Position numbers and translations under genes: made by a program. From Prochloraceae cyanobacterium (lineage in GTDB: Bacteria > Cyanobacteriota > Cyanobacteriia > Cyanobacteriales > JASJDA01): a DNA stretch of 46,795 nt. Each line of letters opens with the position of its first letter. Within the stretch, counting starts at the first letter, position 1. The DNA is taken from assembly GCA_030065755.1 (NCBI GenBank), contig JASJDA010000057.1:1-46795 (forward strand), read 5' to 3'. This document shows positions 1 to 46,795 of the stretch, one piece after another. The notes beneath the pieces were generated by a model. It ran no database searches and had not been told where the DNA came from. It saw only the letters and a program-made list of their open reading frames with translations.

Positions 1-18
1 AAGTCTGTGCATTAGAGC

Positions 19-61
19 GATACTGCTGAAGAACTTAACAAAAGAGAGATTTTTCCGTAAA
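19..61. repeat. Left copy of 43-bp inverted repeat framing the methyltransferase gene
   Basis: These 43 bases are the reverse complement of 834-876 with 41 of 43 positions identical by eye. The heptamer CATTAGA occurs at 10-16, two bases outside this arm, and again at 876-882 directly at the outer end of the other arm, which looks like a target-site duplication. Left flank beyond base 1 is not visible. Confidence 0.8.
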
Positions 62-209
62 GCGATCGCTCAATAAATTAGGGCTAACACCGAAGTTGAT
101 ACACAAGACGATAAGCACTTGAAATACTCGCACTCTTTCCCATTCCCAAATAGATATTTTGCGTGAGGCGATTTATACTAAGGGAGCAACCAAATCGATC
201 TGGCCAGAG

Positions 210-782
210 ATGACAACTACGGTTCTGGCATACCTCTTAATCATTTGCTACTTCATCATTGAGCGTTTCTTAAGAAAAGGGAAAAAAGCTATCAGTTTAA
301 AAGCTGGTGAATCGGATCGGGGTAGTTCACAACTCATTTGGATTAGTGGTCTATTCGGTATTTTCCTTGTTATGTCTGCTCCAATTTTAAATGCTTATCA
401 ATTCGGATATTGGAATAGTGCCTATATTGGTTGGGTAGGTATATTACTCACGCTTGGTGGACTCATCTTGCGGTACTGGGCTGCTAAAATCCTCGGTGAA
501 TTTTACACGAGAACACTTCAAATTGTTGAAGGACAGCGAATAGTCGATCGAGGTCCCTACAGCATCATTCGGCATCCTGGTTATCTTGGTACGCTCGGTA
601 TGGAAATTGGAGCCAGTTTACCAGTTAGTAATTGGGCTGTATTATTAGTCATTGCGATCGTAGGAGTGCTATCGCGTGTTTATCGCATTCAAGCAGAAGA
701 AGAAATGCTAGAAACTTCCTTTGAAGAGCAATACAAGGTCTACCTAGAGAAAACTTGGAGGCTGATTCCATTCATCTACTAG
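210..782 (+). CDS. Isoprenylcysteine carboxyl methyltransferase (ICMT/PEMT)-like membrane protein
   Basis: A 190-residue integral membrane protein of the ICMT/phospholipid methyltransferase superfamily, which uses S-adenosylmethionine to methylate hydrophobic substrates at the membrane. Evidence is the C-terminal family signature GPY..IRHPGYLG (about residues 127-139) followed by an EEE..L stretch and four to five hydrophobic segments. The frame is open back to a TTG at 159, but the ATG at 210 (MTTTVLAY) starts directly at the first membrane helix and is the more natural start. Substrate is unknown; bacterial members of this family rarely act on prenylated proteins. It stands alone, facing fusA-like with a 190-bp gap, and is framed by inverted repeats, so it may be cargo of a small mobile module. 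Confidence 0.8.
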   Translation: MTTTVLAYLLIICYFIIERFLRKGKKAISLKAGESDRGSSQLIWISGLFGIFLVMSAPILNAYQFGYWNSAYIGWVGILLTLGGLILRYWAAKILGEFYTRTLQIVEGQRIVDRGPYSIIRHPGYLGTLGMEIGASLPVSNWAVLLVIAIVGVLSRVYRIQAEEEMLETSFEEQYKVYLEKTWRLIPFIY

Positions 783-833
783 GGGCAGAATTAGCCAAAT
801 TACCTGGTATTATTTTAGTTTTTTGGAGATCGA

Positions 834-876
834 TTTACGGAAAAATCTCTCTTTTGTTAAATTCATCAGCAGTATC
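834..876. repeat. Right copy of 43-bp inverted repeat framing the methyltransferase gene
   Basis: Partner of 19-61 in opposite orientation, two mismatches in 43. It begins 52 bases after the methyltransferase stop and ends 96 bases before the EF-G paralogue. CATTAGA follows at 876-882. The two arms plus direct repeats resemble the ends of a transposon-like or MITE-like unit of about 860 bp with one gene and no transposase. Confidence 0.8.
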
Positions 877-972
877 ATTAGACTTCGCAGCATTTTTGAT
901 TAATAAAGATTTTTATAATACGACATAAAACAAAAGGTATTTAAGTGTCTTTAATTTTTTGGAGCCTGTATT

Positions 973-3018
973 ATGATTCCTCGAAAAAATATTCGCAACA
1001 TTGGTATTTCTGCTCACATCGATGCAGGAAAAACAACTCTTTCGGAGAGGATTCTGTACTACACGGGCAAAATTCACAAAATTGAAGAGGTTCGTGGCGA
1101 TGGAGATGGAGCCACAATGGACTATATGGAGTTAGAGAAGGATAAAGGTATTACCATTACCTCAGCCGCTATTAGCTGTATGTGGCACGATACCCAAATA
1201 AATCTCATCGATACTCCAGGTCACGTAGATTTTACCATCGAAGTAGAGCGGTCTTTAAGGGTGCTTGACGGCGCAATTATGGTACTGTGCGCTGTGGCTG
1301 GGGTTCAGTCTCAGTCTATAAGTGTAGACAGACAGATGAAGCGCTATCGAGTACCTCGTCTAGCTTTTATTAATAAGATGGATCGTTTGGGTGCAAATCC
1401 TTTTCGAGTGGTAGAAGAACTTAAAGAGAAATTGGGTTTGAACCCCGTAGTCCTTCAATATCCGATCGGAACTGAAGATAATTTTGCAGGAGTCATCGAT
1501 TTAATTGAGATGACGGCGAACTATTTTGAAGGAGAAAAAGGTGACATTGTTGTAACGAAACCAATTCCCCAATATTTAGAGACCGAAGCAAAAGCAGCAC
1601 GAGACAAGATGTTAGATAAAATATCCATACTCTCAGAAGAGATGATGGAGAAATTGCTCGCCGATCGAGAAGTCCCCAAACAGACTATTTGGGAAACTAT
1701 TCGTCAGGGAACTTTAAGCGGGGAATTTACGCCAGTGCTAGTGGGTTCTGCTTACAAAAATAAAGGGGTACAAAACTTACTGAATGCAGTTACTCTCTAT
1801 TTACCTTCTCCAGTAGAAAGAGAGATCGTTACAGCAGTTGATGTTTCCACGCAGGAGGAAATTAAGGTCGATCCCGAACCTTCAGATCCTTTAGTAGCAC
1901 TCGCTTTCAAGCTTACTGACGACGAGTTCGGTCAACTAACCTATATTCGCGTCTATTCGGGAACTCTCAATAAAGGCGATCGCCTCTACAATAGCCGTAC
2001 TAAAAAACTCGAAAGAGTAAGTCGCATAGTGCAAATAGAGGCAAATAAGCGTAAAGATTTAGAATCGGCCACAGTTGGGGATATTGTCGGCTTAATTGGG
2101 GTTGAGTGTGCTTCTGGGGATACTCTCACCTCTGCTGGTACTAACCTCTCTTTAGAGAGCATCTTCGTCCCAGATCCAGTAATTACTCTTTCTCTAACTC
2201 CGAAAAGTCAAGAGGATATCGAGCGAATGTCTAAGGCGCTGCATCGCTTTGTGCGAGAAGATCCCACCTTGCACGTTACCAACGATCGCGAGTCGAATCA
2301 AACTCTGATTTCGGGAATGGGTGAGTTGCACCTAGAAATCTATATCGAACGGATGAAGCGAGAATATAATGCTAAAGTCTATGTGGGTGCGCCAGCAGTT
2401 GCCTATAGAGAGACGATCGCTCGATCGGCAACTTTCGACTACACGCTCAAAAAACAGTCAGGTGGTTCGGGACAATATGCTCGCGTGATAGGTCACATAG
2501 AACCCTGTAAAGAGCAGTTTGTATTTCAAAATAAGGTTGTTGGGGGTGCTATTCCCACTCAGTTTATTTCTGCTTGCGAAAAAGGCTTCCGAGACGGGAT
2601 GAATACTGGAACCCTTAAAGGATATCCGATCGTTGGGGTTAAAGTGGTCTTAGAAGGCGGTTCTCACCACTCCGTTGATTCCTCGGATCTGGCTTTTCGC
2701 TATGCAGCCAAACAAGCCTTCGAGCAAGGATTCGATCGCGCTAAACCGATCGTATTAGAACCGATGATGTTGGTAGAAGTAGAAACGCCGAGCGAATTTG
2801 TGGGAAGAATACAGGGTAATTTATTGTCTCGTCGCGGCTTTTTGCTCGGTTCTCAAACCAGGGATAATTACTCGGTAATTCGTGCAGAAACTCCCCTCGC
2901 CAAAATGTTTGGTTACTCGACAGATTTGCGATCGCTCTCTCAAGGAATGGCTACTTTTTCTATGGAGTTTGCAGAATACAGACCCTTACCAGAAAATCTT
3001 CTCAGCGAAATTAAATAA
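973..3018 (+). CDS. fusA-like: Elongation factor G paralogue (mtEFG1/spdEFG1-like)
   Basis: A 681-residue translational GTPase that by family promotes ribosomal translocation. The G motifs are complete: AHIDAGKTT (residues 14-22), GITITSA switch I, DTPGH, NKMD and GSA, followed by EF-G domains II-V. The switch region reads GDGATMDYMELEKDKGITI and the next segment VLCAVAGVQSQ; these resemble mitochondrial EF-G1 and the spdEFG1 subgroup rather than the usual bacterial [20 protein letters not shown]. It is also not next to rpsL, rpsG or tuf, so it is very likely an extra EF-G, not the main one. The ATG at 973 has a GGAG at about 960. It converges on the DAHP synthase gene. Confidence 0.9.
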   Translation: MIPRKNIRNIGISAHIDAGKTTLSERILYYTGKIHKIEEVRGDGDGATMDYMELEKDKGITITSAAISCMWHDTQINLIDTPGHVDFTIEVERSLRVLDGAIMVLCAVAGVQSQSISVDRQMKRYRVPRLAFINKMDRLGANPFRVVEELKEKLGLNPVVLQYPIGTEDNFAGVIDLIEMTANYFEGEKGDIVVTKPIPQYLETEAKAARDKMLDKISILSEEMMEKLLADREVPKQTIWETIRQGTLSGEFTPVLVGSAYKNKGVQNLLNAVTLYLPSPVEREIVTAVDVSTQEEIKVDPEPSDPLVALAFKLTDDEFGQLTYIRVYSGTLNKGDRLYNSRTKKLERVSRIVQIEANKRKDLESATVGDIVGLIGVECASGDTLTSAGTNLSLESIFVPDPVITLSLTPKSQEDIERMSKALHRFVREDPTLHVTNDRESNQTLISGMGELHLEIYIERMKREYNAKVYVGAPAVAYRETIARSATFDYTLKKQSGGSGQYARVIGHIEPCKEQFVFQNKVVGGAIPTQFISACEKGFRDGMNTGTLKGYPIVGVKVVLEGGSHHSVDSSDLAFRYAAKQAFEQGFDRAKPIVLEPMMLVEVETPSEFVGRIQGNLLSRRGFLLGSQTRDNYSVIRAETPLAKMFGYSTDLRSLSQGMATFSMEFAEYRPLPENLLSEIK

Positions 3019-3030
3019 TAGTTAAGAGTT

Positions 3031-3061
3031 AGTGGTTAGTGGTTTATTGCTACTAACCACT
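3031..3061. terminator. Bidirectional hairpin terminator between convergent genes
   Basis: AGTGGTTAGT (3031-3040) pairs perfectly with ACTAACCACT (3052-3061), loop 11 nt, followed by a T-rich tract on the + strand. It lies 12 bp after the EF-G stop and 8 bp before the DAHP synthase stop, where both genes need termination. Confidence 0.6.
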
Positions 3062-3068
3062 TTCAGTT

Positions 3069-4139
3069 TTAAGAGACTTTTTTGGAAATTCTTGCTTTAC
3101 TGACTGTTGTTGCCAAAGTTCTCAGCATGGACGCTGTAGTAGGAAAGTCAACGCAAGCATCGGTAATACTTTGTCCGTAAGTCAGTTGGCTCAAATCGGT
3201 GGCAATGGGCTGATTTCCTGCAATCAAATGGCTTTCAATCATCACTCCCATTACGTGTTTAGAACCGCTTTTGAGTTGTTCGGCGATGTTTTCCAGGACG
3301 ATCGACTGTCGGGTATAGTCTTTATTGGAATTGCCGTGGCTGCAGTCTACCATGACTCTAGAAGTCAAACCGTGACTAGCTAAAGATTTACTAGCTTCCT
3401 CTACCATAACTGCATCGTAGTTCGACCCATTTTGACCGCCTCGTAACACTAAGTGACCGTCAGGATTGCCTGCTGTAGCAACAATACTAGCCAATCCGTG
3501 GTGGTTAATACCGAGAAAGTGGTGCGGTTTGCTAGCTGCAACCATAGCATTAATAGCTGGTTCTAATTTGCCGTCAGTGCTATTCTTGAAGCCAACGGGC
3601 ATAGAAAGTCCCGATGCCATTTCGCGATGAGTTTGACTCTCGATCGTGCGCGCTCCGATCGCCGTCCAAGATACCAGATCTGCAATATACTGAGGTGTAA
3701 TCGGATCGAGTAATTCGGTTGCTGCAGGTACTCCTATATTAGATAAGTCTAAAAGCAACTTGCGGGCTAAGCGCAGTCCTGTATTGATATCGTAACTTCC
3801 GTTGAGGTGAGGGTCGTTAATCAGTCCTTTCCAACCTATTCTAGTGCGGGGTTTTTCAAAGTACACCCGCATTAAAATTTCTAATTCCTCTTCTAATTCG
3901 TGGCGGATAGAGGCTAGTTTTTCTCCATATTCATTTGCTGCAGCAACATCGTGAATTGAGCACGGTCCCACGACTACTAAGAGTCGTTTATCTTCATTAT
4001 GGAGGATGTTGCGGATGCGATCGCGAGTTACAGTAACTAAACTAGCAGCAGTTTCGCTGATGGGCAATTCGCTGTGAAGTAATGCTGGATTGATCAAAGG
4101 TCGATTTTCTACAACGTGCAGGTCGTATGTTTTATACAT
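3069..4139 (-). CDS. aroG: 3-deoxy-7-phosphoheptulonate (DAHP) synthase, type I
   Basis: A 356-residue enzyme condensing phosphoenolpyruvate and erythrose 4-phosphate, the first step of the shikimate pathway in the cytosol. The length and the signatures VVVGPCSIHD (near residue 55), VYFEKPRTRIGWKG, GSYDIN and MVDCSHGNS are those of the AroF/G/H class. Which aromatic amino acid inhibits it cannot be read from the sequence, so the letter in the symbol is nominal. It stands 38 bp upstream of the SppA gene stop on the same strand order, so it is probably the last gene of a leftward block. Confidence 0.92.
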   Translation of the reverse strand: MYKTYDLHVVENRPLINPALLHSELPISETAASLVTVTRDRIRNILHNEDKRLLVVVGPCSIHDVAAANEYGEKLASIRHELEEELEILMRVYFEKPRTRIGWKGLINDPHLNGSYDINTGLRLARKLLLDLSNIGVPAATELLDPITPQYIADLVSWTAIGARTIESQTHREMASGLSMPVGFKNSTDGKLEPAINAMVAASKPHHFLGINHHGLASIVATAGNPDGHLVLRGGQNGSNYDAVMVEEASKSLASHGLTSRVMVDCSHGNSNKDYTRQSIVLENIAEQLKSGSKHVMGVMIESHLIAGNQPIATDLSQLTYGQSITDACVDFPTTASMLRTLATTVSKARISKKVS

Positions 4140-4177
4140 AGCTAGTTTGGGTTGGATTGGCTAGTTGGGGTGCATTG

Positions 4178-5989
4178 TTACTCAATTCTCAACCTAAAAG
4201 GCATGATGGCATAAACGCCTCTAGGATCGTTTAAGCTTTGCAAAATTGCCAAATCTTCTTTTAATTTGAGGTATTCTGCCGTTAACGGATCTAGATGTTG
4301 AGCTTTTGCGAGCGATCGAGCATTGCTGAAATTCTTGAAGATTATCTCTTCTAATGTCTCTACTCTGGGATATTCTCTTACTTTCCAATCTTTACCCAGT
4401 TCGGCTTTTTCGGCTGCATATTCAATGGCTGCTTGGAGTCCCCCCATTTGGTCTACTAAGCCAATTTCTTTGGCATCTTCTCCCGACCAAACCCTTCCTC
4501 CAGCGATTTCGGCTACTTCCTCTTTAGACAAATTGCGGGCTTTTGCTACTCTTTCTAGGAAAAGATCGTAAATTCGATTGATGTATTCTTGAAGTATTTT
4601 TAATTCTTCTTCTGTTTTGGGACGGGTAGTTGTAAAGCTGTCAGCAAAGCGTCCAGTTTTGACTATATCCCAAGTAAAACCGTTATCATTAGCTATTGCC
4701 TTGATATTGGGAAACAGACCTAAAACGCCGATCGATCCCGTAATGGTGTTGGGTTGGGCAAAAATACTATCTGCTCCAGTAGAAATCCAGTAACCTCCAG
4801 AAGCAGCCACATTACCCATAGAAATAATTACAGGTTTTTTTTGCTCGCGAATCAATTCTAGTTCTCGCGCAATCACTTCTGAGGCTGTAGCGCTACCCCC
4901 AGGGCTATTTACCCGCAGTACCACTGCTTTAACATTTTTGTCTTGTCGCAGTTTGCGTAATTCTTTGGCAAAGCGATCGCCCCCAATTTCTTGCGCTGTA
5001 CCTTTACCGTCAACGATCGCTCCTTCTGCATATACTACAGCAATTGTATTTTTATAGGTTGTTTGCTGCTGGGCAAGTACGCGGGAACGATTGGCATAGG
5101 TATTGAGGTCAATAGAACGAAATGACTTATTCTTATCTTTAACTCCACTTATTTTTCTGAATTCTGCGGCTATTTCATCAAAATAAGCGACTCGATCGAC
5201 TATTTTTTGCTCTTTGGCTGCTTCTGGCTCTATAAGACCTTTAGTATCGGCAATTTCCTGCAGCTTTTCGGGGGATAATTCCCGACTTTTTCCTACTTGA
5301 CCGAGAAATTCTCCCCAAAGGTCGTTTAGAAATCCTTGAATTTGTTCTCTATTTTCAGGACTTAAATCTTTCCTGGTAAAAGGTTCTACTGCTGATTTAT
5401 ACTTACCTACTCTAACTGTTTGTACGCCGATACCATACTTTTCTTGCGCCCCAGTAAAAAATAGTGGTTCGGAAGCTAAACCGTTAATTTCCATTCCCCC
5501 CATGGGGTTTACCGTCACTAAATCGGCAACTGAACCGAGATAATATTCTTTTTCGCTCCAAGAATCGTCATGAGCAATGATTTTTTTACCTGTGGCGCGA
5601 AACTCTTCTAAAGCGGCGCGAACTTCCCTCAATGTCGCATAACCATTAGCACCTCCTCCACCTCGACCATCTAGAAAAAGAGCAACAATGCGTTTATCTG
5701 TACTTGCTTTTTCTATGGTTTTGACTAGTTGACGGAGGGCGATTCTGTCACTTGGTTCACTTGAAAGTGCTTGATTTAAAGTAAAAGTAGGTTGCTTATC
5801 TCTAATCTCGGTTGATAGGTTGAAAACCAAGACTGATTTATCTTTTACTCTAACTGCTTGTTCGCTGGTTTTTGAAGCTGTTGCTGCTATTAAAAATACT
5901 AACCCAGCGAACCCTAGAGTAATAAATAAAAATAACCCCACTAGGGTGCCAATTATGCTGGCTAAGGTTTGTTTAATAAATTGACCCAT
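4178..5989 (-). CDS. sppA: Signal peptide peptidase SppA, 67K type
   Basis: A membrane-anchored serine protease of about 603 residues that degrades cleaved signal peptides; cyanobacterial SppA has also been linked to light acclimation. Both halves of the long form are present. The N-terminal half carries the catalytic lysine in GKYKSAVEPF and the C-terminal half the nucleophile serine in GNVAASGGYW, matching the Lys/Ser dyad of the long-form family. One N-terminal membrane helix (FIGTLVGLFLFITLGF region) follows the start. The frame extends to 6046, but ATG at 5989 (MGQFIKQTL) places the helix at the usual distance and is chosen. Confidence 0.92.
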   Translation of the reverse strand: MGQFIKQTLASIIGTLVGLFLFITLGFAGLVFLIAATASKTSEQAVRVKDKSVLVFNLSTEIRDKQPTFTLNQALSSEPSDRIALRQLVKTIEKASTDKRIVALFLDGRGGGGANGYATLREVRAALEEFRATGKKIIAHDDSWSEKEYYLGSVADLVTVNPMGGMEINGLASEPLFFTGAQEKYGIGVQTVRVGKYKSAVEPFTRKDLSPENREQIQGFLNDLWGEFLGQVGKSRELSPEKLQEIADTKGLIEPEAAKEQKIVDRVAYFDEIAAEFRKISGVKDKNKSFRSIDLNTYANRSRVLAQQQTTYKNTIAVVYAEGAIVDGKGTAQEIGGDRFAKELRKLRQDKNVKAVVLRVNSPGGSATASEVIARELELIREQKKPVIISMGNVAASGGYWISTGADSIFAQPNTITGSIGVLGLFPNIKAIANDNGFTWDIVKTGRFADSFTTTRPKTEEELKILQEYINRIYDLFLERVAKARNLSKEEVAEIAGGRVWSGEDAKEIGLVDQMGGLQAAIEYAAEKAELGKDWKVREYPRVETLEEIIFKNFSNARSLAKAQHLDPLTAEYLKLKEDLAILQSLNDPRGVYAIMPFRLRIE

Positions 5990-6115
5990 TGTTTTTCTCT
6001 GATTCTTGAGACCTGCAACTGGGAAGCGATTGGGCGAAACCCCCACGCCCTAGCAAACGATCGCTCTACTTACTTGTCAGTTTCTAGTTCCCAGTTACGC
6101 GATCTCATTTAACTT

Positions 6116-7150
6116 TTATGCTATCTTTTGTAGAGCATGGGAGTGTTTTAATTGGTAAATATCAGCATTACCCGTACAAAACATAACGGTTCTTATTTCT
6201 GCTGTTAGCAACTCCACCAATTCTTTTAAAGCTTGAGAAGATTCTGAAGCTGCTTGTAAAAATGGCAAAGCTAAACCTGCTATATCTGCTCCCATAGCGA
6301 TCGCTTTAGCTACCTCCATACCGTTGCGAATTCCTCCTGAAGCGATCAGGGGAATATCTGGATATTGAGTCCTAATTTCTAGGATACACTCTGCTGTTGG
6401 CAATCCCCAGTCGGCAAAAGTTTTTCCTAAATTCCGCTGCATGGAATTTTCCGCTCGTTCGCTTTCTACTTTTGCCCAAGATGTCCCCCCAGCCCCAGCT
6501 ACGTCAATGGCTTTGACCCCAGTATCTATTAATTTTTGTGCCATATTCACTGAGATGCCATTGCCTACTTCTTTAGCTATTACTGGTACGGTCAATTTAC
6601 TGCATAAATCCGCTATTTTGTCAAGCAAACCTTTGAAATTTGTATCGCCATTGGTTTGAATGCACTCTTGGAGGGGATTGAGATGCAAAATTAAAGCGTC
6701 TGCTTCCAGTAGGTCTATTACTCGCCGACATCGATCTAAACCGTAATTATAGTTAAGCTGTACTGCACCGAGGTTAGCAAAAAGGAGGATATCGGGGGCG
6801 AGCGATCGCACGGCAAAAGTATCGGCTACTTCAGGTTTTTCTACTGCTACTCGTTGAGAACCCACTCCCATTGCTAATTTATATTCTTGGGCTACTTCTG
6901 CTAGTCGATAATTAATTGTTTTAGCTGTTTCAGTACCTCCTGTCATAGACGAAATTAGCAAGGGAACGCTCAATTCTTTCCCTAAAAAAGTAGTTGTAGT
7001 GTCGATTTCATTTAAGTTTAATTCTGGCAAACAAAAATGAGTAAAACGATAGCGATCTAATCCATTAGTTAAGCGATTAAATTGAACGTTTTCTTCCAAA
7101 CAAATTCTTATGTGGTCGGCTTTGCGTTTCTGGGTATTTCGATCGTTCAT
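6116..7150 (-). CDS. fni: Type II isopentenyl-diphosphate delta-isomerase (FMN-dependent)
   Basis: A 344-residue flavoenzyme interconverting IPP and DMAPP, the building blocks of carotenoids, phytol and quinones. Family motifs visible are SSMTGGTE (near residue 68), GVGSQR, the glycine-rich VAGAGGTSW and the FMN-phosphate-binding IASGGIRNG. Length is normal. Cyanobacteria characteristically use this type rather than the zinc-dependent Idi-1. Upstream is a G-rich and AACAGCT repeat tract that separates it from pyrR. Confidence 0.93.
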
Positions 7151-7167
7151 TGGTCAGAGAGTCTAGG

Positions 7168-7270
7168 TAGGAGAGAGGGAGAGGGGGAGAGGGGGAGAGG
7201 GGGTGAATAACAAATAGCAAACAGCTAACAGCAAATAGCAAACAGCTAACAGCTAACAGCTAACAGCTAC
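7168..7270. repeat. Composite short tandem repeat (G-rich tract plus AACAGCT/AACAAATAGC units)
   Basis: GGGGGAGAG-type units (about 7170-7201) are followed by AATAACAAATAGC and then several AACAGCT heptamers running into the pyrR stop region. The same composite occurs near 35660-35720 and, in opposite orientation, near 41500-41594. It is a dispersed STRR-type family seen in several cyanobacteria; no coding function is apparent. Confidence 0.8.
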
Positions 7271-7800
7271 TTAATTAGTTCTACCGCATCTTTTCCATCA
7301 ATTTCATCGAGATATACTTTTACTTTTTCTTCAGCAGCAGTGGGCAAGTGTTTGCCTGTAAAATCGGGATGAATTGGTAACTCGCGATGTCCGCGATCGA
7401 CTAGCACTAAAAAACGTATTACTTGAGGTCTACCGTATTCGTGAACCGCATTTAAAGCAGCGCGAATGGTACGTCCTTTATAAATTACGTCGTCTACTAA
7501 AACTAGGGTTTTTCCAGTGATATCAAAGGGGATCTCGGTTTTAGCAGGGGTGCGGGTAGCGATGCGATCGAGGTCGTCTCTCCAAAAAGTAATATCAATT
7601 GCTCCTACTGGCACTTTAATCTGTTCTAACATCTCGATCTGATTGGCGATTAGTTTAGCAAGGGGAGCGCCTCTAGTATATATTCCCAATAATACTAGTT
7701 GGGAAAGATCTCCAGATTTTTCTATTACCTGGGAAGCAAGACGGGTAATAGTACGGCGTATTTCTTCAGCAGAAAGAATCTCAATTATTTGGGCAGACAT
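7267..7800 (-). CDS. pyrR: PyrR bifunctional regulator / uracil phosphoribosyltransferase
   Basis: A 177-residue protein of the PyrR family. The PRPP-binding signature [17 protein letters not shown] lies near residues 95-111, and the [12 protein letters not shown] motif is typical for PyrR. In Firmicutes PyrR binds pyr mRNA to control transcription and also converts uracil plus PRPP to UMP. No pyr genes sit beside it here, so a regulatory role in this organism is unproven and salvage activity is the safer assignment. Confidence 0.9.
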
Positions 7801-7845
7801 TGGTTAAATAATATCTAGGGCTATTTTTAAAACAGTTATCAGTTA

Positions 7846-8052
7846 TCAGGTCTCCCTCATGGATTTAAAAGGAGACATTCTACCTATAGAGATAGAGAAT
7901 TAATTGCAGTAATTTTTAGAGATTGGTTAGAGAAAATAGCAGACTAACTTGAAAGTGAAGTTTACATTTTTGATAAAAAATATAAGTGTATAGATGATTC
8001 AAATCCAGATTGTCCAGGGTCTTTTCTCAGGAGTTTATATTCTGGAAACTAA
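7846..8052 (+). pseudogene. Short decayed reading frame with one internal stop
   Basis: One frame reads through about 68 codons with a single TAA at 7945-7947. The two halves look protein-like (RDRELIAVIFRDWLEKIAD, then ESEVYIFDKKYKCIDD), with charged and hydrophobic residues alternating. There is no start codon or ribosome site, and GTTATCAGTTATCAG repeats precede it. I read it as the remnant of an unrecognised gene; it could also be chance. Confidence 0.3.
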
Positions 8053-8426
8053 TTAATTTCTATGCCATTTTCTTGCATATAATTCAATAACCAATTAGCG
8101 GCAGTAGCGCGACGAGTTTGAGGAGGGCCAAATTCGCCAATTTTATAACCTTTAAAGCCCAATTTTTCCTTGAGAAGTTGTTTGTTTTCTTTGGGAATGG
8201 AACGGGTAAGTTTTACTGTGGGGGGTCGATCGGCGATAAAATCGGGAGGTTCTGGATATTGCGATCGCCAATCTTCTGGTACGTTGCTAGTATCCCACTT
8301 TTGAGCAGATTCGTCGTAGCGATAGCCGAGATAGTGCCAAACCAATCGATTGACAGTGGCTTCGTCAATTTCTTCTTTAAGAATTGCCCAGATAGTTTGG
8401 GTATTGAGTGAGGGTAAGTCAGACAT
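8049..8426 (-). CDS. Conserved cyanobacterial protein, DUF1823-like
   Basis: A 125-residue soluble protein with no signal peptide or membrane segment. The sequence is highly polar and contains VWHYLGYRYDE, PEPPDFIADRPPTVKLTRSIP and LKEKLGFKGYKIGEFGP, which I associate from memory with the small cyanobacterial DUF1823 family. No function is established for that family. It is transcribed alone, with an ATG at 8426 and HIP1-rich upstream DNA shared with the divergent transporter gene. Confidence 0.75.
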   Translation of the reverse strand: MSDLPSLNTQTIWAILKEEIDEATVNRLVWHYLGYRYDESAQKWDTSNVPEDWRSQYPEPPDFIADRPPTVKLTRSIPKENKQLLKEKLGFKGYKIGEFGPPQTRRATAANWLLNYMQENGIEIN

Positions 8427-8689
8427 AAGTAGTTACAGAATGAGAGATCGCCACTTAAGGGCGATCGAAACCGATAAAACTTTAATTTACCAATAATATT
8501 TAGTTTACCGATCTTTTTTCTCGTGCTGGTGTTTCGATCGTTTCGGTTTCAGTTGCAACTCCCAACTGACCCCATCCATCCTATGATTTTATAGGGGGCA
8601 TCAAGCCGAGCAATATCGAGGGAGCCATTTTGGGTACGCGGGATCTTGCTTTGGGCGATCGCTCTCTGTTCTATTTAAATTACAAATGG

Positions 8690-9622
8690 ATGAAAAAGCC
8701 CGAGCAATGGCAAATAGGAGCAATTTTAGTTATTGGTGTCCTAGCTGTTTCTAGCGCCGCCATATTCATTCGCCTGTCTATGGGAGCTGCTGGACTAAAG
8801 GGAGTAGATTTTAGCCTTTTTATTGCTGCTTCTAGGCTAATTTTATCTGCACTTATTCTAGTGCCTCTGTGGCGCAATATCAAAAGCGATCGGGCTTCAG
8901 GTAAAGCATATTATTATGCTGCTGCTGCTGGCGGTTGTTTGGCTTTACATTTTGCTAGCTGGATTACTTCTTTATCTTTCACTTCTATTGCTGCTTCTAC
9001 TATTTTGGTCACGACTAATCCGGTTTGGGTGGCAATGTTATCCTGGTTGTGGTTAAAAGAAAAACCCAAAAAGTTGGTAATTATTGGCATTGGTGTAGCC
9101 TTTTTAGGAGGCATTTTCATAGCAATAGCAGATAAAAATGTGGTTGGAGTAAATGCCAATCCTCTACTTGGAGATTTATTAGCACTTACGGGTGCTTGGA
9201 TGGCAAGTTTATACTTGCTATTAGGTCGTCAAGCCCAAGCCAAAGGTTTAGGTATTGGACAGTACATTGTTATTGCTTATAGCACGGCAGCGATCGTTTT
9301 GTTTCCTCTACCTTGGATATTTGGTTCTGGTTATGTTGGTTATCCCTATCTGGTTTACGCATACGTTTTGCTGATGGCAATTTTTTCTCAGTTAATCGGT
9401 CACACCAGTTTTAATTGGTCTGTGCGCTGGGTTTCTCCTACTATAGTCACTCTAGCGCTTTTATTTGAACCTGTGTGTTCTAGTGTTTTCGGTTTTTTGG
9501 TTTTTGAGGAAATTCCGTCACTGCTAGTATTAGTGGGAGGTGTGGGTATATTATTGGGAGTTGCTATCGCCATTATCGGTCAGAATAGAGTAGTTGAGAG
9601 CAGAAACATTGAGCAACCTTAG
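8690..9622 (+). CDS. EamA/DMT-family transporter
   Basis: A 310-residue inner-membrane permease of the drug/metabolite transporter superfamily, with about ten hydrophobic helices arranged as two five-helix EamA repeats (each ending in an acidic-lysine turn such as WLWLKEKP or FEEIPS followed by a glycine-rich helix). Such proteins export amino acids or metabolites; the substrate cannot be told. The frame opens at a TTG at 8630, but the ATG at 8690 (MKKPEQWQ) just before the first helix is preferred. No partner genes are linked. Confidence 0.85.
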   Translation: MKKPEQWQIGAILVIGVLAVSSAAIFIRLSMGAAGLKGVDFSLFIAASRLILSALILVPLWRNIKSDRASGKAYYYAAAAGGCLALHFASWITSLSFTSIAASTILVTTNPVWVAMLSWLWLKEKPKKLVIIGIGVAFLGGIFIAIADKNVVGVNANPLLGDLLALTGAWMASLYLLLGRQAQAKGLGIGQYIVIAYSTAAIVLFPLPWIFGSGYVGYPYLVYAYVLLMAIFSQLIGHTSFNWSVRWVSPTIVTLALLFEPVCSSVFGFLVFEEIPSLLVLVGGVGILLGVAIAIIGQNRVVESRNIEQP

Positions 9623-9708
9623 CGATCGCCGATCTGGGAGTAAATCTATTATCTTATTTTAACAAATTAGCCCAAAAAACATCTTATTTTGACGTAAATG
9701 CACATTTA

Positions 9709-9846
9709 ATGTCAATATTATCTCTAGAAGGCAATTTTAATCCTAATGATTTCAAATACGTCTATTTTATTAAATTAGTTGAATTGACTCCTATTTTATC
9801 GCGACTATTCATCGATAATGTTCGGATAAAATACTTAACAATATAA
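9709..9846 (+). CDS. Possible 45-aa ORF upstream of the coiled-coil gene
   Basis: An ATG-initiated frame of 45 codons ends 26 bp before the next gene's start. It has no visible ribosome-binding site and an AT-rich composition like the surrounding spacer, so it may be fortuitous. If translated it would give a neutral peptide (MSILSLEGNFNPNDFKYVYF at the start) of unknown role. Apart from this the 250-bp spacer shows only the promoter region and ribosome site of the next gene. Confidence 0.2.
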   Translation: MSILSLEGNFNPNDFKYVYFIKLVELTPILSRLFIDNVRIKYLTI

Positions 9847-9872
9847 CGATCGATTAACTTTGGAGGAATTAT

Positions 9873-11042
9873 ATGGAACTTGCAATTATCGTTGGTATCG
9901 TTGGTTTTATTGTCGGTGCAGGATTGTTATTTTTTGTACAAAAACCCAAGATTTCTGGAGCAGAAAAACAACTCAAAGAAATGCAAAAGAAACTCGACAA
10001 ATCCGAACAAGATTACGAGTCTCGGATGCAAGAGACGATAATGTCATTGCAACAGGAAAATCAAGAACAGTCCACAAAGACAATTGAAGAGTTAAGAGAA
10101 TCCCATCAAACTCAAATAGAGGAATTAGAACAGTCTGGACAAAGTCAAATAGAGCAACTAGAACGAGAGCATGAAACTAAAATAGAGGAAATAAATGGCT
10201 CTCATCAAGCTCAAATTCAAGAATTAGAACAATCTCATGAAAATAAAATAGAAGAAATAAATACCTCTCATCAAGCTCAAATTCAAAAATTAGAGCAATC
10301 TTATCAAGCTCAAATAGAGGAACTAAGTGACTCTCATCAAGCTCAAATTCAAAAATTAGAGCAATCTTATCAAGCTCAAATGGAAGACCTCAATCGCTCT
10401 CATCAAATTCAAATTGAGGAAAACATTAATTCTTTAAAAGAAGAATACGAACAAAAAATACAGCAACTAGTTCAATCCTCAGAAACACAAGTTACAACTA
10501 ATAACAAAGATAACGAGGAACAACTAATAGAACACTATCCTAGTCTTGAAGAACCAGTTTTACAATTAGACGAAACAGTTTTACAACAAGAACCCTTTCT
10601 AGAAGAAGAACCAGGTTTAGAATTAGAAGAAACAATCATACAACAAGAAACTTTTCTAAAACAAGAACCAGTTTTAGAATTAGAAGAAACAGGTTTACAA
10701 GATGACATACAACAACTGAGCGAAATTTTAGAGGACCTTCCCTCAATTGGTCAGGAAGAAGTTCAAGAAATTAAAGACACTCAAGAAAAGATTGAGTCCA
10801 ATCTTTCTACAGAACAACCTCTAGAACAAGAGATACAACAGCTTAACGATCTGTTAGGAGAACTTCCTTTATTATCTGACAATGAATTAGAAGAAAGTAG
10901 GGAAACACAAGAAAATGTCGCATCTAATTCTAATCTACCTGCAGAAAAACCTCTAGAACAGGAGCTAGAACAACTTAACGAACTCTTAGGAGAGCTTCCT
11001 TTATTATCTGAAGATGAACCACAAGATAAAAACAAAAATTAA
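9873..11042 (+). CDS. Membrane-anchored repetitive coiled-coil protein
   Basis: A 389-residue protein I do not recognise as a named family. It has one N-terminal membrane helix (residues 3-22, Gly-rich, IIVGIVGFIVGAG), then a coiled coil of about residues 30-205. Its core is near-perfect 14-residue units such as SHQAQIQKLEQSYQ alternating with QAQIEEL. An acidic second half follows, with two further repeat types: EEPVLQLDETVLQQ-like units (about 225-275) and PLEQEIQQLNDLLGELPLLS-like units (three copies to the C-terminus). GGAGGA at 9861-9866 is a strong ribosome site for the ATG at 9873. The layout suggests a filamentous scaffold or membrane-tethered spacer with adaptor peptides at the tail; this is inference. 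Confidence 0.85.
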   Translation: MELAIIVGIVGFIVGAGLLFFVQKPKISGAEKQLKEMQKKLDKSEQDYESRMQETIMSLQQENQEQSTKTIEELRESHQTQIEELEQSGQSQIEQLEREHETKIEEINGSHQAQIQELEQSHENKIEEINTSHQAQIQKLEQSYQAQIEELSDSHQAQIQKLEQSYQAQMEDLNRSHQIQIEENINSLKEEYEQKIQQLVQSSETQVTTNNKDNEEQLIEHYPSLEEPVLQLDETVLQQEPFLEEEPGLELEETIIQQETFLKQEPVLELEETGLQDDIQQLSEILEDLPSIGQEEVQEIKDTQEKIESNLSTEQPLEQEIQQLNDLLGELPLLSDNELEESRETQENVASNSNLPAEKPLEQELEQLNELLGELPLLSEDEPQDKNKN

Positions 11043-11216
11043 TCAAGTCATTTTAAGCCGGCGGTTTGAATCCTCCTACGTCGGCAATCCGGCGGCTCCC
11101 CTATAAAATATATTAGTCGCGCTCCACTTCCCTTGGGTCTTAAACCCAAAGGTGGTCAAAATACTTGTTTTGACTTTTGAGTTTTGACTTCGAGGGAAGC
11201 GAGATAAAATTTGCTA

Positions 11217-11648
11217 TTACTCCTCTACTTTTTTGACATTACCTGCTTTTATCCAACCTTTTTGATTATTTTGAGGAATCCGCACTTTTTGCCATTGCTT
11301 ATCTTCGCTTAATTGAAGAACAATAATTTCTCGATCGAAAGCAATACCGCCGAGCCGCTCGGATGCTACGGTAGGTTCTTGGCGTAAAATTAGACCTTCT
11401 GGCCAGGTAACTCGCGCTTTATATGCGCCTGGTTCTAGCTCTTCTTTATTTTCGGTAGCATCTTTAGTCTCGGGCTGTTTAGTTTTTTGCGTGGCAGTAA
11501 CGGAAGTTTCTTCTATAAATACTGGTTTAGGTGGTAAAGCTGCCATTTGGGTAAATATGTAATAGAGAATAGCAGCAGAACTTCCAGCTAAAAGAAAAAT
11601 TCCGAGCATAAAACCAAGAACAAACTGGAATAGACCTGAAATACTCAT
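11217..11648 (-). CDS. Single-pass membrane protein with C-terminal bacterial SH3 domain
   Basis: A 143-residue protein with an N-terminal membrane helix (about residues 8-32), a charged Lys/Glu/Thr linker, and a C-terminal SH3b domain. The domain includes GLILRQEPTVASERLGGI, VLQLSEDKQWQKVRI and GWIKAGNV, the last being the usual closing motif of SH3_3 domains. SH3b domains commonly bind cell-wall peptides or metal-linked ligands, so a periplasmic wall-associated role is plausible. It lies 47 bp downstream of ycf46 on the same strand and may share its transcript. Confidence 0.8.
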   Translation of the reverse strand: MSISGLFQFVLGFMLGIFLLAGSSAAILYYIFTQMAALPPKPVFIEETSVTATQKTKQPETKDATENKEELEPGAYKARVTWPEGLILRQEPTVASERLGGIAFDREIIVLQLSEDKQWQKVRIPQNNQKGWIKAGNVKKVEE

Positions 11649-11695
11649 AGTTTATGACTGGTTGTAACTGATTTTCAAGGACAATAAAGGATTTA

Positions 11696-13207
11696 CTAAA
11701 GTTGATTTTTGATGCTGCTATTTAAACGATTTTCTCTAGAAGCTAGACGAGCTTTACCAGCAGCAGCCCAATTTTGCAAAAATTCAATTTGCTCTTGAGC
11801 TGTCCGAGCTAAAGGAACTATTTGGCTAGCAGCTTCTAAGATGTCTTCAGTGGTAAAGTCTCGGTTTTGGCTAAAACCGATGTGCATAGCTTCAACTAAA
11901 GTTTGTTCGATTTCCGCACCTGAAAATTCAGGTGTTTCATATGCCAGTCGTTTTATATCATAATTTTTGATATTGTGCGGTCGCAGACGAGACAAATGTA
12001 CAGAAAAAATTGCTACCCTTTCTTCTTGGCTGGGTAACCCGACAAAAAATATTTCGTCGAACCGACCTTTACGAAGCATTTCTGGAGGTAGGGCTCGAAC
12101 GTTATTGGCAGTTGCTACAACAAAAACTGGAGATTTTTTTTCTGCCAGCCAGTTAATAAAAGTACCAAATACGCGGCTGGTGGTGCCAGAATCTCCTTTG
12201 CCGTCAATACCGGAGAAAGCTTTATCAATTTCGTCGATCCAGAGGATACAGGGGGAAAGAGCTTCTGCTAAACTAACCATTTGGCGAGTACGAGATTCTG
12301 ATTCTCCTACTAATCCTCCAAATAAACGACCGACATCAAGACGAAGCAAAGGTAAATGCCAGTGATGAGCGATCGCTTTAGCTGTCAGAGATTTTCCGGT
12401 TCCTTGAATGCCTACTAATAGCAAGCCTCTGGGATGGGGCAAACCGTAGCTTCTAGCTCGATCGCTAAAGGCACCCCCTCGCCTTAAAAGCCAGTCTTTT
12501 AAGTTATCTAAACCGCCAATATCGGAGATTTGCTCTGTGGCGGGGTAAAAGTCTAGTATTTGGGTTTGGCGAATTGACTGGCGTTTTTCTTCTAATACCA
12601 GTTCTACATCTTCCGATCGCAGTTTGCCCGAAGACGCGATCGCTCTGGTTAAAACTCTGCGAATTCTTTCTAATGACAGTCCTTGAGCCGATCGTACTAA
12701 TTCATCTAGAAGTTTATCTGGCAGTGACTGTCCTCCTGAAGCAAGCAGTCTTTTGATTTCTTCTCTAATTTCTGCTGCTGTTGGGAGAGGATACTCTAAT
12801 ACTGTAAGAACTTCGGTTAATTCTGTGGGAATGGAGATTTCTGGAGAGACTATAACAATATTTTTGGGCTGAGATTTTAAGGTGCGGGATAGATTGCGCA
12901 GTTTTCGCGAAATAGAAATATCCTCTAGAAAGCGGTGGAAATCCCGCAGAATCAAGATTGCTCCGGCTCTTTCTGGCAATTTTTCGACATATTCTAATGC
13001 TTGTAAAGGATTGCGCCGACCGAAGCCTTTATTATTGGGATTGTCTTGATAGCCATCGACAAAATCCCATATATGAATAGCACGATTGCTGGCTGCAAGT
13101 GCGCAGTTAGCGATCGCTGCTTCGAGTCTTTCTTCTTCTCTGGTGGGAATATAAATTAGAGGATAGCAGGCACGCAGCAGTAGTTCAAATTCTTCTTTAA
13201 AGCTCAT
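11696..13207 (-). CDS. ycf46: Ycf46 AAA+ ATPase
   Basis: A 503-residue AAA+ protein conserved in cyanobacteria and red-lineage plastid genomes. The first half has a degenerate nucleoside-triphosphatase fold (ILRDFHRFL). The second half is an active AAA module with Walker A GIQGTGKS (about residue 268), Walker B ILWIDEID, a sensor-1 region VFVVATANN and the arginine finger region RKGRFDEIF. Family studies connect Ycf46 with photosynthesis and CO2-uptake regulation in cyanobacteria; the biochemical target is not certain. It is 38 bp after the DUF177 gene and closes the leftward cluster. Confidence 0.93.
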   Translation of the reverse strand: MSFKEEFELLLRACYPLIYIPTREEERLEAAIANCALAASNRAIHIWDFVDGYQDNPNNKGFGRRNPLQALEYVEKLPERAGAILILRDFHRFLEDISISRKLRNLSRTLKSQPKNIVIVSPEISIPTELTEVLTVLEYPLPTAAEIREEIKRLLASGGQSLPDKLLDELVRSAQGLSLERIRRVLTRAIASSGKLRSEDVELVLEEKRQSIRQTQILDFYPATEQISDIGGLDNLKDWLLRRGGAFSDRARSYGLPHPRGLLLVGIQGTGKSLTAKAIAHHWHLPLLRLDVGRLFGGLVGESESRTRQMVSLAEALSPCILWIDEIDKAFSGIDGKGDSGTTSRVFGTFINWLAEKKSPVFVVATANNVRALPPEMLRKGRFDEIFFVGLPSQEERVAIFSVHLSRLRPHNIKNYDIKRLAYETPEFSGAEIEQTLVEAMHIGFSQNRDFTTEDILEAASQIVPLARTAQEQIEFLQNWAAAGKARLASRENRLNSSIKNQL

Positions 13208-13245
13208 GTGTTTTATTGTTACTAATAACTAATAACCGATCGAAC

Positions 13246-13752
13246 TTATGGGGATAACTTTTTCTTTAATGCTGCCAGAGTTGCCCATCGACTATCAATT
13301 ACTGGTTGGGTATCTGAAGTAGCGATCGCGGTTCCTTGACAATCAGTACCGCACAATTTTTGCAAGGGCATTGCCAGAGATAATTGTTCGTATAACCAAG
13401 AATCTGGGTCAAAATAGCCCCTTGGGTGCAATTTTTCCGATAAATCCTCTAGGGTGACTTCTTTTTCCAGGTTAGGTAGAGTTTCTTGTTTGTCAGCATT
13501 CTCATCTAACCAAATTATTTCTCGTGTTTCGAGGGACAAGCGATGATTGTAATTAGCCAAACAGCGATCGCATATTTGGGTAATAATTGTTTCTGCTGCT
13601 GCCCTCACTTCTAGATAATTACCACCGTGGGCGATCGATAAAATACCTCTTACTGGGGTCAGACTGTCTAGACCTGGAATAAACTCGTCTATTTTAATTT
13701 CTCGTGTTTTTGAAGCTGCTTTTAGCAGTAAAGGAATATAGATGGCTTCCAT
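13246..13752 (-). CDS. DUF177 / YceD family protein
   Basis: A 168-residue protein with the family pattern CDRCLANYNHRLSL (residues about 58-71, two cysteines spaced CxxC) and a second cysteine pair in LCGTDCQG near 133-140. YceD proteins in other bacteria precede rpmF (L32) and in plants the homologue is needed for 23S rRNA accumulation, so a role in ribosome assembly is likely. Here it sits in the rpmH-rnpA-yidC-jag cluster, which agrees with that. AGGAGG at 13764-13769 supports the ATG at 13752. Confidence 0.85.
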   Translation of the reverse strand: MEAIYIPLLLKAASKTREIKIDEFIPGLDSLTPVRGILSIAHGGNYLEVRAAAETIITQICDRCLANYNHRLSLETREIIWLDENADKQETLPNLEKEVTLEDLSEKLHPRGYFDPDSWLYEQLSLAMPLQKLCGTDCQGTAIATSDTQPVIDSRWATLAALKKKLSP

Positions 13753-13769
13753 CTCGTTTTTTACCTCCT

Positions 13770-13798
13770 AGAAATCTCCCCAACCTGGGAAGATTTCT
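13770..13798 (-). promoter_or_regulatory. Hairpin directly before the DUF177 ribosome-binding site
   Basis: Bases 13770-13780 and 13787-13798 form a stem of about 11 pairs with one G-U-type mismatch and a short loop, in the gap between jag and DUF177. In the leftward transcript the stem ends immediately before AGGAGG. It lacks a U-tract, so it is not a standard terminator; it could be an intercistronic processing or stability element. Confidence 0.45.
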
Positions 13799-13827
13799 TT
13801 TGCACCACAACCTACCAAGGGGTCGAT

Positions 13828-14319
13828 CTATCGTAGCTTTACTACTAAGCGCCGATCGGGCTCCTGACCTCGACTTTCAGTTTTTAAATCTTCAGAGTTT
13901 TTTAAAAAGCTGTGAATTTGACGTCGTTCTGCAGAAGATAAGGATTTCATTTCCACTTCCATACCCGTCTCGCGTACTTGCTCGGCAACTTTTTCTACTA
14001 AAGCTTGCAGTTCTCTTTGACGCGCAACGCGATAACCATTTAACTCTACTGTAAAACCTCTTTGATTTTCTGGGCCTACACCCATATTGAGCAGAGTATT
14101 GGTTAAATATTGAATCGCGTCAATGGTTTCTCCTTTGTGACCGAGCAATATTTCTATTTGCTCTGGCGCTAGATTTTTTTCTTCAATAATCAACCAACTT
14201 ACTTCTCCTCCATCTGGTTCTACTTCAAGTTGCCCTATTTTCACTTCGCTGGGAATGGCCATTAACTCTAAAAGTTTTTCTAGCCATTCCTTACCTCGCT
14301 GGATTTGCCCTTCTCTCAT
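13828..14319 (-). CDS. khpB: Jag/KhpB-type RNA-binding protein (KH-R3H)
   Basis: A 163-residue RNA-binding protein. A KH domain spans about residues 40-95, with the binding loop GHKGETIDAIQYLTN, and an R3H domain follows with the sequence ERRQIHSFLKN containing the R-x3-H signature. In Gram-positive bacteria KhpB pairs with KhpA and influences many transcripts and cell division. The N-terminal Jag_N domain is absent, as is common in cyanobacteria. Only 5 bp separate it from the yidC stop, so the two are co-transcribed, in the same order as in many bacterial genomes. Confidence 0.9.
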   Translation of the reverse strand: MREGQIQRGKEWLEKLLELMAIPSEVKIGQLEVEPDGGEVSWLIIEEKNLAPEQIEILLGHKGETIDAIQYLTNTLLNMGVGPENQRGFTVELNGYRVARQRELQALVEKVAEQVRETGMEVEMKSLSSAERRQIHSFLKNSEDLKTESRGQEPDRRLVVKLR

Positions 14320-14324
14320 GGCTA

Positions 14325-15476
14325 TTATCCCGATGTTTTTGTTTTCTTCTTAGAACGCTTGCGCTGCTCAAATGGCAGTGATTCTCTGTCCTTACTCTTC
14401 TCTGCTTTTTCTTGCTCTGCTAATATTTTTTGTAAGTTTTCTGGCAGGGGTTCGCGCATCAGAATCAAGGTTTGACATGTCTGGAAGATATTGGCGATCA
14501 CTATATACATCAATACCCCAGCTGGGAGAGGGAACCAGAGGAACATACCACTCAAAAGTATTGGTAGGACTTTATTGAGGGTTTGCTGCTGACCGCCACT
14601 TCCTCCCGATTGACCGTTAAGTAGCTGGTTTATGTAGGTACTAATACCAAATATGACTACCATTCCGAAGATATCCCAATGGATAGTACCGTCGTCGTCA
14701 AAGGCTCCTACGTGTCCCAGTGCCTCAATAAACAGAAATCCTTTGTTAGCTGCAATTCCAGGTATTGTTCCTTGAACGGTTACTTCTCCTGGGGAGAGGG
14801 CTTCTATGGTTCCGTCTCGATCGATATGGAGCTTTTCTTCTCCTTTGGTTATTTCCCATCTAGGTTGAATATTTGAATCTGGATATTGTGCTGCCATATC
14901 TGCTATGGATTTCCCTTCTAGGGTTTGAAATTCAACCTGAGTTTTTTCTCCAACTACTAGCTTTTTGCCAGCAGGTACAACTGCGTCAATTTTATAGTGA
15001 ACTCCATCGCTTACGTAGATATTTTGAGGTTTAGTAGCAAAGGGTTCTGGTTGTATTAGCTCTATCTGTTCTTTAGGGAAGATTTGTAAATCTACTGTAT
15101 AGAGGATGTCGGTAAACGGCGATCCTCGCAAAGTTGCAAATAAAGCAAAGAGAATGGGCATTTGTAGTAAGAGTGGAAAGCAACCCGCTAGAGGGTTGCC
15201 AAACTCTTGCATTACTTTACCCATTTCTGCGCGCAATTTTTCTGGGTCGTCTTTGTAGCGGCGCTGAATTTCTTCTTGCCTTTCTTTCATCAGTGGTTGG
15301 GTAATCCGCATCTTTCTCATATTGCGAATCTGACCTGCACTGAGGGGGGATACAGCAGCGCGAATCACCAGGGTGAGGGCAATAATCGCTAAACCGTAGC
15401 TCGGCACAATCCCGTAGAAAAAGTCTAGGATTGGCAGCATTATATTAGTGGAAATAAATCCGATCCCAAAATCCAT
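14325..15476 (-). CDS. yidC: Membrane protein insertase YidC/Oxa1
   Basis: A 383-residue insertase placing proteins in the plasma and thylakoid membranes with or without Sec. The conserved core is seen: [14 protein letters not shown], the cytoplasmic hairpin [15 protein letters not shown], the [14 protein letters not shown] helix and the last helices with [12 protein letters not shown]. The arginine of the hydrophilic groove is present in [12 protein letters not shown] long insertion of about 140 residues between helices 2 and 3, containing a bacterial Ig-like segment ([17 protein letters not shown]), is the periplasmic or lumenal loop typical of cyanobacteria. The tail is highly basic, suited to ribosome contact. 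Confidence 0.95.
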
Positions 15477-15655
15477 TAGTCTGAAGCTAGCCTTGGAGCT
15501 GTAATGTTGTCTCAGTCTAATTTATCTAATATTTGTCTTCTATGCAGCTTCATTGCTAGATATTCTTTACAAGTTGGAAGAAGTTTCTCTACTCGAACCG
15601 CTCAGGGAAGCTTTATCTATAGCTTATCCCCTACACGAGTTTAAGTTAGGTTGTT

Positions 15656-16051
15656 TTATCTGGCGACGATCGACTCTTTAGATCTGCCTGTTTTTTCTGC
15701 CGCCTTTTCAGCCATATAGTCGCATATTTCCCTAAATTTAGGTACTGCTCTAAGTTCTAGACGACTTTTATTATTGAGGGTTATGACAATATCGCCCCAC
15801 AGTCCTATTCCTCTGGGAATGTTAATTATTTTAGCGACTTCTGAATAAATTATGTCGGTACGCTGCATTCCTCTCCAGCCCCCTGTTACTGAGATTCGGC
15901 GACTGGTTATTTTATAGCGTACCCAAATCGCCCGTACTATTGCACCTACAGTCAAGGGCAAGCATATTACTGTAAATCCTAATAATATATTTAGGATCAA
16001 ATCGCCAACGTGAGGCCCGCCTTCAAAAAAAGTGTCTTCTTTAATGCCCAT
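15656..16051 (-). CDS. PH-domain membrane protein of the rnpA-yidC cluster
   Basis: A 131-residue protein with one or two membrane segments (about residues 18-42) followed by a bacterial PH-like (bPH2) domain: [22 protein letters not shown] and [19 protein letters not shown]. The start ATG at 16051 overlaps the rnpA coding end by 11 bp, indicating translational coupling. A homologous small gene occupies this same slot between rnpA and yidC in other cyanobacteria, so it probably assists membrane insertion, but no activity is known to me. Confidence 0.85.
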
Positions 16052-16439
16052 TGATTATTTTTGCTTTTACTAACAGTTTTTTTAATTCTCCCAAAAAATG
16101 CTTATATTCGCATTCGATCGCTCCTGGTTTTACTACTATAACAATTTTCCATCCTGCAGAGATCCTGGGTAACAATTCTCTGAACCCTGCTTTGATCTGT
16201 CGCTCGATCCGATTGCGAATTACTGCTTTTTTGCTTACTTTTTGACCGATCGATATTCCTATAAGGGTGTGACTTGGTTGTGGGGCGCTACTTTTTATAT
16301 CCTTTGGGGATCGCTTTTCTGGCTGACAGTATCTAAGCGCCCGCAAAGTCAAATGAGAGCTGTGGCAGCAAAGTCCCTGTTTGTATACAGCTTGAAAATC
16401 TTGCCGCTTTTTAAGTCTATTTGCTTTGGGCAATCCCAC
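16041..16439 (-). CDS. rnpA: Ribonuclease P protein component
   Basis: A 132-residue basic protein that assists the RNase P RNA in cutting tRNA 5' leaders. The signature [19 protein letters not shown] (near residues 70-88) corresponds to the family RNR motif, and the N-terminus [18 protein letters not shown] is typical. Start is GTG at 16437-16439, with no better in-frame ATG nearby. A poorly conserved linker with [14 protein letters not shown] is slightly longer than in most bacteria. Gene order after rpmH is the standard one. Confidence 0.93.
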
Positions 16440-16577
16440 ACCGATTTTTTCCGCTTAGATCTGCTATCTGTTTAACCAATAATTTGGGAGTGGGTATTAA
16501 GAATTTTTCGCCAATTCCCCTAGTTTCCACTCCCCATTTCTGTTCTTGAATAGATGCACCGCGCGCGTCCTTTCGGC

Positions 16578-16715
16578 TTAAAGTGCCACGCGATGCCGTC
16601 CTTTTTTTCTCCTTGCTCTTAATACTTTTCGACCGTTATGGTCGCGCATTCGAGCGCGAAAACCTGAGGTTCTTTTTTGTTTTCGGTTGGTACCGCCTAA
16701 GGTTCGTTTGGTCAC
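16578..16715 (-). CDS. rpmH: 50S ribosomal protein L34
   Basis: A 45-residue, very basic protein found by reading the reverse strand. Translation from the GTG at 16713-16715 gives (V/M)[18 protein letters not shown] and continues to the typical end [13 protein letters not shown] before TAA at 16578-16580. This is the complete L34 sequence. AAGGAGAA about nine bases upstream of the GTG is a good ribosome site. It is the first gene of the rpmH-rnpA-PH-yidC-jag series. The 138-bp gap to rnpA contains no gene that I can see. Confidence 0.95.
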
Positions 16716-16886
16716 GGACTATATTCTCCTTATTTTTTTATTCGAGCGTCAAAAAGCCACAAGCTACTATTGTAGCTTATTTTTTGCTTCTAAAAAAGGA
16801 GAGATATATAGTTTACCAGCGATCGGCCTGGAGGGAACCTAGAGCTCTACGTTCCCTCTTCCCTTTTGCCCCCGAGAGAAATATTA

Positions 16887-17034
16887 GACAAAGTAGGACA
16901 GTCTTCCCCAGCTATAGGTTTGAGTTTATGAGTTTTTTCGTAAGGGGGGACAAATTTACCCTCGTTTCAATATAAAAGTACTAACATGCAAGTAAAAAAG
17001 AGGGTAAATTTGTCCAAGACTGTCCTACTTTGTC
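16887..17034. repeat. Nested inverted repeat, 35-bp arm with a 42-nt insertion in one arm
   Basis: GACAAAGTAGGACAGTCTT (16887-16905) is the exact complement of 17016-17034, and GGACAAATTTACCCTC (16948-16963) of 17000-17015. On the right the two arms are contiguous (35 bp); on the left they are split by 42 nt (16906-16947) that begins CCCC and ends GGGG. The loop is 36 nt. It sits between the stop of the DUF2808-like gene and rpmH, so it may also end the former's transcript. The rest of the 343-bp spacer holds the rpmH leader. Confidence 0.85.
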
Positions 17035-17058
17035 ATATTTTTTTGGAGCCCTTCCTTT

Positions 17059-17601
17059 TTAAGGTTCGTCAATGTTAATAATCCAAGTTCCTAAGTGTTG
17101 ACGTATGGGCAAATCATTGGCTGCTATTACTTGACAGTGGAAGTAGAAAGTACCAGGAAAACTGGGATTTTTGACGTTATGGAGTATTATTTCAACTTCT
17201 TTGCTGGAGCGAATTTGCTCTTTGGGGACGATCTCAATTATGCGACTTTCAGAATCCCAGATCACTTCTTCTAAATCAACAGATCCTTTTGTAGTACGCA
17301 CTTCGATCGCGTCGTCATCAAATTTACCGTCGTAATACTCTGGATAAGTAATAAAAAACTTGGCTGCTCCTTGAGTCATCTTTTTGCCAGGAATTTTTAA
17401 TTTATAACGTTCTTTCTGTCTAGGGCCAATACCCCATTGCAAGTAATAAGGCAGAATATCCTCCCCCTCGACACCACTAAAAAGGGTCAACCCAGTGTTA
17501 CTTTGAGCAGATAGTTTTCCCTGTAATCCAATTAGGAAAAAAGCCGAGAGTGTTAAGATTAAAAAAGATAAACTAATACGGACTGATTTGGAATTAAACA
17601 T
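17059..17601 (-). CDS. Exported DUF2808-like protein
   Basis: A 180-residue secreted protein. Residues 1-32 form a signal peptide with a hydrophobic core (SFLILTLSAFFLIGL) and a cut after LSAQS. The mature part has LTLFSGVEGEDILPYYLQWG, RYKLKIPGKKM, AKFFITYPEYYDGKFDDDAI and PGTFYFHCQVIA, a beta-rich pattern I associate with the cyanobacterial DUF2808 family. Role unknown, presumably periplasmic or surface. It is transcribed away from pntA with a 515-bp gap. Confidence 0.75.
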   Translation of the reverse strand: MFNSKSVRISLSFLILTLSAFFLIGLQGKLSAQSNTGLTLFSGVEGEDILPYYLQWGIGPRQKERYKLKIPGKKMTQGAAKFFITYPEYYDGKFDDDAIEVRTTKGSVDLEEVIWDSESRIIEIVPKEQIRSSKEVEIILHNVKNPSFPGTFYFHCQVIAANDLPIRQHLGTWIINIDEP

Positions 17602-18116
17602 AGACTTGTTAATCCTAGTAAGTTTGTGAGGATTATTGTTGCTAAATGTTACTCTTTGTAGAGTCAGTCTTTAGTTAAAAGATAAGCATACCCTAATAAG
17701 GACATTTTAAATACATAGAAGTAGTTAAGTAGATGAATCTATAAAACAAGTTAAAGATAGCTATGAAAATTAGGTAATCGACATTAGGATTCAAGTATAA
17801 ACGAGCAATTACTCACTCAACTAAGGAATGACAATCTCGGCATACTAACACTTGCTCGAAATTAGATGAGTCTGCACCTTTACCAACTACTTTAAAGAGT
17901 TAAGTTGCCCTAGGAAATAAAAAAAAGCCAAGGGCGATAAGCTCTTCAGGTCTTGGAAAAAATTAGGAGCATTGGCCAACGGGTGAAAATTTTAGGAATC
18001 TTTACATTTGATGTTCTTAATGGGATCTGAATAAGTCTGTTTTTGGGACGACCAAAAAATAAATTACCAACTAATTTTACGCATTTATCGTTTCGTTTGT
18101 TCATTAAGGAGAATAC
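17602..18116. other. 515-bp spacer between divergent DUF2808-like gene and pntA
   Basis: AT-rich, without a convincing gene on either strand. AAGGAG at 18107-18112 is the pntA ribosome site. Around 17918-17945 the minus strand could fold into a weak stem (CCAAG...CTTGG) followed by a run of T, possibly ending an antisense or leader transcript; the evidence is thin. Confidence 0.5.
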
Positions 18117-19724
18117 ATGACCGTAACCGTTGTGAAAGGAGTTGAAACGGGCGAACAATCTTCGCAAAAAAGAAAGATTGGTATTCCTAAAGAAGTATAT
18201 CTTAACGAATCTAGGGTCGCGGCTACCCCTGATACAGTTAAAAAGCTCCAAAAACTAGGTTTTGAAGTTTTAATCGAGTCTGGCGCAGGAGAAGCTGCTA
18301 ACTTCCCAGACAATGCCTACATTGAAGTAGACTGCCACGTAGTAGATACTGAAACTCTCTGGAGAGAAGCAGATATTGTCCTCAAAGTTCGGGCACCCCA
18401 GGAACATCCTACTCTGGGCAAGCACGAAACTGAGCTATTACCAGAAGGAAAAACCCTAATTAGCTTCATTTGGCCAGCTCAAAACCCAGAACTACTAGAA
18501 AAACTGGCAGCACGAAAAGCTACAGTAATAGCAATGGATGCGGTACCGCGCATCAGTAGGGCGCAAAAACTCGATGCCCTAAGTTCTATGGCTAATATAG
18601 CTGGCTACCGCGCAGTAATTGAAGCAGCAGAGAACTTCGGTCGCTTTTTTACAGGACAAATTACTGCAGCCGGTAAAGTCCCCCCAGCTAAAGTATTAGT
18701 TATTGGCGCTGGTGTAGCTGGACTGGCGGCGATCGGAACTGCAAAAAGTTTGGGGGCGATCGTTCGCGCTTTCGACACCCGTCTTGTGGTTAAAGAGCAA
18801 GTAGAAAGCTTAGGCGCTCAATTCCTCGAACTGCACTTCAAAGAAGAAGGTAGTGGTTCTGGCGGTTACGCTAAGGTAATGAGCAAAGAATTTATCGAAG
18901 CTGAAATGGCTTTGTTTGCTAAGCAAGCCAAAGAAGTGGACATCATTATCACTACAGCATTGATCCCAGGGAAAAAAGCTCCCTTGCTAATTACCAAAGA
19001 CATGGTAGAAAGCATGAAAGAAGGGTCTGTAGTTGTAGATTTGGCAGCAGAACAAGGCGGCAACTGCGAAGTAACTAAACCAGGCGAGGTCTATCGCTAC
19101 AATGGAGTTACGATCGTCGGTTTAACTGACCTACCCAGTCGCATGGCAAGTCAGTCAAGTCAGCTTTACGGAACTAATCTTTGCCATTTTCTCAAAGATC
19201 TCGGTGGTGCGGAAGATTACAAAATCGATCTCGAAGATGAGGTGGTTAGAGGTGCTTTAGTACTTCACGAAGGTAAAGTAACTTGGCCCCCACCCCAAAG
19301 AAAAGCCCCCGCAACACCACAAACTGCATCTAAATCTGCTGCAACTGGCGCTGTAAAACAAAAAGAAGAGAAAAAGTCTGGGGGACTGGGCAGTCTGTTG
19401 TGGATAATATTGGCAGGCTTAGCTCTATTGGGAATAGGCGTTGCCGCTCCCACTTCGTTCCTCTCTCACCTGACGGTGTTCGTTCTCGCTTGTTTTGTCG
19501 GCTGGCAATTGATTTGGAATGTGGCACCCGCTTTGCATACACCACTGATGAGCGTTACTAACGCTATTAGCGGCATCATTATTATTGGTGGAATGCTCCA
19601 GATTTCTGCAGGCATGACTTTGTCTGTAGCTATCCTGGGAGGCTTAGCGATTATGTTAGCAACGGTTAATATCGCTGGAGGCTTCCTAGTTACCCAAAGA
19701 ATGCTCAATATGTTCCGCAAATAA
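18117..19724 (+). CDS. pntA: Proton-translocating NAD(P) transhydrogenase subunit alpha (fused)
   Basis: A 535-residue subunit. Residues 20-400 are the NAD(H)-binding dI domain ([20 protein letters not shown], the Rossmann loop [20 protein letters not shown], and [18 protein letters not shown]). A Pro/Lys/Ala linker and three to four C-terminal membrane helices (about 425-530) form the dIIa part. In several bacteria these are two genes (pntAA, pntAB); here they are one. With PntB it couples hydride transfer between NADH and NADP+ to proton flow across the membrane. ATG at 18117 has AAGGAG upstream. pntB follows after 83 bp containing short TTAGTTG-type repeats. Confidence 0.95.
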
Positions 19725-19807
19725 GCTCATTAGTTAATGGTTAGTTGTTGGTGGTTAATATTCCAACTGACAACTAACAAAGCCCCAACTAACAACAGAA
19801 ATAAACC

Positions 19808-21250
19808 ATGCCAAATAACGTACTAACAGTAGCCTATATCGGAGCTATTGCTCTATTCATAATCAGTGTGGGCGGTTTGTCTAACCAAGAAACAGCTCGC
19901 AGAGGCAATATTTACGGCATCATCGGTATGCTCCTAGCAGTTGTTGCCACAGCCTTAAATCCAGAGGTGGCTGGATACCCAATAATAATCGTAGCAATTA
20001 CGATCGGAGCCATTATCGGCGCGATCGGCGCTACTATCGTACCCATGACTGGACTGCCACAAATGGTGGGTCTTTTCAACAGTTTGGTGGGTCTGGCGGC
20101 GGTTTTAATCGGATTCGCTGAATACCTCAAGTTAGATTATTCCCTCTTAGGAGTGGATCTGACTATCCACAAGCTGGAAATTTATATCGGCGTGTTCATT
20201 GGCGCGCTGACTTTTACGGGTTCGGTAATAGCTTTTGCTAAGCTACAAGGTCTCGTCAGCAGCAAACCCCTAGTATTGCCAGGTCGTCATTGGATGAACC
20301 TAGCTATGTTCGTAGGTTCGATCGCTCTTGGATTTCAGTTCATGTCAGCAACTGGTCAAGAGGCTTTACTACCACTGTCAATTATGACTGGAATTAGCTC
20401 AATTTTGGGCATCCACATGGTAATGGCAATTGGCGGTGCTGATATGCCAGTGGTTATTTCTATCCTCAACAGCTATTCTGGTTGGGTGGGAACTGCTACT
20501 GGTTTTATGCTCTCTAACGACCTGCTCATCGTTACTGGCTCGATCGTTGGAAGTAGCGGTGCAATTCTGAGTTACGTAATGTGTAAAGCGATGAACCGCT
20601 CTTTTGCTAACGTCATCTTAGGTGGTTTTGGCGAAGGTGCAGGGGTAGTTGCAGCTCCTTCAGGCGATCGCCAAATTCAAGGGGAAGCAACACCAACCAC
20701 AGCCCAAGAGACTGCGGAATTGTTGGAAGATGCCAAAAATGTAATTATCGTTCCAGGCTACGGTATGGCAGTAGCTCAGGCACAATTTGAAGTATCTGAG
20801 ATTACTAAAACCTTGCGCTCTCGCGGTGTAGAAGTTCGCTTCGGCATCCACCCAGTAGCAGGAAGAATGCCAGGACACATGAATGTATTGTTGGCAGAAG
20901 CTAACGTACCTTACGACATTGTTCTGGAAATGGACGAAATTAACGAAGACTTCCCTAAAACAGACGTGGTGCTGGTAATTGGAGCTAACGATACTGTTAA
21001 TCCGAGTGCTCTAGACGATCCTACCAGCCCGATCGCTGGTATGCCAGTAATGGAAGTTTGGAAATCTGCCACTGTAGTTGTATTCAAGCGCAGTCTCGGT
21101 AGCGGTTATGCTGGCGTTGGCAACCCCCTATTCTTCAAGGAAAATACTTTGATGCTGTTTGGGGATGCTAAGAAAAATGTTGGCGCTGTCCTCCGAGAGT
21201 TAACTGAGTCCGAGCCTGAAATAATACAAGAAACAGTTCTCGTTAGATAG
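19808..21250 (+). CDS. pntB: NAD(P) transhydrogenase subunit beta
   Basis: A 480-residue partner of PntA. About nine membrane helices (residues 5-265, dIIb, the proton channel) precede the NADP(H)-binding dIII domain (about 305-475) with the motifs [37 protein letters not shown] and [13 protein letters not shown], and the lysine/arginine loop [15 protein letters not shown]. All are standard for active PntB. In cyanobacteria the enzyme maintains the NADPH pool, especially in low light or mixotrophy. No terminator-like stem is obvious right after the stop. Confidence 0.95.
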
Positions 21251-21396
21251 TAGATAAATAGAAGTGGAGACGTAATAAGTTATGTCTCTACAACGGAAAG
21301 GGAGAAAGGGATAATTCTTTCCCAAACTAAAAATCAATAGATTTAGCTTAAAGGGGGAGAAGCCTTACGTCTGTACCTGTTAAGGGAGCGCGTGAG

Positions 21397-21490
21397 ATGA
21401 ATCCCCGATAAAAGTAGTGGGGACTTCATATCAATATTAACTGAAAGTTGATAAGATATGAAGACCAGCGCTACTTTTATCAATCTTCAT
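21397..21490. repeat. Long imperfect hairpin beside the tnpB remnant
   Basis: Arms 21397-21432 and 21455-21490 pair over about 36 positions. They include GATAAAAGTAG with CTACTTTTATC and CTTCATATC with GATATGAAG, and have a central mismatch block. Loop is 22 nt. It lies immediately left of the tnpB fragment and could be an IS end or a separate palindromic element. Confidence 0.7.
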
Positions 21491-21498
21491 TTGAGCGA

Positions 21499-21926
21499 GT
21501 TTTTAAAGTAGATATTTCTGGTAAAATATAGGTCTAGAACAAAACTCGCAAAATCTATCAATGACGCTGGTTGGGCTCAATTTCTTACTATCCTCGCAAG
21601 CAAAGCTGAAAAAGCTGGCTTACTAACGGTAGCAGTTAAACCCCACGGAACTACTCAAGAATGTTCTTGTTGTGGTCAAACTGTCAAAAAAGCGGATGCG
21701 ACCCAGCTCGAATTCACTTCGAGCTGGAACGCGCACCAAGCCAGCGTTATCCGATAGATGGCATTCATGTCCTCACTGTAACTTTGAAGCAGATAGAGAT
21801 CTCAATGCCGCGATCAATATAAAAAACCGTGCGGTGGGGCATCCCGTGCGTAAAGTTCACCGAGCATCCGAAGGGTTACCTGGAGTTGGTGAGAAGCCTA
21901 CACTGTATACGCCAGTATCAGTGTAG
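21499..21926 (+). pseudogene. tnpB: tnpB (IS200/IS605 family) C-terminal remnant, frameshifted
   Basis: Only the last part of a TnpB RNA-guided nuclease remains. The frame containing KLAKSINDAGWAQFLTILA, VAVKPHGTTQECSCCGQTVKK (first zinc-knuckle half) is joined, after a 52-nt insertion at 21695-21746, to another frame with ALSDRWHSCPHCNFEADRDLN (second CxxC and the catalytic Asp of the RuvC fold) and the tail ending at TAG 21924-21926. Before KLA the frame is also broken (stops near 21522 and 21528). TnpA is absent. Non-functional as a nuclease unless supplied from elsewhere. Confidence 0.9.
21695..21746. mobile_element. 52-nt palindromic insertion inside tnpB
   Basis: Deleting 21695-21746 restores a continuous TnpB sequence ...TVKK-ALSDRWHSCP. 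The insert is flanked by AGCG at 21691-21694 and 21743-21746, a likely 4-bp target duplication. Its core is a perfect 10-bp hairpin CCAGCTCGAA (21703-21712), loop TTCAC, TTCGAGCTGG (21718-21727), with weaker pairing outside (TGCG...CGCA). Composition is richer in G+C than the surrounding DNA. Confidence 0.75.
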
Positions 21927-21927
21927 G
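21897..21927 (+). ncRNA. Right-end hairpin of the IS200/IS605 element (possible omega-RNA 3' part)
   Basis: CCTACACTG-TATAC-GCCA-GTAT-CAGTGTAGG folds into a 13-bp stem with a single bulge, overlapping the end of the tnpB frame and followed by AGTATGTCAC, a layout usual at IS605 right ends. In active elements this region supplies the TnpB guide RNA scaffold; here it is probably a fossil. Confidence 0.6.
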
Positions 21928-21937
21928 AGTATGTCAC

Positions 21938-21980
21938 AGCTTGTCTCCAACTTCGTTACTGTTGAGACAAGCTATTTTTT
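21938..21980 (+). terminator. Strong intrinsic terminator after the tnpB remnant
   Basis: AGCTTGTCTCCAAC (21938-21951) pairs with GTTGAGACAAGCT (21961-21973) apart from one bulged base, followed by ATTTTTT (21974-21980). It has the stem and T-run of a rho-independent terminator on the + strand and could end transcription from pntB or from the element. Confidence 0.75.
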
Positions 21981-22094
21981 CGTTTATAGACTTGGAACTA
22001 AGCCAGAGATTATAATCTCCCTACCCCCTGCTCCCAAGCTCTTTCAGCACAGAATTTTTGCTTAACCGAACACTATTGGTTAACGGCGAGGGTG

Positions 22095-22988
22095 TCAAAT
22101 TTTCGCAGCAGTCAAAGAACCTTTTTCCAATAACAACCAAAAACCAGCAAAAGATTCCGATTCTGGGTTAGATTGTATTGCCAGGAAATGCAAGCCCCCA
22201 GCTTTTTTCTTAGCTTCTTCAAAGCCCTTAGCTTCGGCAATGGTTTGGGGATTGGTCAGATTAGCTAAAATCCAACTATCACTAGCCCCTGTTTCTAAGC
22301 GTACCCTAGGAAAAGTGCCGCTTTCAAACTGTAGAAAACCCATCTCTAAACCAGACATCCAGCCAGCCAGGGGAAGTGCCCTAGGAGAGAAAAAAATCAA
22401 TCCAGGAATGCGGGTTTCGGGGGAAACTCTTGCCATCTGCAGGGGAAAAGCTTCGCCAAAGCCAACATCCCACTCATCCATTTCTTCCAACGCAGAAGCT
22501 TCTAAACTGACAAACGCCCATTTATCTCCTTTATCTCCTCTAACAGCATCTGGTAAAGGAATAGCGTTCATTGCTGGATATTGCACTGAAGAAGATATGG
22601 CAGCTGCGGGGTCGTATCCTGGTTCCTGAGGATAAAAATCCGCCATCCTCTGTTCTATCCACTGATTTAAAGCGTAGGTACGACGGCTAGGATTGGCGGT
22701 TATTCCTGCATCTTCGCAGGCTTTGACAATCATATTATTCATCTGGCGGCGGAAAAAGCGGATTTTTTTTGGGCGTGAAGGTGCAGAGGCGATGGCTTTT
22801 TCTATAGCTTCTCGCAACCAAATGGAGTTTACGGTTTTATTTGAGCAAAATTGAGAATATTTGAACAGAGAATCTGGATTTTGCTTAATATCTAAGGGAC
22901 TCTCGCAGATTAGTACTTCCCATAACTTTTTGTTATTCTCGTCTAGAATCGGGCGCGAATAAAAATCTAATTCCCAAACTGTTCCCAT
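22095..22988 (-). CDS. Tab2/Atab2-family RNA-binding protein
   Basis: A 297-residue soluble protein of the Tab2 family (DUF1092), shared by cyanobacteria, algae and plants. Recognisable segments are the N-terminus MGTVWELDFYSRPILDENNK, ICESP, KIRFFRRQMNNMIVKAC, NPSRRTYALNQWIEQR and DKWAFVSLEAS. In Chlamydomonas and Arabidopsis the homologues bind psaB or photosystem mRNAs and promote photosystem I assembly, so a role in photosystem translation is likely but not shown for cyanobacteria. It is a single-gene unit next to nusB. Confidence 0.88.
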   Translation of the reverse strand: MGTVWELDFYSRPILDENNKKLWEVLICESPLDIKQNPDSLFKYSQFCSNKTVNSIWLREAIEKAIASAPSRPKKIRFFRRQMNNMIVKACEDAGITANPSRRTYALNQWIEQRMADFYPQEPGYDPAAAISSSVQYPAMNAIPLPDAVRGDKGDKWAFVSLEASALEEMDEWDVGFGEAFPLQMARVSPETRIPGLIFFSPRALPLAGWMSGLEMGFLQFESGTFPRVRLETGASDSWILANLTNPQTIAEAKGFEEAKKKAGGLHFLAIQSNPESESFAGFWLLLEKGSLTAAKI

Positions 22989-23075
22989 ATTATTCCATGT
23001 AAATCCGCTACTTCTTTACATCATAAGAGGAACTAAGACATCGATCGCGATTATTAATATGGTTAATTCGCGCAG

Positions 23076-23810
23076 CTATTTACTGGCTTTAACTTTGAGG
23101 CGATCGGTTACTCGGCGCAACACTCCGTTGATCAATCGATATCCTTCTTCGTCAGAGTAGCGTTTTGCCAATTCTACGGCTTCGTTAATTGCTACTTTTT
23201 TGGGAACGTCGAGATATAAAATTTCTGCTACTGCTATCTTGAGGATATCTCGGTCAATTTTAGGCAGGCGATTGAATTGCCAAGCAACCAAGTCGGCTTC
23301 TATTTTTTTTTCGATTTCCCAGTTTTGACGACTGATAGTAACGAGCAACTCTAAAGCATATTCCCGTACTTCATACTGAGACGATAGCTGGATAAATTCT
23401 GGCAACTCTATTGCATATCCCAGGCGGTTGATTGCTGTTTGGGCTAGTTCCAAGGCATCTTCTACCATTGCTTTGGCACTTTGTACTGAAATAGCGCGAG
23501 TTTCGCTTTCGTTGAGGCGATCGCTACCTCGCTTTACTTCTGCAGCAGCATTTTCTAAAGTATCTTGTATTTCGCTAACTAGAGTCCTAATGGCTGCTAA
23601 TACCAATCTATTTAACTGTTCTTTTTCTAGTTTTTCTATGTTAGCTTTTAGGCATTGCTCCATGAGTATTAATACAAACGGATGTAGCCCCGATTTAATC
23701 AACAAGGCTATAGCAACTATAACTATTTCTTTACTACTATCTATTGTTTGACTCAGGCTTAAAAGTACGAGTTCGCGGGATATACTACGGGTTTGTTTGC
23801 GGTACGACAT
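23076..23810 (-). CDS. nusB: Transcription antitermination factor NusB
   Basis: A 244-residue protein, about 100 residues longer than the E. coli form because of an N-terminal and central insertion usual in cyanobacteria. It begins [13 protein letters not shown]. The C-terminal NusB fold is clear (about residues 165-238): [58 protein letters not shown]. With NusE (S10) it binds boxA RNA in rRNA antitermination. It follows the DUF502 gene after 147 bp, an arrangement frequent in cyanobacteria. Confidence 0.92.
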
Positions 23811-23957
23811 ATTTTCACATTAGGTTAAACTTCCCATCCCCACTAGGTTCCGATCGACTTTATAAGGAAGTCCTTCTAGTTAAGTTAAGATACTATTGGA
23901 ACATTCCTTATTTTTTTATTGATTGGATATTTTAATCGGCGAGTTGGGTCAAATTTT

Positions 23958-24683
23958 TCATTTTTTTTCTTTTGAAAGGTCAGAAAGAGTTGTTTCCACG
24001 GATACTTTCTGATAAGAATTTTGTACCGAAACTGATAAAGAATTTTGAGAAGGCGTGGTGGAAGGACTGACTATACCCCCAGAGATTAGTACTTTGAAAG
24101 CATCTTCAATAGAAATCGAGAGCTCGATGGTTTCTTCTTCTGAGACCATAGCATACCAACCAGAGGTTGGATTGGGGGTAGTGGGAATGAAAATACTTAA
24201 CATTGGTTTCGACAGATGGGACTGAAATCGATCGCTGACTTTTCCTGTCACAAAACCAAGGGTCCAAATTCCTCGACGCGGATATTCCACCATTACTACT
24301 CGGCGAAACTTGCTTTTAGAATCTCTCAATAAGGTTTCTAAGATTTGCTTGAGAGTTTTATAAACCGACCCAGCTAAAGGAATCGCTTGCAACAACTTCT
24401 CACCAACATTTAGCAGCCATTGACCGACAATATTACGAGCCATTAAGCCTATCACTAGGATAAATATTATCGGTATGGTTAAACCTACTGAAACGTTGAT
24501 TATATTGGTCAGAACTGGATCGAGCTCGTGAAAGGGATTGAGCTGTTTGGGGATTTGAGTGAGAAGATTTATCACCCAGCTAGCTATAGTTATTGTGAGC
24601 CATATTGTTGTGGCTAGGGGGATTACTACTAGAAGACCTGCAATTAGGTCATTTTTTAAATCCTGCTTGAAGCGTTGAAGCAC
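23958..24683 (-). CDS. DUF502 family membrane protein
   Basis: A 241-residue protein with two membrane helices (about residues 12-38 and 65-90) followed by a conserved soluble domain. Motifs are LIAGLLVVIPLATTIWL, IPLAGSVYKTLKQILETL, FRRVVMVEYPRRGIWTLGFVTG and SIFIPTTPNPTSGWYAMV, the standard DUF502 pattern. The function is not known in bacteria; plant relatives (LCV/COV1) affect vacuolar trafficking. It lies directly upstream of nusB and is probably co-transcribed. Confidence 0.9.
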   Translation of the reverse strand: MLQRFKQDLKNDLIAGLLVVIPLATTIWLTITIASWVINLLTQIPKQLNPFHELDPVLTNIINVSVGLTIPIIFILVIGLMARNIVGQWLLNVGEKLLQAIPLAGSVYKTLKQILETLLRDSKSKFRRVVMVEYPRRGIWTLGFVTGKVSDRFQSHLSKPMLSIFIPTTPNPTSGWYAMVSEEETIELSISIEDAFKVLISGGIVSPSTTPSQNSLSVSVQNSYQKVSVETTLSDLSKEKK

Positions 24684-25050
24684 GGAGCACAGATTCTCCT
24701 TAAAATTGAATCATAATTTTTTTATCTTATGCTGTTTCCAGCTAAATCATTCAGCACAATCAAATATTCCTGTACCTATCTTGCTAATCTTAGATCGGCA
24801 ATCGGTTATTTTGGCTGGAGGAAAAACCTCAATCGCTACTTTGACATAGGAAATTTTGAGATTATTTTTACTTTTTTTAAAACTTGCAAATAACTATTAC
24901 AAGTTTTAACATTTAGCTTTTAATTTGCATCATGTTTAATTTATAATAACAGACTTTTAATTTTTATATTATCTGGAAAATCGGATCGAGGCTTGTGTGG
25001 GCGATCGCTGAGTATGAAAAGCAGCAAGGAAATGCGGTACGAGTTCCAAA
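24684..25050. other. 367-bp AT-rich spacer
   Basis: No gene seen. AAAACTTG (24879-24886) and CAAGTTTT (24900-24907) form an 8-bp stem with a 13-nt loop that could help end the hpsJ-like transcript, but neither strand has a proper U-run after it. The remainder should contain the DUF502 promoter. Confidence 0.5.
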
Positions 25051-25872
25051 TCATTGAATACTCATTCGTTTCAATCCTATTAATCCCAGCCAGCCAATGG
25101 CGCTGTAACCAATGGTTAGCATCAAACTAGTCAAGCTAATGCGCAGGAGGTTCGCCGTATTTCTAGTTTTTATTCGCTGGGTGGTTTCTAGCTTGGTAGC
25201 TCGCAATTGATTTTGCTGTTGCTCTAGCCTTTGTTTTAATCGATCTGGATCGGCTGCTAGGTTTTTCAAACTTTCCAATCGTTGTTTTTCTGCTTCTAGT
25301 TGCTGTCGCTGAGCTTGAGTTAAGGGTTGTCCTTGAAATTGACCGCTTTTTAGCACTTGGTTTACTTGTTGGATTCGATTGTCTACTTGTTGGGGAAAGT
25401 CTGGATTTTCTGATATGGCTTTGAGCCGATCGTATTGTTGTTGAAGACGACTTTCAACAGTGTCAGTTGTTTGCTCTATTCTTTGTATTTCGGCATTATC
25501 CCCAGTTTTGTTCATATTGATTAAGGACAAACCAGTGAAAAGCAAAAAAATTAGTCCTAAAAAGCTAGCAAACAAGAAAATCGGCAATCTCAAATCTGGA
25601 AATAAAGACTTTTTCCCTGAGTTGGAACTAGCAAAATAAATACTATCGATCCAATACCCTATTAGTAGCAAAGCTATTCCGATCGCGGGAACAATACCTC
25701 GATCGACAACGCTAACTATATATCTAATTTGCCATTGCACGCCATTTTGTTCGTTGAGTGCTTCAAAGGGAATTGCTAGAACGATCGCGTCGATCGCAAA
25801 ACCAAGTAGAAAAATAATCCCAATTATTTTGAGGCACAAAGATGTATATGGAGAAATATTCGAGCTATTCAT
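25051..25872 (-). CDS. HpsJ-like membrane protein
   Basis: A 273-residue protein with four membrane helices: about residues 10-32, 52-68, 92-115 and 245-268. Between the third and fourth lies a long coiled coil (about 125-235) rich in Gln, Arg and Glu, with RIQQVNQVLKSGQFQGQPLT and QRQQLEAEKQRLESLK. The layout and the start PYTSLCLKIIGIIFLLGFAIDA resemble the HpsJ family, described in Nostoc as needed for hormogonium polysaccharide; members also occur in unicellular strains with unknown role. TTGGAGG before the ATG is a good ribosome site. Confidence 0.7.
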   Translation of the reverse strand: MNSSNISPYTSLCLKIIGIIFLLGFAIDAIVLAIPFEALNEQNGVQWQIRYIVSVVDRGIVPAIGIALLLIGYWIDSIYFASSNSGKKSLFPDLRLPIFLFASFLGLIFLLFTGLSLINMNKTGDNAEIQRIEQTTDTVESRLQQQYDRLKAISENPDFPQQVDNRIQQVNQVLKSGQFQGQPLTQAQRQQLEAEKQRLESLKNLAADPDRLKQRLEQQQNQLRATKLETTQRIKTRNTANLLRISLTSLMLTIGYSAIGWLGLIGLKRMSIQ

Positions 25873-25939
25873 GAAAATACCTCCAAAGTTGGAAACTTCG
25901 CGTCTTTAGACCGAAGAAGAAAACGAGTAGGGGTTAAAA

Positions 25940-26045
25940 CCGCACTCCCCCCTGTCGGGGAAAGAAAAAACGCAGCCAATTTAATTTAAACTGATCAGCT
26001 AACTGAAGGTGAGGCACGAAGTCCCCCTATTTCAGTGGGGGGTGC
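25940..26045 (+). mobile_element. IS200/IS605-type end remnant with C/G hairpins
   Basis: Two short C-run/G-run stems occur: CCCC-TGT-CGGGG near 25948-25960, and TCCCCCTATTTCAGTGGGGGG near 26022-26042 followed by TGCTGACA. AAGTCCCC...GGGG-xxx-TGACA is the layout typical of IS605-family right ends in cyanobacteria. No tnpB coding remains directly in front of it. The 461-bp spacer otherwise contains the tnpB N-terminal fragment listed next. Confidence 0.4.
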
Positions 26046-26160
26046 TGACACTATTGGCAACTTCTCAATCTGCTTATCTTACCAAAATTTTGGGTTTAAA
26101 GCCTCGTCCTAGAAGGGCGACTTTATATTTTTCTGCTATATTATTATCGTAAGTGCAAAC

Positions 26161-26332
26161 GATAAAATAATTGTCTGCGAATCTAAACTAGAAGGAACAA
26201 GCGACCAATATGAACGGTTAGACCAAGCTGTTCGTACTGGTCGCTTTGTTGTATGACGATGCGCAGAGCGTATCTTCATACCCGCAACTACCTTTAATTC
26301 AAGCCCTTTTTACTTCGTCGAATTCACGTTTA
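26161..26332 (+). pseudogene. tnpB: tnpB N-terminal fragment
   Basis: The frame from 26161 reads KIIVCESKLEGTSDQYERLD then QAVRTGRFVV before TGA at 26254-26256, matching the usual start of cyanobacterial IS1341-type TnpB proteins. After a deletion, the stretch 26305-26332 reads SPFYFVEFTFT, and a near-identical stretch (QFYPVELTFK) appears again at 28201-28227. Everything between, about 1.9 kb, is unrelated and on the opposite strand. Confidence 0.7.
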
Positions 26333-26333
26333 C

Positions 26334-27905
26334 TTATATTTTTTTCAGTTTCAATAGGTTGGGAACAAAAGATTCGGTAAAACCTGCACTAACTGAAATA
26401 AATGCGACTCTCCAAATATCTGGATTTGAAGGATTTTCCAGAAAAAAGCTAGAAAATTCAGGGAATATATTTGCTTTGAGAGTAATATAAATAATCAGAC
26501 TGGATATTAATGCAATAAGAATCCTAGAAATTCCTGCTACACTATAATCATCATCAGGATCTATACTAACTTTATTAATTCCAGAAGCAATTGATAAAAA
26601 CCCTCCCAGGGTGCCACAGGAGATAACAATTAGAAAACTTATTGGAATATCAAACAATTTTATTATATCTAAAAAACTCTGCTGGAAAAGCATATGAATT
26701 GCGGTCAAAGAACCTATCATAAATATAATTAAACTTGTTTCATAGAAACTAGCAATTAAATACTGAAGTTTAGCATTATTAGCTCTGAAAATTTTTAAAC
26801 GTTGTTCGGCTTCTATTAGAACTTTTTCAGCATCTGTGTAAACTTTTTCAACATTTTCCAAATTATTTTCCCTTTCATCGTCTAAAGAGAATTTTATTCT
26901 TTTAGGAATTAAGCTATTTATTCTTTCAGCCATAGAAATTTTTTCACCATTTTCCAAATTATTTTCACTTTCATTTTCTAAAGATAATTTTATTCCTTTA
27001 GCAATCAAACGGTTTACTGTTTCTGCTTTACTAATTTCTTCAGGATTTTGAGATTCAATTTTTGCTAAAAGATAAAGAATTTTATTGACACGTCTTTTGT
27101 ATTTCTTTGATTCGTCTTTCTCATCGTTTACTAACCATTGAACTACTTTGCTAGTTCGATAAATAATATAATAATCAGTATAATGATAAATATCTAAAAT
27201 TAATTTTCCTTTATTATCTAGTCCCCCTATTTTATATTTTTTAAAAAATTCGTCATCACCTGTATAAGATATTCGCTTTAATACAGGTAATGTACTAGTT
27301 TTTTGATATAAAAGTGCCAATATTTCTTTAAAATTATTTATGAAAAGTCTAAATTTTGAGCTATAAAGTGGTACAGTTACCATCATAAATAGAACAAAGA
27401 TTACAGAAACTGTTAGTAGAGCTGTTTCTGGATTTACTTCAAAACTTTTTGGATTTAATTCTCTATATTGATATTTATTATTTTCTCTATATTTTTTTAT
27501 CCCCTTTTTTAAAATTTCAAGATAATCACTCTCTACTTCTGCTCGATCCTTTGATTCTGATTTAAAATCCTTTGGTGTCAAGGTAACAATAAAATTTGTG
27601 AGAGAGATTACTCGATTCTCTCCCTCTGACGAAATATCAAGTTTATCTAAATTTATCCCTTGACATCGAGATATATTTTTTAGTTCATTAGAAATTTGTT
27701 GTGCCCGCGCTGCTGCACTAAGTTTTTCTGTGGAATTCTTTATATAAAAAAGAACTTCCCCTCCCAATTTAACAGGGTAGCCAATATTAAGTTTATTAGG
27801 GTTTATACTATGTTGTTCCTGGGAATAGACTGATGGGCTTACCATTACTATAGATATAGTTAAAAGTAAGATTATTAAGCAATTCAAATACTTTTTAATA
27901 CGCAT
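26334..27905 (-). CDS. Chimeric membrane protein: MscS-like periplasmic domain plus four-helix C-terminus
   Basis: A 523-residue protein I cannot assign to one family. Residues 1-29 are a signal peptide (LLLTISIVMV, cut near VYSQE). Residues 40-160 (YPVKLGGEVLFYIKN, LSAAARAQQISNELKNI, EILKKGIKKYRENNK) resemble the outer domain of cyanobacterial MscS-type channels. One helix follows (about 163-185), then about 200 cytoplasmic residues with a duplicated 32-residue unit, then four helices to the end (GGFLSIASGINK, AGFTESFVPNLL). The MscS pore domain is absent. The gene is notably AT-rich, uses many AAA/ATA/TTA codons, and is enclosed by tnpB fragments, all signs of transfer. Confidence 0.75.
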   Translation of the reverse strand: MRIKKYLNCLIILLLTISIVMVSPSVYSQEQHSINPNKLNIGYPVKLGGEVLFYIKNSTEKLSAAARAQQISNELKNISRCQGINLDKLDISSEGENRVISLTNFIVTLTPKDFKSESKDRAEVESDYLEILKKGIKKYRENNKYQYRELNPKSFEVNPETALLTVSVIFVLFMMVTVPLYSSKFRLFINNFKEILALLYQKTSTLPVLKRISYTGDDEFFKKYKIGGLDNKGKLILDIYHYTDYYIIYRTSKVVQWLVNDEKDESKKYKRRVNKILYLLAKIESQNPEEISKAETVNRLIAKGIKLSLENESENNLENGEKISMAERINSLIPKRIKFSLDDERENNLENVEKVYTDAEKVLIEAEQRLKIFRANNAKLQYLIASFYETSLIIFMIGSLTAIHMLFQQSFLDIIKLFDIPISFLIVISCGTLGGFLSIASGINKVSIDPDDDYSVAGISRILIALISSLIIYITLKANIFPEFSSFFLENPSNPDIWRVAFISVSAGFTESFVPNLLKLKKI

Positions 27906-28035
27906 TATGTTTTTTTCTTAATAAACACTATGTTTTTTCTTTACTAATTTCTATTATTACTATCTTTTCTAAATTTGTAAGTTAGAAAAAGTGAGAAAAA
28001 GTATGGAAAAAAGTTTAAAAAAAGTATTTTTATAT

Positions 28036-28085
28036 CTGGGGGAGACCCCCAGAACCCCCTATTTTAAGGGAGAAAACCCCCTTAA
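28036..28085. repeat. C/G-rich palindromic intergenic repeat
   Basis: CTGGGGG-AGA-CCCCCAG (28036-28052) is a perfect 7-bp hairpin. TTAAGGG (28064-28070) pairs with CCCTTAA (28079-28085). Further CCCCCTTTTGGG follows. This type of repeat is common between cyanobacterial genes. The whole 27906-28451 spacer holds this repeat and the tnpB remnant below, plus an AT-rich upstream zone for the chimeric membrane gene. Confidence 0.65.
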
Positions 28086-28200
28086 ACCCCCTTTTGGGCA
28101 GTAGGGAAAGGAAATCTCCTTTTTTGATAGCAGCAATCTGTACTCCCAAAAAAAATTTGGTTGACACCATAACGAGTGAACTACTTTTATAAATAGTGCA

Positions 28201-28306
28201 GTTCTATCCCGTCGAACTCACGTTCAAGTAAGGGAACTCAAAGAAAGAGAAAGTCTAATCAATGATGGTTAGAATCCCCACGGCTTCAGGCTGGGAAAAA
28301 CGTCAA
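28201..28306 (+). mobile_element. tnpB 3' end and IS right-end remnant
   Basis: 28201-28227 encodes QFYPVELTFK, repeating the fragment at 26305-26332. About 45 bp later come TAGAATCCCCACGG-CTTCAGG-CTGGG and ACGTCAAC (28271-28306), a degraded version of the GAATCCCC...GGGGAxxGTCAA hairpin that closes many cyanobacterial IS605/IS1341 elements and their guide RNA. Together with 26161-26332 it brackets the chimeric membrane gene. Confidence 0.5.
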
Positions 28307-28451
28307 CAAAATTCTGCCTGTAAAAGTCATCGCCTTTTAGCCAACTAGTTCAAAACCCAAATTTTTTATTGCAACCTCAAGGCGATCGCTCCTATTGTCT
28401 TACGATCGAGCATTATTAAAGATTTTCTCGAATTATTTTAGGCTAGAACAA

Positions 28452-29174
28452 ATGCAAAAATTTGTTGAAGTTTTACCGGACAAACAACATCTAATAGCTC
28501 GAGCGCGAGCGCTCGTCGTTCAAAAAATCCAAGCAGCCATCGAACAGCGATCGCTCTGTACTATTGCTCTGGCTGGAGGAAGTACTCCCAAACCTTTGTA
28601 TGAAGCTCTCTCAGAGCAATCTTTACCCTGGGAAAAAATTCACGTATTTTGGGGGGACGAACGTTATGTAAGTCCCGACCATCCGGATAGCAATCAGAAA
28701 ATGGCGAGAGAAGCATGGTTAGATCGAGTCAATATTCCATCAACTAACATTCATCCTATGCCTACAGGTGCTGGCAAACCAGCTGTAGATACAGATACGC
28801 ACGAAACGGAATTGCGTACTTTTTTTGGCGTTGCTTCCCCAGAGTTCCCTGTCTTCGATATTATTTTATTGGGAATGGGAGACGACGGACATACTGCTTC
28901 TCTATTTCCTCATACCGAAGCTCTGGGAGTGCGCGATCGGCTAGTTACAGTGGGTAACAAAAGTGGTCAACCTCGACTTACTTTCACTGTTCCCTTAATT
29001 AATAATGCTCGCTGTGTGATGTTTCTGGTGGCTGGGGAAAATAAGCAATCGGCTCTTAAGGAAATTTTTGCTACTTCAGCAAATGAAAACAATTATCCAG
29101 CTCGTTTAATTGAACCTCAAGGAGAAATTTGGTGGTTATTAGATGAAGCTGCTGGTGCTGCAGTGAATAATTAA
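28452..29174 (+). CDS. pgl: 6-phosphogluconolactonase
   Basis: A 240-residue enzyme hydrolysing 6-phosphogluconolactone, the second step of the oxidative pentose phosphate pathway. Signatures of the DevB/SOL family are CTIALAGGSTPKPLYEAL, VFWGDERYVSPDHPDSN, LLGMGDDGHTASLFP and LTFTVPLINNA. The frame opens at TTG 28395, but the ATG at 28452 (MQKFVEVLPDKQH) gives the usual N-terminus. A HIP1 site precedes it. An intrinsic terminator follows at 29191. Confidence 0.93.
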   Translation: MQKFVEVLPDKQHLIARARALVVQKIQAAIEQRSLCTIALAGGSTPKPLYEALSEQSLPWEKIHVFWGDERYVSPDHPDSNQKMAREAWLDRVNIPSTNIHPMPTGAGKPAVDTDTHETELRTFFGVASPEFPVFDIILLGMGDDGHTASLFPHTEALGVRDRLVTVGNKSGQPRLTFTVPLINNARCVMFLVAGENKQSALKEIFATSANENNYPARLIEPQGEIWWLLDEAAGAAVNN

Positions 29175-29190
29175 TATATACTCCTTGACA

Positions 29191-29225
29191 CTCTCGCAGA
29201 CGCTGTGTTTCGCGGGAGATTTTTT
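29191..29225 (+). terminator. Intrinsic terminator of pgl
   Basis: CTCTCGC (29191-29197) pairs with GCGGGAG (29212-29218), seven pairs with one G-U, followed by ATTTTTT. It starts 17 bp after the pgl stop. Confidence 0.7.
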
Positions 29226-29236
29226 GATTTTTGCTA

Positions 29237-29446
29237 TTAAAAGACCTCTTCTATAAGTCCTACCGATCCCAATTTAAGTGAAGCCTCTGTGGTGTTAGTG
29301 GTTTCAACATTTAACTTTCTATAACTCTTATCGCTTTGTTCTAGAGAATAAATTATGGTGCAGAGAATAACTGAAGTGACAATTGTTGGCCCGAGATAAT
29401 TCTCAATTATTACACGATCGACTATCTTTTGAAGATTAATTTTCAT
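29237..29446 (-). CDS. Small hypothetical membrane protein (69 aa), second of a pair
   Basis: Not recognised. It has one hydrophobic segment (about residues 18-33, LGPTIVTSVILCTIIY) after a short basic amphipathic start (MKINLQKIVDRVIIE) and a polar tail. The ATG at 29446 lies 5 bp after the upstream partner's stop, so the two are almost certainly translated from one mRNA. No GGAGG-type site, which fits translational coupling. Size and topology would suit a small membrane toxin or a signalling peptide, but nothing in the sequence proves this. Confidence 0.5.
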   Translation of the reverse strand: MKINLQKIVDRVIIENYLGPTIVTSVILCTIIYSLEQSDKSYRKLNVETTNTTEASLKLGSVGLIEEVF

Positions 29447-29451
29447 CTGTT

Positions 29452-29670
29452 TTAATCTAATTTCTCTTCTTCAAAAACTTTTTCTATCAAACGAGATAAT
29501 AATTGCGACCCCATTTCCTCTCCTATTTCTTGCTGTTTTTTGTGAAAATAAGAAGAGCTTAAAAGTTTTACATAAACAAAATGTTTGGAATTTCCCTCTC
29601 TTATTTGTTTTCTTGCTATAGCTTTTACTTTCATCTCTTCTAAATGGGTTGAAATCGCTAAATTACTCAT
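29452..29670 (-). CDS. Small hypothetical cytosolic protein (72 aa), first of a pair
   Basis: Not recognised. A charged, helix-prone protein (KVKAIARKQIREGNSKHFVY, then KKQQEIGEEMGSQLLSRLIE) without membrane segment or signal. ATG at 29670, stop 5 bp before the next ORF. The 239-bp region upstream, shared with the divergent kinase gene, is very AT-rich and contains the repeated AAAAAGTAGCA near 29753 and 29804. A regulatory or antitoxin-like partner role for the second ORF is a guess. Confidence 0.5.
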   Translation of the reverse strand: MSNLAISTHLEEMKVKAIARKQIREGNSKHFVYVKLLSSSYFHKKQQEIGEEMGSQLLSRLIEKVFEEEKLD

Positions 29671-29909
29671 TTTTTACAAAAATAGGATTTTTAACTTTAA
29701 TTTTTTATAATTTATATGTATTTTTAAATTTTGTCATTATTAAAAGGTAACAAAAAGTAGCAAGTTTAAATTATACTTCAAACTTACTAGAACAAAAAAG
29801 GAGCAAAAAGTAGCATCACAACAGATTTGATACTAATTTCCAAGATGTCTGTATAGATTTTGACGAGAGAATTTGAGAAAATCGATGACAAATTTATTCA
29901 AACAAATAA

Positions 29910-32900
29910 ATGATTGCTCTTGCTGGCTACCAGATTTTTGCTCAAATATATGAAAGTAGTAACTCGTTAGTATATCGAGGACTCCAAGAAGCAAATGCTT
30001 TGCAAAGCAATGTTTTCCGAAATCGATCGGTGATTCTGAAGCTTCTCAAACAAGATTTCCCTAGTACAGAAGAACTCACCAGATACAAACAGGAATATGA
30101 AATTACGCGCAACTTAAATGTAGAGAATGCGATCGCAGCTTACGAGCTAAAAGAATATCAAAATACTCTGGTAATTACCTTCGAGGATTTTGGAGGTACG
30201 TCGTTAGATATATTGCTCGAAGAGCAAAAGTTTACTATTAAAGAATTTCTAGAAATTGCTATTAAAATTACTTCTGGCTTAGAAGCAATTCATGCTGCTA
30301 ATATTATTCACAAAGATATAAATCCCTCTAATATTGTTTTAAATCCAGAAACCGGACAAGTAAAAATTATCGACTTTGGCATTTCCACAGTTTTACCGAA
30401 AGAGAATCCAACGCTGAAAAATCCCAATATTTTAGAAGGGACTTTAGCCTATATTTCTCCAGAGCAAACTGGTCGTATCGACTGCTCCCTAGATTATCGA
30501 ACTGATTTTTATTCTCTGGGAGCAACTTTTTACGAATTGCTGACTGGAAAAAGACCTTTTACCAGCATTGAGCTTTTGGAGTTAGTACATTCCCACATTG
30601 CTTTAATACCTATACCACCACTTGAATTACAGAGAGATATTCCTCAAGCAATTTCTGATATTGTGATGAAATTGATGGCAAAAAATCCAGCCGATAGATA
30701 TCAGAGTGCTTGGGGAATTAAAGCAGATTTACAAACTTGTTTAAATCAGTTAGAAAGTAAAGAAAAAACAGCTAGTTTTCAACTAGCAACTCAAGATATT
30801 TCCCATCGATTTCAAATTAAGCAAAAACTCTATGGGAGAGAAAAAGAAGTCGATCGGTTACTGAAAGGTTTCGATCGAATGCGGAGAGTTGAGGGAGCAG
30901 GGGAAGAGGGAAAATCTCGGCGTGAAATGATTTTAGTGTCGGGTTATTCTGGTATTGGTAAGTCAGCATTAGTAAGAAAAATATACAAACCGATTACTGA
31001 GGCTAAGGGTTATTTTATTGCAGGTAAATTCGACCAATATCAGCGCGACATTCCTTACAGTGCGATCGTGCAAGCTTTTGGAGAATTGGTCGAATATTTA
31101 TTAGTTGAAACTGAACTTTCTTTAAAACAATGGCGAGAAACAATATTAGATTTTTTAGGTGTTAATGCCCAGTTAATTATTGACGTAATTCCTAAATTAG
31201 AATTAATTATAGGTAAGCAACCAGAAGTACCTTCTTTACCAGCAAAAGAATCAGAAAATCGCTTTAATATCGTCTTTCAAAACTTCATTAAAGTATTTTC
31301 ACAGAGAGAACATCCACTAGTTATTTTCTTGGACGATTTGCAATGGGCAGATAGTGCATCTTTACGCTTGATGCAACTAATAATGAGAGACTCGGATCTC
31401 GAATATTTATTTTTAATTGGAGCATATCGAGATAACGAAGTCAATCCAGTACATCCTTTAATGTTAGCTGTAGATGAGATAGAAAAAGCAGGAATAATTG
31501 TCGATCGCATTTTGCTTTCGCCTTTAAAATTATCCGAGGTCGAGTGCATAATTGTAGATAGTCTAAACTGTACTGAAGACCGAGCCAAACTCCTAGCAGA
31601 ATTAGTTTTAGCCAAAACCGATGGCAATCCCTTTTTTATCAATGAATTTTTGCGATCGCTCTATAGAGAAAACCTCATATATTTCGATCGTCAATATCGG
31701 ATTTGGCAATGGGATTTAGAAGAAATTAAAGCTAAGGATATTACTGATAATGTAGTTGAATTGCTATCTCTAGGGATTAAAAAGTTAAAATCTGAAACAC
31801 AACAAATATTGCAACTAGCCGCTTGTATAGGCGATCGGTTTGAAATAGAAACCTTAGCAATTGTAGCTGCAAATACTCCTCAACAAACAGCATTATTGTT
31901 GCGAGAAGCGATCGCGGCTGGTCTAGTATATCCCCTCAGCGATGCTTACAAGTCAATTGAGTTAGACGTATCGCAGCATGAAAGTGAATTGAAAGTTGAA
32001 TATAAATTTGTACACGATCGCGTCCAGCAAGCAGCATATTCTCTGATTCCCACAGAGCAAAAACCTGTTTTACACGGAAAAATAGGGCAATTATTATTAC
32101 AAAATATTCCCTCAGACCAGCAAGAACAGAAAATATTTGATATCGTCAATCAATTGAATTTAGGTAGGGAATTAATTAGCGATCGACAGCAAAAAAACGA
32201 ATTAGCTAAATTGAACCTAATTGCTGGCAAAAAAGCTAGATCGTCAGCAGCAAATAAAACCGCATTTAAGTATCTTAAACTTGGCGTGACACTGTTAGAC
32301 GAACATAGTTGGAATAATTTATACGATTTGACCCTAGAGCTATATATAACAGCAGCAGAAGCTGCCTATCTTAGTGGTAATTTTGTAGCGATGGAAAAGT
32401 TAGTCGATCGAGTGCTGCAAAAAGCTAAAATCCTTTTAGATAAAGTCAGTGTTTATGAAGTTAAAATTCAAGCTTGTATAGCTCAAAATAAGCTTTTAGA
32501 AGCTATAAAAATTGCACTAAGAGTGCTAAAACTTTTGGGAGTAAAACTACCACATAATCCTAATAAATTCAATATTTTACTAGGAATTGTGAGTACAAAA
32601 TTAACATTGGCAGGCAAACAAATTGAAAACTTAATCGATCTGCCTTTAATGAGAAATCCTTACAAGTTGGCAGCAATGCGTATACTGTCAAATATTAATG
32701 CTGTTGCCTATATAGCTCTTCCCGATCTTCTGCCTTTAATTATATTTAAACAGCTCCATTTATCAATTAAATATGGTAATTCTTCCCTATCTGCTTTTGC
32801 CTATGCTACCTACGGAGTTATTTTGTGTAGGATCTTAGGAGAAATTAATTCTGGTTATCAATTCGGTCAAGTTGCTTTAACTTTGCTCGACCGTTTTAAT

Positions 32901-35558
32901 GCGAAAAAACAGTCGGCTAAGACAATTTTTGTAGTTAATTGTGCTATCAAACATTGGAAAGATAGTATCAGAGACATATTACAACCTTTGCAAGAAGTTT
33001 ACTCGATTGCAATAGAAGCTGGAGATTTAGAATATGCTAGTTTATCTGCATTAACCTATACAACAGATCTTTGGTATACTGACAAAAATCTAAAAGACAT
33101 CTCTTTAGAAATGACTTATTATGGTCAAGTTATTGATAAATTTAAACAAAAACTATCTTTTGATACTTTGCAACTTTGCCATCAACCTATTTTAAATTTA
33201 TTAGGTAAAAATAAAAATCCGTGTATTTTAATTGGTGAAGCTTATGACGAAGAAAAAATGTTACCGCTTTACAAGCGAGAAAATAACAAAGTTTCAATTT
33301 ACTATCTATATTTTCATAAATTAATTGTTTGCTATATATTAAGCAACTATCCTGAAGCTGTTAAAAATGCAACAATAGTCAAAGATTACCCAAATGTAGT
33401 AGTCGGTGCTTTTGATATTCCGATATTTCATTTCTATGATTCTTTAGCTAGATTAGCAGTATATGGTTCTTCGTTAAAACCAGAACAAAAACGGATATTA
33501 TCAAGGACAAAAAACAATCAAAAGAAAATGAGAAAGTGGGCGCATTATGCTCCCACGAATCATTTAAATAAATATTATTTAGTAGAAGCAGAAAGGTATA
33601 GAGTACTGGGTAAAAAACTAGAAGCAATAGAATATTACGATCGCGCCATAGCCTTAGCTAAAGAAAATAAATTTATCCAAGAAGAAGCATTAGCAAACGA
33701 ACTAGCAGCCCAGTTTTATTTTGCTGACGGCAAAAATAAAATTGCTGAAGTTTATCTGAAAGATGCTCATTATTGTTATCTGAAATGGGGCGCAAAAGCT
33801 AAGGTAAAAGCTATGGAAGAACAGTATCCACAGTTGTTTTCTCAGAAATCTAAAAAACTGACAACACAAGTCACCGACACTTCGGGTAATAGCTCCAATA
33901 GAATCACTTCAGAGGATATAGATTTAGCAACTTTAATTAAAACTTCTCAAGCTTTATCTCAAGAGAAACAGTTAGAAAAATTATTAGAGATCGTCCTCAA
34001 ATTTACTATTGAAAATGTAGGAGCTAAAACTGGATTGCTTATTTTAGATAAAGGAGGAGAAATCTTTCTTGAAGCTGAGGTAAAAGCTGAGAGCGATTCC
34101 TCTATTATTTTGTCAGATACAAGTCTAAAACAGAGCGATCGTTTTTCCATTTCTCTTGTCAGCTATGTCCGAAGAACTAAAGAAACTGTCGTTTTAAGTA
34201 ATGCTAGCTCTGAGGGCATCTTTATTAACGATCCTTACATTGTTAAAAATCAGACAAAATCGGTTTTATGTTTGCCATTGCTCGGACAAGGAGAGTTAAT
34301 TGGAGTAATTTATCTAGAAAATAATTTAACTGTTGGTGCTTTTAATGAGGAGCGACTGGAAATATTAAAACTAATTTCTTCTCAAGCAGCTATTGCGATC
34401 GAAAATGCTCTATTGAGAAACAAAGAAGGCGATCGAGTCTATGAATATCAAGTCGGAGGTTGTTTGACCCCAGATTCCCCCACTTATGTAATTCGACAAG
34501 CCGATCGAGACCTATATAGCGCTCTAAAAACAGGAGATTTTTGTTACGTATTGAATGCACGACAAATGGGTAAATCTAGCTTGCGCGTGCAGATGATGAA
34601 TAAGTTACGATCGGAAGACATCGCTTGTGCTGCTGTAGATCTAACTGTAATTGGCAATCAAAATATAAGCTTGGAGCAATGGTATTTCGGTTTAATTGAC
34701 GAATTGGTATGTCAATTTCAACTCTCCAAAAAATTTGACTGCGAAAGTTGGTGGGAAAGTAAGGAGCGTTTTTCTCCAGTACAAAAATTTAGTAAATTTA
34801 TCAAACAAGTTTTGCTAGCCGAAATTGACGATCGAATTGTCATATTTATCGACGAAATTGACAGCATATTGAGCTTAGACTTGAATATGGATGACTTTTT
34901 TGCTCTGATTCGCTCCTTCTATAACCAACGCGCTGACTACCCTAAATATAAACGACTCACTTTTGTACTGCTAGGAGTAGCGAGTCCGTTTAGTTTAATT
35001 GAAAATAAGGACTGTACTCCCTTTAATATCGGTCGAGCGATCGCTCTTTCTGGTTTTCAACTCCACGAAATACAACCTTTAGCTGAAGGGTTAAAACAAA
35101 AATATTCCCATCCTCAAATTTTGCTCGAAGAAGTATTAGCTTGGACGGGAGGACAACCCTTTCTGACTCAAAAACTTTGTAATTTGATTCTCAATTCCCA
35201 AACGAAGATAACAGAAGGGAAAGAAGCAGAGTGGGTAGAAAAGCTAGTGGAAGAGTCTATCGTTAACAATTGGGAATTTCAGGACGAACCTCAACATTTG
35301 CGGACAATACGCGATCGACTCCTCAGCAAACAATCCTCTTCTCTTCAATTACTGGAACTATATCAGCAAATTTTACACCAAGGAGAAATTGCAGCGGATG
35401 GTTCAAAAGAAACTATGGAGTTGCTTCTGTCTGGGTTAGTATTTCAGTACCTAGGAAAAATCAAAGTTTACAACCCTATCTACAAAGCTGTCTTTAACAG
35501 TAGTTGGGTAGATGGGGAGAGTGGGGAGCAGGGGAGCAGGGGAGCAGGGGTCCAATGA
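29910..35558 (+). CDS. Giant Ser/Thr kinase-AAA-GAF protein with C-terminal AAA_35-like ATPase
   Basis: A 1882-residue multidomain signalling protein of the PknK/HstK type. Residues 7-265 are a Ser/Thr kinase: Lys44 in VILKLL, catalytic loop HKDINPSN (134-141), DFG (155-157), and GTLAYISPEQTGR. Residues about 310-600 are an AAA/STAND ATPase (GYSGIGKSAL near 345; Walker B IFLDDLQWAD). A long helical TPR-like stretch follows (about 700-1330), then a GAF domain (about 1337-1503). Relatives usually end in a histidine kinase; here the end (about 1510-1860) is an AAA_35-like domain (GGCLTPDSPTYVIRQADRDL, P-loop NARQMGKSS, IFIDEID, LTWTGGQPFLTQ-like). The last residues (GEQGSRGAGVQ) are encoded by a G-rich repeat. 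Confidence 0.92.
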   Translation: MIALAGYQIFAQIYESSNSLVYRGLQEANALQSNVFRNRSVILKLLKQDFPSTEELTRYKQEYEITRNLNVENAIAAYELKEYQNTLVITFEDFGGTSLDILLEEQKFTIKEFLEIAIKITSGLEAIHAANIIHKDINPSNIVLNPETGQVKIIDFGISTVLPKENPTLKNPNILEGTLAYISPEQTGRIDCSLDYRTDFYSLGATFYELLTGKRPFTSIELLELVHSHIALIPIPPLELQRDIPQAISDIVMKLMAKNPADRYQSAWGIKADLQTCLNQLESKEKTASFQLATQDISHRFQIKQKLYGREKEVDRLLKGFDRMRRVEGAGEEGKSRREMILVSGYSGIGKSALVRKIYKPITEAKGYFIAGKFDQYQRDIPYSAIVQAFGELVEYLLVETELSLKQWRETILDFLGVNAQLIIDVIPKLELIIGKQPEVPSLPAKESENRFNIVFQNFIKVFSQREHPLVIFLDDLQWADSASLRLMQLIMRDSDLEYLFLIGAYRDNEVNPVHPLMLAVDEIEKAGIIVDRILLSPLKLSEVECIIVDSLNCTEDRAKLLAELVLAKTDGNPFFINEFLRSLYRENLIYFDRQYRIWQWDLEEIKAKDITDNVVELLSLGIKKLKSETQQILQLAACIGDRFEIETLAIVAANTPQQTALLLREAIAAGLVYPLSDAYKSIELDVSQHESELKVEYKFVHDRVQQAAYSLIPTEQKPVLHGKIGQLLLQNIPSDQQEQKIFDIVNQLNLGRELISDRQQKNELAKLNLIAGKKARSSAANKTAFKYLKLGVTLLDEHSWNNLYDLTLELYITAAEAAYLSGNFVAMEKLVDRVLQKAKILLDKVSVYEVKIQACIAQNKLLEAIKIALRVLKLLGVKLPHNPNKFNILLGIVSTKLTLAGKQIENLIDLPLMRNPYKLAAMRILSNINAVAYIALPDLLPLIIFKQLHLSIKYGNSSLSAFAYATYGVILCRILGEINSGYQFGQVALTLLDRFNAKKQSAKTIFVVNCAIKHWKDSIRDILQPLQEVYSIAIEAGDLEYASLSALTYTTDLWYTDKNLKDISLEMTYYGQVIDKFKQKLSFDTLQLCHQPILNLLGKNKNPCILIGEAYDEEKMLPLYKRENNKVSIYYLYFHKLIVCYILSNYPEAVKNATIVKDYPNVVVGAFDIPIFHFYDSLARLAVYGSSLKPEQKRILSRTKNNQKKMRKWAHYAPTNHLNKYYLVEAERYRVLGKKLEAIEYYDRAIALAKENKFIQEEALANELAAQFYFADGKNKIAEVYLKDAHYCYLKWGAKAKVKAMEEQYPQLFSQKSKKLTTQVTDTSGNSSNRITSEDIDLATLIKTSQALSQEKQLEKLLEIVLKFTIENVGAKTGLLILDKGGEIFLEAEVKAESDSSIILSDTSLKQSDRFSISLVSYVRRTKETVVLSNASSEGIFINDPYIVKNQTKSVLCLPLLGQGELIGVIYLENNLTVGAFNEERLEILKLISSQAAIAIENALLRNKEGDRVYEYQVGGCLTPDSPTYVIRQADRDLYSALKTGDFCYVLNARQMGKSSLRVQMMNKLRSEDIACAAVDLTVIGNQNISLEQWYFGLIDELVCQFQLSKKFDCESWWESKERFSPVQKFSKFIKQVLLAEIDDRIVIFIDEIDSILSLDLNMDDFFALIRSFYNQRADYPKYKRLTFVLLGVASPFSLIENKDCTPFNIGRAIALSGFQLHEIQPLAEGLKQKYSHPQILLEEVLAWTGGQPFLTQKLCNLILNSQTKITEGKEAEWVEKLVEESIVNNWEFQDEPQHLRTIRDRLLSKQSSSLQLLELYQQILHQGEIAADGSKETMELLLSGLVFQYLGKIKVYNPIYKAVFNSSWVDGESGEQGSRGAGVQ

Positions 35559-35562
35559 TTGC

Positions 35563-35647
35563 TATTTTTAATGAGGAACCCTTCTATAGCGATAACCTAT
35601 CCCACCAACCGATAACTAAAAGTAAAAAGGGTTCCTCATTAAAAATA
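35563..35647. repeat. 21-bp perfect inverted repeat after the kinase gene
   Basis: ATTTTTAATGAGGAACCCTT (35564-35583) is exactly complementary to 35627-35646, with one more T-A pair outside; the loop is 43 nt and holds GATAAC twice. Five bases after the kinase stop, so it could act as a terminator, though length and perfect pairing are more like a small palindromic element. Confidence 0.75.
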
Positions 35648-35659
35648 AATACATCCTTC

Positions 35660-35720
35660 GGGGAGCAGGGGGAGTAGAGGACAATAACAAATAGCAAACA
35701 GCAAACAGCAAATAGCAAAC
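35660..35720. repeat. Composite short tandem repeat, second copy
   Basis: GGGGAGCAGGGGGAGTAG followed by AATAACAAATAGCAAACAGC units, the same composite as at 7168-7270. The G-rich GGGGAGCA units also occur inside the kinase 3' end (35508-35549). Confidence 0.7.
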
Positions 35721-35780
35721 ACCCGACTAAGTTAAACTTAGAGAATATAGTACTTTCTTAGTTTGGAGTTAGTGTTAACT

Positions 35781-36302
35781 ATGTTCTTTAAAAAGAAGGT
35801 TAATAAGTTTATTACTACATCTATTATATTTTTCAGTTTAGCTTCTTTATTAGCTCAAAATACTAAAGCTAACGGTAATGAAATAATACCGAGAAATCGA
35901 GATTTGAATTGCGAAATTGACTTGTGTAGAGTAGAAAGAAGTCCAGAAATTGATTGCTCATTTGAAAATTGCGACCGAGATAATATTAACTCCGATTTAA
36001 ATGAACAAGCACCGCCTATGTTAATAATTAAAAACGAGACTGGAGATTCTGTATCTTACGATATAGACTTTAGATCTAGAATAAGTGTGAGAAAATTTAC
36101 AAGAGAAATACTATCCGATCGACATCTCGTTGAATACACAACAAACAAAAGAATGGGCGCAGTTGTAGATTTTGATTCTGACGTTTGCCAAAGTGGAATT
36201 CAAGTAAAAACTAAATTGGTATATGCGAGTAATAATAACAGGCATAATTTCCACCGTTTTGAGAAAATTGACTCCTGTAAAATTGATTTAAGACTTGGCT
36301 AA
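35781..36302 (+). CDS. Small exported hypothetical protein, Cys-containing
   Basis: A 173-residue protein not recognised. Residues 1-32 look like a signal peptide (basic KKKVNK, then ITTSIIFFSLASLLA, cleavage near TKANG). The mature part is acidic at first with four close cysteines in the pattern NCEID..CRVE and DCSFENCD, and ends in a beta-like region (KTKLVYASNNN). ATG at 35781 has GGAG eleven bases upstream; the frame extends to a TTG at 35763. It follows the kinase gene after a repeat tract and is convergent with nucA. Function unknown. Confidence 0.6.
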   Translation: MFFKKKVNKFITTSIIFFSLASLLAQNTKANGNEIIPRNRDLNCEIDLCRVERSPEIDCSFENCDRDNINSDLNEQAPPMLIIKNETGDSVSYDIDFRSRISVRKFTREILSDRHLVEYTTNKRMGAVVDFDSDVCQSGIQVKTKLVYASNNNRHNFHRFEKIDSCKIDLRLG

Positions 36303-36329
36303 TTAAATAGGGGAAGGGGGAAAAATAAA

Positions 36330-37124
36330 TTATTCGCCTTTATCTATTTTAGATTCGATCGCCTTTTGAAGTGAGGGAGAAACCTCGCTCAAAAAATTGT
36401 AGCCAGTCAAATCTTCTATTTCATCTACAGAAACGATATATCGTTCCCAGTCCGAGCTAGTATTTTTTCTGTTAGGTACGTCAACCGCAATAACCCGCGT
36501 ATTTTGAGAGAGGTTTTTAAGTCCCATTCGGGGGCGATCGAAAACGACAATTATTTTCCAAGTGTGAGAGGGAGCGGTAACATACTCCTGTTTGCCAATT
36601 TCTTCTCTACGACCGTAAACTCCTGCAACTATATAGAGTTCTTTTCCTTCCTTGACTAAATCGCGACAATAGTCTTCTAGATTTTTCCACGCACCTCGGT
36701 TGTTATTGGGAGTTTGAGGGACGATATTAGTCATTAAAAAAGTAGCTTGATTGTCTTCAATCGTAGCAGTGCGATCTGCCGAAGGAGTCATATGTCCGCG
36801 ATCGTAACCGCTCCTAGTATAGTCTTCAGATTTAACTCGATACCAACCAGAAGGCAAAGAATCGTCAGGAGTGAAATTATTCTGTCGCTTTACATCGCCC
36901 ATCCACTTACTATTAAGTTGCCAGGAAACCCAGTTGGGAGTTCCTTTATCTCGGTTGTAAGATAGAGCATACTGGGGCTTTTTCATCAAATAATTGTTAG
37001 GAGCGTTTCCAGCATTGCTGGGATTGCCCAATAATAAATGAGGACTGCTAGGTGGTGCAAGTAATTGACATCCACCTAGTAAAAGCAAAAATATTGCCAG
37101 TGCGAGAACTAATTTTGTTTTCAC
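36330..37124 (-). CDS. nucA: NucA-type DNA/RNA non-specific endonuclease, putative lipoprotein
   Basis: A 264-residue secreted nuclease of the beta-beta-alpha-Me family that cuts DNA and RNA with Mg2+ or Mn2+. The active-site motif YDRGHMTPSADR (about residues 107-118) contains the general-base histidine, and the metal-binding asparagine lies in NNNRGAWKNLEDYCR. The N-terminus LLLLGGC is a lipobox at about residues 15-20, so the enzyme may be tethered to a membrane. Start is GTG at 37122-37124 with AAAGG just before it. A short open frame ends 2 bp upstream on the same strand, and an Imm7-type gene lies divergently beyond. Confidence 0.92.
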   Translation of the reverse strand: MKTKLVLALAIFLLLLGGCQLLAPPSSPHLLLGNPSNAGNAPNNYLMKKPQYALSYNRDKGTPNWVSWQLNSKWMGDVKRQNNFTPDDSLPSGWYRVKSEDYTRSGYDRGHMTPSADRTATIEDNQATFLMTNIVPQTPNNNRGAWKNLEDYCRDLVKEGKELYIVAGVYGRREEIGKQEYVTAPSHTWKIIVVFDRPRMGLKNLSQNTRVIAVDVPNRKNTSSDWERYIVSVDEIEDLTGYNFLSEVSPSLQKAIESKIDKGE

Positions 37125-37126
37125 CT

Positions 37127-37306
37127 TTACTTAGCTAGATCTAATTGCTGAATTAAAGTGCGAGCAATAGTTATGACAAATCTATTATCAAGGTAGGGAT
37201 CGATTAATATACCTTGAATTGACCAATCTTTACGAGCATTTTCTACTAATCTCAAGTAAAAATGTAAAGTGCTATTGAGTAAATTGAGACTATAGTTAAC
37301 TACAAC
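37127..37306 (-). pseudogene. Short open frame abutting nucA, possibly a truncated gene
   Basis: On the minus strand 59 codons are open and end with TAA at 37127-37129, two bases before the nucA start. The translation looks protein-like (LRLVENARKDWSIQGILIDP, then RFVITIARTLIQQLDLAK). No ATG or clear start is present, so it is either the tail of a gene whose 5' part was lost when the imm7 region arrived, or a peptide started at TTG. Not recognised. Confidence 0.35.
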
Positions 37307-37308
37307 TT

Positions 37309-37782
37309 ATGTTTGAATTCCACGGCTGGGCAACTATTCGCGTCAGAGACGCAGACAAGCCTGTATTTGATGGTTTTCGCTCTTCTATTAGAAGTGCGGA
37401 AGATAGAGCTATCAAACAAATTCGAGCGGCTATCAACGAGGTACACGACGAATGTTCGGTGTTTGAGATTCGCCGCAGTCAGAATGGTTTAATAGTTTTG
37501 ATCGTTCACGGTTTGCGAGATTCTCATTTATCTGGAGTAATTGAACTATTTTGGTGGCTGGGAAGAACTTTACCAAACTCTTACGGTCTTTTGCACGTGC
37601 GGGATGACGAGAGAGAAGGTCACGAACACCAATTTCGCGTCTGGCGCTTGGCAAATGGTAAACTAGCAGAGTATGTCGATCCTTTCCTATCCCTTCGCGT
37701 ACCTGCCATAGAAGAACCATCAGCCCCCAATTTAGATTCTCCCAAAGAAAATACAAATCATATAAATAAACAACCTCGTTAA
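37309..37782 (+). CDS. Imm7-family immunity protein
   Basis: A 157-residue cytosolic protein. Features of Imm7, a family defined from polymorphic-toxin loci, are FHGWATIRV at the start, LIVHGLRDSHLSGVIELFWWLGRTLPNSYGLLHVRDDE in the centre, HEHQFRVWRLANGKLAEYVDPFLS, and VPAIEE near the end. Immunity proteins bind and block a cognate toxin. No polymorphic toxin is adjacent; the nearest candidate enzyme is the divergent NucA-type nuclease. The gene is followed after 10 bp by manC, so it may be read together with it. Confidence 0.8.
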   Translation: MFEFHGWATIRVRDADKPVFDGFRSSIRSAEDRAIKQIRAAINEVHDECSVFEIRRSQNGLIVLIVHGLRDSHLSGVIELFWWLGRTLPNSYGLLHVRDDEREGHEHQFRVWRLANGKLAEYVDPFLSLRVPAIEEPSAPNLDSPKENTNHINKQPR

Positions 37783-37792
37783 CAATTTTCTA

Positions 37793-38854
37793 ATGAATAA
37801 ACCATTAATACCCGTAATTTTAGCAGGTGGAAAAGGAGAAAGATTTTGGCCACTAAGTCGCAAACAGCGACCCAAACAATTTCTTTGTCTCGACGGTAGT
37901 GGTAAAAGTTTACTGCAAGCAACGGCAGATCGCCTACTACCCTTAGCAGGAGACTGGGATAAGTTGTGGGTCATAACTTCCGATCGAATAGCAGATGGAG
38001 TAAAAGAACAGTTACCATTACTACCAACAGAAAATTTATTGGTCGAACCAGAAGGACGGGATACCGCACCCGCAGTAGCTTGGACGACCCTAGAAATATC
38101 TCAACGTTATGGGGAAGAAACAGCGATCGCTTTTTTTCCCTCAGATCATTGGATCGGCGATCGTCCAGCATTTGAGAAAACCATATATGCTGCAACAGAA
38201 TTAGCCAGATCTGCTGAAGCAATTGTTACTCTTGGAATTAACCCTAATTATGCTTCTACTGGTTACGGTTATATCGAACAAGGAGAAGGGATTAATAATT
38301 ATGGCGACTTAAGCGCTTACAAAGTCAGTCGCTTTACCGAAAAACCCGATCGCACTACTGCAGAATCTTTTATCAGTACGGGTAGATATAGTTGGAATAG
38401 CGGTATGTTTATCTTCCGCGCAGGAGTAGTTTTAGAAGAACTAATGCGCTACGCACCGCAAATTATCACTCCTCTAAAAGAGAAAGGATCCCAAGCATAT
38501 TCGGAACTAGAAAAGAAAAGTATCGACTACGCTTTAATGGAAAAAACCCAGTTAGCTTATGTCATACCTGCTGATTTTGATTGGGATGACTTAGGAGACT
38601 GGAATGCACTCGAAAGAGTGCTACAAGGGGATAAAGATAACCTCGAATTAGCCAACCACGTCGGAAAAGATACCAAAGGAACAATTATTTATGGTTCTGA
38701 CGAAGGAGAAGTCATTGTTACCATCGGTTTAGAAGATGTGGTAATAGTGCGAGATCGCAATGCGACCCTAATTGTGAAGAAAAATCGCACCCAAGAAATA
38801 AAACAAGTTTTAAAATTACTACAAGCAGATCCAAAACAACAAAAATTCCTTTAG
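37793..38854 (+). CDS. manC: Mannose-1-phosphate guanylyltransferase
   Basis: A 353-residue nucleotidyltransferase making GDP-mannose from mannose 1-phosphate and GTP for polysaccharide and glycan synthesis. The signature PVILAGGKGERFWPLSR covers the N-terminal nucleotide loop, with the further motifs EPEGRDTAPAVAW, FFPSDHWIGD, GYGYIEQGEG, RFTEKPDRTTAESF, WNSGMFIFRAG and FDWDDLGDWNAL. It lacks the C-terminal isomerase domain of bifunctional versions. Ten bp after imm7 and 37 bp before the aminopeptidase gene, probably one transcript with the latter. Confidence 0.93.
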   Translation: MNKPLIPVILAGGKGERFWPLSRKQRPKQFLCLDGSGKSLLQATADRLLPLAGDWDKLWVITSDRIADGVKEQLPLLPTENLLVEPEGRDTAPAVAWTTLEISQRYGEETAIAFFPSDHWIGDRPAFEKTIYAATELARSAEAIVTLGINPNYASTGYGYIEQGEGINNYGDLSAYKVSRFTEKPDRTTAESFISTGRYSWNSGMFIFRAGVVLEELMRYAPQIITPLKEKGSQAYSELEKKSIDYALMEKTQLAYVIPADFDWDDLGDWNALERVLQGDKDNLELANHVGKDTKGTIIYGSDEGEVIVTIGLEDVVIVRDRNATLIVKKNRTQEIKQVLKLLQADPKQQKFL

Positions 38855-38891
38855 GTATCATCTAACTCTAAAAATATCTTAAAAAAATCTC

Positions 38892-41477
38892 ATGTCACAC
38901 TCATACTTTGATACCGAAGATAACAAGCGCAGACCCTTTGAATTACCTGGTGCCAAACCTCACTATAACCCCGATCGCCCAGGACAAGTAGACCGCATTT
39001 TTCTAGATTTAATTCTAGATATACCCAACAAAAGCTTTAAGGGAAGTTGCACAATCAGCTTAACCCCAGTACGTCCAGGAATAAAAAGACTAATCTTGGA
39101 TGCTGTAAATTTAGAGATCGAATCAATTTTAATCGACGATGTAAGTCAGCCTTTCGATTACGATGGGGAACAGCTTGACATCAATTTAATTGAACCGACA
39201 GCAGACAAACAGATAAAAATCGAGATCTCTTACAGTGTCAATAACCCGCAACGGGGTCTATATTTCATCGGTCCCGATCGCCATTACCCCAACAAACCCG
39301 TCCAAGTCTGGACTCAAGGAGAAGACGAAGACTCTCGCTTCTGGTTTCCCTGCTTCGACTATCCAGGTCAATTAGCAACTTCAGCAATTCGCGTTAAAGT
39401 ACCCAAAGAATACGTAGCTATTTCTAACGGAGAACTCATCGCTACTGTAGAAACAGGGGAAAATAAAATCTACCACTGGTCTCAAAAACAAATCCATCCT
39501 ACCTACTTAATGACTTTAGCAGTAGGAGACTTCGCCGAAATAAGAGATTCCTACAACGATATTCCCGTTACCTATTACGTAGAAAAAGGAAGAGAAGACG
39601 ACGCCAAACGCAGCATGGGTAAAACTCCCGCAATGATGGAGTTTTTAACGAAAAAATACGGCTATCCCTATCCCTATCCCAAATACGCACAAGTCTGCGT
39701 CGATGATTTTATTTTCGGTGGGATGGAAAATACTTCCACTACCTTACTAACCGATCGCTGTTTATTAGACGATCGCGCAGCTATAGATAACCAGCGTACT
39801 GAAAGTTTAGTCCTTCACGAACTCGCACACCAGTGGTTTGGAGATTTAGTCGTGATTAAACACTGGTCTCACGCTTGGATAAAAGAGGGTATGGCATCCT
39901 ATGCTGAAGTATTGTGGACGGAATCTGAGTACGGTAAAGACGATGCAGCGTACTATTTGTTAAGGGAAGCGCGCAGTTATTTAGATGAGGATAGTTCCCG
40001 CTATCGTCGTCCGATCGTCACTAACGTATATAGAGAAGCGATCGAATTGTACGATCGCCATCTTTACGAAAAAGGTGCTTGCGTCTATCACATGATTCGG
40101 GCAATTTTAGGAGAGGAATTATTCGAGAAAAGTATTCATACTTTTGTCAACGATAACGCGCACAAAACTGTCGAAACTATAGACCTCCTGCGCGCAATAG
40201 AAAAAGCAACGGGATATAACTTAAAATTCCTCTTCGATCTCTATGTGTTCCGAGGTGGTCATCCCGATTTCAAAGTAGCTTATTCTTGGGATGGAGATAA
40301 CAAGCTCGCAAGCATTACCATTACTCAAACCCAAGCTAAAGACAACGATAGCAAAAACGAACTATTCGATCTCAAAATTCCCATAGCCTTCGCTTATGTG
40401 GAAGAAAAAGGAGTAGATCCCCTCAAACTAAAAACTTTCACCCTGCGAATACATCAGCAACAACAAACCTTCTACTTCCCTCTAGAGAAAAAACCCGACT
40501 TCTTTAGCTTCGATGTGGGAAATAACTTTCTCAAAACAGTAACTTTAGAGTACCCCGTCCCCGAACTAAAAGCCCAGTTAAAATACGATCGAGATCCTAT
40601 CTCTCGTATCTATGCCGCTACTACTTTAGCTAAAAAAGGCGGCATTGATATAGTTAACACCCTTGCGGAAACTCTCACTAAAGATTCTTTCTGGGGAGTC
40701 CGTTTAGAAACAGCCAAACAACTAGCAACCATAAAATTAGACCAAGTCGTAACTGCGTTAGCTGCTGGTTTGCAAGATCCAGATGCGCGAGTCCGTCGCG
40801 CTGTAGTTGAAGGATTGAGTAAAATCAAAACAGCCGAAAGTTACGATATCCTCAAAGAGTTTGCACAGAAAGGCGATCCTAGCTATTACGTCGAAGCATC
40901 AGCTTATCGTTCCCTCGGAGGAATGGTTTCTGGTAATTTGAAAGAAAAACAAGAAGAAGTTATCGACTTACTCAAAACAGTACTTCAACAAGGTCAGGGG
41001 TGGAATGAAGTAGTGCGATCGGGTGCGATCGGAGGTTTGAGTCAAATGAAAACTAACCCAGCCGCAGCAGATATCATTCTCGAATATACTAAGCTGGGAA
41101 CTCCTCAACCCCTCCGTTTAGCCTCAATAAGGGCGATCGGCGCCGTTTCTACTGGTCAAACCCCAGATAAACTAGAGTCGATTTTAGACCAATTAGAAAC
41201 AATTTCACAAGAAACTTTCTTCTTGACACAAGTTGCTGTATCCTCAGCCTTGGGACAAATGGAAACTCCCAAAGCTGTCGGTATTCTACAAACTTTAGCC
41301 GCGAGAACTCCAGATGGAAGAGTTCGACGCATAGCTGAAGAAGCAGTCAGTAAAGTACAGAAAAATATTGGTTCTGACAAAGCAATTAAGGAGTTGCGAG
41401 AAGAATTTGACAAACTAAAACAAGAAAATCAAGATCTCAAAAGTCGTTTAGCTAAATTAGAAGCTAAAGATAGCTAA
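38892..41477 (+). CDS. pepN: M1 family aminopeptidase with HEAT-repeat C-terminus
   Basis: An 861-residue zinc aminopeptidase. The substrate-binding GGMEN lies near residues 277-281, the zinc motif HELAH near 308-312, and the third ligand in WIKEGMASYAE. A beta-rich domain follows, but instead of the usual ERAP1-type C-terminal helical domain the tail (about 560-835) is made of HEAT-like repeats (ISRIYAATTLAKKG, DARVRRAVVEGLSKI, VRSGAIGGLSQM, LRLASIRAIGAV), and the last 25 residues form a coiled coil. This HEAT-ended version is common in cyanobacteria. Roles are peptide recycling in the cytosol. The symbol is by family only. Confidence 0.9.
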   Translation: MSHSYFDTEDNKRRPFELPGAKPHYNPDRPGQVDRIFLDLILDIPNKSFKGSCTISLTPVRPGIKRLILDAVNLEIESILIDDVSQPFDYDGEQLDINLIEPTADKQIKIEISYSVNNPQRGLYFIGPDRHYPNKPVQVWTQGEDEDSRFWFPCFDYPGQLATSAIRVKVPKEYVAISNGELIATVETGENKIYHWSQKQIHPTYLMTLAVGDFAEIRDSYNDIPVTYYVEKGREDDAKRSMGKTPAMMEFLTKKYGYPYPYPKYAQVCVDDFIFGGMENTSTTLLTDRCLLDDRAAIDNQRTESLVLHELAHQWFGDLVVIKHWSHAWIKEGMASYAEVLWTESEYGKDDAAYYLLREARSYLDEDSSRYRRPIVTNVYREAIELYDRHLYEKGACVYHMIRAILGEELFEKSIHTFVNDNAHKTVETIDLLRAIEKATGYNLKFLFDLYVFRGGHPDFKVAYSWDGDNKLASITITQTQAKDNDSKNELFDLKIPIAFAYVEEKGVDPLKLKTFTLRIHQQQQTFYFPLEKKPDFFSFDVGNNFLKTVTLEYPVPELKAQLKYDRDPISRIYAATTLAKKGGIDIVNTLAETLTKDSFWGVRLETAKQLATIKLDQVVTALAAGLQDPDARVRRAVVEGLSKIKTAESYDILKEFAQKGDPSYYVEASAYRSLGGMVSGNLKEKQEEVIDLLKTVLQQGQGWNEVVRSGAIGGLSQMKTNPAAADIILEYTKLGTPQPLRLASIRAIGAVSTGQTPDKLESILDQLETISQETFFLTQVAVSSALGQMETPKAVGILQTLAARTPDGRVRRIAEEAVSKVQKNIGSDKAIKELREEFDKLKQENQDLKSRLAKLEAKDS

Positions 41478-41499
41478 TAGGAGTGTGGGGAGTGTTCTT

Positions 41500-41594
41500 G
41501 GCTGTTAGCTGTTAGCTGTTAGCTTTTGGCTGTTAGCTATTTGTTATTCTCCCCCCACTCCCCCACTCCCCCACTCCCCCACTCCCCCACTCCC
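41500..41594. repeat. Composite short tandem repeat, inverted copy
   Basis: GGCTGTTAGCTGTTAGCTG units, then GCTATTTGTTATT, then about seven CCCCCACT units. This is the reverse complement of the order at 7168-7270 and 35660-35720. It separates pepN from the small protein gene. Confidence 0.8.
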
Positions 41595-41736
41595 TGACAA
41601 ATATGTAAAGAAAAATTAGCTCGATCGCTTGAAATCTAAAGAAATGTCTAGAATAAAAGTGTAAAGAGTAGATTACAAAAATACAAAAACTCTCCAAAAT
41701 CAACAATTCTTTTCAAATCAAAAAGGAGGGACATAC

Positions 41737-41883
41737 ATGGCAATATTTAGGTGGTTAAGGCGAATATTTGAACCTATTGGCGAAGGTATTTTAAGAATTT
41801 TTTCTCCCGTTCGAGATGACTATCCGAAAAGTGGAGTTAAACCTTTCCACGGGGAACCCTATGAAAATGATAAAACCGCTTAA
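41737..41883 (+). CDS. Conserved-looking 48-aa protein
   Basis: A short gene found by eye: AAAAAGGAGGG ends six bases before the ATG, an excellent ribosome site. The product starts MAIFRWLRRIFEPIGEGILR, an amphipathic basic helix, and ends with a polar tail (DDYPKSGVKPFHGEPYEND). Similar tiny proteins with an amphipathic start and a YPxxGVxPF-like motif are, from memory, found in other cyanobacteria, function unknown; peripheral membrane binding is plausible. Its TAA overlaps the nrdB stop by 4 bp on the opposite strand (TTAA), so the genes end tail to tail. Confidence 0.75.
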   Translation: MAIFRWLRRIFEPIGEGILRIFSPVRDDYPKSGVKPFHGEPYENDKTA

Positions 41884-42986
41884 ATTTCATCCCAACCGCT
41901 AACGCCAGATGACATTACGTAACTTGTAACGCTAGCTTCAAAGAAATTTGCTTTAGTGTGAGCTTCTTTTTTAGTATCAGAAAATCTCTCTAAATGGCTA
42001 TAAGGGCTCTTGCTATATTTCTTTTCTGGATAAAGCGGTTTTAGTCCAATGGCACGCAATCTAATATTAGCGAGATACTTGGTATATTGTTCTGTACTGG
42101 CTTCAGTAATGCCTAAAATATTGTTGCCAACAATGTGGTTCGTCCAGCGACATTCATAGGCAACTGCTGTGGCAAACATCTCGTAAATTAAATCGATAGA
42201 ATGTGAAAATATTTTCATGGCTTCTGGGATGAGTTGTTGATAGAGTCTGACGTGACTTAACTCATCTCTATTAATCATTTTAAAAATATCTGCCGAACCA
42301 GGCATTAACATCCTAGAAGCTAGATTGTAGAAATAGATAAAACCGTTGTAGAAGTAGAGTCCTTCTAAGAGATAATCTGCTAATAAAGAAACAAAATAGT
42401 TTTCTGGAGTGGGATTATCTACGTATTTTTGATATAGTTTGGCAATAAATTCGCAGCGATCGGCTAGGACTTTATCCGTGCGCCAAAATTCGTAAACTGC
42501 ACTGCGGCGATCGCTGGGAATTATTGTTTCAATAATATATTGATAACTTTGATTGTGCATCCCTTCTTGGGAAATTTGTTCTGCCATGCACAAACTTACT
42601 TCTGGGGCGGTAACACTACTTTTAATGTGGGGAATATTGCAGGTTTGAACTGAGTCTAAAAAGGTTAAATAAGAAAGAATTCCTTCATAGGCATAACGTT
42701 CTTCTATGGTTAGATTCCAATAGTCGTTTACGTCTTGAGTTATGTCTAGTTTTTGCGGGATCCAAAAGTTTTCTCGCATCTGTTGGTACAAACTAATTGC
42801 CCAAGAATAACGCACGTCATTGAGTTGCATTAAGTTAGTCGTGTTACCGAACCAAATTAAACGATTTTCGGTTCGATCGTCTCCACTAGGATTAAATATA
42901 GGATTTACGGGCATTAGGGGTGTTTGAGAAAACATTTGTTTGTTTTTAATAAATGAGGTTTTATTTTGCTCAGTAGAAACTTCCAC
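41880..42986 (-). CDS. nrdB: Ribonucleoside-diphosphate reductase beta subunit (class I)
   Basis: The radical-carrying subunit, 368 residues. All di-metal ligands of class I R2 are visible: Asp in FLDSVQ, Glu and His in QEGMHNQSY, Glu in LLEGLYFY, Glu and His in RDELSHV. The radical tyrosine is conserved (the Y of HNQSY), so a tyrosyl-radical enzyme is expected. With NrdA it reduces ribonucleotides for DNA synthesis. GTG at 42986 has GGAG seven bases before it; ATG codons at 42935 and 42914 are alternatives, the last giving the compact MPVNPIFNPSGDD start seen in relatives. 60 bp after nrdA. Confidence 0.93.
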   Translation of the reverse strand: MEVSTEQNKTSFIKNKQMFSQTPLMPVNPIFNPSGDDRTENRLIWFGNTTNLMQLNDVRYSWAISLYQQMRENFWIPQKLDITQDVNDYWNLTIEERYAYEGILSYLTFLDSVQTCNIPHIKSSVTAPEVSLCMAEQISQEGMHNQSYQYIIETIIPSDRRSAVYEFWRTDKVLADRCEFIAKLYQKYVDNPTPENYFVSLLADYLLEGLYFYNGFIYFYNLASRMLMPGSADIFKMINRDELSHVRLYQQLIPEAMKIFSHSIDLIYEMFATAVAYECRWTNHIVGNNILGITEASTEQYTKYLANIRLRAIGLKPLYPEKKYSKSPYSHLERFSDTKKEAHTKANFFEASVTSYVMSSGVSGWDEI

Positions 42987-43039
42987 GGAACGTCTCCAGA
43001 AACCATGGAAAGTCTTTACAGAGGGAACGTTTCTACTGA
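42970..43039 (-). promoter_or_regulatory. Inverted repeat enclosing the nrdB start
   Basis: TCAGTAGAAAC (42970-42980) and GTTTCTACTGA (43029-43039) are perfect 11-bp complements flanking the nrdA-nrdB gap. In the mRNA one arm lies within the first nrdB codons after the GTG and the other near the nrdA stop. The shorter repeats GGAACGT (42987-42993) and ACGTTTC/GGGAACG lie between. Such a stem would enclose the GGAG site and could set the NrdA:NrdB ratio. Confidence 0.5.
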
Positions 43040-43046
43040 AGTGGGA

Positions 43047-45335
43047 TTAGTTAGTACAGGCGCTACAATTGTTGTTTGATTCTTGGAAACTGTCGCGCTG
43101 TACGGTTCTGATGTAATAAATTGCTTTACATCCTTTTTGCCACGCCATTAATAGGGTTTCAAAGATGTCTTTGGCGTTGAGAGTGCGTTGTGGTTCTTCT
43201 GGGAAATATACTCCGTGGTTGAGGTTAAATAATAGTTCCATGGAGATGCCTGTATCAATCCATTTTTGAATGGTTGCTACTGCTTCGATGACTTTCTTTT
43301 GATCTAGGGTTTTGTTTTCTTGGTAGAACCAAAAATATTCGTCTATGAAAGGTGGGGCGATCGGTACTGTTCCTTTCGCCCATTTGTCGTAAAAGAAACG
43401 GCTGTAGACTGGGAGGACGCTAGCGCTACATCCTTGGACTAGGGATGAGGAGGTATTGGGCGCGATCGCCGTGATGTGGGAGTTACGAATTCCGTATGTT
43501 TGTATATCTTGAGAAAGTTCTACCCAGCGCTGTTTATTGTTGGCGTTTTCGAGGAACCATTCTACTGGTCTCGATCCAATTAATTTCCCTTTACTCCACT
43601 CGCTACCCTCAAAAGCATCATATGCGCCTCTTTCTTTAGCTAGTTCCATAGATGCGCGGGTACACCAATAGCCAATTTCTTCAAATAAGCAGCTAATTTC
43701 TGACAAGTTTTCAAAGCCGAGTCTGCGTTTGGCTAACCAGTCAGCTAGCCCCATAGATCCGACCCCGATCGTGCGATAGCGTTGATTGTGTTTTTTGGCT
43801 TCGGGAAAGGGAGGGTTTGTTAGTTCGATCGTATTGTCTAAAATGCGAACTGCTAGCTTACATATTGCTTCTATTTCTTCGGTTTCGATATTGGCTAGGT
43901 TGAGAGAATTGAGGTTGCAGCTGTGGGCTAATTCTCCTGCTTTGACGTTGCTAAAAGACTCTTGGCACAAATTTCCGCCAGGAATGTAGCCGTCATGTTT
44001 GTTGGGATTAGCTCTATTGACGGTATCCTTAAACCAAAGGTAAGGCATTCCCGTCTCTAGCTGACTTCGCATGATATTTTTGAACAGTTCGCGGGCATTG
44101 ATTTGTTTGTAGAGGACAATCTCTGTGCCTACTTTCTGTTCTATAATTCTGTACCAATACTCGAATTCTTCTCCCCACAATTCAGTTAATTCTATTCCTA
44201 ATTTCTTGCGTATTTCGTAGGGATCGACGAATGTCCACTCTTCTTTTTCGACCACCCGACGCATAAATTCGTCGCTGACTACTAATTGAGGAAAGACGTC
44301 GTATGCTTTGCGCCTCTGGTCGCCATTTTCGGTTTGCATCTCTAGAAATTCTGGAACGTCGAGATGCCAAATATCTAAACTGACGGTGACAGCCCCAGCC
44401 CTTCTACCGCCTTGGTTTACGGCGATCGCCGTGTCGTTGAGTATTTTAATCCAGGGAATTACTCCCCCAGAGGCATTTTTTTTGTCCATTACCCAGCTAC
44501 CTGTGGCGCGAATGCGACTGACATTTACGCCCACACCACCGCCATTTTTAGATATTCTGGCTGTATTTGCTACTTCTTCAAAAATACTTTCTAAGTTGTC
44601 GTCAATAGCTGTGATAAAACAAGATGTCAGAGATCCTTCAGGATTTCTGAGATTGGCTAGGATTGGGGTTGCTAAGGATATTTTACGAGTGGCGATCGCT
44701 TGGTAAAATTCTTTTGCTAGGGCCATTCTCTTTTGGGGTTCTTCTACTGAAGCTAAGAGTAAGGCACAGGTTAAAAAAGCTTCTTGTGGTAATTCTTCGG
44801 GTAATAAATATCGCTTAGTTAGCAATACTGCCCCAGCGTAATCGTAGTCAGTATCCCACTTTTCGTCGATCCAAGTTCCTGCTTCTTTTAATTCTTCTGT
44901 TGAATAGGTCAGAATTCTTTCATCGTATATACCCGAGTTGACCTTGGTGCTAACTGTTCTTTCGTAGTCGCCATACTGATACCCGCGACTTACTAAAGTG
45001 TCTTTCCACAAGTTCCAGACGTGCAATCTTCCTGCTACGTAACGCCAGTCAGGTTGTTCTGGAGAACACATTTCTAAAGCACAGTTTATTAAATTATCCT
45101 GTATTTCTCTGCTGGTAATCCCGTTGCGGAGTCTTGTTGTTAATCCAGCTTCTAAGGCGATCGCATTAACGTTTAGTCCAGCACAAGCCCAATCGACCAC
45201 TGAACGGATTCTAGCAATATCTAAGGGCGTTTTAGTGCCATCTCTACTAATGACCTTAATATTGCTATTTTTTTCTGATTTAATTTTATCGTTCTCCTCG
45301 AGATAGCTTTCAGCGATCGATATGGTTTGTTGCAT
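43047..45335 (-). CDS. nrdA: Ribonucleoside-diphosphate reductase alpha subunit (class I)
   Basis: The catalytic subunit, 762 residues. An N-terminal ATP cone (about residues 20-105) should give allosteric activity control. The three active-site cysteines lie in TSCFITA, NLCQESF and LAHSCNLNSLNL; the radical-chain tyrosines lie in ACKAIYYIRT close to the C-terminus; the redox CSAC pair is at the very end. No intein, unlike many cyanobacterial nrdA genes. ATG at 45335 is chosen; a GTG at 45347 is in frame but lies inside a palindrome, and neither has a good ribosome site. First gene of nrdA-nrdB. Confidence 0.93.
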   Translation of the reverse strand: MQQTISIAESYLEENDKIKSEKNSNIKVISRDGTKTPLDIARIRSVVDWACAGLNVNAIALEAGLTTRLRNGITSREIQDNLINCALEMCSPEQPDWRYVAGRLHVWNLWKDTLVSRGYQYGDYERTVSTKVNSGIYDERILTYSTEELKEAGTWIDEKWDTDYDYAGAVLLTKRYLLPEELPQEAFLTCALLLASVEEPQKRMALAKEFYQAIATRKISLATPILANLRNPEGSLTSCFITAIDDNLESIFEEVANTARISKNGGGVGVNVSRIRATGSWVMDKKNASGGVIPWIKILNDTAIAVNQGGRRAGAVTVSLDIWHLDVPEFLEMQTENGDQRRKAYDVFPQLVVSDEFMRRVVEKEEWTFVDPYEIRKKLGIELTELWGEEFEYWYRIIEQKVGTEIVLYKQINARELFKNIMRSQLETGMPYLWFKDTVNRANPNKHDGYIPGGNLCQESFSNVKAGELAHSCNLNSLNLANIETEEIEAICKLAVRILDNTIELTNPPFPEAKKHNQRYRTIGVGSMGLADWLAKRRLGFENLSEISCLFEEIGYWCTRASMELAKERGAYDAFEGSEWSKGKLIGSRPVEWFLENANNKQRWVELSQDIQTYGIRNSHITAIAPNTSSSLVQGCSASVLPVYSRFFYDKWAKGTVPIAPPFIDEYFWFYQENKTLDQKKVIEAVATIQKWIDTGISMELLFNLNHGVYFPEEPQRTLNAKDIFETLLMAWQKGCKAIYYIRTVQRDSFQESNNNCSACTN

Positions 45336-45342
45336 ATTTTTA

Positions 45343-45380
45343 GACACTAAAATTTAGTGTCACTGGGGAATACCCAGTGA
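45343..45380 (-). promoter_or_regulatory. Two adjoining hairpins at the nrdA start
   Basis: GACACTAAA-A-TTTAGTGTC (45343-45361) is a perfect 9-bp palindrome and TCACTGGG-GAATA-CCCAGTGA (45360-45380) a perfect 8-bp hairpin. They overlap by two bases and stand directly before the nrdA ATG, covering the GTG alternative. No Shine-Dalgarno sequence is seen in between. The pair could form a regulatory leader or block initiation. Confidence 0.6.
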
Positions 45381-45404
45381 CAAATTTTTGCTTTTTATTC
45401 AGGC

Positions 45405-45464
45405 ACACTATACCTATAGCGTCTTGCCCGCTTTTTTAAGCTCTTATTACTCTATATATAGTAT
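45405..45464. promoter_or_regulatory. NrdR-box-like operator pair upstream of nrdA
   Basis: ACTCTATATATAGTAT (45449-45464) matches the NrdR box consensus ACACTATATATAGTGT at 14 of 16 positions. ACACTATA-CC-TATAGCGT (45405-45422) has the same half-sites with two extra central bases. The centres are about 43 bp apart, close to four helical turns. NrdR is the ATP/dATP-sensing repressor of ribonucleotide reductase genes. The 394-bp spacer is shared with the divergent DUF2157-like gene and contains a HIP1 site and a palindrome at 45601. Confidence 0.55.
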
Positions 45465-45600
45465 ACCCCCTATCCCTTTCTTGTCTCAATACTAATGTAC
45501 CGAATTTTTGTTTAAATCTAAGTGACAAAAAATTGTAATAATATCATAAATATGGTAAAAAATTCAAGAAAAATAAGTCCCGATCGAGAGACCAATTAAG

Positions 45601-45614
45601 AAAGTGTACACTTT
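45601..45614. promoter_or_regulatory. 14-bp perfect palindrome AAAGTGTACACTTT
   Basis: A perfect dyad in the divergent nrdA / DUF2157-like spacer, about 130 bp before the latter's start. Its form suits a dimeric repressor site. It does not match the cyanobacterial LexA or NtcA consensus that I know. Confidence 0.4.
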
Positions 45615-45741
45615 GCCGAGCTTTTTACTAAAGGAAAATTTTTAATAAAAACAGCAGAAGCGAGTAGGAAAGGAAAACAAGGAGAAAGGCAGGCGTTTTT
45701 CTTCCTAGAAGTGGCGATCGCGCTTGTTACGGTTATAAATT

Positions 45742-46795
45742 ATGTTTTCAGATTTCGAGATAAAAATTCCTTTTGAAATCTCGGCTAGAACGTCCCAAGT
45801 CGAATTACTCTCAGGTTTAGATGTTTGGTTGCATTTGGGCTTACTCACAGAAGAACAGGTCAAGCAGATTGGCAGCAAATACTTATGCTGTTCTTTGCCC
45901 GAACCTATAGTAGTTATCCAGGATTCACATTATAGCTCACAAGAGACTGATTTCATAGAAGAAGAATTAGAAGAAGTATTTGTTCTAGAAGAATCTCCCA
46001 GACCTCAAGAGTCTCCTATCCTTCAAGAATCTCCTATTGCTCGAGAGTCTTCTACCATACCAAAAAAGTTAAGCATAGTTTCTCAAGTATGGCAAGCATT
46101 TAAAGACGAATTCAGCGTGCGCTGGCTGCTGTTTTTAGGCGTATTTTTAGTAGTGATATCTTCTGCGGTGCTAGCTGCTAGTAACTGGCAAAATTTCCCT
46201 GCTGTGGGGCAATATGGGGTTTTATGGACTTATACCCTGATTTTTTGGGGGGTTGGTTTTTGGGCAGCTAAGCAGGAGAATTTACAATTAACCTCCCAAA
46301 CTCTACAAACTATTGGTTTGTTATTGATCCCGTTAAATTTTTGGGCGATCGATACTTTTAATTTATGGCAGCATCCCCTTCAATGGGTAATAGTGGCGAT
46401 CGCTTCAGTTAGTCTAACGACAATCTATTGGATTCAAAACAGAGAAAGACAAAGTCCAATCTTATTATCGAACTTCTTGGGGCTAGCTTATTTACATTGT
46501 GGCTGGAGATTAGGGGCTTTACCTCTGGTGGCTGTATATGTAGGTGCCATCTCTACTACTATTGTTTTGCATCTTTTATCTACAGAGGAACGGGAACAGG
46601 GAATAGGGAGTAGGGAACAGGGAATAGGGAATAGGGAATGGGGAATAGGGAGTAGGGAACAGGGAATAGGGAGTAGGGAACAGGGAATAGGGAATGGGGA
46701 ATGGGGAATAGGGAATGGGGAACAGGGAATAGGGAATGGGGAACAGGGAATAGGGAATGGGGAACAGGGAATAGGGAATGGGGAACAGGGAATAG
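45742..46795 (+). CDS. Large DUF2157-like membrane protein, 5' part (runs off the window)
   Basis: An open frame of at least 351 codons from ATG 45742 with no stop before the end. The N-terminal 110 residues are soluble, starting MFSDFEIKIPFEISARTSQV with GLDVWLHLGLLTEEQVKQIG, then an acidic linker with the repeated ESP unit (EESPRPQESPILQESP). From about residue 130 on come at least five membrane helices (WLLFLGVFLVVISSAVLAASNW, VLWTYTLIFWGVGFW, GLLLIPLNFWAID). The order of helices resembles large cyanobacterial DUF2157-type proteins. The frame then enters a heptanucleotide repeat (from about 46590). No Shine-Dalgarno is visible. Confidence 0.7.
   Translation, partial: MFSDFEIKIPFEISARTSQVELLSGLDVWLHLGLLTEEQVKQIGSKYLCCSLPEPIVVIQDSHYSSQETDFIEEELEEVFVLEESPRPQESPILQESPIARESSTIPKKLSIVSQVWQAFKDEFSVRWLLFLGVFLVVISSAVLAASNWQNFPAVGQYGVLWTYTLIFWGVGFWAAKQENLQLTSQTLQTIGLLLIPLNFWAIDTFNLWQHPLQWVIVAIASVSLTTIYWIQNRERQSPILLSNFLGLAYLHCGWRLGALPLVAVYVGAISTTIVLHLLSTEEREQGIGSREQGIGNREWGIGSREQGIGSREQGIGNGEWGIGNGEQGIGNGEQGIGNGEQGIGNGEQGI
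46590..46795. repeat. Heptanucleotide tandem repeat inside the reading frame
   Basis: About 29 heptamers of GGGAATA, GGGAACA, GGGAATG and GGGAGTA in regular order to the window edge. Three heptamers make 21 nt, so in the + frame used by the gene each triplet encodes a seven-residue unit such as REQGIGN or GEWGIGN without stop codons. Start and end of the tract relative to the protein's helices cannot be judged because the window ends inside it. Confidence 0.9.

Follow-up and report, generated by a model that had tools for sequence, protein, structure and literature searches.

A membrane-protein gene in a Prochloraceae cyanobacterium lies within what is probably a nest of dead insertion sequences: a segment bounded by IS982-family ends, with the gene, would have entered a tnpB element, and deletions would have followed. 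In the window (the whole 46,795-nucleotide stretch of DNA analysed), we found both outer ends of one tnpB-only IS605-type element on the + strand (26083-28306). Inside this tnpB remnant, about 1.1 kb of tnpB is gone, and 1.97 kb of foreign DNA stands in its place. The locus is a palimpsest built from transposons of known families; the gene in it is an insert specific to this lineage. The pieces are as follows.

26079-26082, + strand: TTAC, presumed IS608-like target flank, left of the element; TTACC also precedes copies C205, C212, C332 and C429
26083-26250, + strand: left end and tnpB 5' part of the tnpB-only IS605-type element, hairpin at about 26102-26123; 92% to intact copy C205, 84-85% to three others
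26251-26330, + strand: last 80 bp of an IS982-family element, terminal repeat facing right, truncated within the subterminal hairpin; 94% to C250 and C244, longer copies containing IS982 transposase pieces
26316-26330, + strand: IS982-type terminal repeat CGTCGAATTCACGTT, one base off consensus; from motif search and comparison with IS982-type ends
26334-27905, - strand: gene for a 523-aa membrane protein with MscS-type N-terminal domain and orphan membrane C-terminus, 28% GC; from the open reading frame and homology searches
27906-28209, no strand assigned: region upstream of the 523-aa gene, with two short dispersed intergenic repeats (about 27935-28027 and 28045-28115)
28210-28224, + strand: consensus IS982-type terminal repeat CGTCGAACTCACGTT, facing right and adjoining tnpB; from motif and junction comparison
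28224-28306, + strand: last 13 tnpB codons and right end, terminating in GTCAA, base 28224 being common with the terminal repeat; 94% to C205 over 28224-28307, 89-93% to C212, C332 and C429

An Rfam scan of 25800-28500, with E values up to 1, gave zero matches.

The outer pieces derive from a tnpB element with intact copies in the genome

An earlier note on this DNA had described a tnpB N-terminus and a right-end hairpin piece on the + strand with a minus-strand gene between them, and all three descriptions proved correct. The left piece (26079-26250) matches four same-genome tnpB elements at 84-92%: C205 at 92.4%, and C212, C332 and C429 at 84-85% (at most 84.9%). Read in frame, it gives KIIVCESKLEGTSDQYERLDQAVRTGRFVV and then a stop, with about 34 of the first codons kept; at the tnpB start position, ATG is replaced by ATA, as in C205, the other copies having ATG. 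The right piece (28224-28307) comprises the last tnpB codons (SSKGTQRKRKSNQ*; 13 codons and the stop) and the right-end hairpin. It is again closest to C205 (94.0%), followed by C212 at 93% (copies other than C205 reach at most 92.7%), C332 at 90% and C429 at 89%, with further right ends lower. The right-end query found 12 matches in its own genome, itself included, and zero in the genome of the genus mate.

These four copies, C205, C212, C332 and C429, could be aligned at both ends, which supplies the intact element that the earlier note had asked for. The intact elements (n = 4) are 1351-1471 bp long; TnpB is 422 aa in C212 and 420 aa in C205. Between the matched parts they contain 1095, 1144, 1146 and 1212 bp, versus 1.97 kb of other DNA in the window. 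All four have TTACC before the left end and GTCAA at the right end, the same as in the window. We take TTAC on the left and TCAA on the right to correspond to the cleavage sites of IS608, of which TTAC is presumably also the target.

The window element therefore has the left and right ends common to the intact genome copies of the tnpB-only IS605-type (IS1341-like) family, but between them, in place of a tnpB gene, only the first 34 or so codons (without the ATG) and the last 13. We conclude that it is a remnant of this family and no longer a member. It resembles elements such as C205 in its left end, tnpB start, tnpB tail, right-end hairpin, TTAC flank and GTCAA tip, and differs from them in the absence of approximately 1.1 kb of tnpB, in the foreign DNA found instead, and in its right hairpin. 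That hairpin is eroded: its folding energy is -3.1 kcal/mol, versus -7.8 in C205, and 109 of 200 shuffles reach an equally good fold. The left hairpin is weaker than in C205 (-5.7 versus -9.2 kcal/mol) yet still folds, with 10 of 200 shuffles doing as well.

Could the gene simply happen to lie between two separate tnpB fossils in the same orientation, one without its right part and the other without its left? Such elements abound in the genome (127 TnpB-domain matches), with partial copies among them, and the one C205-private site of the right piece is absent from the window. Against this reading, which would need one extra insertion, both pieces are closest to the same copy, and the recognition ends, TTAC on the left and GTCAA on the right, are both kept as in intact copies; on the left, the window has three of the five C205-private sites, the ATG to ATA change included. 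We consider two fossils unlikely, and favour nesting within a single element because C205 is the closest intact copy for the left and the right tnpB piece alike.

It had also been suggested that the unit is an IS605-type element carrying cargo. Only as a static picture is this accurate. A working non-autonomous element, with the membrane gene in place of tnpB and moved in trans by Y1 transposases, could draw on the retention of both ends with TTAC and GTCAA, the left hairpin that still folds, the 16 Y1 transposase matches in the genome, and the intact 523-codon frame of the gene. However, the gene is single-copy in the genome, the right hairpin has weakened to the level of shuffled sequence, IS982 debris lies at both inner junctions, and there is no sign that the unit moved. 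Such an element is thus very improbable, and that the 2.2-kb unit is still mobilisable in this way is, if anything, harder to accept; beyond the retained ends, nothing speaks in favour of a moving cargo element.

Across the whole genome (G000, 8.5 Mb), the 127 TnpB-domain matches stand against 16 Y1 transposase matches, several of them partial; tnpB-only elements dominate. Another decayed tnpB lies in the window at 21545-21938, with TnpB-domain matches at 21572-21688 and 21732-21821 in different frames and repeat similarity to about 21938.

The repeats at the inner junctions match IS982-family ends

The sequence CGTCGAA(T/C)TCACGTT occurs, as previously reported, on both sides of the gene (26316-26330 and 28210-28224), in both cases on the + strand. 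These are its sole two matches in the 46,795 bases at up to two mismatches; shuffled sequence gave a mean of 0.09 per shuffle, and two matches were reached in 1 of 100 shuffles. At the left junction, tnpB similarity ends at 26250, and 26251-26330, the first repeat copy included, is not tnpB: it matches dispersed sequence (C250 and C244 at 94%, C51 at 89%, C24 at 86%), with shorter or weaker matches elsewhere in its own genome and in the genus mate. Fuller IS982-type copies have a palindrome, a GC-rich hairpin and the tip CGTCGAACTCACGTT. In one copy from the genus mate (L031), the tip is present at both ends, inverted, 1.3 kb apart, and frames within it match the IS982 transposase profile NF033520 (E values of 1.5e-30 and 1.9e-25), as does a frame in L030 from the window's own genome (E value of 1.8e-28); these matches are broken pieces, each under the family cut-off of 130 bits. 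These comparisons identify the motif as the terminal inverted repeat of an IS982-family element, of which this genome and the genus mate both have many copies.

The family is described in PMC7335449 as having inverted repeats that start with AC and direct repeats of variable length. The window pieces resemble it (NF033520; PMC7335449) in the terminal repeat and in the subterminal hairpin of the transposase-encoding copies, and the tip ACGTGAGTTCGACG starts with the conserved AC. They are unlike IS982 elements in that an 80-bp end and a 15-bp tip are left, in direct orientation and without a transposase. The fragments share terminal sequence with the ends of IS982-encoding copies, which places their origin in this family. 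A transposase between inverted terminal repeats is not what the window has: both ends point the same way, and the stretch separating them encodes none.

The first tip is the end of the 80-bp IS982 piece and lies 3 bases before the stop of the 523-aa gene. The second (28210-28224) is an exact match to the consensus, and tnpB resumes at its last base. Because both tips face right, a single IS982 element cannot have had them as its two ends. Weak likeness to the IS982 right ends of the same genome (n = 10) is seen in the 40 bases that precede the second tip: for the best, 17 of 500 shuffles score as high, and for four ends more than 300 of 500 do.

What stands of the earlier interpretation is that a foreign gene replaces the body of one tnpB element and that the repeats mark the junctions; that they are part of tnpB does not. 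If short repeats native to tnpB had recombined and the gene had thereby replaced the tnpB body, a repeat on both sides of the gene would be explained, but this is barely conceivable, as the motif belongs to IS982-type elements and is absent from the right junction of five displayed tnpB copies, which have other sequence there, while at the left junction four displayed copies carry on with tnpB sequence.

The IS982-type copies L030, L032, L036, L038, L040 and L042 carry an inverted repeat, ACTAAAC-C-GTTTAGT, roughly 100 bp in from their right end, with variants such as ACTAGACCGTCTAGT in the genus mate; it looks like a candidate regulator or transposase binding site. Elsewhere in the window, 35544-35663 holds a short repeat common to L005, L008, L030 and L117, at and past the end of a gene for an 1882-aa kinase-like protein.

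The inserted gene encodes a membrane protein with an MscS-type N-terminal domain

The minus-strand gene (26334-27905) is an open frame of 523 codons. Its GC content is 28% (17% at third positions), versus 36-47% in seven neighbouring genes. In a first, smaller search the protein found matches in 9 of 60 genomes, its own included; of 386 cyanobacterial genomes, 26 gave a match to the full protein, again including its own, and all non-self matches fall within residues 2-197. In parts of this span, the protein is 23-37% identical to the N-terminus of MscS-type channels, and six aligned N-termini have six invariant columns. Of the homologues tested against Pfam, three have MscS beta and C-terminal domains; Pfam gave nothing for the fourth, which is a stand-alone protein of ~172 aa.

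The 523-aa protein itself lacks a match to the beta domain or C-terminal domain (PF00924, PF21082) that those three homologues carry, and its C-terminal 141 aa matched only itself, with nothing in the other 385 of the 386 cyanobacterial genomes. It thus resembles cyanobacterial MscS-type channels in its N-terminal domain and is unlike them in that no MscS pore domain was found and the C-terminal 141 aa have no match elsewhere. Its sole Pfam match, to DUF2207_C, was sub-threshold (E value of 0.0022; 18.2 bits, cut-off 33); NCBIfam gave one weak match, OPT_sfam, far below cut-off (E value of 0.014); PADLOC gave nothing; the PDB sequences gave one match (E value of 0.48); the scans of named genomes and of viruses gave no relative; and among plasmids the one record found was a Stanieria MscS gene, with 27% over the N-terminus. 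AlphaFold, run on the single sequence, gave a mean pLDDT of 38.6, and the model was set aside.

These data indicate that the gene product consists of an MscS-type N-terminal domain joined to an orphan membrane part. From the N-terminal domain alone, one might guess at a sensor of membrane tension or envelope stress. Within the gene, 26840-27049 is a 96-bp (32-codon) tandem duplication of 2.2 copies with 80% matches, and the frame is kept.

The gene is absent from this position in relatives

The block lies between two divergent genes, orf273 (25051-25872, - strand) and the 6-phosphogluconolactonase gene pgl (28395-29174, + strand). Searches with both flanking proteins covered 29 relatives; in 13 of the 29, the two genes are divergent neighbours on one contig, and in the other 16 the flank matches are apart, on different contigs, or orf273 has no match. 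The spacing between flank matches is 40-392 bp in ten relatives, and 1051, 1172 and 2609 bp in G015, G003 and G005, respectively. None of the 13 relatives with the same flanking pair has the 523-aa gene between the flanks, and the whole protein was not found in nine fetched regions and four other loci of relatives; protein matches in G008, G011, G019 and G028 sit elsewhere, away from the flanking pair. The case that the earlier note held would count against a replaced tnpB body, the gene at the same place in relatives without tnpB pieces, did not occur. Alignment of the intergenic DNA of those thirteen regions to the window was no better than chance-level pieces, this DNA being too diverged for a base-level view of the empty site.

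The genus mate G001 keeps the order tab2-nusB-duf502-pgl, with about 0.6 kb between duf502 and pgl, and has neither orf273 nor the 523-aa gene. Because the gene is absent at this place in the relatives and in G001, the block would most simply be a gain in the window's lineage.

Immediately to the left of the tnpB element, 25873-26053 is a further dispersed repeat, two parts of which match C94 (94% and 89%) and C66. The parts are more widely spaced in those copies, which suggests that the repeat is some other element in shortened form.

Proposed history of the locus

We propose that a C205-like tnpB-only (IS1341-like) IS605-type element inserted after TTAC, between the divergent conserved orf273 and 6-phosphogluconolactonase genes, and that DNA with IS982-family ends and the membrane-protein gene then entered this element near the 3' end of tnpB. 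In its simplest form, the incoming DNA would have been a segment between two same-orientation IS982 copies, resembling a composite transposon, with its outer right end near the tnpB 3' end. One deletion, starting near tnpB codon 34 and reaching into the first IS982 copy so that the last 80 bp of its right end were left, would have removed ~1.1 kb of tnpB; another would have taken most of the second IS982 copy, sparing its 15-bp tip. Of what defines a composite transposon, the right outer tip is present, and the left outer end and target duplication are lost; because of this loss, the composite form is one that we infer, as we do the order of events and the deletions. Against the nesting reading stand the shortness of the right IS982 tip (15 bp), the weak likeness before it, the lost outer-left end and target duplication, the absence of the one C205-private site on the right, and the divergence of the intergenic DNA in relatives.

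The same traces as those of deletion after insertion would be expected if the chromosome had been rearranged between two IS982 copies, one within tnpB and one next to the gene; the evidence is compatible with both routes.

Implications

The locus is ordinary transposon debris, and represents neither a new transposon type nor a new cargo-carrying element. Our literature searches on IS605 with a passenger gene, tnpB and MITE, and on IS982 with tnpB and MITE in cyanobacteria, found no paper, which is no claim that nothing of the kind is in print. The locus illustrates that, when raw sequence is read by itself, the tips of one insertion sequence may be taken for repeats internal to another. It further provides an example of a lineage-specific membrane gene, in which an MscS-type N-terminal domain and an orphan membrane part are joined, lodged in transposon debris between two conserved cyanobacterial genes.
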